The position numbers and the translations under genes are program-made. The notes under the pieces are model-generated. The model was not told the DNA's origin. It ran no database searches and saw only the letters and a program-made list of their open reading frames with translations. 64,000 bases of DNA, taken from positions 3,635,799 through 3,699,798 of the forward strand of contig JAJEKV010000040.1 of assembly GCA_021234155.1 (NCBI GenBank). Direction: 5' to 3'. This DNA comes from Isoetes taiwanensis. Taxonomy: Eukaryota > Streptophyta > Lycopodiopsida > Isoetales > Isoetaceae. Of the stretch, positions 1 through 64,000 are shown one piece after another. Every line of letters begins with the position of its first letter. Position 1 is the first letter of the stretch.

Positions 1-3000
1 TGAAGTCCTTTCAACAGCAGCACCCCAATCTGTGCCATAATTACTCAGATCTACCACTAATCTTGAGGCTAAAGAATAACTTTCAGATATGAACCTTTCC
101 AAACACGCCTCAATAATACATCAAATATAAACAACAACTTTTAATTATATCATATATGATGCTAATAATGGACAAGTCATGGTATTCCACCAGAAGCAAT
201 ATGAAGTTTCAGCATATACGAGCCTGAATTTAGAGGCAAGACATACATTTAAGATAGATATATCCATCCAGACATAAGCCCTAGTGCTTTGAAATGAGAA
301 TTGCAAAAGTTATGCTAGATTCCTGAATATTAAAAACTATTCATTCCTGAAATTATATCACATTTAGGTTAATCAGACCAAGGAGATGATACAACTAGTC
401 TTTTATCCTTAAACATTTTATGTAGATACCATGCAATAGAGGCATTTAAAGATCTGAAAGAATAAATGCATTCAGATCTGATACCCAGCAACCTACTCTA
501 GATTAATTTGCTAGAAAGGAGATAAAAAAACTTTCTCTAAGTACTATTAAGCAGATTAAATATCAGAGAGAGTTATTTATGCCTAGGCCGCAACCAAATT
601 ACAAGATCTCAAACCTGAGATTGTTGAATGGGTTCAGATGCCTTCAGATTGCTGAGAAGTTGCTGGTGTCCATGGTGGATGCGATACTTGAGGCTTGATT
701 CCTCATATTGATATTGTTGAATGGGTTTAGATCAGAGTAGCCCTTAAGCCCAAATTTTTATAGGTGTAATTTAGAATGTGAGGCGAATCTTAGCTTTTTT
801 CGATTAGTTATGTTGGCGATTTTCTTTCGGGCTTCAATTTGAGTTGTAGCAACCTTGGCGAATCTTTCATCCATCAAGTGATGGAATATATACTTTTTTC
901 TCAAGTAAAATTTGGGTCTACAATATATATTTGTTATGTCCGTATACAGTTGTAAGCGTAATGCTCACATAATGAATATACATGTTATCAGACATTGGCA
1001 TGTGATTGTAAATCTCAATAGCTCCATATTAAGCGCTAAACAACAAGAAGTACACAAACTTAGCCGAGGCATGATTGCATATTATGGTGGGCAAGCACAA
1101 ACCGATTTGATTTCAGTCATCTTTTTAAGATTGGATAAACAACAAACCAAAAGCAAAAATACTCTAGGATTGCATACCCAGATGTTGGAACCGGATCATG
1201 AAATCCATATAACATGCATGGTTTTTTCCCTTTCCTTTTTTTTTTTCTTGGAGGTAAATGGCAATTCTAAAAAACTCACCAAGAATAGAATTCGCATTAA
1301 TTTTACATGATTTTAGGGGGTTAAGGGGCGATTTTAGAATAATTACCAAGAATAAAATTCACATGGGGGCGAATCTAAGAATCCATCATTTAGTGATATA
1401 GGCTAACTTATGAGTGGAGGGAGAAAATTTCGTAGACAAGGTGGCGATATTTTATTGGCACCACTCCTAATTGATCCTACTCAACAATAGTGAAAAAAAA
1501 TGCAAATGTCCAAAAAAATAGCCTTTTGGCGATATTTCGAGCTTAAGGGCTACCCTGGTTTAGATGCCTCCAGATTTGCTGAGAAATTGCTAGTCCATGG
1601 TGGGTGTGATACTTGAGGCTTGATTCCACATATTTGTCTTAGAACCAGTAATTTCCACCGCAATATCTGGCAGATTGGTATTGCACATGAAGTTGCTTTC
1701 AGCTTCCTTATTGCCTTTAAGAACTCCTGGATTGCTCAGATCTTTATTGGCAGGGATACTTGTTTCCAGATTACCTTCTTGTGCAAGCATACTGGTGCAT
1801 GAAAATCATAGAGCCTCTTACGTTTGGCATTCAACTTCTTTTCCTCTTCAAGATTCTTTGGAAGCATTCAAATCTCCTTTCCTTCTTCCCATTGCAGTGG
1901 AGTATTTGATCGGCCCTGGACCGCAGGTGTGGCTTAAGAGCAAATATCTGAATGCACCAGATCGTAAAATACAACCCTATATATAGGATTATACTGGTTC
2001 TGTTCTTAAGGTCGGCCTCTTTGTAAATGGATTCTAACCTTACGCTTGCCCCATCCAGCCCGATATAAACAGATCTATCCATGCATGAAAATGACTAGAG
2101 CCTTTTTAGAAAGGTTACGAGAATACTAAAAATGTTTTGTCCAGTAGAGCGGCTGTCGTGGATACAATTAGGTCAAGCTCTTTACTGTCACGAATTCTGT
2201 AAGCCCTACATTAGACCTTAGAAATTTTAAACATATGAGAAGTGTGTTTTAGTCCAAGTGGATTTCCAACTTCCTTTCATATGGAATCCAAGTTTAAGCT
2301 GTTTAAGCTGTTTAAACTTTGCTCAATTCAATCTGTGCAAAAAGACATAAGAATAGTTAGATAATCAATAAAAAAAAGAAAAATAAAAGGAAAAAAAAAG
2401 AAAAAACACTAGGTAGCCAGCATACTTTTTCAATTTCAATCGGTTTGTTTCCAGTGTTCTCCGAACTTTTCTTGGTCACCATCAAAGCCGTTGTAGAACA
2501 TTTTCCAGTGTCGTGTTATCATAGGTATATCTATGGCATATTTTGGTATCTCTCATCGCATAATTTGCCAGCATGATGATCGTTTCTGGTATCTCTCATC
2601 GCATAATTTGTGGCACATTCCAATATATCTGTGGAATATTTTTGGCAACGTGTTAGAATCATGGCGCCCATAAAAAGACACTATGTTTTTTGACAGCACA
2701 AAAGAAGTTTTAAGTCTTCTAACACGACACTCGCCAATATTTATGAGGTTCACACCACAAAAAGCAAGGTCCATATGTGGGCCACGATCTAGACTGATTG
2801 GAACCCCATATGTGTATAGTAATATCTATTTTTTTCCATGAAAAGCAAAGTGGTTTTAAAGCCTCAAAATCATCCATAGTTGCTATTTGGATGTAAGATT
2901 TTCAACCACCAACATAATCCACGTTCTCGAAATTTTTAATGGTTATATCTGACACTCGAGAGATTAGAATGGTCAATTTATGGTTTGATAGTTTGGATCT

Positions 3001-3600
3001 TCAACTTTATGGCTATTTGAGTCCAATAGATGTTTGCCAAGCAAAAGGCTATTTAAGGGCTGAATCACACTAGCGGATGCCCAAGATAAGATTTTTTGAG
3101 CCATAAAGCAGGGGATGGAGATGCCCAAGATTTTCATATGATTTGTAACTGCACAAGGATTTCAAAACTCTGGCAGATCATAAATTCGTAGCAAGCTGGA
3201 AGACAATAGCAGTTTGGGGTTCTTTAAATTCCAAGAATGACTGCCAAATTCGACATGGATTTCATTTGTGTGATGCTTCATATGAAGAACTGCAGATTTG
3301 ATGTGTACGGCTTGTCAGAGCAGGGTCTAAGTTAGATATTGGGGTACAAAAGCACCCGTCCGGATGCGCTGCTTTTCGTGCTTGGTCCGCTGTGCTTGGA
3401 GGTGCTTGGAGAGCGGGAACGCGATGATCCATTTTTAGCAAATTGCTTCCGGATCGATGACATGGCTACCCGCAAAAAGTACAGAATCAATTTAGCGGGG
3501 TTGTTGTGAGATGGCGTGGAGAGTTAATAGGATTTGGCTATGGCGGGAAGCATCATCCGGTGTTGTGCCCCTGAACAGAATTTTCTTTATACAGCATGGT
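1..3600. other. AT-rich non-coding stretch, no convincing gene
   Basis: I find no open frame with recognisable protein features. A segment of about 75 bp near 630-706 recurs diverged at 1557-1630, and a shorter piece of it recurs again near 715-731. Another 24-bp segment is repeated at 2544-2567 and 2587-2610 (period 43). The minus strand at 1590-1790 is open for about 66 codons and overlaps the duplicated segment; it could be an exon remnant, but I recognise nothing in it. Confidence 0.5.
630..1630. repeat. Diverged direct duplication (630-706 and 1557-1630)
   Basis: Both copies run from a 'ggttTagatgcc' or 'ggttCagatgcc' start through 'gctgagaa', 'ccatggtg' and 'gatacttgaggcttgattc' (19 nt, identical in both). 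They differ by scattered substitutions and short indels. The source element is not recognised. Confidence 0.6.
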
Positions 3601-3623
3601 TTCTCTGTACAACATGATTCTAA

Positions 3624-6600
3624 ATGGATCAATCAGCATCAGCTTTAGATGAAGAAAAGCGACTTCAAATTTTCCAGGAAATTCAAGCCGAGAGAAGAAG
3701 GCAATCTAGACAGCAGAAAAGAGATAGGGAGAGGGAGAAAGAAAATATCCAGCCTCAAGTTGACAGCGTCTTGAGTGCGAGAAGGCTTCAAGAATTGTCC
3801 AAGAGTTTGGACGATTATTTCAATAATATCACAAAGCCTTTGAAAGAAGGGGATAAGGCACTGGTGGTGCACAGATTTGTGAAGAGAGTGAAGGTGGATT
3901 TTGTTGATCATGATCAAAGCAAGATCATGAAGAATGTCATTAGAAATGTTCAAGAGACACTCAATCAGCAAAAGAAACTAAGGAAGACAGATATAATGCA
4001 AGCAAGAAAGTCCACATTGCAAATGGTATCTTCAACAAAGAACAAAACCAACCAACAAGCTAGCTTGCACCTCCTTCATGTATCAAGAAAATGTTATTGC
4101 AAAGAACTGTAAGAAGAGTAATGGCAGAACAAGAATGTGGTCCGTGGTCAATGTTTTCAAGGAAAAAGAGATCAGATGCAATAACTGATGAGGTTAAGAA
4201 TTCTGTTTATAAGTTCTGGACAGAAAACACAAGAGTCTCACCATACAGGAAGCATGTGAGAAAATTTGTTACAAAAGATGGTGAAAGAATTGATCATCCA
4301 ATATAACTGCTTGAAATTTCTCGTAATTATTATGCTTTATATGTTTTACCGCTTGTTCTCGCTTTTTACTAGATTGTTTGCTTTTAATTTTTTTGGAACT
4401 CAGATTTCGCTTTGTTTATAGTTGCAATTTTACATGGCCTTCAAAAAGGAATTCAATGAAATGAAGATTTCACAAACAAGACATTTGAATTGTCAAAGCC
4501 ATCTTTTGCGAGGCGTTTAAAAGAAAGAGAGACCATCATCGCCAATATCACATGCACTTTGAGTATGTGATGCAAGCACTCAACAAAATCAGAACAGATC
4601 CAAATGGGGTGCACAAAGAGTGCAACTGTAATTGTGCTGTTTGTGGTGATGGTAACTTCTGTAGTGCCAAGATCCATGTTTATAAATCCACTAGTGATTT
4701 TTGGAGGCAAATGGTCTGCTCTAAAGAAGAAGATGAAGAATGGCACAAACATCAATGTCTACAGTTGGCATGCAAGGATTGTGGGCTGAAAAGATACTCT
4801 TAAGTTTGTCTCTTCAATGTTATGATGTTTAAAGATATTACTGCTCAGTAACTTTAATTGTGGTGTTATAAACATGTTTGCTTTTTGTCCTAAGGAGAAG
4901 ATGGAAACTGATTACAACGTGGAGTGGAAACAGTTTGAAAAGGTATTCTATTTGGCTTAATTAAATTGTGCTCGTGTAACATACATGCTTTTTAAACAAA
5001 CTGCAAACTGACAGAAATGTTCATGGTCTGAAATCAGCAAGAAGTTGAATACATGAAGGAGACTACCAAGAAAAAAATGGGAGGGAGGAAACCAGCAAAA
5101 GTAATAAGACTTGCATACAAGAACGAGAGTCTGCCCCAGTTCATGAAGCATACATCCAAGACAATGGTACAATTTATCCCACACAATTATGTGGCACACT
5201 GGCAGGCAAAGCAATTCAGGACGTGTTTGGATACCTTCCTGAAGATGCAATTGTCTCTGTAATTGACTTTGCTGAAAATTACAGCTTTAAAATTCAGAGG
5301 GAGGCACAATCTTGCCACTGGCACACAGACCAGGCCTCAATTCTGGTTCATATCACATATAGACATGCAACCCAAGCTGAGATAGAGGAGATGGAAGTTA
5401 ATGAGGCAGAGAAAAGAGAAGCAGAGCAGGATAAGCTGAAAAGAAAGAAGAAGACAAGTCAGGAGACCATCAGCACTAATCAGAGGAGAATTATAAAGGA
5501 AGTGCACTTTTATATTTCAGATGACAGGGAGCATAGCACTGAGTTTGTACAACATTGCTTGAAAGTACATGCTGACTGTGGCTTAGAGCACAAAACATTG
5601 AGTACAAGAAACATATTTTTTGGAGTGATGGTTGCACATCCCAGTTTAAAAGAGCAAGGCCTTTCTGGTATTTAGGAAGGAACTATGTGTGTAGTGAAGG
5701 AATTGAGTATGAGTGGAATTTCTTTGCCAGTTCTCATGGCAAAGGAGAACATGATGGACAAGGTGCAATATTGAAAAGGATTTTTGCAAGAGAGCAATTG
5801 AAGTATGAGGCCCGAAATTGAGCGTGCAAAGACATTGTGGATTTCATGAACCGTACATGATGAACAATCCACCGCAATTCATATAAGAAGGTAAATTCTT
5901 GTTTTTTCTTAGATTTTTCTTAGATTTGAAGTTGCATGAATCTGTTTCATATTGCAGGTTCTTTTGGCATATTGATCCCCAAAGTGTAGACAAATCTGAA
6001 AGGAAGGAGTGGAGAACACTATGTGGGAGCTCTAAACTTCATTGCATCAGACCATGTGACAAAAAGAACCCTGCAAAAGTTGCTTACAAGGTGCCTCTCT
6101 TGCTATTGTTCCTATTGCTTTCATGGTAAAAGGGATGATTGCACGAACAAAGCACGTTTGGGAGCATGGTTCACAGCAGAACTGAAACCAAAGATGAAAT
6201 CTGTTGCTGGAGAAACATCCACAGCAATTAGTCAGCCTACAAAACAAGTTGAGGATGAAGACCAAGGGGAAGAAGAAGAAGAAGATGAAGAAGAAGATGA
6301 CCTTAGTTCTCTTCTAGAAGTTGGAGATAACTTTGCTGTAAATGCACATCCAGAAGATGATGAGGGAGTTGACTTTTATGTTCTTAGGTGTACAAAGACT
6401 AAACATACATTGTTAGATACATATGAAGATGCTTGGGGTACTGCATTTGGTGTAGGAGAAGTTATAGTTTCTGGCCATTACTACAAGCAAACAGATGCAC
6501 TCCAATTTGAGTTGCTATTGGACAAGCCAGCTGCTAGTTTGTATAGCCACCTTATCAGACAGGTGAAGTTTGATATGGAGAATCTTGATAACAACAGTTT

Positions 6601-6658
6601 CAAGATGACTGAAGAGACATGCCAAAAAGTTATGGCATCCCTTCCAGTAGAGTGCTAA
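3624..6658 (+). pseudogene. Decayed transposase-like gene with introns
   Basis: Fragments in changing frames look like one protein. The start (3624) encodes a charged, Arg/Glu-rich coiled segment. A block with 'FWTENTRVSPYRK' follows near 4200, a Cys-rich block with 'CNCNCAVCGDGNF' near 4625, 'DFAENYSFKIQREAQSCHWH' near 5262, and 'SDGCTSQFKRARPF' plus 'FFASSHGKGEHDGQG' at about 5628-5770. An acidic linker and a conserved C-terminal block ending at 6658 complete it. The DFAEN, SDG and SHGKG.HDG blocks match what I remember of a transposase-like family abundant in seedless plants and invertebrates; a DDE-type nuclease core is inferred, not shown. A GT-AG intron at about 4941-5039 joins WKQFEK to QEVEYMKE, and another lies near 5892-5957. 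In-frame stops (about 4306, 5818) and frameshifts (about 4540, 5608) argue that it is dead unless they are sequence errors. Confidence 0.65.
4941..5039 (+). other. Probable spliceosomal intron inside the transposase-like gene
   Basis: The donor is AAG|gtattct and the acceptor aaatcag|CAAGAAG. Removing this segment restores one frame from WKQFEK into QEVEYMKETTKK, and that frame then continues to the HNYVAHWQ block. This was inferred by reading; no transcript was seen. Confidence 0.55.
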
Positions 6659-6659
6659 T

Positions 6660-7158
6660 ACTGCTGCCCGTTTTTTCTGCTTTTGCTTTGAAGAAGCAGA
6701 AGTTGAGTTTTTAGATGTACACTGGCTCTTTCCTGCCATATTCTTTCTTATACTCTTTATAATTCATTATCAATGAAATCTAACAAATTCTTTGCTGCAC
6801 AAATGTTCCTTGTCCTCACAGCTTTAAAAGAAAAGCTGCTAGGTCAGCTTTTGATACTTATGCTTTGTCTGCTTACGTGCTTTCTATTTTCAGTTAACTA
6901 TTACAGACTTGATGAACTTCTGGTAAGTGTATATTTGCACTATCTGTTTTAGTCTCTTCAGTTGGCACATGGAAAACAGATTGCAAGTTTACAAATGAAG
7001 ACAACTCAAGAATCTGCACAAGTATAGGTAAATGCCTGAAACCTTGAATTTACATTGATATCCGCTCTGTTACAAAAGTGTACAGCTATGTACTCATATC
7101 CAGTCTTCACAAAGAAACATGAAGCTGTTATATCTTAAGTTACATCTTAAGTTAGGTA
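6660..7158. other. Intergenic region between convergent genes
   Basis: This AT-rich stretch follows the stop of the transposase-like gene and precedes the 3' end of the minus-strand gene pair. It contains polyadenylation-like A/T-rich sequence (for example around 6760-6790). I see no open frame of interest. Confidence 0.4.
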
Positions 7159-7416
7159 TCAAAGATCTGTTCTGCCATCACTTGCAGGGTCAGTATCTTC
7201 AATGTGGGTCTGATCTTGTGTTGTTTCTTCTCTTGCAGGTTCCTCCTGTTTATTTACAACAATATCAGTTGCAGCACCAACAATATCTTTCACCAATTGC
7301 ATGTTTCCCTCAATTGCTACTCTCCATCTTGCAAGTTTTTTCAAGTGGTCAACATCAAGTTTGAGTATGTTGATGTCTACTTCCTTGACCACATCAACAT
7401 GCTGCTGCTGGTGCAA
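7159..7416 (-). CDS. Possible downstream exon or small ORF, polar helical protein
   Basis: An open frame of about 85 codons directly downstream of the FCP1-like ORF on the same strand. It encodes 'HQQQHVDVVKEVDINILKLD', then 'DHLKKLARWRVAIEGNMQ', and an acidic Glu/Asp/Thr-rich tail. It looks like a short amphipathic segment, not a known domain. It may be a C-terminal exon of the FCP1-like gene (27 bp separate the two frames) or a chance frame. No function can be assigned. Confidence 0.3.
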   Translation of the reverse strand: MHQQQHVDVVKEVDINILKLDVDHLKKLARWRVAIEGNMQLVKDIVGAATDIVVNKQEEPAREETTQDQTHIEDTDPASDGRTDL

Positions 7417-7443
7417 CCACTTTTGAGGATTCTTTGAATGAAG

Positions 7444-7977
7444 TCAAGTGTGCAAACATGCTTTTGTGTAGTTGAATACCTTATCATTTTCCTCATTGTC
7501 AAAGCTCTCAACTATTAAGCATGTGTCTGGTGGGGATAAGAAAGTCTTGTACAAAGAGTCATCCACAAGCACAACATCCTCTACATCATTAAAAGCTGTG
7601 TAAACTTTGACAATTGGCTTCATCCATACTGGTTTGGTTGCATTGCCTGGAAACATAAAAGGCATTTCCTCACATTCATTCTGACCCCATATGAATTTGA
7701 ATTTAGCAATGTAGTGTGCTGGCAGAATACTGTTAAGGATTTGTATGATGTTGTGCTTCATCATGCTAGACCAAATCCCAACTTCAAATCTTTCAAAACA
7801 GAAATCCAAGAACTCTTGTAAAAGAGGTCTGCAAATAACCACTTTCCCTGTTGTGTAATACTTCTTGAGCCCTGGTGGAATCTTTACTCTTGCTTTTTTT
7901 TGGAAGGTGTTGACCAAAACTCCATTAATGTCTAAGATGACAAGTTTTTTCTTTTCTAAATCCTCTGCAACATTCAT
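7444..7977 (-). CDS. FCP1/NIF-type HAD phosphatase-like protein
   Basis: An ATG-started open frame of 177 codons. The N-terminal 'KKLVILDINGVLV' sits where HAD phosphatases of the FCP1/SCP/NIF type carry DxDx(T/V). The first Asp (nucleophile position) is present, but the second is Asn (D-I-N-G). 'VGIWSSMMKHNI' fits motif II and 'VEDVVLVDDS' the late acidic motif. The usual role of the family is dephosphorylation of Ser/Thr peptides such as the RNA polymerase II tail; with the Asp-to-Asn change the activity is uncertain. It lies head-to-tail with the AT-hook ORF upstream and convergent to the transposase-like gene. FCP1-like ORFs of this form are, in my recollection, expanded in seedless plants, so a transposon-borne gene is as likely as a host gene. 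The frame is uninterrupted; additional exons cannot be excluded. Confidence 0.65.
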   Translation of the reverse strand: MNVAEDLEKKKLVILDINGVLVNTFQKKARVKIPPGLKKYYTTGKVVICRPLLQEFLDFCFERFEVGIWSSMMKHNIIQILNSILPAHYIAKFKFIWGQNECEEMPFMFPGNATKPVWMKPIVKVYTAFNDVEDVVLVDDSLYKTFLSPPDTCLIVESFDNEENDKVFNYTKACLHT

Positions 7978-8134
7978 AAAAAAAGAAACTCAAACATCAA
8001 CATGACTTAAACATGAATTAAAAGAAGTCATTAATTAAAGAAAACAGAATTACAATATTCAAACAATGTTCTCAAACAACACAAAACAATTAAAACAGTA
8101 TTTCACATACACTACAATATGTTATGTTCTGAAA

Positions 8135-8536
8135 CTAACTCAATGACTTGATATACTGAGAAACAGAACCTGAACTACCATTTAACATTTTCACAATCAT
8201 ATCAACTTGATCACCTATTTGCTTTGGTGTTTGAGGTGGCAGCTTCTTTGAGGGTCTCCCCATCTTCTTTTTGACTTTTGTTGTTGCTACCTCCATTTCA
8301 ACTACTGCTTCACCCTTACCCTTACCTTTCTCAACAGCCACAGCATCAACAGCAGCAACAGCGTCTTCAGTCAATTCAGCATCAACAGCATCTTCATTTG
8401 CTTGTTCTTCATCAAATCCGGATTTGTTGCTCAACAAATCCGGATAGATTAGAGGGATGTTTATAGCAATAGATCTAGTGAAAAACTGAAGCAACTGACT
8501 ACAGACAACCATGAATTGATGAAGACCAGCCAACAT
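8135..8536 (-). CDS. Small AT-hook protein, probable partner of the FCP1-like ORF
   Basis: The first ATG in the frame is at 8536 (the frame itself is open to 8548), giving about 133 codons. The middle is acidic and Ala/Val/Glu-rich, followed by a basic segment 'KVKKKMGRPSKKLPPQTP' whose GRP core with flanking Lys is a typical AT-hook for minor-groove DNA binding. The C-terminus is 'GDQVDMIVKMLNGSSGS'. It lies 157 bp upstream of the FCP1-like ORF on the same strand, so the two could be exons of one transcript or two genes. A perfect inverted repeat at 8416-8445 lies within the frame. In another frame, 'EEMDVGWSSSIHGC' at about 8500-8550 could be an alternative start, so the N-terminus is unsure. 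Confidence 0.45.
   Translation of the reverse strand: MLAGLHQFMVVCSQLLQFFTRSIAINIPLIYPDLLSNKSGFDEEQANEDAVDAELTEDAVAAVDAVAVEKGKGKGEAVVEMEVATTKVKKKMGRPSKKLPPQTPKQIGDQVDMIVKMLNGSSGSVSQYIKSLS
8416..8445. repeat. Perfect 14-bp inverted repeat with 2-nt loop
   Basis: atccggatttgttg, then ct, then caacaaatccggat. The arms match perfectly. It lies inside the AT-hook ORF. Confidence 0.9.
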
Positions 8537-8599
8537 CCATTTCTTCAAACTCTAATGAATTGTTATGATGGCTTCTTGATCGAATGTTGTGCCCAAGAA

Positions 8600-9140
8600 T
8601 TCTGAAGTCTCGGTTTGGTTTATTTCTTGGCCAGGAATTTGAATGGTGCACAAGAAAATTTAAGTTTTGGGCACTTCTTATTTGATAAGGGATTCAAAAA
8701 TCCTGAACTCCTATTGACTGGTTCAAAATGGGTTGACGCTAATGTGATTTCGCTCTAATGCACATGACATTTTACTAAGGGGCATATTTCATCATTTTAG
8801 TGAATTCTTTTCGAGTAAACAACTTTGCCATGCATGTAGTACTTAAAAAAATCTTCAAATGGAGGAAAACTAATTGTTTGTCTACATTTGGCCACTTCAA
8901 ATTCTTAAATTTTAAAGTTAGAATAGATTGTCATTTGCGTTACAAGTATAATTTGAAATTTGGTTTTCAAGGAATGGATAATTCATCACACTTAAGAAAT
9001 TATAGGCTGCTTAAACAGGTTTCTAATGAAGATCGAGCCAACAGAGCTTGCAAGGCTAATCACAACCAAATTTAAAGAAGAGTGCTCTGTGACATCCATC
9101 GCATAAGGCATTATTACAGATAGAGTGAAGGGCACAACAT
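8600..9140. other. AT-rich spacer without a recognised gene
   Basis: The stretch between the AT-hook ORF and the Gypsy fragment. A short open frame at 8800-9075 has no recognisable features. No clear terminal inverted repeat matching the 3300-3600 side was found by eye. Confidence 0.35.
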
Positions 9141-9143
9141 CAC

Positions 9144-9520
9144 ATGATGTCTCATAAATGCAAAAACATGATATTATTCGTCCAATACTTTTACAACTTA
9201 GCAGCACCATTGGCGGGCTTGACTAGAAAGAATTCCTCTGTTTGGAGAGAAGCTTGGCCAGAAAAGTGTGACCAGGCTTCTGAACGGCTAAAAGTTATAG
9301 TCACCTTACTTCCCGGCATTTTGTGTCCTTGATCCAAAAACCTAGTATGAGCTCATTACGGATGCATGAGATGAGAACATGTGCACAATCATCATGCAAA
9401 ATGGCAAGGTGTTAAGTATGACTCTAAGAAATTGAACAATTCCCACGCAAGGTACTAGACACATGAAAAGAAGTTATTAGCCACCATTCGAACCCTCAAG
9501 ATGGAGCCACTATCTGCCAA
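9144..9520 (+). mobile_element. Ty3/Gypsy pol remnant (RT to RNase H junction)
   Basis: The translation contains 'YFYNLAAPLAGLTRKNSSV' and 'DQASERLKVIVTLLPG', matching the Gypsy RT C-terminal pattern (AAPLxxLxKK, then AFxxLKxxLxxAPVL). After frame changes it continues with 'VKYDSKKLNNSHARY', a stop, and 'THEKKLLATIRTLKMEP', the RNase H start (YxSRKLxxxExNYxTHxKELLAI). Frameshifts and stops show that it is dead. No LTRs for it were identified in the window. Confidence 0.75.
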
Positions 9521-9551
9521 GTTCTCCATTTTCAAATTCTACATCATAAAG

Positions 9552-9890
9552 GAAAGATGAAGCTCATGTGATCCTCGATTGTCCGACATATTTAGGCCTG
9601 CGTGACAAATTTGAAATCAAGGTTAAAAACCTTACTAGTTTTTTTGAGCTCCTACACAAAAACATAAGTGGTTTCCTTATTGAAATGCGTTCATTGGGAA
9701 GTGAGAGAATACAAAGTTTGAAATCTCTTACTGCAGAATTGGAAGATCGTTTGAGAGAATATAGTGATGTCTTATCCGTGGACACACTAAAACTATTGTC
9801 AATTTGAAATATGCACTGCTTTTTTTGAACGTCTCATAGATTTGATGGTCTCGTAGGCGTGACATCAATATATAATATTCTATTCTATTC
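9552..9890 (+). mobile_element. LINE 3' end fragment: C-terminal ORF, 3' module and (attct)n tail
   Basis: The open frame ending at 9807 starts with 'DEAHVILDCPTYLGLRDKF', the His/Cys segment typical of the C-terminus of non-L1 LINE proteins. The 3' UTR at about 9829-9870 carries 'gtctcatag', 'gatggtctcgtagg' and related pieces, a diverged version of the shared 3' module seen at 35565, 26707, 39519 and 44725. It ends in short attct repeats at about 9873-9888. It is 5'-truncated and directly abuts the Gypsy remnant. Confidence 0.6.
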
Positions 9891-10039
9891 TCAAGAGATC
9901 ATTCAATTTATCAAAAAAGAACATATCAGTATCAGAATATTGCCAGACATAGTGATAAACAAACCAATATACCTGCCCTCCCTAGGCTACATCAATTTAA
10001 CCTTACCTTTTTCTTGACCGTAAAAGAGCCAGACACATT

Positions 10040-10735
10040 CTTAGACATGCCAGAACATCAATAGCTAACTTTGAAGCTACCTTAATATCTTTTCACGTAC
10101 CAACGACACCAATATCGACAACACAATGATGAGATTATTTGCAAAACTCATCTCAAAGGTCAAAGGTCAAAGGTCACAGAGAGAGGAGAATAAGAGCAAA
10201 CATGAATGGAAACTACAACAGCTGCCACAATTCACGATCATCCAATTCAGGGTCTGTTCCAAACAGACAATGATATGGCACCTTAATTATCGTGCTCTAA
10301 CCAACTGGGCAAATGCGTCTAGACATTGAGATGTGACCCTTTATATACGTGATAATTAGGTACTGCCTCTCAAAGATTGGTCCTCATAGACCTCCAAAAC
10401 ATACCAGACAACCTAAATGTGGAATACACACCGTAGCGAAAACCTGTTGCCCTAAAAAAAAAAGGACACAAAATTCTCCTCTTCATCCAAAACAATCCCT
10501 CCCCCTACCCCCAACAAAAAAAAAAAAAAAAAAAAAAAAAGAGGGGGTTTCACAAGAAATAACTGGGACCACGGTGAAATTTAAATCCTCAACCTCACCA
10601 ATGGTGGCATTATAAGGTCTTATCACTCGACCTTGTCGTCGTACCATTTATTCAATTGTCACAATGAGTGAATAAAGCATAGCATTTTGAAAAAAAAATT
10701 GAAGCAATTTTTACATCATGCCACATTGCAACGCT
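10040..10735. repeat. Segmental repeat, copy 1 (SINE-like pieces and poly-A tract)
   Basis: Aligns by eye with 14718-15540 over nearly its whole length, same orientation. On the minus strand it has two tRNA-like heads: one at about 10636-10572 (box A-like 'ggtcgagtgataag', box B-like 'ggttgaggattt') and one near 10375-10305 (box B-like 'gggtcacatctca'). A long A tract lies at about 10516-10540. It probably consists of two adjacent SINE-type elements. Copy 1 lacks about 40 bp after the A tract and about 90 bp near its right end that copy 2 has. Confidence 0.7.
10572..10636 (-). mobile_element. tRNA-derived SINE head (minus strand)
   Basis: Read on the minus strand: a box A-like 'ggtcgagtgataagacc' followed about 30 nt later by box B-like 'ggttgaggattt'. 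The second copy at 15346-15285 has 'ggtcgagtggtaagacc' and 'ggtcgaggattt', nearer the Pol III consensus. It does not fold as a complete tRNA. Confidence 0.5.
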
Positions 10736-10787
10736 GCAGCAATTGAAGCAGGCGGCAACATTCCAGCGTGGTTGGCAACGCTCTGCT

Positions 10788-13190
10788 GATGCTCTTCATG
10801 GTCTTGACACCTTCTTGCAACCTCACCGGATGTAACCAAGAAAACCGACCACAATGTCAGAAACCAACTTTTACCGGTCCAACGAATCAGAAACCAACTT
10901 TTACTGGTCTAGACTAGTCTTTTTACAAACTAGCTAGTTTTTGTCCCACTGCCAACGAGCAGCCAAAGTGGAGGACATGTATAGGCTTTTAAGTTCTACC
11001 ACGTCGGGGATCATCATCGTATACCCCTAGTAACCAACTTCCAAATATAAGTGACATTGGCAAGGTTTGAACCCATGACCAAATGAACACTTATTTTTTG
11101 CATTACTAGGCCTATACCAACTCACCACACATCCGTTGGGCAAAACTTTGGCCATACATGCACACTTTGTAGGCGGGGATTCAATCCCACCTTGAGAAAG
11201 TTTTTTAGGATCCTAGGGGCAACTCTAGGGGGCATCGTTGAACCCAACGTCCACCAAACCTAGTGCCGCTGCCCACGTGATGACTTTTGGGCATCCTAGG
11301 ACCAGAGGGCTTTAGACGAACCCAATAAACCAGCCCCCACGATGTCAAACCAACTTTTACCGGTCTAGACTAGTCTTTTTTACAAACTAGCTAGTTTTTG
11401 TCCCATCGCCAACGAAAGCGACCAAAGTGGAGGACATGTATAGGCTTTTAAGTTCTACCACGGGGGATCATCATCGTGATACCCCTAGTAACCAACTTCC
11501 AAATATAAGTGACATTGGCAAGGTTTGAACCCATGACCAAATGAACACTTATTTTTTGGCATTACTAGGCCTATACCAACTCACCACACATCCGTTGGGC
11601 AAAACTTTGGCCATACATGCACACTTTGTAGGCGTGGATTCAATCCCACCTTGAGAAAGTTTTCGATCCTAGGGGCAACTCTAGGGGCATCGTTGAACCC
11701 AACGTCACCACCCTAGTGCAGCCCTAGGGGGCAACTCTAGGGGCATCGTTGAACCCAACGCCACCCGACCTAGTGCCACCCGCCAATGCATGACTTTTTG
11801 GGCATCCTAGGACCCGGGGTTTTAGACAAGTAACGATGAAAACCAGCCACGATGTCGTAAACCAACTTTTCTTGGTCTAGACTAGTCTTTTACAAACTAG
11901 CTAGTTTTTGTCCCATCGCCACGAAAGCGGCCAAAGTGGAGGACATGTATAGGCTTTTAAGTTCTACCACGTCGGGGGATCATCATCGTTATACCCCCTA
12001 GTAACCAACTTCCAAATATAAGTGACATTGGCAAGGTTTGAACCCATGACCAAATGAACACTTATTTTTGGCATTACTAGGCCTATACCAACTCACCACA
12101 CATCCGTTGGGCAAAACTTTGGCCATACATGCACACTTTGTAGGCGTGGATTCAATCCCACCTTGAGAAAGTTTTCGGATCCTAGGGGCAACTCTAGGGG
12201 CATCGTTGAACCCAACGTCCACCAGCCTAGTGCCGCCGCCACGTGCATGACTTTTGGGCATCCTAGGACCGTGAGGGCTTTAGACAAGAAACGATAAACC
12301 CAGCCACGAACGTAAACCAACTTTTACCGGTCTAGACTAGTCTTTTACAAACTAGCTAGTTTTGTCCCATCGCCAACGAAAGCGACCAAAGTGGAGGACA
12401 TGTATAGGCTTTTAAGTTCTACCACGTCGGGGATCATCATCATTATACCCCTAGTAACCAACTTCCAAATATAAGTGACATTGGCAAGGTTTGAACCCAT
12501 GACCAAATGAACACTTATTTTTGGCATTATTAGGCCTATACCAACTCACCACACATCCGTTGGGCAAAACTTTGGCCATACATGCACACTTTGTAGGCAG
12601 GATTCAATCCCACCTTGAGAAAGTTTTCGGATCCTAGGGGCAACTCTAGGGGCATCGTTGAACCCAACGTCACCAGCCTAGTGCCGCCGCCACGTTATGA
12701 CTTTTTGGGCATCCTAGGAGCGAGGGCTTTAGACAATAAACCAGCCACGATGTCAGAAACCAACTTTTACTTCATCAGACTAGTCTTTTTACAAACTAGC
12801 TAGTTTTGTCCCATCGCCAACGAAAGCAGCCAAAGTGGAGGACATGTATAGGCTTTTAAGTTCTACCACGTCGGGGATCATCATCGTATACCCCTAGTAA
12901 CCAACTTCCAAATATAAGTGACATTGGCAAGGTTTGAACCCATGACCAGATGAACACTTATTTTTGGCATTACTAGGCCTATACCAACTCACCACACATC
13001 CGTTGGGCAAAACTTTGGCCATACATGCACACTTTGTAGGCGTGGATTCAATCCCACCTTGAGAAAGTTTTCGATCCTAGGGGCAACTCTAGGGGCATCG
13101 TTGAACCGCGTCACCACCCTAGTGCCGCTTCGCTTCAATTGCTTCAAATAACGCCAGGCTCTTCATGGTCTTGACACCTTCTTGCAGAAT
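10788..13190. repeat. Short direct repeats bordering the tandem array (10788-10833, 13154-13190)
   Basis: Both borders carry 'gctcttcatggtcttgacac' followed by 'cttcttgca'; the left continues into 'cctcaccgga' and the right has 'cacctcaccaga'. The array may have been inserted into, or amplified within, one sequence that was duplicated at its edges. Confidence 0.65.
10862..13125. repeat. Tandem array of five 443-513 bp units containing a tRNA-like SINE sequence
   Basis: The landmark 'gtgacattggcaaggtttga' recurs at 11051, 11509, 12022, 12475 and 12918 (periods 458, 513, 453, 443). Each unit also has 'actagtcttt', 'acaaactagctag', 'tggaggacatgtatagg' and 'catcgttgaaccc'. On the minus strand each unit carries box A-like 'ggtgagttggtataggcc' and box B-like 'gggttcaaacc', so the unit looks SINE-derived. 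Unit 2 has an extra duplication of about 55 bp (11663-11770). No protein is encoded; frames crossing it are incidental. Confidence 0.85.
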
Positions 13191-13199
13191 GCCGCCACC

Positions 13200-13600
13200 T
13201 CACCAGATCCTTTAGTCCACCGCCAAAATTTGGTTTTACGTGCTGCTCTCAAATGCATCTTGGTCACTCTTTAAATCGGCGGCGTCCATCTTTCATCGCA
13301 ATCCAGAATGCTAGCATCGATCGCTTTCTTCTCGGACCGCCTCCTCATGGAGTGCCGGTTTGTTTCTTCCGCCCACGGCGCCCTTGAAGACATGGTGCGC
13401 TCTCATTTTTCTCATCGACGCCATCCCGCCCTTGGGCTCAACACTCCTCCCCGCTCTTCAAATACGCCAGGATCTCATTGGCACTTACTATAATGGCGCC
13501 CGTCCTCACTCCCGTGAGGATCACTTTCAGACTGATGGCTTCCCGCCTTCAGAAACACTTCCTCCTTTTCTTCATCCTGAGTGTCGTTTGGTGGGGGGGA
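13200..13600 (+). mobile_element. Possible 3' internal end of a Copia element, with polypurine tract
   Basis: The sequence just before 13602 is 'ggtgggggggag', a good polypurine tract for a Ty1/Copia element directly abutting the LTR start TGTTAG. The upstream 400 bp has no recognisable RNase H; the open frames are not protein-like. Called from position relative to the LTR. Confidence 0.4.
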
Positions 13601-13601
13601 G

Positions 13602-14119
13602 TGTTAGTCCTGTGCCTCCTGGTACAGGACTATTCATGCATACGACGGACCAGGTCAAGAACAAGGATCCACAGTCAGCCACGGGTCAGCCATCAAAGGC
13701 TCAAGCAGAAGACCAAGCGGCCCGGACCCGCAGGTCAAAGCCTCGTCCCGGGTCAACAAGAGGCCTTCTCGGGACAAGTGGCGGCCCGTCACCGCCCGCC
13801 AGCGTCGGCGTCAAGCGTGATTCTAGGCACTTCAAGAGACACCGCCAGCATTCCTGCAAATCAGGCCTCCTTCCAGGAGTCGGCACCGAGATCAGTCAGA
13901 GTGTCTATATTGGGCCAAAGGCCATTGTACTATATATATGAGTAGAGCTAGCACATGAGTTAGATGAGTTTTGAGTCTTATCTCTCTTCAGTCTTCTCTC
14001 GATTGCGAGAGCTCGTGTATGTTCATCATTGATATCAAGGAAGCTTATCATTTTCCTCTCATTGTTCTCTTCTGTTCTGTTTTCTTCTACTTGTTCTTTC
14101 TTGCAAATCCCGCGTGACA
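13602..14119 (+). mobile_element. Probable Copia-type 3' LTR (about 518 bp)
   Basis: Starts TGTTAGTCC immediately after a polypurine tract and ends ...cgcgTGACA (TG...CA). A TATA-like 'actatatatatgag' lies at about 13929-13942, followed by a pyrimidine-rich leader 'cttctctcgattgcgag', which fits a U3/R arrangement. No second LTR and no primer-binding site were found, so it is a truncated element or solo-like LTR. Open frames across it (13308-14320) are not credible proteins. Confidence 0.6.
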
Positions 14120-14700
14120 TAGTCCCCCGGATTCTCCTGTTAGATCCAAAGGTCCTCACAGAGGGCTGTCTTGCAGGAGTTCCCGAACCCAGACCCCAAA
14201 CACATTGCTTTTGTACAGGCAACGAACCACGAACAGATGGCCGTGGCAGAATCCTTGCTAAATGCATCCACAATATCTTGCCAAGAGTACCATGCTCAGA
14301 TTTTTGCTCGAATTTTTGAGAACGTTTCTGTCTGGCGGCACAAAAGGAAAAGCCCTAGATCCCCAAAGCAGACCCCTGTGTCAAAGCGAAAGAACAAATC
14401 ACGAGACAAATCCTTCTTACAAAGAACACATCCTCGTTAAAGAGGATATTGCTGCAAGATTGCGACCGAAAAGATGCAGATGAATCACTCCAACAGATTT
14501 TTTTTTCCTCAATTCTCATGGAGAACAAATCCATCAGGCCCTGCTAGCCACAGACGCCAGAAATCTTTCTTCAATAGCAACCGCTGTGAAGGGAGGGCAG
14601 AAGGGAGGGCGGCAGAAGGTAGGGCGGCTGCTCCCAAACCGGCCAAGAACAGTGCCCTGGGCGTCAACGACATTTTTTTCTCCTTAAGAATAGAATAGAC
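14120..14700. other. Unassigned stretch between LTR and repeat copy 2
   Basis: Short overlapping open frames without domain features. It could be flanking genomic sequence or more of the retroelement. A short purine-rich piece 'gaagggagggcagaagggag' lies near 14587. Confidence 0.3.
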
Positions 14701-14717
14701 GACTTTCTAGATACATT

Positions 14718-15176
14718 CTTAGACGTGTCAGAACATCGATAACTAACTTTGAAGCTACCCTAATATCTTTTCACATACCAACGACACCAATAATCGACAA
14801 CACAATGATGAGATTATTTGCAAAGCTCATCTCAAAGGTCAAAGGTCATAGAGAGAGGAGACTAAGAGCAAACATGAAATAGAAACTACAACAGTTGCCA
14901 CAATTCACGATCATCCAATTCAGGGTCTTTCCCAAATAGACAATGATATGACACCTTAATTATCGTGCCCTAACCAACTGGGCAAATGCGTCTAGACATT
15001 GAGATTTGACCCTTTATACGTGATAACTAGATGCCGCCTGTCCAAGATTTACTCGAGCGGTGCCCATAGACCTCCAAAATATATCAGACAACCTAAATAT
15101 GGAATACACACCCTAGCGAAAACCTGTTGCCCTTAGAGAAAGCACAAAAAATTCTCCTCTTCATCCAAAAGAAACC

Positions 15177-15212
<36 letters not shown>

Positions 15213-15540
15213 GGGTTTCACAAGAAATACTTCATACACCTTACATCCTAATTGTTTCCAAGATAAAGGTCACTGGGACGACGGTGAGATTTAAATCCTC
15301 GACCTCACCAATGGTGGCATTATAAGGTCTTACCACTCGACCTTGGCATACAAGGCTTTATTTTGGGAAAGCATACCAAGAGAAACTTTGAATACTAAGA
15401 GTTTTAAAAAAACGCATGTGATGCAAAGCTTGAGGTGGGCAATGTTGACAAGCCTATCAATTGTCACAATGAGTGAATAAAACATAGCATTGTGAAGAAA
15501 AAACTGAAGCAATTTTTACATCATGCCAGTGCCACATTGC
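14718..15540. repeat. Segmental repeat, copy 2
   Basis: Second copy of the sequence at 10040-10735, same orientation, with scattered substitutions and two extra segments (about 15230-15270 and 15345-15450). It includes an A tract at 15183-15208 flanked by a perfect 11-bp inverted repeat (gaaaccccctc / gagggggtttc). SINE-like heads on the minus strand lie at 15346-15285 and about 15060-15010. Confidence 0.75.
15285..15346 (-). mobile_element. tRNA-derived SINE head (minus strand, better preserved copy)
   Basis: Box A-like 'ggtcgagtggtaagacc' and box B-like 'ggtcgaggattt' lie in the right order and spacing on the minus strand. It is homologous to 10572-10636. Confidence 0.55.
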
Positions 15541-15570
15541 GGTATTTGCAATATCAGCCATATTGTTAAC

Positions 15571-16205
15571 AATATAGAAGTTGGGTCCGTTTTTTATCCT
15601 GGCGTGCATTTTCGTGGCGCCACGTGGCGCAGCCCAATATTGCGGAATGGAAGTTGGCTGAACACATTCCGCCTGACCGGCTGCGCAGGTTAGGGTTCTT
15701 CTTTTTGTTTTAGGGTTCTTTATTTTTAGGGCCGCCGCATATCGTCGGTTGCAGATCGTCGGTTGCAGGTCGATGCACGCATATCGTCGTTGCAGATCGA
15801 AGATGAAGCATGAAGCTTCTTCTTCACACAGATCCCCGCTGTAATAGAGAAGCAGAAGCTTGTTCTTGACACAGATCTTCACATAGATGAAGCTTGTTCT
15901 TCATACAGATCTTCTGATTTCTTTAATCTGTTTGCTCTGCTCGCCATAGCAGAGCATTTTTGAAGCCCTGGTTTGATCTGCTTTGCACGATCTTGAAGCC
16001 CTGAGCTGAAATGTTTTGATGGATCTTGAAACCCCGCTTTTGCGGATCTTGAAAACACAGATCGCTTTTGCCGCGAGCTATGCTCTATTTTGCTCTTTTC
16101 GCAAGATCCAAAAGCCATGCTCGCTTCCGTTTGATTTTTGAAGCTCTGCTTTCGTTTTTTTTTTGGATCTGCTGAGGGAAAAAAACGTCCCCAACTTCTA
16201 TATTG
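15571..16205. mobile_element. MITE-like element with terminal inverted repeats
   Basis: The left end 'acaatatagaagttggg', continuing into a T-rich run, matches the reverse complement of the right end 'cccaacttctatattgt' at about 16189-16205, which is preceded by an A-rich run. About 28 bp pair with few mismatches. The interior has degenerate repeats around 'gatcttgaagccctg' and no protein. No clear target-site duplication was found, so the class is unassigned. Confidence 0.5.
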
Positions 16206-16206
16206 T

Positions 16207-16322
16207 AGGGGAATGGAGGTTGGGGCCTCCATTCCGGTTTCCAGGTGACCCGCTCCCGGCTAACGCCGGTCGCGGGACCCCACCTGGAAACTCGGAATGG
16301 AGGCCCCAACCTCCATTCCCCT
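16207..16322. repeat. Long nested palindrome upstream of CYP74
   Basis: The arms at 16207-16247 and 16281-16322 are almost perfect reverse complements (about 41 bp). Each arm is itself a hairpin, GGAATGGAGG...CCTCCATTCC. The centre contains ccggc-taac-gccgg. It ends 265 bp before the CYP74 start codon. It could extrude as a cruciform or give a hairpin RNA. Confidence 0.9.
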
Positions 16323-16586
16323 ATACATTAATGCACCTATTGACCTTAGCACTTGTGTCCCATATAAGACGTGTAATTGATCCTATTGACATCACCATAT
16401 TGACTTGGTTTTGCATTTTTTATGTTTCGTCCATTCTTATCCCCAAGTATTGGACATTTATGTGTAGGCTAATACTCTTCAAATATCTGTTCCCAATTGT
16501 TGGCAACGAATTTCTGTTAATTGCCATACTCATACTAGCTTCTGCTCCAAATTGGTCACAGCGGATTGATCAAATTTACTTATAAT

Positions 16587-18011
16587 ATGGCAGAAACGTC
16601 AGATTTGCCCCTCAAAGAGATTCCAGGCAGCTATGGAACGCCATTTTTTGGAGCAGTGAATGACAGAGTAGAGTTTTTCGACCTGGGAGATGCTGGATTT
16701 GTTCAGAAAAAAATAGACACATACAACAGCACGGTTCTAAGAACCAATATGGCTCCAGGACCTCCGGGATTTCCAGATCCAAGAGTCATTCTGCTTGCAG
16801 ATCAAAGCAGCTTCAAGGTTCTGTTTGATATGGACAAGGTGATGAAAAAGGACCTGTTTACAGGCACTTACATGCCAAGCACTTCCTTTACAGGAGGTTT
16901 CAGAGTTCTGCCATATCTAGATCCTGTAGAAGATGAAGAAGACCATACAAAATTGAAGAAGTTTTGCTTCTGGGTCTTGTCTTCTAATGCCTCAAAATGG
17001 TTCCCTGAATTTGAAGAGGCGATTCATGAAGCCTTTTTGTCCTGGGAAAATGAGATCGAGAAAAATGGAAAGGTTGGATTTGCTGATATAACAGGGGATT
17101 TTACGTTTAAATTCCTGGCCAGATCTGCATTGACCAAGGATGCAAATTTAGCAAAGGCACCAAGTTATATACAATGGTGGCAAGTTCCTCAGCTTCTTCC
17201 GATCGCATCAGCAGGTTATCCTAAATGCATAGAACAAACATTTCTGCATTCATTTCCGCTGCCGTTCTGCCTGGTAGCATGGCAGTACAAAAAAATAACA
17301 GATCTGTTCGAAAAATACGGTACGGTTGCACTGGATTATGCAGAAAAAGAATTGGGTTTGAATCGGAAGCAAGCGCTGCATAATTTGATATTTTTTATAT
17401 GCTTCAACACGTATGGAGGAATTCAGATTCTGTTTCCTGCGCTGATAAACAGAATCAGCGTAGCAGGAGAAGATCTACAGAAGAAACTAAGGGAAGAAAT
17501 CAGATCTGCTGTAGAGGAAAATGGAGGAAAAATCGATCTGGGCGCTCTAGAAAAAATGCCGCTACTGCATTCGACAGTATACGAGACACTAAGGATTGAG
17601 CCGCCAGTGAAATGGCAGTATGGAAGAGCCAGAAAAGACATAGTCATAAGCTCTCACACTGCAGCATTCAAGGTGAAAAAGGGTGAAATGCTTGCTGGGT
17701 TTCAGCCTTCTGTAACCAGAGATCCTTTGGTCTTTGATAATCCAGATACTTTCATTGCAGACAGATTCTTGGGAGCTCAAGGGCACAATTTGCTGCAGTA
17801 TGTTTACTGGTCTAATGGCCCTGAGACCTGCTCCCCTTCTATTGAAAACAAACAGTGTGCTGGTAAGGATTTTGTTGTCATGATTGCTAGACTCTTTGTT
17901 GCACACATGTTTTTGAGGTATGATTATTTCCAGTTTGACCAGCCTCTTGTTAAGGGCTCCTCTACCACTTATACCTTCATCAAGCTTCAAAGAGCCCTTC
18001 ATTGTGCTTAA
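16587..18011 (+). CDS. CYP74: CYP74-family cytochrome P450 (allene oxide synthase-like)
   Basis: Intronless, 474 codons, from the ATG at 16587 (the frame is open a few codons upstream but lacks an ATG). CYP74 enzymes rearrange fatty-acid hydroperoxides without O2 or a reductase, giving allene oxides, aldehydes or divinyl ethers. Visible features: 'IPGSYGTPFFG' at residues 12-22; 'LFTGTYMPST' near 90-99, where AOS-type members keep Phe (here F91); I-helix 'FNTYGG' at 273-278, lacking the usual acid-Thr pair; ExxR as E333/R336; haem loop 'NKQCAGKDFVV' with C424. The F91 context and TGTYMPST favour allene oxide synthase (first step to jasmonate-type oxylipins), but hydroperoxide lyase cannot be excluded. 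The protein begins 11 residues before IPG, so there is no obvious plastid transit peptide. A truncated copy lies at 29217 and a third 3' flank at 31685. Confidence 0.9.
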   Translation: MAETSDLPLKEIPGSYGTPFFGAVNDRVEFFDLGDAGFVQKKIDTYNSTVLRTNMAPGPPGFPDPRVILLADQSSFKVLFDMDKVMKKDLFTGTYMPSTSFTGGFRVLPYLDPVEDEEDHTKLKKFCFWVLSSNASKWFPEFEEAIHEAFLSWENEIEKNGKVGFADITGDFTFKFLARSALTKDANLAKAPSYIQWWQVPQLLPIASAGYPKCIEQTFLHSFPLPFCLVAWQYKKITDLFEKYGTVALDYAEKELGLNRKQALHNLIFFICFNTYGGIQILFPALINRISVAGEDLQKKLREEIRSAVEENGGKIDLGALEKMPLLHSTVYETLRIEPPVKWQYGRARKDIVISSHTAAFKVKKGEMLAGFQPSVTRDPLVFDNPDTFIADRFLGAQGHNLLQYVYWSNGPETCSPSIENKQCAGKDFVVMIARLFVAHMFLRYDYFQFDQPLVKGSSTTYTFIKLQRALHCA

Positions 18012-18380
18012 AAGGAGCCCTTCATTACATTCTATTCTATTTACTTTTCATTACCATTGTTTGCAAGTATTCTTTTGCATAGCCTCCTATCCTTTGGCCA
18101 ATTATAAATTCTTTTATGAGTTTAGGGGTCCACTGTCCACCTTGAAGGATCCAATACATAAGATTGAAAGTTTGGAAATAAAGACAAATTTCTGTCGCTG
18201 TGTTTATCCCAGTGACCAAATTTGTTATATTTACTCACTATTTAATATATTTTCAATTCTTTGGTCTTAAATCATTTTGCTCGAACTTGGAATCCTTCAA
18301 ATTTATGTATAAAATAAGAAGAAAGTGGCAAATAATACATCACTTTTAAAATATCTCAAAGATGTGATGTTTGTGATGTG
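18012..18380 (+). other. CYP74 3' flank (shared with two other copies)
   Basis: The 3' flank including 'tttgcaagtattcttttgca', 'ccaccttgaaggatccaata' and 'cccagtgaccaaa' is conserved in order at 29862-30245 and, diverged, at 31685-31973. It therefore marks the extent of the duplicated gene unit. It is AT-rich, with several possible polyadenylation signals. Confidence 0.7.
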
Positions 18381-18389
18381 AATTGTATT

Positions 18390-18750
18390 GTACTTTTATC
18401 ATTAGATTATGCTAAATAATAAAGAGAAGATGATGATGATGACATGGCAATTGGTAATTCAAGAGAAGTTAGAAATTAGAAAAAAAAAATAGAACGTAAG
18501 AAGAAGAAGGACATGAAGAGATAACGGAGTAAAGGAGAGATAAGTAGAGATTTGAAGAAGCGATTCAGAGGTAAGATGATACTTAATAAGGTGGCCTAGC
18601 AAACGCACTAATGACTTGCAATTGCACTAATAAAAAAGGATTCCTTAAGATTCCCTAAGATTCTTCTAGTTTTGGGGTCAAGCTTTAAAAAAAACGTATT
18701 TTCTAAGTGTGGTGCCATTTGGGGAGTCAGAACTAGAAAATGGGCATACT
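18390..18750. other. Purine-rich spacer, nothing recognised
   Basis: A/G-rich DNA between the CYP74 3' flank and the 5'-truncated LINE. No gene or structured element is seen. Confidence 0.4.
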
Positions 18751-18756
18751 TATACA

Positions 18757-21117
18757 AAATCTTCCTTTTTAGGGTCCATTTACTTAGACAAATTTGTGAA
18801 CAAGATTATTGCGAAAGCCCTGGCCGAGAAGTTGAAGCCGGTGTTGACTTCTTCCATTAGTAAGGTGCAGTCTGGGTTTGTTCCTGGGAGGAACATTTTG
18901 ACTAATGTTGCCGCAGCTTATGAGGGCCTTTATTGGGCCAGGAGAACAGGTCAAGGCATTGCCTATCTTAAGCTTGACTTTGCCAAAGCTTATGATAGTG
19001 TCCGTTGGGAGTTCTTGTCTGCCATGATGTTAGCGTTGGGCTGTGGTCCACGCTTTACAGAGACAGTCATGAAGCTGCATAGGTCAAGCCGCGGGCTCTG
19101 GTGGTGTGCGAGGTGAACCCTCCGCCTTTTTTCTCCTTAGGCGGAGGGGTGCGTCGGGGGGTGCCCTTTGGCACCATTTTTGTTCGATTGTGGCGGAGGC
19201 ACTTTGCCTCGGTTGTTTTTGGCTGCAGTGGGAGGAGGGGGTGGTGGATGGGCTTCTGGATGCGGGATGGTAGTCGCCAGATTAACGGTTCGCCGATGAC
19301 ACTTTTCTCTTCTTGGTGGCGTAAGAGAGAATTTGCGGAATGTGAAGGGTTTGTTTGGATACTTTCTCCTTGGCCTCGTGGCATTCTTAATTGGGGTAAA
19401 TGCTCCGCATTATGGGCCCAGTTGACTCCGCCTCCCCCTTGTTTGGCTCTATTCCCTTGGAAGGTGCTTCCAGGTAATGTGTGTACTAAGTCGTTGGGTA
19501 TTCCCTTTGGAGGGGATGTTTCCATGGGGAGGGTGTGGGATGAGATTTTGAAGGGGTTGCGTAAACACCTCAATTGGTGGAAGGGTAGCAAGTTGTCCAT
19601 GGCGGTGTAGGATCACTATTGCCAAGTCGGTTGACTTTGTAGCACTCATGTGTATACATCTGCGATGTTAGCTCCTGAGGGTAAGATACAGGCTTTGGAT
19701 AAGATTGTTCGAAATTTTGTGTGGGGCGGGGATGATGAAGGGGCGGTTGTTAAAGTGGCTTGGTGGAAGTGTCTCCCCCAGGGGAGGATGGGGGGCTTGG
19801 CCATTCGATTTGGCAATCGCATAGTAAGGTGTTGGTCTCTAAGTTTAATATTTGGAGCATTCGCGCAGGATGGAGCATCTTCTCACAGTGCGGCACTATT
19901 GTGGCAATCTCTTAGCCATTGTGTGGCATTTGGAAAGTCGTCTGCGGCATGTAGAGTTGCCACCGGCAATTGTTGTATGGTCTCCGCCTTTCCCACATGC
20001 GCCCCCTTTTCTCCGCGGGGGTGTTCGCGGGTTTGGGATCACGTCGCGTGTGCTCTTCCAAATAGATTATGCCTCGGTTTATCACCACTCTTCTCCTTTC
20101 TTGTGGGTTCCTCTACCTCCTGCGTACTTGCCCCTTGGCTGCCATCGTACATGCTTTGACGCAGGCGTTGGAGGCGAAGCTGGCGTGCTCACCTTGGAGG
20201 ATTGGTATTGGGATGGTCAGCTAGCCGTGGGAGTTCTTTCGAGCTCGCTTCGCTGAAGATGGTGGACCAGGACTATCTGGGAACAAGTGGCGGGAGTATT
20301 CCGCTACATATACCTATAGTCCCTCGGGGTGATGTGGTGGTGCGGGTTTGGAAGGTTCATCCGGATGTTGTATCTTCTTGTTTTGTGCGGTCTTGTTACC
20401 GGGTGTTGGCTATTCATGACACTCTGCCCCCTTCAGGCAAGTGGTCTCTGCAGCTTCCGGGTTCTCGATGGCCGGGTTTGGGCGGGACATGGAGCTCACT
20501 TCCCCCACCGAAGGTTCGGGTGCTTATGTGGCGGTGGTGCAATCGTGCCTCGTGGTGAATGTCCTTGTGAGTCGGTTTTTAGGCGGGTGTGAGCCCTCTT
20601 TGCCCTTGTTGTGGCCTTCATCGCGGAGACCGTGGAGCATTGTGCGGTTTTATGCCCTCATTTGCGGGTTGTCCGGGATTGGGTCGGGGCTCTGTTTGGT
20701 GAGATTGAATAGCCAACAATTGCCGCTTCATGTGTATCCCGGTGTTTGGCCGCCGACGCAGCGACAAGCCTTGCATCCGTCGCGTGGCTTGGTTGGTGTG
20801 GTTGATTTGGAAGCGGCGGTTGTGGATCTTCGGGGGATTCAGTGACTGCGGCCCTCTCGATTCCTCGACTTCGGTACAAGCTATTTCAAAGCTTTTGGTG
20901 TTCCCGGGATTAGTAGAGCGGAAGTTTTTCATTTGGCGGGACTTCTTGGGTGTGGTAGATGGTGATGGTCAGTTTGTACAGCAGTAGAGTTGCAGTTGTT
21001 GTGGAGTGTCGAGGTATCACTGTCTCTTTGGGGCAGTTCTCCTTCCTCCTCACTTGCTTTGTAACATTACCATTCTTTTAATATATTGCTGACACAGTTC
21101 TTCAAAAAAAAAAAAAA
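18757..21117 (+). mobile_element. 5'-truncated L1-type LINE (RT to 3' end), degenerate
   Basis: Begins inside the RT domain: 'LAEKLKPVLTSSISKVQSGF', then 'GRNILTNVAAAYEGLYWARR' and motif A 'LDFAKAYDSVRW'. The next RT block, near 19110 ('FFSLGGGVRRGVPFGTIF'), corresponds to the usual RRGVRQGCPL segment but is damaged. Downstream GC-rich frames (to about 20990) hold fragments of the rest of ORF2 in several frames. The 3' UTR ends 'cacagttcttc' plus about 15 A at 21104-21118. The same 3' end occurs on the minus strand at 63498-63665. Many frameshifts; dead. Confidence 0.75.
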
Positions 21118-21119
21118 AT

Positions 21120-21689
21120 TGTGAAAACTTTTGCCTCTTTTGAAAAACACGATAAACAAATAGAGCATAGAAATGTCACGGCTCAAGAACATCATATGAA
21201 GTATTTTATCAAGGTATGAAAACATTACTCTATATACATCATTATAAAAAGCAGAGGCTGGGTTCTCAAACATGTCATTGGTATAAGACATTTAAAAAAC
21301 CTGGTTGACATTCAAGATATACACAACAAAAGTTTTTGGCCAATAGAGTCTTCTTCGTGGCTTGAATAATATCGATGACAATAAGTCAATATAAGTCTTC
21401 AATAATAGCCATGAAAAAGTCTAATGGTAAGTACGATGAAATGCAAGCATAAACCAACGTGTCATCCCAAACCTAAATAGAGTACAAAATCACAAAGGTG
21501 TGAAATTAGAATAACTTATGAATCAATTCAAAAGGGTTAAGATAGCGTGAAGTCTATGGTATCATAGGAAAATATTTTTATAAACGTATTGTACATATGA
21601 TGACTGCATAGGAGCAAAGTTCATGTGTCTAAAAAGCGAAATCCAAAAAAAAAAGGGGGTTAAATTATCTTCTGCATGAAGCTTAAAAT
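21120..21689. other. AT-rich host DNA before L1-A
   Basis: No gene seen. A segment near 21546-21570, 'gtctatggtatcatagg', resembles 'gtctatgatatcatagg' at 29164, just beyond the other side of the L1-A insertion; this hints at an older local duplication. Confidence 0.4.
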
Positions 21690-21699
21690 TCGTTAGGGA
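21690..21699. repeat. Target-site duplication of L1-A, left copy
   Basis: tcgttaggga at 21690-21699 recurs at 29146-29155 immediately after the poly-A tail of the L1. Confidence 0.85.
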
Positions 21700-21789
21700 C
21701 ATTGTTGCAAAATTTGGTCAATGAGCGAAAAAGGCGGGGAGGATGGCGGGAGCGCAGGCGGGAGCACAGAGACTCCTCTACCCTAAACC

Positions 21790-22050
21790 ATGAAATTCTT
21801 CACGATTCTGATCCAAGGGGAGAGATTCTCTTGTGGATGGCTTGAAGGAGAGAGTGCATGTCTATGGGAAAGCTTGGTGTATAATCGATTCTTCCCTGAA
21901 GAATTATTTACTCCTATCTTTTCTGTGGTTCCTCAATCTGAGGTTATGCTTCTTGAATCTTGGTTGGGTGTGTTGGTGATAGTAATGCTAGTGCTGCAGG
22001 CATCTTCCATACACACTGTTCGTGGACAGAAAGTAGAATAGTTGTGAAAG
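21790..22050 (+). pseudogene. L1-A upstream small ORF (ORF0-like), one frameshift
   Basis: Starts ATG at 21790 with 'MKFFTILIQGERFSCGWLEG' and continues 'LWESLVYNRFFPEELF'. After one frameshift near 21970 the frame reads 'GIFHTHCSWTESRIVVKVYS' and a stop near 22050. The L1-B counterpart (59224-58916) has 'AKFFVILQDRGRLTCGHLKG', 'LWQSLVAQNLFPEESF', 'AIFRVHCDWTDKKLTVKLYN' and a stop at nearly the same relative place. A separate protein of about 90-100 residues ahead of ORF1 is therefore conserved between two diverged L1s. No known domain recognised. Confidence 0.6.
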
Positions 22051-22080
22051 TTTACAGTTAGAGTTGTTGATAGTTTAACA

Positions 22081-24295
22081 GTGCAGTGGAAAGCATTAGA
22101 TAACATTAAAAAAAAAAAAGAAAAAAAGGGGGGAAAGATCTGTTTTGGATTATGGAACAGGGGGCACGAATGTCTGGGAATGTGCAACAGATGGGTCAGA
22201 TGGGACAGTTCTTGGAAAATGTGCAGAAAGGGTCAATTTGGGGGAAAAAGTGGTAACAGTGACAGGAGGAATAATGCCAAAAATGATGCCAAAGTTAAAG
22301 AATTGATAGATCTCATATGTACCTTAAGTGAGAAAGGCCACACTCAAATCCGGGAGATCGTGGGTCAGCTAGCAGTGCTCGAGAAGGGAGAAAAGGTGAA
22401 GGATTTTCTTGCTTTTGGAGATTTCCTTACCTCTGTTACAGATATGGTGAACACTAGAAGGTCTTCTGGAGTGGGGACCCTACAGCGTCAGAGGGAGGCA
22501 GTTAGTCAAATTCTGGAGTACGCAAATCAGGTGCAAGAGGTTGTGCGAAAGGAACTGCTAACAGATAAAGAACCGGCATTTGTTGGTAAGCCCCTTAGAA
22601 CTGCAGCAGTAGAGAATAAACTAAAATTTCTTAAATCTCGAGGGCTTATAGGGTGTATCCGTCATGAGGGAGTCAGACTTCAGTTTTTAAAAGGGGAATT
22701 GGAGAGATTGGAACAGGGAGTCGCAATCAACAGTATCTATTGGATAGATTTTCCCTTTTTTTATGATAGAATGTGGAAACAGTCAGACAGCCACTCTTCT
22801 TCTCAAACAAGGTACCATTTCCAAAGCCAATACTCAGGTTTTCTTTCAGAAATGGTATCCCTCTTTTGATCCTAAAAACTTCTCGGAGCTATTTCATCTG
22901 GCCTGAACCTCCTTACAAGGATTAAACCCCATGTATTGGAATGAACAGTCCCTGCTCACTCTGTTTCAGCAGACCAGGAATATTATAAGTTGGGAAGTCT
23001 CTCAGGACAAAGCCCCAAGAGTTTGGGCACAAATCGACCTTTTAAAGCCTATCCTTGACGAAATAAATTTCGTGGATTACTTTGGTAAACCCAAATCATT
23101 GAAGCTAGTATGGCGGGGGATCGCCCTGCCCATGCTCTCTAATGTGTGGCATTAGGCTTCATGGAGGGAAAACTTGTAAAGGAGGAGGAAGAGAGGTTAA
23201 GGAGCTACCAAAAGAAGTGAATCTGGGAAGCAGAAGGGAAGACATTTGGATTACACCAAATAAAGGAAGGATTGAAAGACAAAGGCAGAACAAGAATGGC
23301 AGTGAGAAAAGAAAAAGGAGAAGACAGAGAATCAGGGAAGAAAAGGAGAAAGAAAAGGCAAGGGTAGAGTCGGGGAAGAGTTTGGAAAAGAAACTAAGAA
23401 GTGAGTGGAAAAGGAAAGTTCAGTTCTTGGAGGATGCTTCGAAGGTTAAGGTTCTTCATAATCCTGACTCCAAGGGGAAAGGAGTTATGGAGGACAAAGT
23501 CATTGCTGAAGAGAACAGATCCATATCTCTCACAATAAGAGAACCTCAATTGCCCAACGGGAATGATTACTCCTCATCTGAGGAGTCATCTGGATATAAG
23601 AAAAAAGGGGAGCCGAGCTCGCCTAAAATTTCCCTCTCGGGGCCACATGTTGGCAGTACCTCTGATTCCCCTCTACCTATTGTGGAACTCTTCCCCAAAG
23701 GATCAGAGACTAATGATTTCGTACCAGTCACAGAGGAGGCTCTAACAGACATTCCTCAGCATCCTACTGTTGAGGGAGAAAAGGAATCCATATCAGCTAC
23801 CCCAACTATAGATATGATCCAATTGAAGACAAAGGACCAGGATAGTGACCCAAGCCAAAGGCTTGTAACTCCAGAAGGCCAAGGAATTGATGTTAACACA
23901 ACAGTAAACCTGTAAGTCCAGCTGGCCAAGAATTGGGAATCCAATCCCAAAGGCTTGTAACTCCAGTAGGCCAGGGAACTGGTAGTGAACAGATCAATAG
24001 ACTTGTAAGCCCTTCTGGCCAAGAATTGGCAGTGGACACACCTATGTTGGAAAGGGAGGTTTTTAAGACACCGGCTGCACAGCTGAAGGACCCCTCATCT
24101 AGATTGTCTAGTAAATTTTGGGATGATGAGGGTGGTAGTGGGATGAAACTGAGAGGGATCTCAATTCCTTTGTTACCCCACTTCCACAGATTAAAAAGAG
24201 ACAGAAAAAGGTCTACACCCCCTGGGAGAATGGGCCTGTTACCAGAAGCTCCAAAATCCAATGAAGAATGTCTCTTGGAACCTAAGAGGAATTAA
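22081..24295 (+). pseudogene. L1-A ORF1 (DUF4283-like, basic linker, tandem peptide repeat)
   Basis: The N-terminal part (22081-22869) is helical and charged. The DUF4283-like core near 22700-23150 includes 'INSIYWIDFPFF', then after a frameshift 'FQKWYPSFDPKNFSELFHLA', a stop, and 'TSLQGLNPMYWNEQSLLTLF'; L1-B aligns with 'IKAMYWLNYPFLMIE' and 'STTLHGLNPIYWNEDCFKIL'. The zinc-knuckle position near 23120-23165 has lost its cysteine pattern. A long Lys/Glu/Arg-rich segment follows (23270-23430), then a Ser/Thr/Pro-rich segment and a repeated 'RLVTPEGQG' or 'RLVSPSGQE' peptide at 23857-24035. The reading frame shifts again near 23910. L1 ORF1 proteins bind the LINE RNA. Confidence 0.7.
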
Positions 24296-25060
24296 GGGTC
24301 CTCTGAAAAGGAAAAGGGCTTTAATTGCACTTAAGGAGCTCAAGGCAGATATAATTTTATTACAAGAACACAGATTACCAGTCTTTGAGGCATCAAACTT
24401 GGGAAATTGGATTTTCCCCAATGGAGACCCCATATGGGCCCCAGCAGATGGCACTAAAGGTGGCATTTGTATTGCCTGGAATGGGTATAAAAAGATAAAT
24501 TCCTTTCTGCATCCTTCAGGTAGATGGCAGGTTGTTTTTTTTGAGATATAGCAGGAGCATGTAGGCATTATCAATGTTTATGCTTCCACTTCCCCCGAAG
24601 AAAGAGAGGAACAATGGAAAAACATGACAGATTGGTTACAGGGACAGAATATAAACAATTGGATCCTTAGTGGGGATTTCAATATAATACCCCCTCGTGG
24701 GAGCAGAAGGCGGGAAAAAAGATTAATATGTCAAAAGGGGAGAGGTTCCAATGGGACAAGGCCCACAACTTTGTATATCATGCTCCTTCCTCTTCTAATG
24801 CATATTCTTGGAGCAACAAGAGGAAAGGAAATGATAGAGTGTACTGCCTCCTTGATAGGTATTACACCAGCATATCCACTTTAGAAGGCTGGGATAATTT
24901 GATCATCAAGAATGACTGCATTAATTCCATATCTGATCATTATCCACAAATTTTGGACACAAGCATTGTACCCCAGAATAGACATGCTGATACCCCATTT
25001 AAATTCAATGTCAGTCTGTTGAACAATAAAACTTTCTGTGAAGATTTCACTAGGTTTTAT
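24261..25060 (+). pseudogene. L1-A ORF2 endonuclease domain (APE-type), broken
   Basis: ATG at 24261. The catalytic landmarks of APE-type endonucleases are visible: 'VSWNLRG' (Asn), 'ADIILLQEHRLP' (Glu), 'GTKGGICIAW', 'INNWILSGDFN' and 'SISDHYPQ' (Asp-His). An in-frame stop occurs at about 24549 and a frameshift near 24700. This domain nicks the target DNA for target-primed reverse transcription. Confidence 0.85.
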
Positions 25061-27680
25061 GGTTCCTTGGAGGGGTTAAATGCAAGTGGTTTAATGAAGG
25101 AATTCATAAGCAGATGTAAGCAGATTAAAAATTGGATCAAGCAATGGGGCAGAGAGTGGAATAGAAAAAAGAGGCAGGAAAAAATGGAGGTATATCTGGA
25201 AATAAGAGATGTTAGGCAGAACCTTTTCTTGGATAAAACTAATGTGATGTTACAACAGAAAGAAGAATCTTTGGAAAGAAAGGTGAGGTTAATTGAGGAA
25301 CATGAGGCAAAAAGTTTGGCAATTAAGAGCAGAAGCCTATATGTTAACTTGATGGATGATTGCAGCTCTAAGTTCTTTTTCAGAGCTGCCAAAAGTAGGA
25401 TAATGAACAATGGGATAGCCTCAATACATGATGATAATCAGCATGAGCTATCTAAGCAGGAAGACATTCAAAAATTGTTCTACAATAAATATAAGGAACT
25501 TTTTGCAGCCACATGCACAGATAATGGTAAAATGGCAGAGTTCTTTGATTATCTTGGCCCAAAGGATGAACACATTGAAGATCAACAGCTTTTGGCTATT
25601 CCAATGGAAGCTGAGATCATGGGAACTATCAGAAGTATGGCTCATGGGAAAAGCCCGGGGCCTGATGGACTGCCCCCTGAATTTTATGAACACTTTTGGC
25701 GCATAATGAAGAGAAGACATCATCACATTTATACAGGGTGCTTGGCAGGTTGAAAAACTACATCCAGCAATTAATGCTGGCTTAATTGCATTAATTCCAA
25801 AAGTTGACAAGCCTACCACCTTCTCGGATTGGAGGCCAATATCATTGACAAATGTAACATACAAAATATTGGCAGTATCAGGGTTTCTTTCAGGGAGAAG
25901 CATACTAGATAATTTTATTGGTGCATATGAGGGCTTGCATTGGAATGGGATAACCAATCAGGGATGTGTGCTTCTTAAACTGGACTTTAGAAGGGCCTAT
26001 GACACTATTGACTGGAAATTTCTTTATAGAGCCATGTCCCAGTTAGGTTTCTCAGAGCAAGTGGTGAAAAAAATTGCTGGTTTCAATGTTACAGGATGCT
26101 CAACTGTTCTGGTTAATGGTTCCCCCTCTGCCGGCCTCCATCGCCTCCGCCTGGCGCCTCCGCCTGGCGCCTGGCGCCTGCCTGAGGCGCTGCCTGAGGC
26201 CTGCCCGAGCGGATGCAGTGATGGATGGCGTTGGAGCAGCGGCAGTGACGGATGGCGCCCCTGTGTGTGCCTGAGTGGATGTCCGCCTGCGCGCATACCT
26301 GGGGGTGCTGGCGCCTTGGCGCAGGGCTGGTGGATGGGTGAGGAGGCACCTCCGATGGGCGATTTCCCTGAGCGGTTTTTCTGAGCGCCGCCTTCCCTGC
26401 GTGTCTGGGCGATTGGCGTTGGGGGCGTCTGTTTTCCAGCACCCAGTTGTGAAGAGGTTACGGTTCGGAGTTGCTTGGTGAAGCTTTGCCTGCTGGAGGT
26501 ATGAAGGTATGCTTGTTGCTTGTGCAACAGCATGGATTTTTGGATCGGTGAGCAGCCATAGTCATCCTGGCAACGGTTTTTTCCCAGGTGGTTTTTAATC
26601 CGGGTCATGATGGTTGTGTTCTAGCTCACGTTGTGCTTTGGTTTAAGGGCTTCGGCCCATGTTCTTGTTTGGACTTCGGTCCAGGACTTCGGTCCCTTAT
26701 GTACTTGGTCCCATAACCCGATTGGGTTCCGTGGACGTTAAAAATTTTTCCTTCCTTCGTTCCTCTGCCTTTTTTGAACGTAAAAGAGGGGTCAGGCAGG
26801 GATGCCCTTTGGCTCCCTACCTGTTCTGAATAGTTGCTGAAATGGTAACCAGAATTATTATGAAATTGTAGCAAAATGACAAAATTAGTTGCCTCAAGCT
26901 CCCAATGAGTGACACTGTCAGTAATGCAGTATGCTGATGACACATTTGTGTTTTTAAAAAAGCAGGGGGATTGTATTCAGAATTTTCTTGTTGCTATGGA
27001 TCTGTTTGGGAAAGCATCAGGGGTGGTATTGAACATGGATAAATGTGCAATCATCTCTGATAGCTCAGATGATCATATTGAAGGGATTAAAGTATGTGGA
27101 CTTGGATCTGCTACCAAATTATTGGGCTTGCCTTTAGCCCTTAAAATGAGTTTGCATGGCCTGTGGGAACCAATAGTGACCAAAATCAAGAAAAAGCTTC
27201 AAATGTACCCCAAGTCATTATCTCTGGCAGGGAGAGTAGAAATAATTAATGGTGTCATTGCCAGTTCTCATGTTTATTTTTCATCAGCTATAATTGCAGA
27301 CAGGAAAACTTACCAGGAACTGGAAGTTATTATGAAGGAATTTATCTGGCAAGGTGCACATATGGTTGGGTGGAAACATCTAACTCTTCCTAGGAAAAAA
27401 GGAGGGCTGGGGTGTAAAGATTTGTTTCTCCAGGCTCAGGTTTTGGCAGGAAAATTGGTCTGGAGATCTCTAGTCTCAACATCAAAGTCTCCTGCTCTTC
27501 TCTTTACTAAATATTGGATTGAGAAAAGCTCTTTAGTGGGTAGTCCATCTATCCCTCATCATTTACCTGATTCAGCATTCTATCAGCTTAATTCTAGTCC
27601 AGGTACATCCACTGTTATGAGAAGAATTATCCAAGCCTGGAATAGAGTGTTTGTATGTTTCAAAGGCCCGTCCAATTGAA
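25060..27680 (+). pseudogene. L1-A ORF2 reverse transcriptase domain, split by an insertion
   Basis: 'HGKSPGPDGLPPEFYEHFW' near 25650, 'TTFSDWRPISLTNVTYKILA' near 25820, motif A 'LKLDFRRAYDTIDW' near 25977. The coding sequence is then interrupted by the 26133-26761 insert and resumes with 'RGVRQGCPLAPYLF' and motif C YADD at 26930-26941. Between 'TNVTYKILA' and 'GFLSGRSILDNF' a stretch usual in the family is missing. A frameshift near 25740 and a stop near 26830 are further damage. Confidence 0.85.
26125..26769 (+). mobile_element. GC-rich short retroelement inserted in L1-A ORF2, with 8-bp duplication
   Basis: The L1 sequence is interrupted between two copies of cctctgcc (26125-26132 and 26762-26769). 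The 629-bp insert is very GC-rich at its left end, with repeated 'cgcctggcgcct'-type motifs. It ends with the shared 3' module (26707-26744, 'ggtcccataacccgattggg' and 'ttccgtggacg') plus a ttcctt tail. It encodes no recognisable protein, so it looks like a non-autonomous element that uses the same 3' end as the LINE at 31974-35628. Confidence 0.75.
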
Positions 27681-28614
27681 AATGTTTCAGAAGATTTTAA
27701 TTTTTTTCTGGCACCAGGGTTTGGTTGATGAAGAGGATGGATGTTTGGCTCTCAAGCATCCAAGGAAGTATAAGGAGTGGAAACTTAAGGGTTTAGGCAC
27801 AATTGGAAGTATGGGTAATGGTGAAGATTGGAAGACATGGCAAGAAATTTCCAATATAGTGCAAGACTCCATCTCTAACAGAAATATTTATAAGATCTTA
27901 ATTCGACACCATAAAGGAACAGGAGTACAAATAAAGGACCATAACTGGGCTATGGAGGGTAAAGGGTATAGTGTGGGCAAAATTTATGCCTTGCTGTTGT
28001 GTGATCATGGAACCAAAGTTTCCAACCAATGGGGCTGCTCAGATTTGGAAGCCATTCGGGTTATAAGGAAAGGGTGGAAACTACAGTGTGCAAAGAAGAT
28101 TATTCTTTTTAGATGGCTTCTTCTGAATAAAAGTCTCAAGTCCAATGCCTATAGGGCAAAGTATAATGATCAGATCTCAGACAGATGTCCTCTAGGTTGT
28201 GGCCAAGCTGAGTCTTCTAGCCACATCTTTATTTGTCCTTGGCTGACCCCTTTCTGGACTTGGATAGGCACTCACATAGGTTCTATTCCTGCTACTGAAC
28301 ATGATCTATTTGACTTTCTTGCAAATGGTTCCCCTTTTGTGGATACCATTAGAACACTATGTTTGTGGATAGTTTGGAAACACAGAAATAATATGGCTAT
28401 TAATCATCATCCTCCAGATCTGAGTTTCCTCAAGACAACTCTTCAATTAGAGTTGGCAGATGCAGCTATGGCTCACAGATTGAGCAAGGGGTCTAATTAT
28501 GATAAAAGTTGGGATGTTTTGGGCTCCTTTCAAGGGTTCTATGCATTCTTCTCTTCTTATTTTAATAACCTTTCTGATGTTGATGGCAGACTACCTGGTC
28601 AAGAAGCACCATGA
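27655..28614 (+). pseudogene. L1-A ORF2 C-terminus with zf-RVT-type zinc finger
   Basis: A continuous frame containing 'KKIILFRWLLLNKSLKSNAY' and the cysteine/histidine block 'CPLGCGQAESSSHIFICPW', typical of the zf-RVT segment of plant L1 ORF2. It ends at 28614 after 'FNNLSDVDGRLPGQEAP'. It is the longest undamaged piece of ORF2 downstream of RT. Confidence 0.8.
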
Positions 28615-28942
28615 AGGTGGCCATGTGAGGGAGGCCCTGGAAGGCACGAAGCCTATGTCTCACCAGAAGGTTTTGGAAGCACTCCTCTGGGTCAAGACTG
28701 AAACTATCATGATCCGAACTCTGAAGCGAGTTTTGATGGACGAGGATATTTGGCAGTTCAAGCAGGAGCTCAAACCATATTTTGAAGAGAAATTTGGCAT
28801 CTGTGAAGGGGCGAGAGAATCGTGGATTCTTCACATTCTGGATGCCTCTGCATATGGAGCGGTTGAACTAGGTTATCTGCTCTTCAAATACACAGATCAT
28901 GCCTTTGCAATTATAACTCTCGACGGAGTTATTGACGAATGA
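28583..28942 (+). CDS. L1-A 3' extra ORF of about 119 codons
   Basis: ATG at 28583, overlapping the last codons of ORF2 in another frame, open to 28942. It begins 'MADYLVKKHHEGGHVREALE' and is predicted helical and charged, with 'DIWQFKQELKPYFEEKFGI' and a C-terminal 'HAFAIITLDGVIDE'. The poly-A begins about 180 bp later. It is undamaged while the rest of the L1 is broken. It may be an L1 ORF3, host sequence carried by 3' transduction, or an ORF2 extension after a frameshift. No domain is recognised and L1-B has a different ORF at the corresponding place. Confidence 0.45.
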   Translation: MADYLVKKHHEGGHVREALEGTKPMSHQKVLEALLWVKTETIMIRTLKRVLMDEDIWQFKQELKPYFEEKFGICEGARESWILHILDASAYGAVELGYLLFKYTDHAFAIITLDGVIDE

Positions 28943-29114
28943 GGCAACAACAAATAGTGCTCAACTGAACCAGCCCTTTCAGTGTTTTGCTTAAAACTAT
29001 AATTCTGGTTATCTTGCTTTTAATCCTTTAAACAGTGTTTCCCCTATAACAGAGTTTCACTCTGTTAATTTTTTGTATTACTATGTATTACATGTAATAT
29101 AACATCACTGCCGT

Positions 29115-29118
<4 letters not shown>

Positions 29119-29145
<27 letters not shown>
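29119..29145 (+). repeat. L1-A poly-A tail
   Basis: A run of about 27 A directly followed by the right target-site duplication tcgttaggga at 29146-29155. Confidence 0.9.
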
Positions 29146-29216
29146 TCGTTAGGGATGCGTGATGTCTATGATATCATAGGCAATACCCCAAAAAAAAAAA
29201 AAAAAAAAGAGAAAAA

Positions 29217-29869
29217 GAAAGCAAGTGTTGCACAATGTGATATTTTGTATATGCTTCAACACATATGGAGGAATTCAAATTCTGTTCCCGGCTCTGATAA
29301 ACCGAATAAGCGAAGCAGGAGAAGATCTGCAGAAAAAACTAAGGGAAGAAATCATATCTGCGGTGGAAGCAAATGGAGGAAAAATTGATCCGGGCACTCT
29401 AGAAAAAATGCCACTACTGTAGTCGACAGTTTACGAGACACTAAGGATTGAGCTGCCAGTGAAATGGCAGTATGGAAGAGCCAGAAAAGACATAGTCATA
29501 AGCTCTCACACCGCATCATTCAAGGAGAAAAAGGGTGAGATGCTTGCTGGCTTCCAGCCTTCTGTGACCACAGATCCTTTGGGCTTTGATAATCCACACA
29601 CTTTCATGGCAGACAGATTCTTGGGAGCTCAAGGGAACAATTTATTGCAGTATGTTTACTGGTCTAATGGCCTTGAGACTTTCTCCCCTTCTATCCACAA
29701 CAAACAGTGTGCTAGTAAGGATTTTGTTGTCATGATTGCTAGAATGTTTGTTGCACACTTAAGGTATGATTATTTCCAGTTTGACCAGCCTCTTGTTAAG
29801 GGCTCCTCTACACTTATACCTTCATCAAGCTTCAAAGAGCCCTTCATTGTATTTAAAAGGAGCCTTTGA
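29217..29869 (+). pseudogene. Truncated CYP74 pseudogene
   Basis: Homologous to 17367-18011 of the intact gene; it starts just before the I-helix and so lacks about 260 N-terminal residues. 'FNTYGGIQILFPALINRISE' is retained. A TAG replaces the CAT codon after 'LEKMPLL' (about 29420). The haem loop reads 'NKQCASKDFVV' (Gly to Ser after Cys). Six bases are missing before 'LRYDYF', and a 1-nt deletion in the 'SSTTY' region (about 29811) shifts the end. It follows an A-rich tract (29190-29215), but the copy is probably a genomic duplicate because its 3' flank is shared far beyond the stop codon. Confidence 0.9.
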
Positions 29870-30245
29870 TTGCGTTTCTTCGTCTGTGATAAAAATACAT
29901 TCTATTCTATTCTATTTACCTTTCATTACCATTGTTTGCAAGTATTCTTTTGCATATCCTCCTACGCTTTGCAATTATTAATTCTTTATGAGTTTTGGGG
30001 TCCATAGTCCACCTTGAAGGATCCAATACATAAGATTGAAAGCTTGGGAATAATGACAAATGGGTCGCTCTGTTTGTTTATCCTACTGACCAAACTTGTT
30101 TTATTTACCCACTATTTAATATATTTTCAATTCTTCGGTCTTAAATCATTTTGCTCGAACTTGGAATCCTTCAAATTTATATGTATAAATTAGAAGAGAG
30201 TGGAAAAATAATACATCACTTTTAAAATTTCACAAAGATATGATG
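29870..30245 (+). other. 3' flank of the CYP74 pseudogene
   Basis: Aligns with 18003-18380 in order with few indels, ending near 'gatatgatgttc'. This supports DNA-level duplication. Confidence 0.75.
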
Positions 30246-30249
30246 TTCT

Positions 30250-30780
30250 ATTTTATACATTTGTTGTTTGTTGAAGGGAGCCACATAATAAGAGTTGTAC
30301 TCACCCACTTGACAAGGGTCAAAAATAGGGGGGTTCCTCTCTAGAATATCCGATTAAAGTTGGAAATATCCGATTTGCAAAAGTAGATACAGGCAAATCT
30401 CCCATCGAAATTTCATAAAAATAGTGTTAAATTTGACAAATTAGAGGTATTTTTCTCAAAAATCCGGCAAGCATAAATATAAGGCGGCATTTTTGCTGGT
30501 TAGTGCAAAATTTAAATTCTAGGCCTGCTGGCACTTGATTTAAAGCGCATGAAAGCCGGACCAAAAGTTTAACCACTCGGATATAACCAGGGTGCCATGA
30601 TGGATTATTATATACATTCTACTTAAGGGCTCATGTTCAAATTCTATCCAAAAGGCTTTGGACAGTGAACATGGTAGGACCCAAAAAGCTTGGTGTATCT
30701 TAGGAACTATTGGGATCATTTGATATGAATAATATGGAGTCCATTCAACATGCCTTGCTTACATGTAAACATTTATGTGC
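30250..30780. other. AT-rich spacer with a small dispersed repeat
   Basis: No gene. The part at 30679-30775 ('ggtaggacccaaaaagct', 'ataaataatatggag'-like text) recurs at 39605-39705. A box B-like 'gttcaaattc' lies near 30630 and could mark a worn SINE head. Confidence 0.4.
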
Positions 30781-30801
30781 TAGGTAATTGGAAGGATTGA
30801 G

Positions 30802-30917
30802 GGGTTTCTGGCCTGTAAACCGGCAGACGCCCCGCTGGGAGCGGCAACGGCGCCTGCCGGTTTACCAGCCGGAAACCCTGAAATCCGGCCGGCTACCAAA
30901 CGTGAACCGACGTTTGG
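30802..30917. repeat. Two adjacent hairpins in GC-rich sequence
   Basis: Hairpin 1: 30802-30831 pairs with 30849-30878 (30 bp, about 4 mismatches; core 'gtaaaccggca' / 'tgccggtttac'). Hairpin 2: ccaaacgt (30896-30903) pairs with acgtttgg (30910-30917), loop gaaccg. About 26 bp from 30902 also match the reverse complement of about 31480-31505 with three mismatches, suggesting a MITE-like unit between them. Confidence 0.8.
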
Positions 30918-31019
30918 CAAAAATTCCGGCCATGTTTTCCGGCTGTGATTCTTGCTCCAATGTGTTTCAATCTGTTCAATCTACCTCAAGCGCAACCCAT
31001 CCCAAGCGCCATTATTTCA

Positions 31020-31680
31020 TTAAGAGGATTTGAAGGTCCTAGATGTCGTAGATTGCATTGAACATGTCTTAGATGCCCCTGCTTGTTTCTACCTGCTGTT
31101 TGCTCCGCCCCTGCTTCTTCAAGGCTCAAGACCTTGCTATTTGATCTGCCCTTACTTGTTGAAGCTCTAAGGCTACGGCCGACGACGACATTCTGAGGCT
31201 ATGGTAGGAAGCTCTCCCTCTGCACAAACCTCTGCACAAACACAGGAATGGCCGGCCGGAGTAAAAAACAGATGCGAAAAGAGAGCAGAAACGGCCGGAG
31301 TAGAAAAAAGAGAGTAGAAAACGACCGGAATTGACTGTAAACAGAGTAGCTGGAATAGCTGATACAGGGGAATAGTTCATACAAAAACATGGCTGGAAGC
31401 TATGGCGGCGGTGCAGGCGGCGCCACCAAGAACCCGTAAATGCCAAATTACCTATAAGAAACAAACATGGGAAACTCGAGGAATTTCTGCCAAACGGCGG
31501 TTTACATTTTCTTTTTATGGATGTCGCAGGTTACCAAGATTGAACTGCATACTAGCCATATGATCAAGTGCTCTTGAAAGCAACTCTCATCCCAGAAGAT
31601 TATCTTGATAATCCTCTAGAAGCTTATCGTAATGGATAATTATGTTTCGACATGATTTTGCATGACGTAGAAATCACGTC
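31020..31680. other. Unassigned stretch
   Basis: Contains degenerate 'ggccggagtagaaaa' repeats (31240-31330) and the right partner of the 30902 inverted repeat. The open frame on the minus strand at 31126-31464 reflects those repeats and is not credible as a protein. Confidence 0.35.
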
Positions 31681-31684
31681 CTCT

Positions 31685-31973
31685 TTATCATTTCCCTTTC
31701 ATTACTGTTGTTGGAAGTATTCTTTTGATGGGCTTGCTAAAATTTGCAGATTATAAGCCTTTTTATGAGGTTAGGGAGTCACCTTGAAGAACTCACTACA
31801 TAGACTGGAAAGTATGGCGTTAAAGACAAATGCCTTCACTGTGTTTGTCCCAGTGACCACGCTTTGTTATATTTAATTTCCTTGTATTTAGATCGTTTTG
31901 TTGGAATTTCTCTATACTCCTGCCTGCTCTCAATTTGGGAGCCTCCAAAGAAGAAAGTAGAAATCAATACATC
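31685..31973 (+). other. Third, diverged CYP74 3' flank
   Basis: Keeps the order of landmarks of the CYP74 3' flank: 'ggaagtattcttttga', 'aaagacaaatgcc', 'gtgtttgtcccagtgacca', 'ttgttatattta', and 'aagaagaaagtagaaatcaa' ending at 'aatacatc' (31966-31973). No CYP74 coding sequence precedes it. The GC-rich LINE begins directly after it. Confidence 0.65.
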
Positions 31974-34900
31974 TCCTCCCTCGCGGCCCACACCCTCTCA
32001 GCCACATGCTGCCTCCGCTCCATCTACTTCTCACTCAGCCTCTGCTTCCCGTCCTCCCCCCGCGACTCAGGCTGCGCATACCATCCCTGCTGACAAATAG
32101 GAATTGTGTCTCCGGGTGGTCTCATGGAACTGTCGAGGCTTCCCTTGGCAGAAGGGGGACAGTCTGAACTCCGTGGCAGCCGGTATGGATCTCATCTTCC
32201 TCATGGAGACATGGGAGCATGCTGGACACAGGCTACCTGATTTGCCGGGTTACCAACATTTCTCGGTCTTCAATACCTGTACAGGACAGCGGGGTCATGG
32301 TGGAGTGGCTTGCTACTACCGGACAACCTTGGCACATTCGGTTACCCTCCGAGGAACGCATGCATTTTAACCGGTACCACGGGTTCGTGTGCATAATACC
32401 GGTGGCAACCCTCTTTTTACGGCGCTGTTATTTTTCCCTCACGCCAGACAAAGACCTTCTATCGCAGCCACCCGATCTGGATAGGATGGACCCGTATGTC
32501 GATCTATATGATGACATACAAAGCCGACATCAGCGCTTGGGTAGGGTCGTCCTTCTTGGAGATTTCAATGCACGGACGGGGAGTAGAGCAGCCCATGCGA
32601 CTTGACCCCCTCGGCGACGATGTCTGCCAGAAACGCGCCCGGTAGCCCGCCGCGTGGTCGGATGACGGCCGTCACTTTCGCTTTGGCGGACGGTTGCTCT
32701 GCTATGTGGCATTTTGACTTGATAATTTGCAATGGCCTTTCCGCGGTGGCCCGATTCACCGCAAGTGCACATGCGAGCGGAGGACAATCGGGGGGAGGGT
32801 CTAGTGTGGTGGACTATGTGCTTGTAGTTGCGCCAAGATATGCATCTCATCGGTCGTTTCCGGGTGGGCACAGGCGCATCGGGGATGAGGAGATCGACTT
32901 CGAGATCACCTCCCACTTTATTTGGACCTGGTTTGGCGAGCGCCCGGAGACCCCCACTATGCCGGCCCCTGGCCGTCCTCGTTGAGACTTCGATTATGAG
33001 CGGCCGTAGGACTACGCCGATGCTCATGAACGCCCTCCCGGTGCTGGAACCTCCACACTAGAGGCGTATTGATGCACCGGTGACTTATTATTACGGATCA
33101 GCGGACCCGTGCTTTGGCGGACCCCCGTGTCGCGCTTCGGGGTCAGCAACATTCCAGCGTAACCGATGGTTTGATGCGGACTGTAAAAGAACGCATGGCG
33201 GCGGCTCAAATCATCACGGATCCGGTACCGGCTTGCCAGAAAGCCACCACCTGATCAGCCCATCCGGCGGACACAAAGGCGGTACCTTCTTGCCAAGCAT
33301 CGGGGGAGATGTTACGGCCTGCTGACACTCATCCTCGAACCTTTTGGCGCAGAGTGCTTCGAGGCCAGCCCCAGCCTACTGAGGGGACATCACACCCGGC
33401 AGTGGGGGAATAAGACTTGCGGCGGCTCTATGACCCGCCAGGGGGACGCGTCGCCCATACCCCCCAAGGGATGGCCCCCCATTGGTTCTCGTGGATGAGG
33501 ATGTTGAGGAGGGCCCGCAACGGCTAGCTAATGGGAAGGCAAATGACCTCGATGGTATGCGGTAGAGCTACTCAAGTGGGCGGGGCACCGCTTGTGCGGT
33601 CCTCCTCACTACCCTTCGCTCAACGAAAGCATTGCGGAGGGTTTCCCCGACAATGGACCCTGGCGGGTTGTTCCCATTCACAAAGCGAGGCGATTCCACA
33701 CCGTCCGCCAATTACCGGACGATCATGGTCGGGCTTCGGTATTTTGCCAAACCGTTATCGGCATTCTCGAGCAAAGCAGCTTGACCTACCCAGAGGCGAG
33801 GCGGATGTGCGAGCCCTCACACAGGCGGGCTTTTCGACCCGCCACTCCAACGATTGACCATATCTTTACGCCTGGGCAATCGATTGAAGACAAATTTTAA
33901 TCACCTACTGGACTTGTATTGCTGCTTTGTGGACTTCGCAAAAAGGCTTTTGATACGGTCCCCCTGAAAAGTTGTGGGCTAGATCAAGTCAATCGGGGCT
34001 CCCACGCACCGTGCGTAATGCCATATCACGGGTTGTATGAGAGTTGTTTTGGCGGGGATGCGGTCGGCCAGCCAAGCATTTACCAAGAGTATCGGGTCCC
34101 GGGGTTGCCCCCTCTTCGCCGACACTTTTGGCCTCTACATTGATCGGTTAGAGCCACGGCTTCTGCGAGCATGGGGATGGCATACATCTTTTTGCACCGT
34201 GTCATCCGCCCGGCTCATCTATGGGACGATGTTGGCTGCTGGCCCACACCCGAAGATATGCGGTCTCACCCGGATGCCCTAGACACATTTTGTCGCTCTG
34301 AATTATCGCAGCGTCAATCTGCCAAGACCGGGGTGGTTCTCATATCCTCTTCACGTCACCCCATGCCTCCCCGCACTCACATATCGGGGGCGACTGTGGG
34401 CGCCACGCCCACCTACAAGTACCTAGGGGTGGAGTTCCCCCTCCTCGCCTCTGGCGGGAGGCGCCTATCCGCTTATGGGTGACAGCGGTAGCCGAAAGCG
34501 CTTTATGCAATCGCGAACAAATACCACCGTGAGCTATATGATTGGGGCCATCGGTCACATCTGTTCCGGCCGGTCGGTAGCCTGTCCTACATGCGGGGTC
34601 GAGGTTTGGGGCCCGGTCGTCTCTTTGACGACACGGAATGACTTGGAGCAGGTGCGAAGGCATTTTTGGCACGGGCACTTGGGTGAAACCTTCGGTCCCC
34701 TATCGGTCTGGCTGCGAAATCGGATTCTTGCCGCCCAGCAGCAGCCCTTGATAGACACATCGTCTATTTTCGAGAAAGTGGTTACTATGGGTGATGCTCG
34801 GCTCCCGCGACCTGGCTTACACTTGTGGCCATGAGTCCGCAATGCTTAGGGCCCGTTGGAGGGGTAAGAGAGATCGGTGGTTCGCCAGATGGAACGCGGC

Positions 34901-35628
34901 AGAGCACGTCATTGTCGGGGCGCAATGTCGATCGTGACAAACTGCGGGAGTACCTAGATGCTTGTTTCCTTGGCAAGCTCGATCCCATTGCTCTAGAGCA
35001 GTCAAAATGGCCCATTACAAGGAGCACATCAACCCCGTGTTAGCCCGGGGCCCACAAACTCTACCTGCGTTCCCCGCCTGCCCAAAAAGCCGCAGCTCAT
35101 TGCCTCCATTCGCGCAGTGCCCACCATCTTCGCGATCGAGGCGGGCAGGTGGATTGGGGAGCCCCGCCCGGGGCGTGCTCGCTGTCGGGCTTTGCCAAAC
35201 GGGTGCCGCTTGAGGATGAGTCTCACACTTTCCGTGAGTTGCCCGGCGTTCACCGGTTCGGGCCGATCACGCCCTCCTTAGTACGGCTGACGTGCCCTTG
35301 CATTTGCCGATGAACACACCGTCGATGCGTGCCACGGGTCATACATCCGTGAGGTAATCGGACTGCGCGAGGTCACCTTTGCCCCCGCCGGTCCGTGACT
35401 AGGCACTACGGGTGGTGCATGATCAGATATATTGGGATGTTTCGCATTTTATATGATTAGCACGCTTTGTCGTCAGGCCGATTGTCGCCACGGTTTTTCC
35501 CTCGAAAACCCTTCGGGGGGGGTTTTAATCCGGCAAGAATCCGCTTCTTTGCGTTTTTGTATTGGGTCCCATAGACCGATTGGTCTCCGTGGACGATAAA
35601 AGTAACTTCCTTCCTTCCTTCCTTCCTT
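31974..35628 (+). mobile_element. GC-rich non-L1 LINE (RTE/I/Jockey-like pattern), degenerate
   Basis: Starts with a Pro/Ser/Ala-rich leader, then an endonuclease start 'RVVSWNCRGFPWQKGDS' after an in-frame stop, 'DLIFLMETWEHAGH', 'RVVLLGDFNARTGS' near 32560 and 'SSVVDYVLV'. RT pieces include 'TPTIDHIFTPGQSIEDKF' (to 33897), 'KKAFDTVP' near 33950 after a 1-nt frameshift, and 'FGLYIDRLEPRLLRAWG'. The catalytic Tyr-x-Asp-Asp place near 34218-34230 is disrupted by a small deletion. The 3' UTR has a hairpin module (35494-35541), the 3' module (35565-35601) and a ttcc tail (35606-35628). The 'DFRKAFDTVP' and 'FGLYID' style differs from L1. Many frameshifts; dead. Confidence 0.8.
35494..35628 (+). 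repeat. LINE 3' end: hairpin module, conserved module, ttcc tail
   Basis: Hairpin module: 'cggtttttccctcgaaaac', then 'ccttcggg' and 'ggttttaatccgg'. Conserved module: 'ggtcccatagaccgattggt' followed by 'ctccgtggacgataaaa', then repeated ttcc. The same order occurs at 39462-39578 (+) and, reversed, at 45055-44689. Confidence 0.75.
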
Positions 35629-35639
35629 TAAAAGGTCCC

Positions 35640-37180
35640 AGAGATATTGAAATACGTCGTGAACCACGTGATGAGAAGATGTGTGCTCGAAACCTACAAT
35701 ATCCAAATAGAAATACAACATAGGCTAAAATTGAATTGTATCGTCCATGATGACCAGATGGCCTATGGGGCCCAAATAAACAAAGAACAACCTGGAGAAT
35801 GAGTGATGAAAAGAGGGTTAGTCCATCTTACCTATAAAGTATCAATGTATTCCCTAGCTTACAGTCAGCTACTAGCTAGATAAAGAGTTTGGATAATAAG
35901 TCTCGGGGCTTTTCCTAAAGATAAGAGTGCTCACTTACTGGTTGGCAAATTACATGCATTAAAACTAGGGTTCCGCTTCGATTCGCCCCTCTCCCAAAGC
36001 CTTGTGAGGACAAGATCAATTTGAATGTTAATGGTGAGATTTGGAGTTTGGGGACCACATCGCCCATAGCAAAGCCCGTAATACCATCTCCACTAATCCA
36101 GGGGCTCATCAAGCCATACTAGTGGAGGTGGCCACCTTGGTGACCCAACTGAGTCATGACCTAAGTGCCCGCGAGCAAAACCATAGATTGATGCCATTAA
36201 AACTAAAGCTTGGAAATAAAGGGATGGAGGTGAGGATTTTCCTTCCAACTACTCCACGTCAGGAGAGACCCTCAACCTTGCCCTTCGTGGAATACCCAAA
36301 CAGTGTGCCAGTCACGCCGATGCTGGGTTGAACTAGATCACGCCCCATGCATTATACTCAGCTCGTGACAATCCTTCTATTGGTTCATGAAGATCACAGG
36401 TGGGTGAACAAGGTTCAAGGTCTGTAGATTAGGAGCATACTAATAAATGTATACTAATCTTACAGGCCAAGATTGTTACTACAAGAGGTAGTTCCTTTCC
36501 ATGTTATGCAATGAGTGCAAGGTTAACAGCCAGATCATCCATCATACATAGAATGCAACATAGTAACAAGATCATACATCAAGATCAAAGAACATATCAC
36601 ATATCCAAAAATAGAACATACTAAGATCGTAAAGCATCAAGTAAAGGTCTGGACTAACCGTGCGTCGTCCACAACGAAGAGCTTGAAGGTCAAGAGGTAA
36701 TCGTGAGCGAGGTCCAATGTGAATGCGCTAGAATCAAGGCGTGTGACTCGAGGTAGAAGGAGCCAAAGGTGAAAGTAGAAACTGGGAGTATTTATAGTGA
36801 GGGGTCAAACATTAAATGTGACTTTCATGTTAAAACGTGAACATGTAACATTCTAGGGAATGGTCCTTATGCACAAATATCAACATTACAACAACACTAC
36901 AAGCGTAAAAGGACGCACAAAACCAAAACAAGCACTGGTAAACCAACCACGAACCCCTAGACGACAACGCATCATACATCCAAGCAACACACCGACCAAC
37001 CGAACAAAAACCAGAAAAGCTACCAAAGAGTACTATGCGCCGAACCTAACATGACCCCTGCAGAAACTAGACATCCAAGGGAACGACAAAGCAAAACAAG
37101 GACCGACTCTAGACCCCAAACACCAACGAAAAAGACGCCAGAAACAACAAAGAAAAAGGAAGAGGGAGGGAAGGGACCAA
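35640..37180. other. Non-coding stretch, nothing recognised
   Basis: Mixed-composition sequence without a credible gene; the open frame at 36041-36331 has no recognisable domain. No structural signal beyond background was found. Confidence 0.35.
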
Positions 37181-37199
37181 TCTATGCACAAGAACTTTT

Positions 37200-37560
37200 G
37201 TTATGAATGTTTAATAAAATATGCACCAAGGACACTTGCTTATAATGTTTTTAGCACGAGGTTTAATGTTTGTAATATAAGGGGGCACAAACGACCTATG
37301 TGTGGTGTCAAACAACAAGGGAAAGATGAGGCAAGAACTCGACTGGCCAAACTTAACACCGAAACATAACCATGCACATGGTTCGACCTATGTAAGGACC
37401 TTTTATGATTAATGTTTAATAAATCATGCACAAGATCCTTTGTTATAATGTTTAGAACCCGTGATTTAAGGTTTATAACATAAGGGGGCATAAACGACCT
37501 ATGCATGGCGTCAAACAACAAGGGAAAGACGAGGCAAGGACTAGACTGACCAAACTCAAC
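37200..37560. repeat. Tandem duplication with a unit of about 200 bp
   Basis: The segments at about 37200-37360 and 37400-37560 share 'atgtttaataaa', 'aagggggcataaacgaccta' (one copy reads cacaaac) and 'gtcaaacaacaagggaaaga' in the same order. No coding content. Confidence 0.65.
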
Positions 37561-37969
37561 ATAACAAATAAGACCCCGGACGGAACCAAACCAAGCGCAG
37601 GCACAACCTCTAAGAAACACCATAATTCGACCTAAAACAATACAAACATAAAGCTACAACTTTTTAAATCTAGAATTAAGGGATATCGGGAGTCGGAAAC
37701 CCCATGCAATTTATAGCCCAAAAAATTTGGCGGGGAAACCAGACCCCGGTAACCCCGAAAAGCAAATCAGCACAGGTCATCCTGCGGACGAATCAACGGC
37801 GGCCGACCTCAGATCGATCTGCCCAGATAGCCAATCCCATGCCGATTTTTTCAGTTGGGTGATGCTAGGGCAGTCGGATGGGCTAGATGCAGGCCGAGGC
37901 AGGGCCTGTGATGAAAAAGAGAAGGCAAGACAAGGCAGAGGTTATAGCTGGCTAGGGCACAGAAGCGAA

Positions 37970-38590
37970 GAGCATGATGCTGGGAAAAAAAACATATCAT
38001 AACTGGGGCAGAAAGCGCGGCGACCACAAACATGCACATCCAGAAGCGAAAAGCATGCTGGGAAAAAACATATTTTAACTGTGGCAGAGAGCGAGGCGAC
38101 CACCAACATGCACAGACGAGAGGAACAGAGAGCAAGTAAGATTTCACTTTCATTCAGGATCGGTTTTTTAGTAAGCACCATCGATTCCATGAGGAAGCAG
38201 ATCATAACTTGAGCCCAATCCACCTGACCACAACCAAGGGACACAGTACCTGTACAGAGTCGAAACCTCTCAGATCGAAATTAAAAATGATCAATCACAA
38301 CAAACCTGGAGAAGCAAAGACGCAAGAATTGAGTAGAAGAAATCGACAGGGCCACAATGCTAACAACACAAATCCAAAGAACGCCCACGGATGAATGCAA
38401 AGAACACCACGAGGATATCATTGGAAAAGCATGCTGAGATCAAAAGCAAAAGATCTAGAACGGAATTAGCATCAAAGGTGAGAGCCACAAATGCAGCAGC
38501 ACCACAAAGGATATCATTGGAAAAGCATGTTGAGATCAAAAGCAAAAGAGCTAGAACGGAATTAGATTCAAAGGTGAGAGCCAAGCCATG
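37970..38590. repeat. Two short tandem duplications
   Basis: At about 37970-38110 a unit of about 75 bp with 'gaagcgaagagcatg' and 'cgaccacaaacatgcaca' is repeated. At 38412-38590 a unit of about 98 bp ('ggatatcattggaaaagcat', 'gagatcaaaagcaaaaga', 'ctagaacggaattag') is repeated nearly perfectly. The frame at 38391-38591 spans the second duplication and is not convincing as a gene. Confidence 0.65.
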
Positions 38591-38896
38591 ACACAATTAT
38601 GTTCAGGGACCAGATCCTCTGGTAGCACCATCGATCCTAAAGCGCAAGTGCCCCCCAGACCAATCCATCCTATGCATAATCAAGAAGCAGCACCAGTGTA
38701 GAAATTAATGTATGGAAACTCCGTACAACAATAAGATTCAGCTCAGAGGAAACGCCGATGAGGAATACAGGAAGACACAAGGCTTTTATGGGAGAAAAGG
38801 CCAAAGAAAGCCTGCGCTATAGCAGGCTTGTGCCAAAGAAAGCTTGGATTCAAAAGCAGAGCTGGCGCCAAAACTGGCGTCCCTTTCCCTAGAATG

Positions 38897-38927
38897 ATGG
38901 TTCTCTTCTATATAAGAAGAGAACCAT
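38897..38927. repeat. Perfect 13-bp inverted repeat around a TATA-like core
   Basis: atggttctcttct, loop atata, agaagagaaccat. The centre reads ctatataag. It could be a chance TATA element or a structured site; no gene follows within easy reach. Confidence 0.85.
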
Positions 38928-39461
38928 TGCATTGTTGTGCCTTTAGGTGTAACCAATGATGACTTTAAGGTGTGATATATCGTGAAAATGCTATATTTCA
39001 CTAATTTTATACATCTAAATTCGACGGTTTAGTAGGATGCGTTACTTCAAAAGATTTATAAAATTGCCAAAATTTGATAATGTTGCATCCTAGTTATACT
39101 AAATTCACCAAATTAATGGACATTCTGTAGTAGGAGATCTTAATTTTTGGTGAGAAATCTTAATTCTACTAAATTCGTTTCTATAAAAGAGTTTGAAAAA
39201 TAGACAACATCTATTGTTTAAAAGTAGACAAAGGATGATAAAGTCATCACTGAAGTGTAACATACCTTAATGGATACACTAGGTCCCGTTATGCCCCCGA
39301 CATGGGTGATATGGGTTACTACAGACATGGAGGATGTCAGCATGGGCACATGATACGCGCAAGGTGACGTAACTGTCCCGATTTGTACGTACAACACAAG
39401 GAATGTTACATGTATGTTCAAAGCCCATTAAGACATTAATGTATTGTTACATTTAAACCAT

Positions 39462-39578
39462 TCGGGGCGGGGGATTTTTAATCCTGACAGTAATACGTTT
39501 GCTGCTCTCTTTTTGTTTGGGTCCCATAGGCCAATAGGTCTCCGTGGATGATTAAAAAATCTATTCTATTCCATTCAT
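39462..39578 (+). mobile_element. LINE/SINE 3' end fragment with (ctatt)n-like tail
   Basis: 'cggggcgggggatttttaat' (a remnant of the hairpin module) is followed by 'ggtcccataggccaataggt' and 'ctccgtggatgattaaaa', then a ctattctatt tail. It is the same 3' end as at 35565, with a different tail. Confidence 0.65.
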
Positions 39579-39579
39579 T

Positions 39580-41440
39580 AAGACTTGGGAATGTTACTGC
39601 ATACGGTAGGACCCAAAAAGCTAGTATATCTCATGAACAAGTACCATTGGATATAAATAATATGGAGCCAATGCATACATGTCTTACTTGCATGTAATCA
39701 TTTATATCTTCATAAAGAAATACTGCTCCCAAAATTTGACCATAGATTTCTAATTTAGCAATTAAACCTAATTTACGTTAACAAGTACTCCAAAGCTTTT
39801 GGTCCTGCTGCTGTATCTCAACAAAGGATTTAATTTTATTTATTTTTTAAATCCGATGGAAACCCTGATGACATAGGTTTTTTTTTGTTACCTTTTGCTG
39901 CGTTGCATATAATAAAGTGGTATTTACACATTACCGGATGCAAGGCAAGGGTGATGACTGAGCCGGGAGGTGGCAAGTCCACTACCGAGTCTTGCTTGTA
40001 GTGATACTTATATGATTGGAAAATTATAGTTTAAGAACTATTTTAACAAAATTCCTTTTACAATTGATGAATTAGCAAGCACTATTTAGAGAACAAATTG
40101 ATTAAGGGTATAGTACCATTTACCTTTGTGTTTATTTCCCAATATCTAGCTCATTTAGCATAACCTCACTTGTTTCAAAGTATCTATAGTTCATGATCCT
40201 TATTTCCTATAGTAGACGCCTTAAATCTACCACAATAGAGTTTCCTATATGTACCAGTTTTCCTCAACTGCACTTGAGTATGCTCACAACTTAGATTGTA
40301 GAATAGATAGAAAGTTTATATAGAAGAAAATATATGGCACAAGGTTCTTGTCCACTCATATGGATCTACTTTCAAAAGGTGTACACTATCGCACTGGCTC
40401 AGATCACCACTGGTTTAATCTATTCCAGTCTCCGATCAATTGGTTAGGATTTTTTATTAAGGCTTCAAACTCTGGCATAAGGTAATTGGGTTCTGGCTAT
40501 GATCATCGGCGTTATCCGCCGATAGCTTCTAATCAGCGAAAAACTCTGCATTAACTGGTAAGGAATAATAGTCTTGGTCTTTTATAAGGTTTCAAATCTC
40601 CGCTTGTAGATCGTTGGCTGAAGCAAAATGCCGGATTGATCTGATCGGATCTACTGCTGTTGGATGCTCTGCTCTCTTTTGCTCATCCTAGAGTTTCTGT
40701 CTTCTGTTGCTTTTGTCGCAATCTCCTTACTTCTCTTAACATAGTAGGTCCCATTTTATTATATTTGTGACCTTCCAATATAAAATAAAAGGGCTTTCCT
40801 TTCAAATAGTATCTTCTTTTAATTAGATTCAAAGATAATTCTTATAATATTATCCCTTGTCTCCTTAATTAAATAATATTAGATTCCTTTTTGAATGATT
40901 TTGATCCGAGATCTTTGAAATAAAGTATAATTTTGCTATGTTTGTTGAAGATTTCTTGGTCCAAACAACAATTTTCCCGTTGACATTAGTAAGGTTTTGA
41001 AGAGGTCTTATAGATCTATACTATTGGTTTTTTGGATTCGTTTTATCTCTCCAGACTGATTTGGATCAGATCTGATCCTAGTACAAATTGCTTTATTTTA
41101 TTGACTACTAGTGAGTTCACATAGCTTGTGTTTTATCATGGCAATTACAAGAAGCAGCAGCAATAAGGTTCATCGGCCACCACAATCTTTAAAATGGTCA
41201 AAAAAAGGTCTTCACGCATTCTAATAGTTTTTGTACGAGAGATATTTCTTGCCTCATAAAGTTTTTCCCCAGAACTCGGCCTCAGCCTGGCACTCAGACA
41301 GTGGTGGGTGTTTTGCCTTCTAAACTATTTGGTCCTTAGAGGCCATTGTTGGACAAGGACAATAGATTTGGTATTGCAGAATATTTAGTCCTAAACAACC
41401 TTTGTCAGTTATATCTTCTTCAAGATATGCACAGCAATAG
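39580..41440. other. AT-rich intergenic DNA
   Basis: No gene. Minor features: 39605-39705 repeats 30679-30775; a 7-bp perfect hairpin 'atcggcg'-ttatc-'cgccgat' lies near 40507-40525. A short ATG frame at about 41139, 'MAITRSSSNKVHRPPQSLKW', resembles the start of a Gypsy Gag but ends after 28 codons. Confidence 0.4.
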
Positions 41441-41447
41441 AATGACC

Positions 41448-41740
41448 TTATTCATGTTTTAGATGCTCAGGTCCAACATTTGCCGCCTGCATTATAAAAT
41501 CATGTTCGACAAGCACTCTGAGTGCAAGGGCATGGTCCAGAGTGTGATGCTCTCTACGAAACCCTGCCTGGTAGCATGATTGTTTGTTGTTTGCTTCTAT
41601 CCAAGGACTAAGTTTCTTTTCCAGCAAACTCCCCATAATTCTAGAAAAAGTTCTTCCAATCAGTATGGTCCTGTAATCTGATGCATCTCTCCTATCTTTT
41701 ATCTTGTGAATGGAATGTACTCTATTGAGTTTCCAATAAA
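41448..41740 (-). mobile_element. LINE reverse transcriptase fragment (minus strand)
   Basis: On the minus strand: 'VHSIHKIKDRRDASDYRTIL', 'GRTFSRIMGSLLEKKLSPWI' and 'SCYQAGFRREHHTLDHALAL'. This is the 'DxxNYRTI...QAGFRxxHxTxDHxxxL' part of RT in non-L1 LINEs. The fragment is cut off on both sides. Its 'QAGFR..H.T.DH' matches the pattern of the LINE at 31974-35628 but is clearly diverged. Confidence 0.75.
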
Positions 41741-42384
41741 AGTCAACACAAGAGCATCAAATGCAGAGATTATAACAAAGAGATCAAACCATCATGATGT
41801 ACAACTCAGGGACAAAGGGAAGCCTCACTAACGTACATGCAGTCCATGTTTATAGAATAACCAGCCAACTTGCATTCCAAGCCCTGTAGCGGGAGTGGTG
41901 GGATGAACCTTGTATGCAAATACCCTTCCAAGTCCATTGTCTAGCACTGGAGGGCCTCTTACCATGGGTTCCAAACATGCATCCGCACCAAGAAGCTAAG
42001 CCTGTGAGGAAGCCACGCCCAGTGTCACAGAGCACAAGAACATACCATAGAGCAGAGATGACATGAACATGCCAAAGCAACCTAGGCCACCGAACCTAGA
42101 AACCCAACCCCAGAAGCTCCAAGTACACAATAAAATACCAAAACAATGGTGGAACACTGCAAAGACTGTGACGTATGATACTCATTATATAATTGCTACA
42201 GGTGTCTAAGATTTACTCTCGCCCCTTACCGAGGTTGCCCATACACCTACTTACAAAAATTTGAAAACTTTTGTTTTGGTGTGTTATGTCACATATAATC
42301 TATTAAATATAGCATAAATCCATAACACACCAAAACAAAGAATTTCAATTTTTTTTTTCAATACAAAGCGCGGCCGGGTTTTTG

Positions 42385-42388
<4 letters not shown>

Positions 42389-42417
<29 letters not shown>
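42389..42417. repeat. Poly-A tract
   Basis: About 29 A after 'gccgggtttttgcttta'. It may be a retroelement tail, but no element was recognised upstream. Confidence 0.7.
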
Positions 42418-42419
42418 CA

Positions 42420-43740
42420 CAACATCTCTATTTTTTTGACAAAACAGAACTATGGCTATTGATCTTGAAAAAACATCCCCTAGGCTCCTCCGGATTGCAA
42501 ATAGGAGCTCCAACTCTTGCGCCCTGTTTGTGAGACTGCTACAAACAACCACTCCAAATGCATAAGGAAGGGATGGACCACGAAATATAGCAAAACAATA
42601 TAACATGTAGCTATAAAGGCTTTCCTTTTATTAGCTTCAATATCTATCTTTATATAAATTCTATTCTTTATATAAAGAGTCCACCTTTATATTTATAAAT
42701 GGTCCACCTTTTTCTATTTTAGGCTTGATGCCATAATAATATCTTCTCGACCCTTAGATATTTTAATGGCCTTAGATAAGGTCCTTAAAACCAATGGTCC
42801 ATTAAAAAAAACAACATTTTTTATTAAGAACTTTTTTCTTCAACCAAAATTTTGAAAAAAGCATTTGCCAATGTAATTGGAGAAGAAAGCTTGAGGATGA
42901 AGACCATACTAGCAATCCAACATGTCGATGTAGCGTGCTCCATTTCTCTGGTTTAGATATAGGTCGAACTCCACAGCACTTAGGTAAGGTTTTTAAAATT
43001 TCATATTAAAAACCATTTTCCTTAGCTAAGGGATTTATTAGTGCATCTAATGTAAGAACTCAAAACTTTCGCACTTTCAGCTTAAAAATCTCTAAGGTCT
43101 TATGACTGCAACTTAGTAATATCTTAGTTGAATTCAACCATGTATAGAATGCAAATGCTTACTAATTGTCACTACTTGCCATTATTATTCAGACCCGCTC
43201 TTCATGCTCGACTTTCCTCTGTTGACTAAAATTTTTCCTTAAGCCAAGGCGCAACCCAATTCCATCAATGGTTACCTAGCCTTATATTTCAACAAGCCAA
43301 CAAAAAGATGGACTAAGGAATTATTAAACAAAGAAAAATTAGACTAAACAAAATTATGTCAACGAATAACACAACAAGCCAAAACAGTCCACTCCATCAT
43401 CTTGCAGTTCCAAGTCCGTTTATGCAAAGGTTTTTCTTCTAAAATCATGTTTTTGGCATGTCCTGACCAAATTTGCCCTTGTTCTTAAATTTGGTCCTTT
43501 TTCAACCATTTCAACCTGTCTCATTTCAATTTGCTCTTCCTCTTCTCTCGGCAGTACCTTATTCTCTTTGAATTGTTTCCAGGCAGGGGAGGGGCTTCTT
43601 CCTGCCTGGTTTGGCCAATTTGGCGTTGCTTTCCTGCTGTCCTTTTCGGCCTTTAGCCTTCATCCTGTGACCTTCGTCCTCGATCCTAGTTTGTTAAGGA
43701 AGTCCTTTGGTATTCGGGCGCTTTGTTGGTTTCATGCGAG
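42420..43740. other. Non-coding AT-rich DNA
   Basis: No credible gene or structured repeat. The short frame at 43568-43762 has no recognisable domain. Confidence 0.35.
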
Positions 43741-43744
43741 TCGC

Positions 43745-44560
43745 AGTGCAAGAATGTCATAGATAGGCTTCTCATTCATCTCAGCAGATTTCTACAATGG
43801 TGGACAGTGGATAGCCGCACACATGCGAACTACCCACGAAAAATAAAGGGAAATCCAATTATATCACTTGGACCCCAAAAACAAATACAATGCTAATAGA
43901 TGAGTGGCTGATGTACCTGCCGAAAGCTTATCACCGGGATTAAAAAACCCCGCCCTTTCGGGTTTTCGAGGAAAAACCCTAGTGATAAGCCTTCGGCAAG
44001 GGGCTTAGACAAACGTTAAGGCATAGAATCGCTCCCAAAAACCCCCGCATGGAGAAGTCAAAACGGATGGCGTTCGCCAACCTGCACCTGCACATCACCA
44101 ACACAATAAACGAGAAACATACCAGAGAATAGCATCACCCAGTGGGTGGAAAGAAAGCATCACCCACCGGGTGGAAAAACATGATAAACAGAACTTGTAC
44201 AAAATATAAACAAAGAAGGGGGGGAGGGTGGGTTCAAAGAGAATAAGGTACTGCTGAGAGAAGAGGAAGCGCCGATGAAACGTCGATGAAGAACTCTGCA
44301 ATAAGTAGCAAACGCCCAACCCGAAGAACGGCCTAAAACGCATGCGACGCATGCATGCGACGCATGCAATGCATGCATGCTCGTCTTGAGCAAGAATGCC
44401 GATTCGCTACGCGAATCGACGACATAGATGACATTGAAATCACTGTTTTCAAAGTACAGAGAGCGGATGCCTACATAAATATCTCATCTATTTTAGACGC
44501 GAAACAACATTTGTTTCATCATTGTTTATTCTGGTAAGAGACCCGCAAAGAACACAAAAA
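43745..44560 (-). repeat. Structured dispersed repeat (family X), copy A
   Basis: In plus orientation it contains 'cattcatctcagcag', 'gtacctgcc', a long hairpin (43918-43998), two short palindromes 'catcacccaNNgggtgg' (44133 and 44158), purine-rich 'ggggggagggtgggttc', and a gcatgc-rich stretch (44340-44392). Copy C (46707-47430) has the same order. The hairpin module equals the reverse complement of the LINE 3' hairpin at 35494, so the family is probably read on the minus strand. No protein. Confidence 0.6.
43918..43998 (-). repeat. Long hairpin with variable outer stem, copy 1
   Basis: The arms tgccgaaagcttatcac (43918-43934) and gtgataagccttcggca (43982-43998) pair at 16 of 17 positions. 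They enclose an inner hairpin of aaaaccc / gggtttt around cgccctttc. Confidence 0.85.
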
Positions 44561-44688
44561 ACGGCCATAGATAGCCTTGTCATTCATCACAGCAGCAGTA
44601 TACAATGTGTGGGAAAATCTTAATGGGGAGCCGACCATAGGAACAATGTCTAGCTACCCCATAAATGAAATAAGAAAATATGCAAAGG

Positions 44689-45055
44689 CAAGATAAGATA
44701 AGATAAGATAAGATAAGATAAGATTTTTTATCGTCCACGAGAAACCTATCGGGTTATGGGACCAGAACAAAGAAAGAGGGCATGAGCCCCCAACATAACA
44801 AAAAGGCCTAAGCCTAAATAAAGTACAGCATGGAGACGAAGCCCCGTAACAAAACATGAAAGAAATAACAAAAAGAGCTAACTAATAAGGCACTATGCAT
44901 ATCCCAGCCAAGGGTGCTCAGGCCAGTGGTCGCGAATGATAGCTGTGCCCCCTCTGTACACTGCCCATTTGTTCTGCATCCGAGCCAAGAGAGAGGACAA
45001 TGGCGACAACTTCACATCGAGATAAAAAAACCCTGCCCTTTCGGGTTTTCGAGGA
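44689..45055 (-). mobile_element. Retroelement 3' end (minus strand): hairpin module, 3' module, (atctt)n tail
   Basis: Read on the minus strand: the hairpin module at 45055-45018 ('ggttttcctcgaaaacccga'), about 250 bp of spacer, the conserved 3' module at 44763-44725 ('ggtcccataacccgatagg', 'tttctcgtggacgataaaa'), then seven atctt-type repeats (44724-44689). It has the same organisation as 35494-35628 with a different tail. Confidence 0.7.
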
Positions 45056-45322
45056 AAACCCTAATGAGAAATGGTCGCCAACGGCCTCGAGGATGCCCTG
45101 AAGAGCAAGGTAGGAAATTGGTGAAGCCAGCCAAAACGCGCATCAACGCCATGGAATGTGTGAAACCTGGAAAAAGGGAGAAATCCCTAAAAAGTATCCG
45201 TTAAATGTGATTCTAGGTACAACCATGGCAGGTGAGCACCCCCTAAGAAAATAGTCCCCAAAAAGCAAAAAAAGCCCATTAGACATTAGGAAACATAAAC
45301 AAACATATATAGAAATAGAAAA

Positions 45323-45546
45323 CACCACCAAGAGGTGGAAAAAGAAAAATAACGTCACCAACAGGTGGAAATCATCTAGCATCACCCAACGGGTGGAAAA
45401 CTATAGATAGCATCGCCTAGTGGGTGGCAAATAATTTGCATCAGCCATCGGGTAGAAAAACATATTACCCAATGGGTCGTCAATACTGAACATAAACATA
45501 TAAAAAATAGACGACAATAATCACCATAGCAACACCCAATGAGTGG
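45323..45546. repeat. Array of seven short palindromes, about 17 bp each
   Basis: Units start at 45323, 45353, 45380, 45411, 45439, 45463 and 45530, on the pattern catcacccaNNgggtgg; most vary at a few positions but keep pairing between the CACC and GGTG sides. Spacers are about 10-14 bp except the last. Two more units are at 44133 and 44158. On RNA these would be short stem-loops. This is a plant repeat, not a CRISPR array. Confidence 0.75.
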
Positions 45547-45649
45547 AGGATAACGGAGTTAGTATTAAAAAGAAAATGAACATGAACATGAAACAAATTC
45601 AAAACTATATAAAAGGGAGGGTAGAGAGGGAAACAATGGGCAAGGAAGA

Positions 45650-45770
45650 GACGTTGTTGTGAGAAGACGCCGATAACCAACCACAAGAATGATATAGTGC
45701 ATATATAGCTGCTCGTCCCTTCCTAGAATGCTGATCCGATGGCTCGGATCGATGCCTATTCTGGTAAGAG
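45650..45770 (-). repeat. Family X segment shared with 62892-63000
   Basis: 'gacgttgttgtgagaagacg', 'ccgataaccaaccacaagaa', 'gtgcatatatagctgctcgt' and 'cccttcctagaatgc' occur in the same order in both places, in the same orientation. The minus strand has a TATA-like 'ctatatatgcac'. Confidence 0.75.
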
Positions 45771-45799
45771 ACTCGCAAAGAATACAAAAGCTGGCCGAC

Positions 45800-46700
45800 A
45801 ACGAGAGAACTTCCTAGCTGACGAGAAACATCAAGAGATTGAGTTAGAGTCCAAATGACATAGCAAGAGTGAGAAGACGGCGACTGTCATCCGCTTGAAG
45901 CATGAGCACCAGCATGCGAAACTCCTTGGGCCGCTTCTACTGAGGCACAGTTGCGACGAACAAAGTGCATATCGTGTGGGTGTAAGGCGAAGATAACATG
46001 ATAGGGTCAAAATCAAGGTCGAAGGAGATGGTAAGGTAATGATGAAGGATACAAAAAGGAACTTTTCTAAGCATAAATGTTACAGAATGAATGACACGCA
46101 TCAATATCATGAACATTGTAGAGCAATTTCTCGGAAAAAAGGGCAACAACGTAACATAATTTAGGCTTAGGCAAAATATGAGAAAGGGTGAATGCTGGGC
46201 CTGGGAACAAATGCAACAAGAAACAACCATAGGGTGCAAGGTGAAGGTAAGGTTATGGTCAATGATATAGGGGAGATGAAGGGCGAGAGTATCAAGGTTA
46301 GAGCGGAATTCTTGAGGTTGACGATATGACAAAATGTGGCTAGCGAGAACAAAGGATCTAAAAAATGAAAAATCTGGACAAGGTTGCAATAAGAATGTAA
46401 AAAACGTCAATGACAACATAGATCATGTCTGTAGTAAAAATTGCAATGGAGTGTCAAACACAAATATGTCATAACCAGAAAAATGAGAACCAAAGAGGAT
46501 ATATCCAATATAAAACCCATGCCACAAAAACTCAATGAAGTGCCAAATGCAAATAACTCGTACGCATATAAAGCAAGTATAAAAGATGTGAAATGATATA
46601 TGATAATGGGGTAAGGCTACTGCCTAAAAACTGTAAAAAAACAACAACAAGACATATAATGTAAACTTAAAATTGGCCAAATAAAATGTACTTGTAACAA
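45800..46700. other. Non-coding repeat-like DNA
   Basis: Purine-rich sequence. The open frame on the minus strand at 45937-46419 looks low-complexity and has no domain. The text around 46440-46560 is partly shared with the sequence split by L1-B (51510-51540 and 59440-59560). Confidence 0.35.
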
Positions 46701-46706
46701 AAACGT

Positions 46707-47430
46707 GTAATTCTCGAGCTGCGACTCGCATGACACAACAACGCCCGATGGATGGGGCTTTTCTATTCATCCCAGCAGTGTAATTACAATGGTAGAGAGT
46801 GGGTAGCTGCATATCGCAAGCTACCCAAAAAACAAAAAATACAGGGAATATCCAGTCATAACACCTGGACCCCAAAATACAAAAATATATCATAGATGTT
46901 TGGCTAGTGTACCTGCCTAGGGCTTATCGCCGGGATTAAAAAACCCCGCCCTTTCGGGTTTTCGAGGAAAAACCCTAGCGATAAGCCCTAGGCAATGGCT
47001 TAGACAACGCCCGCCGCTAAACTTCCCAAAACCCACGCTCAAAAAGAAACCAACGCCGCAACAACGCATACATACACGCATAAGACCACAAAACACAATA
47101 GAGAAGAACAAAAACCCTCAAAAAAGCGAGGGTTGATTAAAGCTGCGCCACGCGAACAACATATATAAACAAAAAATACTTAAGGGAGGGAGGAGGGAGA
47201 GCATAGAACATAACCCCAAACATCACTTCTTGGTAAGAGAAAGCCCATGAGAAGCTGAAGGCGAATGCAGGAAGAAATAGCGATCCCCTAACCGGATGAG
47301 AGGCCCGAAATGCATGCAATGCATGCAGTAACGATGTAATCTTGCATGCTCGTTCGCTCGAGAATCGCGATCCGGTCGATCGATCCGGCATTCTCGAAGC
47401 CGCGACTGCATGACACAACAACGCCTCGAA
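46707..47430 (-). repeat. Structured dispersed repeat (family X), copy C, with flanking direct repeats
   Basis: Flanked by near-identical segments of about 36 bp: 'attctcgagctgcgactcgc' and 'atgacacaacaacgcc' at about 46707-46743, and 'attctcgaagccgcgactgc' and 'atgacacaacaacgcc' at about 47394-47430. The interior holds 'cattcatcccagcag', 'gtacctgcc', the hairpin at 46914-46994, purine-rich 'gggagggaggaggg' and a gcatgc-rich stretch. Confidence 0.65.
46914..46994 (-). repeat. Long hairpin with variable outer stem, copy 2
   Basis: The arms tgcctagggcttatcgc (46914-46930) and gcgataagccctaggca (46978-46994) pair perfectly over 17 bp. They enclose the same inner hairpin as 43918-43998. Confidence 0.9.
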
Positions 47431-47459
47431 AGAAGAGAACTTCCCCTACGATCCGAGAT

Positions 47460-47950
47460 GAAGGCTCAAGAATTGCCCCATAGTGGAGGAATGCCGAGGT
47501 AGAAGCTAGACGAGAAGGATAGGAAGAGATACGAAAGATAGGAAACGCCAGAAGGGATGCGCCAGAAAGGTCAACGCAGCCAAGGTAGAAGAGAACCGAA
47601 ACGATAAGAAACGCCGAAGGGATACGCCAGAAAGGTCAGTCAAGAGAAACAAGAATGATAGGAAATGCCACGAAAAGGTCAACCCATGCAAGAGGAAGCC
47701 CTCCTCCGCATGAGAGCATAGAACATAACCTCAAACACACGGCGGGCGAAGAGAAAGCGCCGGCGAGAAGCCAAGGCTTAATGCAGAAGAAATAGCGATC
47801 CCTAACCGGATGAGAGGCCCGAATGCATGCAATGCATGCAGGCAACGCATGCAACTCTTGCATGCTCGTCTGGCTCGAGAATCGCGATCCGTCGGATCGA
47901 TCTGCATGCATTTGGAAAGCAATATAAAAATGTTAACTAAAAGATAGATA
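47460..47950. repeat. Degenerate tandem repeats and second gcatgc-rich stretch
   Basis: Segments of about 70 bp with 'aggaaacgccagaagggatg' and 'cgccagaaaggtca' recur around 47520-47690. A further family X end with 'gagaggcccgaatgcatgca' and 'ctcgagaatcgcgatccg' lies at 47808-47905. Confidence 0.55.
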
Positions 47951-47959
47951 GATAGATAG

Positions 47960-48150
47960 TATTTTAACGTCACGCCACTAGGCAGCATTCAACTGGACAT
48001 GTGACCACACACCACACTACATTGCTTGGTTGGGCCTTGCCCCCAACCACTTTACATTGCATCTGTGGGTTTTGACACCCAACAGTTCAGAGTGCGATTC
48101 TGGGCAGTCTCGAACTCGAGACCTATAGTTGCTAGACTAGTGTGTTACGA
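47960..48150 (-). mobile_element. SINE-like element with tRNA-like head (minus strand)
   Basis: On the minus strand from about 48150: 'acacactagtctagcaacta' (box A-like) then 'ggtctcgagttcgagactg' (box B-like), followed by about 130 bp ending near 47960. No clear tail or duplication was found. Confidence 0.45.
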
Positions 48151-48870
48151 GAAAAGGTAACTCGTGAATGAGATGTCGAAAGGAAATTTGATAGCATGCC
48201 GAAACCTATGAATATATGCCCCAATATAAGTAACACTTACCAGAATGGGAATGAGGTTGAGGTAAAGGTGGAGCCATGGGAGCGCAAAGTCAAGAGGAAG
48301 GTCAAGAAGAAAAGTGAGATTGAAGGCAAATCAAATTCCCTAACGAGGAGGTTCAGAAAGTGCGAGGAATGTGCGTGAATAAGAATGGGAGAGCGAAGGT
48401 GGAGATTAAGAGCAGGCAAGGTGGATCAAGCTAGCAGAATAGAAGGAGGCAAGTACTGCAGCTAATTAACGACTAAATTTGGACAAGTAAAACATATTTG
48501 TAACACAAATGTGATGCAATGCATTGGAAAGCAATATGAAAATGTTAAATAAAAGAGAAACGGTAGTTCCGAATGAGATGTCATAAGGCAATTTGTCAAC
48601 ATGCCGACACCTATGAATAGATGCCCCAATATAAATAACACTTACCCGAATGGGAACGAGGTGGTAGCCATGGGAGCACAAAGTCAAGAGGAATGCCAAG
48701 AAGAAAAATGAGGTTGAAGGCAAATCAGATTCCCTAATAAGGAGGTTCACAAGGTGCGAGGAATGCGCGTGAACCAGAATGGGGGAGTGAAGGTGGAGAC
48801 TAAGAGTAGGCAAAGTGGGGTCAAGTCAGCAGAATAGAAGTGGGCGGTAATGCAGCTAATTAATGACGGC
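48150..48870. repeat. Direct duplication with a unit of about 310 bp
   Basis: 48160-48470 and 48563-48870 share 'gaatgagatgtc', 'atgccccaatataa', 'gagccatgggagc' (part), 'gcaaatcaaattccctaa' (second copy gcaaatcagattccctaa), 'gtgcgaggaatg' and 'gcagctaattaa' in the same order. A third, more diverged relative lies around 59590-59960. Frames through it are not credible proteins. Confidence 0.65.
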
Positions 48871-49342
48871 TTGGAAAAAATGGAAAGTAGTTCCTGGAAG
48901 TGGAGTTCGCTCTCAAGATCCAAGTGAGGCCCCTGATAATTGATAGAACTAGTGCAAAACCAGCACAAACCCCGCAAGATCAACTCAAGAGATAGAATAG
49001 AAGACAAGAACAACTCTATTGAGAAAAGCAATAGGAAATACAATCTCTACTTCTGAGCATTGCATAGTACATAACGTATAATCAATATATACAACCGGTG
49101 AGACTAAGAATAGTAGTCTACCGTTTAACCACCGCCCACTAATTACGGCACTGATTTAGGGTCGGTGCTTTCGGTCTTGACAAAGTCTCTTATACATACA
49201 TTTCAGCACCTTCTCAAGACTGTGTGCTAAGTCTTTGACCATCTTCTTTTTCGAGACATTATGCTTAGTCAGCATATTTATATTCCAACAATAATACGCT
49301 AAAAGGGTAGAGTAACAATTGTCAAATATGAAGCTCACTAAC

Positions 49343-49938
49343 AAAAAAACCATTAACATCCAACATATAAAAATTAAATCCCCCAACACATAACAACCAA
49401 CACATAACAACCATTGACATTAACAACCAACACATAACTACCATTGACATTAATTAACACAACCATTGGGTTGAACACATTTAAATTAAAATTCCCCTTA
49501 AACCCCCTTTGGTTTGAGTGCATATTCACACGGGTGACTCCGGCAACGAGCCGTTGGATAGGCATATTCACCCCTTATTCCTTAATCTACAACGCGTCGT
49601 AAAGTTCCTCATTTGTGGGGTATGCAAGTACAAAATTTGCTATCTTTGTATAACAAGATTCGTAAAATACTATAAGATTTCAAGCGGAATACTATATGGT
49701 GTTGATTTTGTACGTGCAAAATACAATTATGAGGGCTCTCGCTGCCCTACGTCACCCCCCGTGTGAATATGCACCCAAACCAAAGGGGGTTTAAGATTTA
49801 AATGTGTTGGACCCAATGGTTGTGTTAATTAATGTCAATGATAGTTATGTGTTGGTTGTTAATGTCAATGGTTGTTATGTGTTGGTTGTTATGTGTTGGG
49901 GGATTTAATTTTTATATGTTGGATGTTAATGGTTTTTT
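49343..49938. mobile_element. Foldback MITE with arms of about 190 bp
   Basis: The left arm (49343-49540) and right arm (49751-49938) are reverse complements over nearly their whole length, with small indels. Shared text includes 'aaccattaacatccaacata', 'aaattaaatcccccaacaca' and 'catattcacacggg'. A loop of about 210 bp separates them. It carries no ORF of note, so it must depend on a transposase in trans. Confidence 0.85.
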
Positions 49939-49940
49939 AG

Positions 49941-50611
49941 GACGCCACCTCCCCCAAAGGTGACAAAAAATTTTAGAATTCAAACCAGAAAAAAACTAGA
50001 ATTCATTTGAGGCTTTCATCACCTGTAGCTTTTGAATTTGATCACAATAAAACAAATAGAACATAAGTAAAAGTTACCATAAAGATAGAGCAGATTGATC
50101 CTATTATTCTGAAAGTCATAAAGCTTGCAACACCCATACACAAACATTTTTCAACTGGAATTTAACAGCAGCCTTAAGCCTCCATGGATTCTTGTGGTGA
50201 GAAACCAAAGTGGGAAACTTTTCTGCTTGTTAGCACAAGGATCTAGAAGCCTTGGAGTTTACTTAATAACTGCCTTAGGGGCGCCACCCCTCCCCTCGGT
50301 GTGACAAAAAATTTAGAATTCAAACCAGAAAAAAACTAGAATTAATTTGAGGCTTTCATCACCTGTAGCTTTTGAATTTGATCACAATAAAACAAATAGA
50401 ACATAAGTAAAAGTTACCATAAAGATAGAGCAGATTGATCCCATTATTCTAAAAGTCATAAAGTTTGCAACACCCATACACAAACATTTTTCAACTGGAA
50501 TTTAACAGCAGCCTTTGGCCTCCATGGATTCTTGTGGTGAGAAACCAAAGAGGGAAACTTTTCTGTTTGTTAGCACAAGGATCTAGAAGCCTTGGAATTT
50601 GCTTAATAACT
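49941..50611. repeat. Tandem duplication, unit about 335 bp
   Basis: 49941-50275 and 50279-50611 match along their length with few differences ('gaattcaaaccagaaaaaaa', 'gcttttgaatttgatcacaa', 'aacatttttcaactggaatt', 'caaggatctagaagccttgg'). It immediately follows the foldback MITE. Confidence 0.8.
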
Positions 50612-50925
50612 GCCTCAAAATCTAAAAATGCATGGTAATTTTTTGCAAGCATTCGGAATGAGCCATAAAACAATATCCAATAGCGCAATCTTGTATTAAT
50701 CAACTGGTAGGATGTAAAAGCGTACCAAACCCGGCTAAAAAATTGCTGTTTTAGCATAGATAACTTAACCAAACATATCCATATCATACACTATCAAAAA
50801 GATCTCGGAGAGAGCTTTCCAACGCGATAAAAATCATCTCAAACAAAGCTTTGGATCAAAAGTTATAATAAGAAATGTGTTACCGGCGGGGAAACTGCAC
50901 TACATGCGCCCTTCAAGCCCTTCAT

Positions 50926-51112
50926 GTGCCCATTATGCACCACACACACAAAAAGAGGGCTTTTGTTGTGAGCTATTGGTTGTTGACCATTGAAAAAAAA
51001 GGCTAAAATCAATGGCCCTTCATGTGCCCATTATGCACCACACGCACAAAAAAGGGGCTTTTGTTGTGAGCCATTGGTTGTTGACCATTGAAAAAAAAGG
51101 CTAAAATCAATG
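50926..51112. repeat. Tandem duplication, unit about 92 bp
   Basis: 'cttcatgtgcccattatgca', 'gggcttttgttgtgagc' and 'tgttgaccattgaaaaaaaa' each occur twice in order. Confidence 0.75.
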
Positions 51113-51540
51113 GCTCAGAAATGGTGCACTCTAGATGTACGCATTAATACATCCATTTGAATACATCACGAAATCATAGGAAAACCTTAGTGAAAAGCGT
51201 ACAAAAACACAAAGAAAACCCCTATTATTATGCTACATATTCATACAAAAAATATGAATAGTACATAGGTAAAGCAAGTACGTAAGCTCAAATGATGCAT
51301 TTAAGCTCAAATGATGCATTTAAACTCAAATGCTGTATGATGAATATGCGCACCAAAACTCCCCGAGACAATTAGAATCAGGCAGAACTAGCACAATGCA
51401 CAAAATTAGAATGCGCTCAATATAATACCTCGTGCACAACAACTCAGTATACTCCACATCTAGATAAAGATAAGCATCAAAAAAAATGATCCAATAGAAA
51501 CCCATGTCAAAAAATTGCAATGGAGTGCCAAACGCAATAT

Positions 51541-51556
51541 TTGGTATATCCAGATA
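51541..51556. repeat. Target-site duplication of L1-B, left copy
   Basis: ttggtatatccagata at 51541-51556; the right copy ttggcatatccagata is at 59424-59439 (one mismatch). Confidence 0.85.
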
Positions 51557-52129
51557 TTTTTTTTTTTTTTTTTTTTTTGAGAGTAAGGGTAGATTTTTTC
51601 ATTAATTAGATAAAGCCATACATTCCATACACCAAACTGCAATGAAGCAGGGCTATGGAGATAATAAGATACTCATCTAGGGTGAGCATCTAATGAGAAA
51701 ATGAAAATACAGTAGCCATGAAAATGTAGTACATAGTATCAAAAATATGGAGATAGTCAATAGTTTCAATAGTCAAAGTAGAGAATGATATCCAAGTCTG
51801 CAAGAACTTAGCAGTCAAGTCTTCTGAAGAGCTGGAGTCCTCTTTTTCCTGCAAAAGCAAACAATAATACTATCCATGATCCTTAACTGGATCTCAAAAA
51901 TCATGGCATTGATCACCTTCAAAGAGTAGGAATATGACATGAAAAACAAGCAGTGGTCAATAGGCAAGGGATGATAATTATGGTTTCAAATCCATTTTTG
52001 TCAAACCACCGATTGTAGTGTGTGTAAAAGTCATCCTGTGGAACCATGTGTGTAGCCGCCACGCCATTCATTCAGAATATCGTACTTAAGCTTTCCTTTC
52101 CCATGAGTAGCAAACAGGTACCATATAAA

Positions 52130-52438
52130 TCAGAAGAAGCTTGTGGGTCTGTAGTATAACTCCCTATACTTTGATAGCTGCCTTCGACATACCAAATGGG
52201 TGTTGAATATGAACTCAAACATTAAATGCATCTGCATGAATTCCCTTGTGAAAATTTGTGCCCAAATAGCTTCCCTTTTCTTTGAGCTTTCAACTTCTTG
52301 AATAAAATTGTCTGCCATGTCACACAACTCCTTTAAGGTCAATTTTTTCTTAGCTGGCTCACTCTGATGCAAACTGATCTCATAGTTGTCAATATCTGTG
52401 TCCAACTTTGTAGCACCTGTTCCTCTAAGGAACGTCAT
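52130..52438 (-). CDS. L1-B 3' extra ORF of about 102 codons
   Basis: ATG at 52438, 52 bp after the ORF2 stop, open to 52130. It begins 'MTFLRGTGATKLDTDIDNYE', followed by a predicted helical charged segment ('KKLTLKELCDMADNFIQEVE', then 'REAIWAQIFTREFMQMHLMF'). No recognised domain. It holds the same position as the 28583-28942 ORF of L1-A, but the sequences do not align by eye. It may be captured host sequence. Confidence 0.4.
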   Translation of the reverse strand: MTFLRGTGATKLDTDIDNYEISLHQSEPAKKKLTLKELCDMADNFIQEVESSKKREAIWAQIFTREFMQMHLMFEFIFNTHLVCRRQLSKYRELYYRPTSFF

Positions 52439-52489
52439 GTATTCTCGTCACGAAATGAGAAGGGTGCATTAGAATCAATTACATTTAGC

Positions 52490-54150
52490 TTAGATACTTA
52501 ATAAATCAAATTGGCCCCTGAATAGCCCAATTGAATTCCAGCTGGAATTGTAATTTTCTCCATATCTCCTCTTATGACAAGTAGCAATGGACTCAATGTC
52601 AAATTGAAAGTGCATTTTAATCCAAAAAATAGAAAAGGGTTTAGAAGAATAAAGAATTCTATTTCTGGATTTCCATATGTTCCACAAAGTCATATGAACT
52701 AGAGAGTTGGCCGGGTGTCTCCCCGTTGAATGAAATCAATGATGGAGTTGATGTTTCTGTTCTTAAGGTGAGTGCCAAGCTTGTCAAAAACCAAATCCGT
52801 AAAGGTCTCGTTTAGAACAAATAAAATATGCTCTAATGTCTCATCCCCGCACAACCCGAAAGTGACACCGAGTAGAAACATAACATCTTTTAGATAAAGA
52901 GACCAAATTCGTAAGGCTTTTGTGAGCTATCAACCATATGAAGAAACAAATCTTTGGAGAGCAGTAGGAATTCCAAATATCATTAAATAAGACCAGGGTC
53001 TGATTCTGGCTCAAGTTCCATTTCTCTCTACCCTTTATTGGGGAATCTATCACATTTATCAGATTGTAAATTTCCTTGACCTTGTAAATCATCTTACCAT
53101 TTATGGAACAGCCAATAGATTTACTATAATCATTGAAATTATTGAAATTAGCTAGAATAGCTTTGAAGTGAAGATAAATCTTTTTATCAGTGGAGGTTCC
53201 TTTGAGAGCAGATTTCACAGCAGTCCAGGATAAAATGGAATTATTAGCTTTATAAATATCTTTGATAGTAGAAATTCCACTGTTGGTCCATTTGCCGGAG
53301 ATCTTGGGGTGCTTTATAGCCATGACTTTGGAGTTATGATCAGAAAAAACAGGGGACCAAAACAAGCTTGTGTTCATGGTGGCAGCAGAAGAATCAATTT
53401 TCTAAGCAATTGGATGGATCATGTTCCAAGCCGAAATTAGATTCCTCATGAGAGGGGAGGTATTTGGAGCAGGGTGAAGATCAACAAAAGATGAGTCAGG
53501 TAGGGAACTTTTAATGCTTGGATGTCCTGTAGGATAGGAAGCATTTAGCCAATGAGCTATAAATTGGGAGGCAGGAGAGCAATTACCCAGAACTGTTCTC
53601 CAAATATATTTTCCTGCAAGGGAACATGCCTGTAAGTAGAGATTTTTGCATCCTAGACCCCCAAACTGTTTTGGCCTAGTAATTGACTTCCAGTTGACCA
53701 GATGACTTCCATTCCAAATGAAGTTCCTAATGGTTTTCTCCAACTCATAATAAATGGATTTAGGGGCCACTAGAGCAGAGGAGAAATATACATGGGAAGA
53801 TGCAAGCACAGAGTTTGCAATGATTGTTCTCCCAGCAAAGGAAAGACAATTTCTATAGTTATTTAATTTCCTCTTTATTCTTTGCAAAATAGGATCCCAC
53901 AGGCCTCTCAGATTTGGATTTAGAGAGAGGGGCATACCTAGCAGATTTGAGGCTTGATTACAACTTAGAACTGATATGCCACAGATTGAAGAATGGTCAA
54001 CATCCCCAATGATTTTGCTTTTGTCAAGGTTTAAATGGACTCCTGAGGCAAGCGAGAAATGTGATGAGATCTAAGAAACTTGTGACATTTGGCAGGATTG
54101 GAATCAAGGAAGGCAAATGTGTCATCAAAGATATTGAGATATTGTGAGAA
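52490..54150 (-). pseudogene. L1-B ORF2 C-terminal half (zf-RVT side), broken
   Basis: Fragments in shifting frames: 'NLRGLWDPILQRIKRKLNNY' and 'FAGRTIIANSVLASSHVYFS' (53935-53402; L1-A has 'LAGRVEIINGVIASSHVYFS'), 'PKICFFIWLIAHKSLTNLV' (53377-52841; zf-RVT start), and a final block ending 'SWNSIGLFRGQFDLLSI' at 52490. The cysteine pattern of zf-RVT is damaged near 52850. Confidence 0.75.
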
Positions 54151-55300
54151 CATCTAAGTTATTTGGAAGCTTGAGTCCAATAAGAGATCCAATTCGTGCA
54201 TACTAACTACACATCTAGTGAGCATCTCAGCCACAATAAGGAAAAGATAAGGGGCTAAAGGGCAACCTTGCCTGACTCCTTTTGCCAGGGGGAAGAAATT
54301 TGTGGGAGATCCATTTATGAGAACAGCAGAATTTGACATGGAATTCAAACCTTGAATAAGGGAGATTAGTTTTTGCTGGAATCCCATTTTTCTTAAAGCA
54401 ATCTCAATGAAATTCCACCAACAAAGGTCAAAAGCTCTCTTGAAGTCCAGTTTAAGTAGGATGCAAGATTGATTAGAGATCCTATTCCAATGAAGACCTT
54501 CCATTGCACTAATATAATTATCCAGAATAAACCTGTTGGGCAGAAAAGCAGATTGATTGACACTGATATTCTTCTGAAGGTAGCCTTGAATTCTGTTGGC
54601 AATTAACTTAGCACAGAGTTTATAAGAAGTGTTGGTAAGAGATATAGGCCTCCATTCAGCAAAGGAAGTAGGATTTTCCACTTTAGGCACCAAGGTAATA
54701 AATCCCGCAGAGATAGAGGAATGCAAATGATCCGAGGCCCAAAACCATGCACAAGAGCAATAATGTCCAAGCATAATATCCTTAATTGTATGAAGAATTC
54801 TGGAGGGAATCCATCAGGGCCAGGAGATTTGTTTTTTGAAAAACTTTGAAGGGTTTTGAGAATCTCATCTTCAGTAGGGATTGAAGTTAAGGCTACATTC
54901 ATGTAATCAATGGAATTTGGCAGGACAGTATTTAGAGTTGCCAAGAATCTGTCTTTGGCCAAGATCTCGCTTTGCAAAGTGAGATCAGTCTTCTTGAAAA
55001 GGGAAGAGTAATTGTCCCGAAGAAGCTTTTAATTTCAGAGGTCGAGGTCATAGTGGAGCCAGATGCATTGTTCACTTGAGTAATAGAATTTTTTAAAAGC
55101 CTGTTTTTAGCCACCCTGAAAAAGAACTTTGAGCTGCCATGATCTAGCTCACTGTTGTATTTAATCTTGCATTTAATGGCAGAAAATTTAGCTTCCCTCT
55201 CCTCTATATTTTTTAAATGCCTTTCAAGAAGTTCTTCCCCTACATGTAGATTGCAATTTAGAGGGTCAATCGAGGAGGGATCTTATCTCTTTCATTTTAT
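54100..55300 (-). pseudogene. L1-B ORF2 reverse transcriptase domain, broken
   Basis: 'NKSPGPDGFPPEFFIQL' near 54830, 'WRPISLTNTSYKLCAKLIAN' near 54640, 'FLPNRFILDNYISAMEGLHW', motif A 'LLKLDFKRAFDLCWWNF' near 54430, 'GVRQGCPLAPYLFLIVAEML' near 54260. The YxDD region at about 54124-54135 carries one extra base, so the frame breaks exactly at the catalytic motif (Tyr-Leu, then Asp-Asp in another frame). Confidence 0.8.
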
Positions 55301-56244
55301 TCATTAGATTTTCCTTCTCCCTCGATTTTGGCCATATGTTTACTTTTAGCCCAATTCTTGATCCAAGCCTTAGCTTTTTTTATCTTGTAATAGAATTGTT
55401 TCATAGAATGGTTTGGAAGCACAGGATCAATAGATTGATAGAACTGAGAGAACTCCTGCTGAAAAGAGCTATTCTGTAGCAGAGAGCAGTTCAGCTTGAA
55501 TGGAATATTACCTTCCCTTGGGGGATTTAGAAGATGCTTGGTATTGAGAAATTGAGGCTGGTGATCCGAGATGGACGTACCTTCATCACTTGTGACAAAA
55601 CAATTATCCCAGAAATCTGAGTTTGGATTGGAGATGTAAAATCTATCCAATGCACAATAAACTCTGTCTTGATCCTTTTGCTTATTGGACCATGTGAAGG
55701 AAGCAGTGGAGGATGGGATATGAATTAGGGAAGAGTCAGCCATAAAATTATCCCAATTCTGTCTTTCAGGCAAGGACATGTTTATCCTGTTCCCCAATTT
55801 TAAATCCCAGCTAGGAGTGTTGTTAAAATCCCCTCCTAAGATCCAATCAACTGAGGCATTATTGGAGATCCAGGAGTTAAGATCAGGCCAAAGATTTTCC
55901 CTTTCTTTGGGACAAGTGGAAGCATAAATATTAATAACCCCAAATGTGGAGTTATTAAGTGAGAAAGTTACAGCTTGCCACATTTTGGAAATGCTATTGC
56001 AGAAAGAGAGGTGGTTGAGATTTTTCCAAATAATGCACATACCTCCTTTGGTGCCATTTGCTTCCATCCATATGGAGGAAGCCCCAGGATAGATCCAGTC
56101 ACCCAAACTAGATGCCTCAAATTTTGGAAGTTTTAGCTCTTGTAGCAATATAATATCAGCATTATATTGTCTAAGTTGAGAAATGGCCCTCCTTCTCTTA
56201 AGGGGACCCTTAATTCCTCTTAGGTTCCAACTAATTATCCTCAT
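55297..56244 (-). pseudogene. L1-B ORF2 endonuclease domain (frame intact over 315 codons)
   Basis: ATG at 56244, 'MRIISWNLRGIKGPLKRRRA'. APE-type landmarks in one uninterrupted frame: 'SWNLRG', 'DIILLQELKLP', 'GTKGGMCIIW', 'VDWILGGDFNNTP', 'DRVYCALDRFYIS' and 'SISDHQPQF'. The frame ends at 55297, before RT, so the polyprotein is broken although the endonuclease domain itself looks complete. Confidence 0.85.
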
Positions 56245-56524
56245 GATAAGAGTAATTTACACTCAGATTCAGAGAAGAGAGCAGGAAACTTTCACTGTTT
56301 TTTTTTAGATTTCCTAGAGCCATGTTTAAGTTTCTTACTTCTTGTATTATTTGCAGGAGTATTAGAATCTTTTAAAATAGATTTAGGAGGAGGCTTAGTT
56401 TTCAGATAAGTGTCTCTTAATAATTCATCATCCCCATTTTGTATTATCCATTCTCCTTATTAAGTGTGTCAATTTCTTCCTCACTCAATGAAATCCCTCC
56501 CCCGAATGAACTCAAACATACCGC

Positions 56525-58742
56525 TTATAGAATTATCAAACAAACATTTCTTAGAACTATTTTGGAAGGGGACTTGCCTCGAGAATTGAGTACCCTTCTC
56601 CATGTCTTGTGTGTTGAGATGATCTCAAGGGCCGAGGCTTTGAGGATCTCGCTTGTGTAGTTGAGAAATTTGTCTGCATCGGTGTATCTAATACCACTTC
56701 CTTCTCTCTCATATCCCAATATGATCTGTGAGCTGCCTGAACTTGATCTTGATCTGTGTGGCATTGATCTAAACTTGTGGTCCATATACCTTCTTGCAAA
56801 GGAAGCCAGCCTGCATCTCAATATCTCTGCGCAGAAATTGTTTGATAGCCATGGTTCCCGTGGAGGTAATTTCATTTCAAGATTGATGAGGGGTTCAAGC
56901 CGAGAATTAGAATTTGGGAGAAGTGTTTTGGAGAAAGGAACTGGAGATGGATTCTCTGAGGGTTTATCAAGATGATCAATTAACTGCTCATGATTTTCAG
57001 AATCCAGTAATGCATTAGAATCATGGTTAGTATTAATATTTGCAAGTACCTGGAATTGATTATAGCAGTGGACCTTTTCTTCTAATTCAGATTGCTTAGG
57101 ATTAGCAATCTGGTTGCATCCTTTGTCCAAGTCTCAGATTGGAGTTGTTGTTGGAACCATCGCTTTTTTTTGCAAGAGGGTGGCTCGTGAAGTTGAAATT
57201 TCTTTATCTTTTATAACCAAAGTGGTCATATTTTTGCATGATGAAGTATGGCTTTGTCTAAGTAATGAATCTCCCTTACTGCCTTTTTTTAGATTCAGAT
57301 GATTTGACAGTCTAGAATTATTCTGAGTTTTTGCATCTTGAATAATTCTGTCCAGTGTAGAATTCAAATCTTCTGTTAATCTTGTAGCCTGATCCATAGG
57401 TGATTTGCCTTTCTGATTAAAGTCTCCATGTTTTTGAATGACTTTGATAGCATTAACATTTTGCTTTGCATGCAATCCTATTTTAGAAGTTGTATTTGAT
57501 GTCAAATCCGAGACCATCATATCCTGTGAGATCTTCTGATTTTCCTTCTCAATTCTATTCTTGTAAATTCTTCTTTGAGATCCATTCACTCTTTTCCAAG
57601 TAAAGACATTGGCTTTTCTTGGATCTTCCACTGATTTTGGTCCTTGCAAATTTTGTGAATCATATCGTTGTGGATCTGTTCTTTGTACGTGTAATTGAAC
57701 CTATTTGCCTCATTTAATTCCTTTAATGGAATTGCATTTTCTCAGACATCCGCTTTTGCTTGAAAGGAGAGGATTTACAACTTTCATACCATAAATGCCT
57801 CAGAACCACATTTTTGACATAGAGGAGGCACTAACCATCTCAAAGATAGGGATGATTTTTGTCCAAAAGCATCAGTGAAAGGAATTGAGGTTGGCACAGT
57901 TTTGGTGGTATCAATTTGAATGAAGGCTCGGGGAGGTCTCTCAGGGGAATATTCAGTTGAAATATATGTGCCAATGGAGTTGAAGAGAATTTTGAAACAG
58001 TCTTCATTCCAGTATATTGGATTTAGCCCATGTAGAGTGGTGGAAGCTATGCATAAGGACTCAAATGAAGAGATGTCTAACTTGGGATGCCATTTAAGAA
58101 AGCTTATTTGATAGCTTTCAAATGCCAAATGACCTCGATTTAGAAGGAAGCTTGCTGTTCTAGAGTTTTCACACTCAATCATAAGAAATGGATAATTAAG
58201 CCAATACATAGCTTTGATGAGAATACCTTTTTGAAGGTTTTGGCAGAAATTCCAAAATTTGCCAAGTTGAATCCCACTTTTGTTAAATTTGACTAGAACA
58301 GCTGTATCTTTCAGAATTGACATCTTAGCATGAACAGAAGGGAGATTTAAGGAAATACCCTGATATAAAGCTTGTTTATTCCCATCATTGGCACGGGTCT
58401 CCATCAGAGCAGCATCCAAAGCTTTATCATTGTAGATATCCCTGGCTGGTTTAGGAACTCCATAAGGCAGAGGAATTTGAGTGGAGGGGTGCAGGAAAGG
58501 TAGCCGACCATAAAGATCAGGATCCTTTGAGAGGTTATCCCAGACTGGAACCTTATGAGTTCTAGGATGCATAATCTGCTTATCAGAGAGAAGGTTAGAG
58601 AAATCACCAAAAAGCGCAGCTTTTGATTTTTTTTTCGGAGAAGTCTTAACCGTTTAGCAAGATCGGCGCCCGAAGTCTCCTAGATGAGCAAATTCGTGAA
58701 GGAAGGCGAGGAATTTAGGGCTAAAACTGTTTAAGTTTTCCA
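56525..58742 (-). pseudogene. L1-B ORF1 (DUF4283-like core, linker), broken
   Basis: The probable start is ATG near 58742 ('MENLNSFSPKFLAFLHEFAH'), followed by a frameshift. The core is 58572-57784, with 'DTAVLVKFNKSGIQLGKFW', 'IKAMYWLNYPFLMIE', 'HGLNPIYWNEDCFKILF' and a knuckle-like 'LVPPLCQKCGSEAF', which keeps the first two Cys but lacks the His/Cys pair. The linker frames 57649-57134 and 57130-56525 are charged and Asn/Ser/Lys-rich. They correspond to the basic linker of L1-A ORF1. Confidence 0.7.
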
Positions 58743-58915
58743 TAAAAAAGGTTCAGGAGATGGCAGCAGAGGCACGTGAGAGAATTTGAAAAAAAAGAGG
58801 GAAGGAAGAAAATCAGGAAAAACAAGAGGATCAAGAAAGAGAAAGAAAGATAATGAAGGGAGAATGCTAGAGGAATTAAATCAAAACTATCACTAAGTGG
58901 TCAGAGAAAACATCC

Positions 58916-59224
58916 TCAAAGTCCAAATCCTGTTTCATTGTACAATTTCACTGTCAATTTCTTGTCAGTCCAATCACAATGTACTCGGAAAATTGCAGTA
59001 GCTTCTGTATTTTTGTTCCCTATAAATTCTTCCAACCAAGATTGTATGATCTCAACTTCAAATTCCTCACAACTAGGCACAAATGAATATTCTGAAATGA
59101 AGCTTTCCTCTGGGAACAAATTTTGTGCAACCAAGGATTGCCAAAGATGTGCAGCAGATCCCTTTAAGTGGCCACAAGTTAATCTGCCTCTGTCTTGGAG
59201 GATTACAAAAAATTTTGCATCCAT
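58916..59224 (-). CDS. L1-B upstream small ORF (ORF0-like), intact
   Basis: A probable start at Met near 59224 ('MDAKFFVILQDRGRLTCGHL'; the frame opens at 59242), about 102 codons to the stop at 58916. It is homologous to the 21790-22050 ORF of L1-A: shared KFF.IL, CG.L.G, LW.SLV, FPEE.F, ESWL (QSWL here), IF..HC.WT and VK.Y. Here the frame is uninterrupted. Role unknown; it may be an additional L1 protein or a regulatory upstream ORF. Confidence 0.6.
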   Translation of the reverse strand: MDAKFFVILQDRGRLTCGHLKGSAAHLWQSLVAQNLFPEESFISEYSFVPSCEEFEVEIIQSWLEEFIGNKNTEATAIFRVHCDWTDKKLTVKLYNETGFGL

Positions 59225-59439
59225 TTGCAGGTGAATTTGCATGAATTCATGTGGCAGTATACTCGGATTGCTAGCCTCTACAAGGCTAGCAAAGAATTTG
59301 GATTGAATTGGAGGCTCGAGGGGCAGAAATTTTCAAAAAACAGGCAAGAAAGAGAGGCAAACAGAAAAATTTGCTAAAGGACAAAAAAAGCAAGAAAATA
59401 GGCGCTCGTGCATTTTTCGGGGCTTGGCATATCCAGATA

Positions 59440-61780
59440 AAGCTAAATAGCAAATATGCAAATGAAGTATAATGATAGTGCCGTAAAAAACCAAAAAATG
59501 TAAAGAACAAATTCAAGAACACGACACCAAACTACAAGTGGCCAAATAGGATGTGTTTGCGACAAATAATGCAATGCATTTTAAAACGATATGGAAATGC
59601 GGAATAAAAGAGAAATGACAGTGTTAAATGAGATGTCATAAGGAAAATAAGACCACATGCTTAAAGCCATGAATAGATGCCACAATATGAATAGTACAAT
59701 TAACAAATAAGGGAAGAGGTTGAGGTAGAAGTGATGCACATATGTCGACAAATCCAGAGGAAGGTCAAGAAGGGGGTTAAATTAGGATCATATCGTGGAT
59801 CAAACAAAAGGAGGCTTAAGTCCAAGAAAAAGTCAAACGGCTATGCACAAGCAGTTTAGGCCAAATGTGAGGCTGAAGTCAAGGTGAGGTTATGGCCAAG
59901 GGAAAAGAGAAAGTGAAGATCAACAATGCTGAGGTCCCGGTTAAGTGCAAGGAGGTTAGCCATATGGTAGAATGAAAAAAAAAGGGACAAGTGAAAACAT
60001 AATGACCACGTAAAATGACGTATCGGTAGTAAAGCTAGTGTCGTACAAATGGTCTGGAATAATAAAGCAAACAAGATAATGGACGTGAAATTAAATAAGA
60101 TAAGATAAGATAACAACATGACTATGTAAAGTGACATATTGTAAGTAAAGCTATGCAGGGAAAGTGTAGCTGATTGCGAATAGAACAAAGTGGAGCGAAC
60201 GTAAGCAAGGAATCACCTAAAGATATAAATCCTAAATACGTAAAATTGGTGTTGTATAAGCAATAAAAGATGTGCTGAGTCTGAAAAAAAAGAAAAAACC
60301 ACCTAACAACGTAACATGTCATCCACTGCCAAGAACATAGTTACATGATGAAGGAAAATCACGAACATAATGACAGATCTTAGAGCAATGTCTCCAAAAA
60401 GGACAACAAAGTAACGTGTTTTAAGCGCAAGCACACATACGAGAAAGAGGAATGCAAGCCAATGAAACAAATGCAATAAGAAAATAACCTCGCACAAGGT
60501 CTCAAAAATATATGGGCCAAAAATACCTGCTGGAAATCATATGGATTCACCATTCAGACATGCCACAAAATCCCCAAACTATATATCCTTAAGGTGATGA
60601 ATGAAGTGGTCCAAGAAATAACTATTTCAAAATAGCATCCTGACGCTAGCTAAAAAATAGAACGAGCAAAAACAAGTTGTGCGAAATGTAACCTTAGACA
60701 ATGTATCTGTAAAGACAACTGTAAAATACGTCTACAATATTTATCAAAGAACCCTTGAATACATGGAAGTAAATAGGTTTGAGACCCTATTAACCAGGAA
60801 AGCTCCAAACTATTTGAAAGCCACTTTAGAAGCACAGGACATATATCCCTACATAGTCTATAATAGTGAATTCAAAACTTCAAGATAAATAACCAATATC
60901 GATAGAATAAAAAATGTTCGAATATATAGCAAAAAATTAGAAAAAAATACCCACATGCATGTATCTAGACAAAATTGAATAAGCCAACCAAAAGGACTCG
61001 GTGAAATAAAGGGTTCAAATGAATATTTCCAAATGAATAATTTTGAGTTAAGGAAATGATAGCTGGTTATACGTAGATATGTGACATGTTGACAAACTAA
61101 TGTTTAAGATGAGGAGCGGTAATGTATTGTTAGTGATGCATAGAGATAAAGGCGGACGCATGGCGAAAATGAACCCCTGGAAAGCAAGTCCTTCTACATA
61201 CAAGTGCATTGAAGAACACAGTGGCAAAACTACAACGGTGGAGTTTGAGGTTGCAAAGATTCCATCCCTAAGTTAATGGCAATGGACCACGGGAAGTGTT
61301 AGTGGAAACAAAAGCCAACCAAATGAAAAAAACATATCACGTTGAGCTCATTATCTCATTAGAAGATGAAAAAATTATAAGACCTCTAAGAAAAGAAAGA
61401 TGAGTCTATAGAAGAAGAATAGAGTGCTCTGATCACAATACAATCCCCAAAATTATAAATGCCATTGATCTAGCAACAACTTTTTATCTCCTATATGCAC
61501 AATGATGGTCCACCATAAAAATGCACAAAAAATCATACAAATAATTTTTTGAAGCACGACAATATGTGCCATGCAACAAGGAAGAAAATGCCCAAGAAAA
61601 TACAATTTAACTCAAAAAAATGAAAAGAAAATAGCATTATTAGGGAGAGTGAGTGAAGATCGAGTTTAAAGTCGCGGTTGAGGTCGAAAGCATAGCCAAA
61701 ATTGATAAAGAGGGCAAGCACAAATGACTGGGTTAAAACAATGAGACATTGAATTGGCATCAGCTGCCAAGCTTGTTCTG
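59440..61780. other. AT-rich repeat-derived DNA
   Basis: No credible gene. It continues the repeat split by L1-B (left half at about 51500-51556). The segment 59590-59960 is a diverged relative of the 48160-48870 duplication. A short 'aagataagataagataagat' tract at about 60097 resembles the tail at 44689. Confidence 0.4.
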
Positions 61781-61900
61781 ATATGAGAGGATCAAAAACA
61801 TAAGTTGGCGAGATGAGCCCAGTTAAAGCTGTGTTAATGAGAGGATAAAAGGCATAAGTTGGCGAGATGAGCCTCGCTAAAGCGAAGTATATACGATGAC
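61780..61900. repeat. Tandem duplication, unit about 70 bp
   Basis: 'gagaggat', 'cataagttggcgagatgagc' and 'taaagc' occur twice in the same order. Confidence 0.65.
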
Positions 61901-61959
61901 TAGAAGATAAGAAGCATATGTTAGCGGGAACATTAACCTTAACCAACTAAAGCTAAATA

Positions 61960-62040
61960 AAAATGGATTGGCAATACCACGACTCGAACCCTCATCCACA
62001 AGGTGACAAACCTACACCTTAACAACAATACTACATTTTT
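61960..62040 (-). mobile_element. SINE-like tRNA head (minus strand)
   Basis: On the minus strand: 'gtagtattgttgttaaggtg' (box A-like) followed by 'gatgagggttcgagtcgtgg' (box B GGTTCGAGTC). The downstream part includes the 61780-61900 tandem duplication. Box B is close to the Pol III consensus. Confidence 0.5.
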
Positions 62041-62493
62041 GCATTTGTTATTATGTAAAATGGAATTCCTATAAATGTATAAAGCTGAAAAAAGGCAACT
62101 AAACTTGTCTGTGCAAAAAAGCGTGCACCTGTAGAAAGTGGAGCAGCATGCATGGCCAGGCAAAGAATAATTAAAATTGATGGACCACGCCGAGATGAGA
62201 TGATTCGTCAGAGTAAGCTAAGCTACCCAAGTCGCTATGAATTGATGCTACTCTAACGAATCCGCCATGCATGCAAGCAAATACCACAAAGAAAGTTACC
62301 AGGGCCACCTTCAAACCGTTGGTGTCATTGTAAGGAAATCAACCGTCTGCTATCTGTGCAAAATACAAAAAAGCAATCGAGGGATTCCATCTGAAAAAAA
62401 CAATCTGGATCAGAGATGCATGCGAGAAACTCTACTCCTTCAATTGACATGCATAAATCAGCCAGTATACACGAAGCAATTGTGCCAAGGAAG

Positions 62494-62604
62494 AATGAAT
62501 CACGCCTACAAAGTGCATAGAAACTGGCAAAGCACGATGAATACCTCCAAGACGCCCGCAAAGTGCATAGAAACTGGCAAAGAAAGAAGAATACTTCCAA
62601 GAAA
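62494..62604. repeat. Tandem duplication, unit about 57 bp
   Basis: 'caaagtgcatagaaactggc' and the following 'aaag' and 'gaatac' text are repeated in order. The frame at 62267-62635 spans it and is not convincing. Confidence 0.65.
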
Positions 62605-62744
62605 CAGTTTCTCAATTTGTGAATCCTCCTCGTAGCATGCAAAGCAAAATTTACTTTCAAGAAACAATCTCAAATTGTGCCAAAAAGTAGATGCAAGGTA
62701 AGGGAAAGAAATAACTTGTCAAAGAAAACTAACACTATGAGGAA

Positions 62745-62862
62745 GAGGAATCTAAAAGGGAAGGAAAGAGGAAGAGCAATCTAAAAGGGAAGAAAAAGAG
62801 GAAGAGCAATCTAAAAGGGAAGAAAAGAGAAAGAGCAATCTAAAAAGGGAAGAAAAGAGGAT
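62745..62862. repeat. Minisatellite, about 33-bp unit, four copies
   Basis: Units built of 'gaggaagagcaatctaaaag' and 'ggaagaaaa', with small variations. Confidence 0.8.
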
Positions 62863-62891
62863 GGATAGAGTCGAGAGAAGCAATGGGAAGA

Positions 62892-63060
62892 GACGTTGTT
62901 GTGAGAAGACGCCGATAACCAACCACAAGAATGAATAGTGCATATATAGCTGCTCGTCCCTTCCTAGAATGCCGATTCGATGGCTTGGATCGATGCCTAT
63001 TTATGTTAATGGTACTATTTTAGACAAGAAACAACATTGGTTGCATCATTGTTTATTTGT
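62892..63060 (-). repeat. Family X segment (copy of 45650-45770) and extension
   Basis: Same order of landmarks as 45650-45770. The part after it ('attttagacaagaaacaaca', 'ttgcatcattgtttatt') also resembles 44490-44530 ('attttagacgcgaaacaaca', 'tttcatcattgtttatt'). Confidence 0.65.
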
Positions 63061-63497
63061 GTTGATGGTACAAGATGGAAAGCAAATCAAATGACACTTT
63101 CATCATAAGTAAATGAATGGCATGTAACGTCTTAACGTCGAACGTAAAACTAAGCTATAAGTCTATGTTGTGTTGGCCATTTGGAGGTTTCATTCCAAAT
63201 GCATATTAATATATGTAGAAGGCTCAGTCCTTTACAATATTAAAATTTGAGGTGAGAATGTAGCTCTGCATTCTATAACCTAGCATGACTAAAGTTTGGC
63301 TTAAAGAACATAGAAATAATAGATTGGCAACTGAAACAGATTGGACTTGTTTAAGGAAATGGAAAATGCACGCAATGGAATGTTAGAATCTAGCTCGGGT
63401 GTACGTTCTTTCCCTTACCCAAAACAATGCCTGGTCCGGGCCAATATTATAGTTGTTATCAAAAGATTATGCCTCATGGTCCACATGTTGGTAGTTT

Positions 63498-63665
63498 TTT
63501 TTTTTTTTTTTTGAAGAACTGTGTCATCAATATATTAAAAGAATGGTAATGTTACAAAGCAAGTGAGGAGGAAGGAGAATTGCCCCAAAGAGACAGCGAT
63601 ACCTCGACACTCCACAACAAACTCACAGAAAAACTGCAACTCTACTGCTGTACAAACCGACCATC
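63498..63665 (-). mobile_element. LINE 3' end, 5'-truncated (minus strand)
   Basis: A T run (63498-63514) followed by the reverse complement of the 3' UTR at 20948-21117 ('gaagaactgtgtc', 'aatatattaaaagaatggta', 'ttgccccaaagagacag', 'gtacaaaccgaccatcac'). Only the last 150 bp or so is present. The flanking text 'cacatgttggtagttt' occurs on both sides (63482-63497 and 63667-63682), giving a likely target-site duplication of about 16 bp. Confidence 0.8.
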
Positions 63666-63684
63666 ACACATGTTGGTAGTTTGA

Positions 63685-64000
63685 GCAGCCTCTCCTCAAA
63701 ATTACGGAAAACCATCAGTTTCAGACATGATTGCCATATCCTGAGCATCTTGGAAATTTGACAAACTTAATGACCCTTGGTTCTCAAGCTGCCTACGGCC
63801 TCATATATGCTTATACTAGCAGGGACATCAAGATTTAAAGAATGCATATAAAGGCCATTCATAGGTCCCTCTAGCATATTATCCACTACAATACTCTTCA
63901 ATTGCCTTAGCTAGAAGGCCATTTGTTTCAGATCCAAATAATATGCAGTCGCCATATTGATATGGTTTGTCCTATATAAACAGATAACACAAAGGTTCCA
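63685..64000. other. AT-rich end of window, nothing recognised
   Basis: No gene, repeat or structured element is apparent. Confidence 0.4.

Follow-up and report, generated by a model that had tools for sequence, protein, structure and literature searches.

A conserved, probably ENE-type RNA hairpin in LINEs and Helentron-like elements of Isoetes taiwanensis

A hairpin repeat in the stretch of Isoetes taiwanensis DNA analysed here (64,000 nucleotides, hereafter the window) is, judging from its anatomy and covariation, probably an ENE in transposon RNA. An ENE, or element for nuclear expression, is a U-rich loop that folds a poly(A) tail into a triple helix and shields the RNA from decay. Copies A, B and E read as such on the minus strand, the copy within a LINE on the plus strand (Table 1). 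That it represents a conserved RNA structure can be held with high confidence: the outer stem, P1, is kept by compensatory change, and the core and cap are kept by sequence. At least eight families were distinguished by parsing 70 distinct copies on the core alone, with the arms left unfitted. Families A to E reside in non-autonomous rolling-circle (Helentron-like) elements, F and G in the 3' untranslated regions (UTRs) of LINEs, and H in an unclassified element.

Table 1. Hairpin copies and their carriers in the window, with the 5' P1 arm of each family
Feature	Positions	Strand	Details
ENE-like hairpin, copy A	43918-43998	-	P1 arms 43918-43934 / 43982-43998; 43936-43979 holds the U-rich loop, the upper stem and the GAAA cap
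ENE-like hairpin, copy B	46914-46994	-	P1 arms 46914-46930 / 46978-46994; core 46932-46975
ENE-like hairpin, copy E	45001-45080	-	Core as in A and B; 17-nt P1 unrelated; slightly decayed in the window
ENE-like hairpin, copy F	35473-35548	+	Within LINE 3' UTR, on the LINE sense strand; cap UUCG, not GAAA
Family A rolling-circle-type non-autonomous element	43716-44425	+	Carries hairpin A; 43716-43755 inverted relative to most copies
Family E rolling-circle-type element	44529-45756	+	5' TTCTGGTAAG...; 3' subterminal complement, then terminal hairpin ...GATCCGATGGCTCGGATCGATGCC
Family B composite	46711-47906	+	Two head-to-tail units, 46711-47392 and 47390-47906; hairpin B in the first
LINE, family F	32101-35640 (extent approximate)	+	Frames broken; endonuclease domain 32101-32370; ORF2 C-terminal part to ~35390
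Third LINE family, 5'-truncated	44690-44985	-	Same terminal stem-loop, (TCTTA)n tail; inserted in family E element
Family A 5' P1 arm, minus sense			TGCCGAAGGCTTATCAC
Family B 5' P1 arm, minus sense			TGCCTAGGGCTTATCGC
Family C 5' P1 arm, minus sense			TGCAGAGGGCTTATCAC
Family D 5' P1 arm, minus sense			TGCCGAGATTTTATCGC
Family E 5' P1 arm, minus sense			TGGCGACCATTTCTCAT
Family F (LINE) 5' P1 arm, minus sense			about CCAGGCTGATTGTCGCC
Family G (LINE, (CTATT)n tail) 5' P1 arm, minus sense			CAGCATGCTTATTACTG
Family H 5' P1 arm, minus sense			about CAGTGAGCCCATTACTAT

Copies A and B, the pair on which a preliminary description of this DNA had centred, are both present and share an identical 47-nt interior, as had been claimed. 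Their outer 17-nt stems pair to the reported extent, at 16/17 in copy A (plus-strand arms TGCCGAAAGCTTATCAC / GTGATAAGCCTTCGGCA) and 17/17 in copy B (TGCCTAGGGCTTATCGC / GCGATAAGCCCTAGGCA); the sole A:C mismatch of copy A on the plus strand corresponds to G.U in minus-strand RNA, in which both stems pair at 17/17. The arms differ at four positions on the left and three on the right, where about five per arm had been counted, and the mirroring described between arms applies to three of the changes, the other being one-sided. RNA folding of A and B gave z-scores of -4.4 and -5.9 for the plus strand and -6.2 and -6.9 for the minus strand, with none of 200 dinucleotide shuffles folding as well. 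Both copies are embedded in longer related repeats with approximately 80% identity across approximately 250 bp. The version of the inner hairpin noted at the 3' end of a LINE was also found (copy F), and copy E, with its quite different P1, had been overlooked.

In LINE sense, which is the minus sense of A, B and E, the hairpin comprises a P1 of approximately 17 nt, a GGG/CCC lower stem, U4-5 facing U5-6, an upper stem and a cap, with the core reading GGG-U4/5-CC(C)UCG-AAAA-CCC-N4-GGG-CGGGG-U5/6-A(A)U-CCC. The upper stem (CC(C)UCG/CGGGG) carries an A4 bulge, and the cap is a CCC-N4-GGG tetraloop, which reads CCC-GAAA-GGG in families A, B and E, whereas F, G and H have CCC-UUCG-GG(G). The U4-5 and U5-6 tracts lie opposite each other in most copies retrieved, and G-C pairs flank the U-loop at both ends, as GG/CC below it in 17 of the 18 rows aligned and CC/GG above it in most rows. 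While P1 changes freely, the core is nearly invariant across families, and the upper arm with its A4 bulge is invariant. A family-blind ENE descriptor (an internal loop of U4-7/U4-9 flanked on either side by two or more G-C pairs) returned four matches in the 64-kb window, namely A, B, F and 16035-16075, against 0.03 per 64 kb in Markov controls. The match at 16035-16075 (+), cgcTTTTgcgg...gcTTTTgccgcg, is unrelated in sequence to the other copies and may be due to chance.

Several features distinguish the two strands. Only in the minus (LINE) sense are GAAA and UUCG standard, stable RNA tetraloops, and the minus strand is the more stable in all six families folded. At the family level, six G.U pairs occur on the minus strand where the plus strand has A.C, with one case of the reverse. 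The ENE fold with an open U-loop lies 0 to approximately 2 kcal/mol above the minimum free energy (MFE) structure. An alternative pairing, AAAACCC:GGG(G)UUUU, can form in every sequence inspected, and for the LINE copy it is as stable as the MFE structure.

P1 has been rewritten from family to family, yet in every family the 3' arm pairs with the 5' arm of that family, although one or two central mismatches are common. Over nine arm sets, 139 pairs form when each arm keeps its own partner, compared with 84 +/- 10 when arms are swapped, and none of 200,000 permutations was as high; the permuted values are raised by the related families A to D, which makes the test conservative there, and the independent lineages are few. 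In an 18-sequence alignment, 85.5% of the cells in P1, lower stem, upper stem and cap are paired (shuffles, 72.0 +/- 1.1), 78 paired cells are doubly changed (31.5 +/- 4.1 when shuffled, 12-24 with slid partners) and the covariation score is 0.397 (0.178 +/- 0.016), under shuffle controls that ignore relatedness among eight families amounting to few independent lineages. Both sides have changed in 16 pairs, including the lower stem by the U-loop and one upper-stem pair, and the lower-stem pair nearest P1 occurs as GC, CG and AU. The count of further pair types in the same 18 sequences does not exceed that of shuffles (37 versus 36.6). RNAalifold independently recovers P1 together with the lower stem and counts 14 pairs in which both sides have changed; for the cap it prefers another pairing.

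Inside a family, uncompensated single changes are far more numerous than paired ones, as is expected if selection acts on a few active source copies while ordinary copies decay. The check for covariation and for unpaired differences has two outcomes: family founders covary strongly, and old individual copies hold uncompensated changes. Of the two explanations first offered, selection for an RNA structure in a mobile repeat is supported by a P1 that is rewritten yet paired, by the near-invariant core, by the minus-strand fold in 6/6 families and by the strand-specific G.U pairs. The other, namely conversion of one arm by the other or a template switch across a DNA hairpin, in either case without selection, is in keeping with changes mirrored between copies and with the unusual variability of sites at the hairpin base among family B copies and in family F. 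It fits poorly, however, with the central P1 mismatches still present in families E, G, D and F, which conversion ought to erase, with the excess of uncompensated over paired changes, and with a conserved core whose caps switch between two RNA-type tetraloops. Nor is the six-to-one bias in G.U pairs to be expected from conversion of DNA, and we consider this explanation quite improbable.

Similarly, the size and shape of the hairpin resemble those of a MITE-type precursor of small RNAs (miRNA or siRNA), and a permissive Rfam scan of copy B gave weak, sub-threshold matches to miRNA families. In the hairpin, however, the arms, which would supply the small RNA, vary and the loop is conserved, the reverse of the pattern in miRNAs, and it matches no Rfam family at gathering score, which makes such a precursor very unlikely. 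At gathering thresholds the whole window had no Rfam match, and a tRNA scan found none; hammerhead, HDV and twister ribozymes were dropped as candidates for want of an Rfam match.

By the anatomy of their ends, the carriers of families A to E are assigned to non-autonomous Helentron-like rolling-circle elements, the exception being their A/T flanks. The family E element has subterminal inverted repeats (TTCTGGTAAGGGAC... versus GTCCCTTCCCAGAA) followed by a hairpin, and family B has a complementary end pair of its own (TTCTCGAGCTGCGACTCGC and its counterpart). Elements form head-to-tail arrays; the family E loci contain 21 junctions at which a 3' end directly meets a 5' end, and in the window the family E element adjoins the 5' end of the next unit at 45759. 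Non-autonomous Helentrons (HINE / DINE-1; PMC4067079) share with A to E the lack of coding sequence, the subterminal inverted repeats, the 3' palindrome and the head-to-tail arrays. On the other hand, Helentrons are reported to prefer TT for insertion (PMC4067079), whereas insertion of the Helentron type, between two Ts and without duplication, was not found for the carriers: an A precedes the 5' end in 26 of 27 cases and mostly T follows the 3' end, flanks that resemble those of ordinary Helitrons. An assignment of A, B and E to LINE or SINE tails was rejected, as their ends show rolling-circle anatomy.

Two further observations concern these elements. A 40-bp end segment occurs in either orientation beside otherwise alike copies (43716-43755 and 46711-46748). 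A second hairpin (GGGTAGC...GCTACCC) lies approximately 60-100 nt past the ENE (43790-43840 and 46780-46830 in the window, and family E loci), and it also seems to vary in pairs from family to family.

In the LINEs of families F and G, the hairpin sits in the 3' UTR on the sense strand; in family G the core begins approximately 50-60 nt past the likely ORF2 stop. A Pfam scan of the family F LINE detected the endonuclease domain only. Its 3' end consists of a terminal stem-loop (GTCCCATAGACCGATTGGTCTCCGTGGAC) and a (TTCC)n tail, and both families have the 3'-terminal stem-loop and short-repeat tails in common. A conserved run of A4-A6 precedes the LINE short-repeat tails (GATAAAAG, GCTAAAAACC, GATAAAAAATC) and may serve as an A-partner or may be unrelated. 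Among family F copies (window 35460-35560), the outer P1, the cap and the sequence adjacent to P1 are far more variable than the invariant 3'-terminal stem-loop. In family H, the ENE core lies approximately 560 nt upstream of a (TATTC)n tail, in an unclassified element that is possibly another LINE.

The position of the hairpin near the 3' end in families F and G would suit a recognition structure for the LINE reverse transcriptase, shared by elements that borrow LINE machinery in the way that SINEs share LINE tails. However, the LINEs hold a separate and better conserved 3'-terminal stem-loop beside the tail; a third LINE family has the same stem-loop and tail, with no ENE in its 290-nt fragment; and the hairpin of family H is remote from its tail. 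Furthermore, the ends of A to E are rolling-circle-like rather than LINE-like, and downstream of the hairpin these families have nothing significant in common with F and G, so that a role in reverse transcription appears unlikely. Rolling-circle capture of a LINE 3' UTR was also rejected, the similarity of A to E and F/G downstream of the hairpin being non-significant (z -1.7 to 1.4). The ENE core appears to be essentially all that the rolling-circle families A to E and the LINE families F and G have in common.

ENEs are defined by a U-rich internal loop between G-C pairs (PMC11411715, PMC12501189), and are known from viral RNA, MALAT1 and plant transposons. The hairpin described here has this U-rich internal loop between G-C pairs in common with the ENEs of PAN and MALAT1, which act in long noncoding RNAs, PAN through its poly(A) tail and MALAT1 through an A-rich tract that it encodes. 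In both, As follow the U-loop before the lower stem, as they do here. As summarized in later work, the survey of plant and fungal transposon ENEs by Tycowski, Shu and Steitz in 2016 comprised approximately 200 motifs, strongly associated with LTR retrotransposons (PMC12501189). Those motifs, so far as the summaries describe them (PMC12501189, PMC12846552), share with ours the U-rich internal loop with G-C flanks, the setting in transposon RNA and the plant host, whereas here the carriers are LINEs and rolling-circle elements, a single genome contains approximately 5,600 exact cores, and the upper arm, with its A4 bulge, is invariant. The ENE in the 3' UTR of the Arabidopsis retrotransposon Evade depends on its U-tracts and on the G-C pairs beside them; when it is lost, RNA stability and transposition both fall (PMC12501189). 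Evade/Copia93 resembles the present case in 3' UTR position, in U-tracts with adjacent G-C pairs and in the proposed poly(A) clamp, but it is an LTR element with four U-rich tracts and demonstrated function (PMC12501189), whereas our hairpin has one loop of two U-tracts and lies in non-LTR and rolling-circle elements.

By analogy with these ENEs, the U-rich loop would engage an A-run at the RNA 3' terminus in U.A-U triples, and such a clamp would guard against deadenylation and raise the level of transposon RNA. P1 would act as an anchoring duplex only, which would leave its sequence free to change in pairs. For the rolling-circle elements, this presupposes transcription of the ENE sense strand, opposite to the usual Helitron orientation. 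Several points speak against the ENE assignment: the tails of the LINE copies consist of (TTCC)n or (CTATT)n and not of poly(A), the upper arm is more invariant than an ordinary ENE would require, and the alternative AAAACCC:GGG(G)UUUU pairing can always form. A self-contained variant, in which AAAACCC is paired to the GGG(G)UUUU further downstream, with the U-tract upstream lying in the groove as third strand, would give an intramolecular triple helix in the absence of poly(A). Such a variant, to which we give a small chance, would explain the invariant A4 bulge and upper arm and would fit LINEs that lack poly(A).

Copy numbers were sampled by DNA and exact-pattern queries of the 1,658,258,908-base assembly (1,110 contigs). 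Used as DNA queries, copies A, B, E and F gave 1447, 2071, 1599 and 2525 candidates, respectively, as rough first-look figures. The core with AAUCC followed by any base but G had 1832 exact matches, the family E core 809 and the LINE-type half core 2968; the reversed patterns that served as controls had no match in the genome. Together these amount to approximately 5,600 as a plain sum and conservatively to more than 5,000, the AAUCC-core and LINE-half-core classes overlapping slightly (family G and some H-like copies) and the rest being separate.

While ENEs in plant transposons were already known, the host elements, the scale and the invariant upper arm look new in comparison with the summary of the Tycowski survey, and our literature search found no earlier report of ENEs in such carriers, again with that survey represented by its summary. 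If the ENE assignment is correct, one lycophyte genome holds thousands of triple-helix RNA clamps in two unrelated classes of transposon, and the sharing of essentially the core only would suggest repeated acquisition of an RNA-protection module. The proposition that transposons use ENEs against deadenylation would then become testable outside LTR elements, and eight ENE families that diverge in P1 would form a natural set for structure-function work.

Elsewhere in the window, a single-exon cytochrome P450 open reading frame (16539-18011, +) is preceded, just to its 5' side, by a long MITE-like inverted repeat (16190-16340). A truncated second copy of the 3' part of this reading frame lies at 29160-29869 (+), and between the two P450 copies lies an L1-type LINE that reaches as far as a poly(A) run, the end of which is near 29145.
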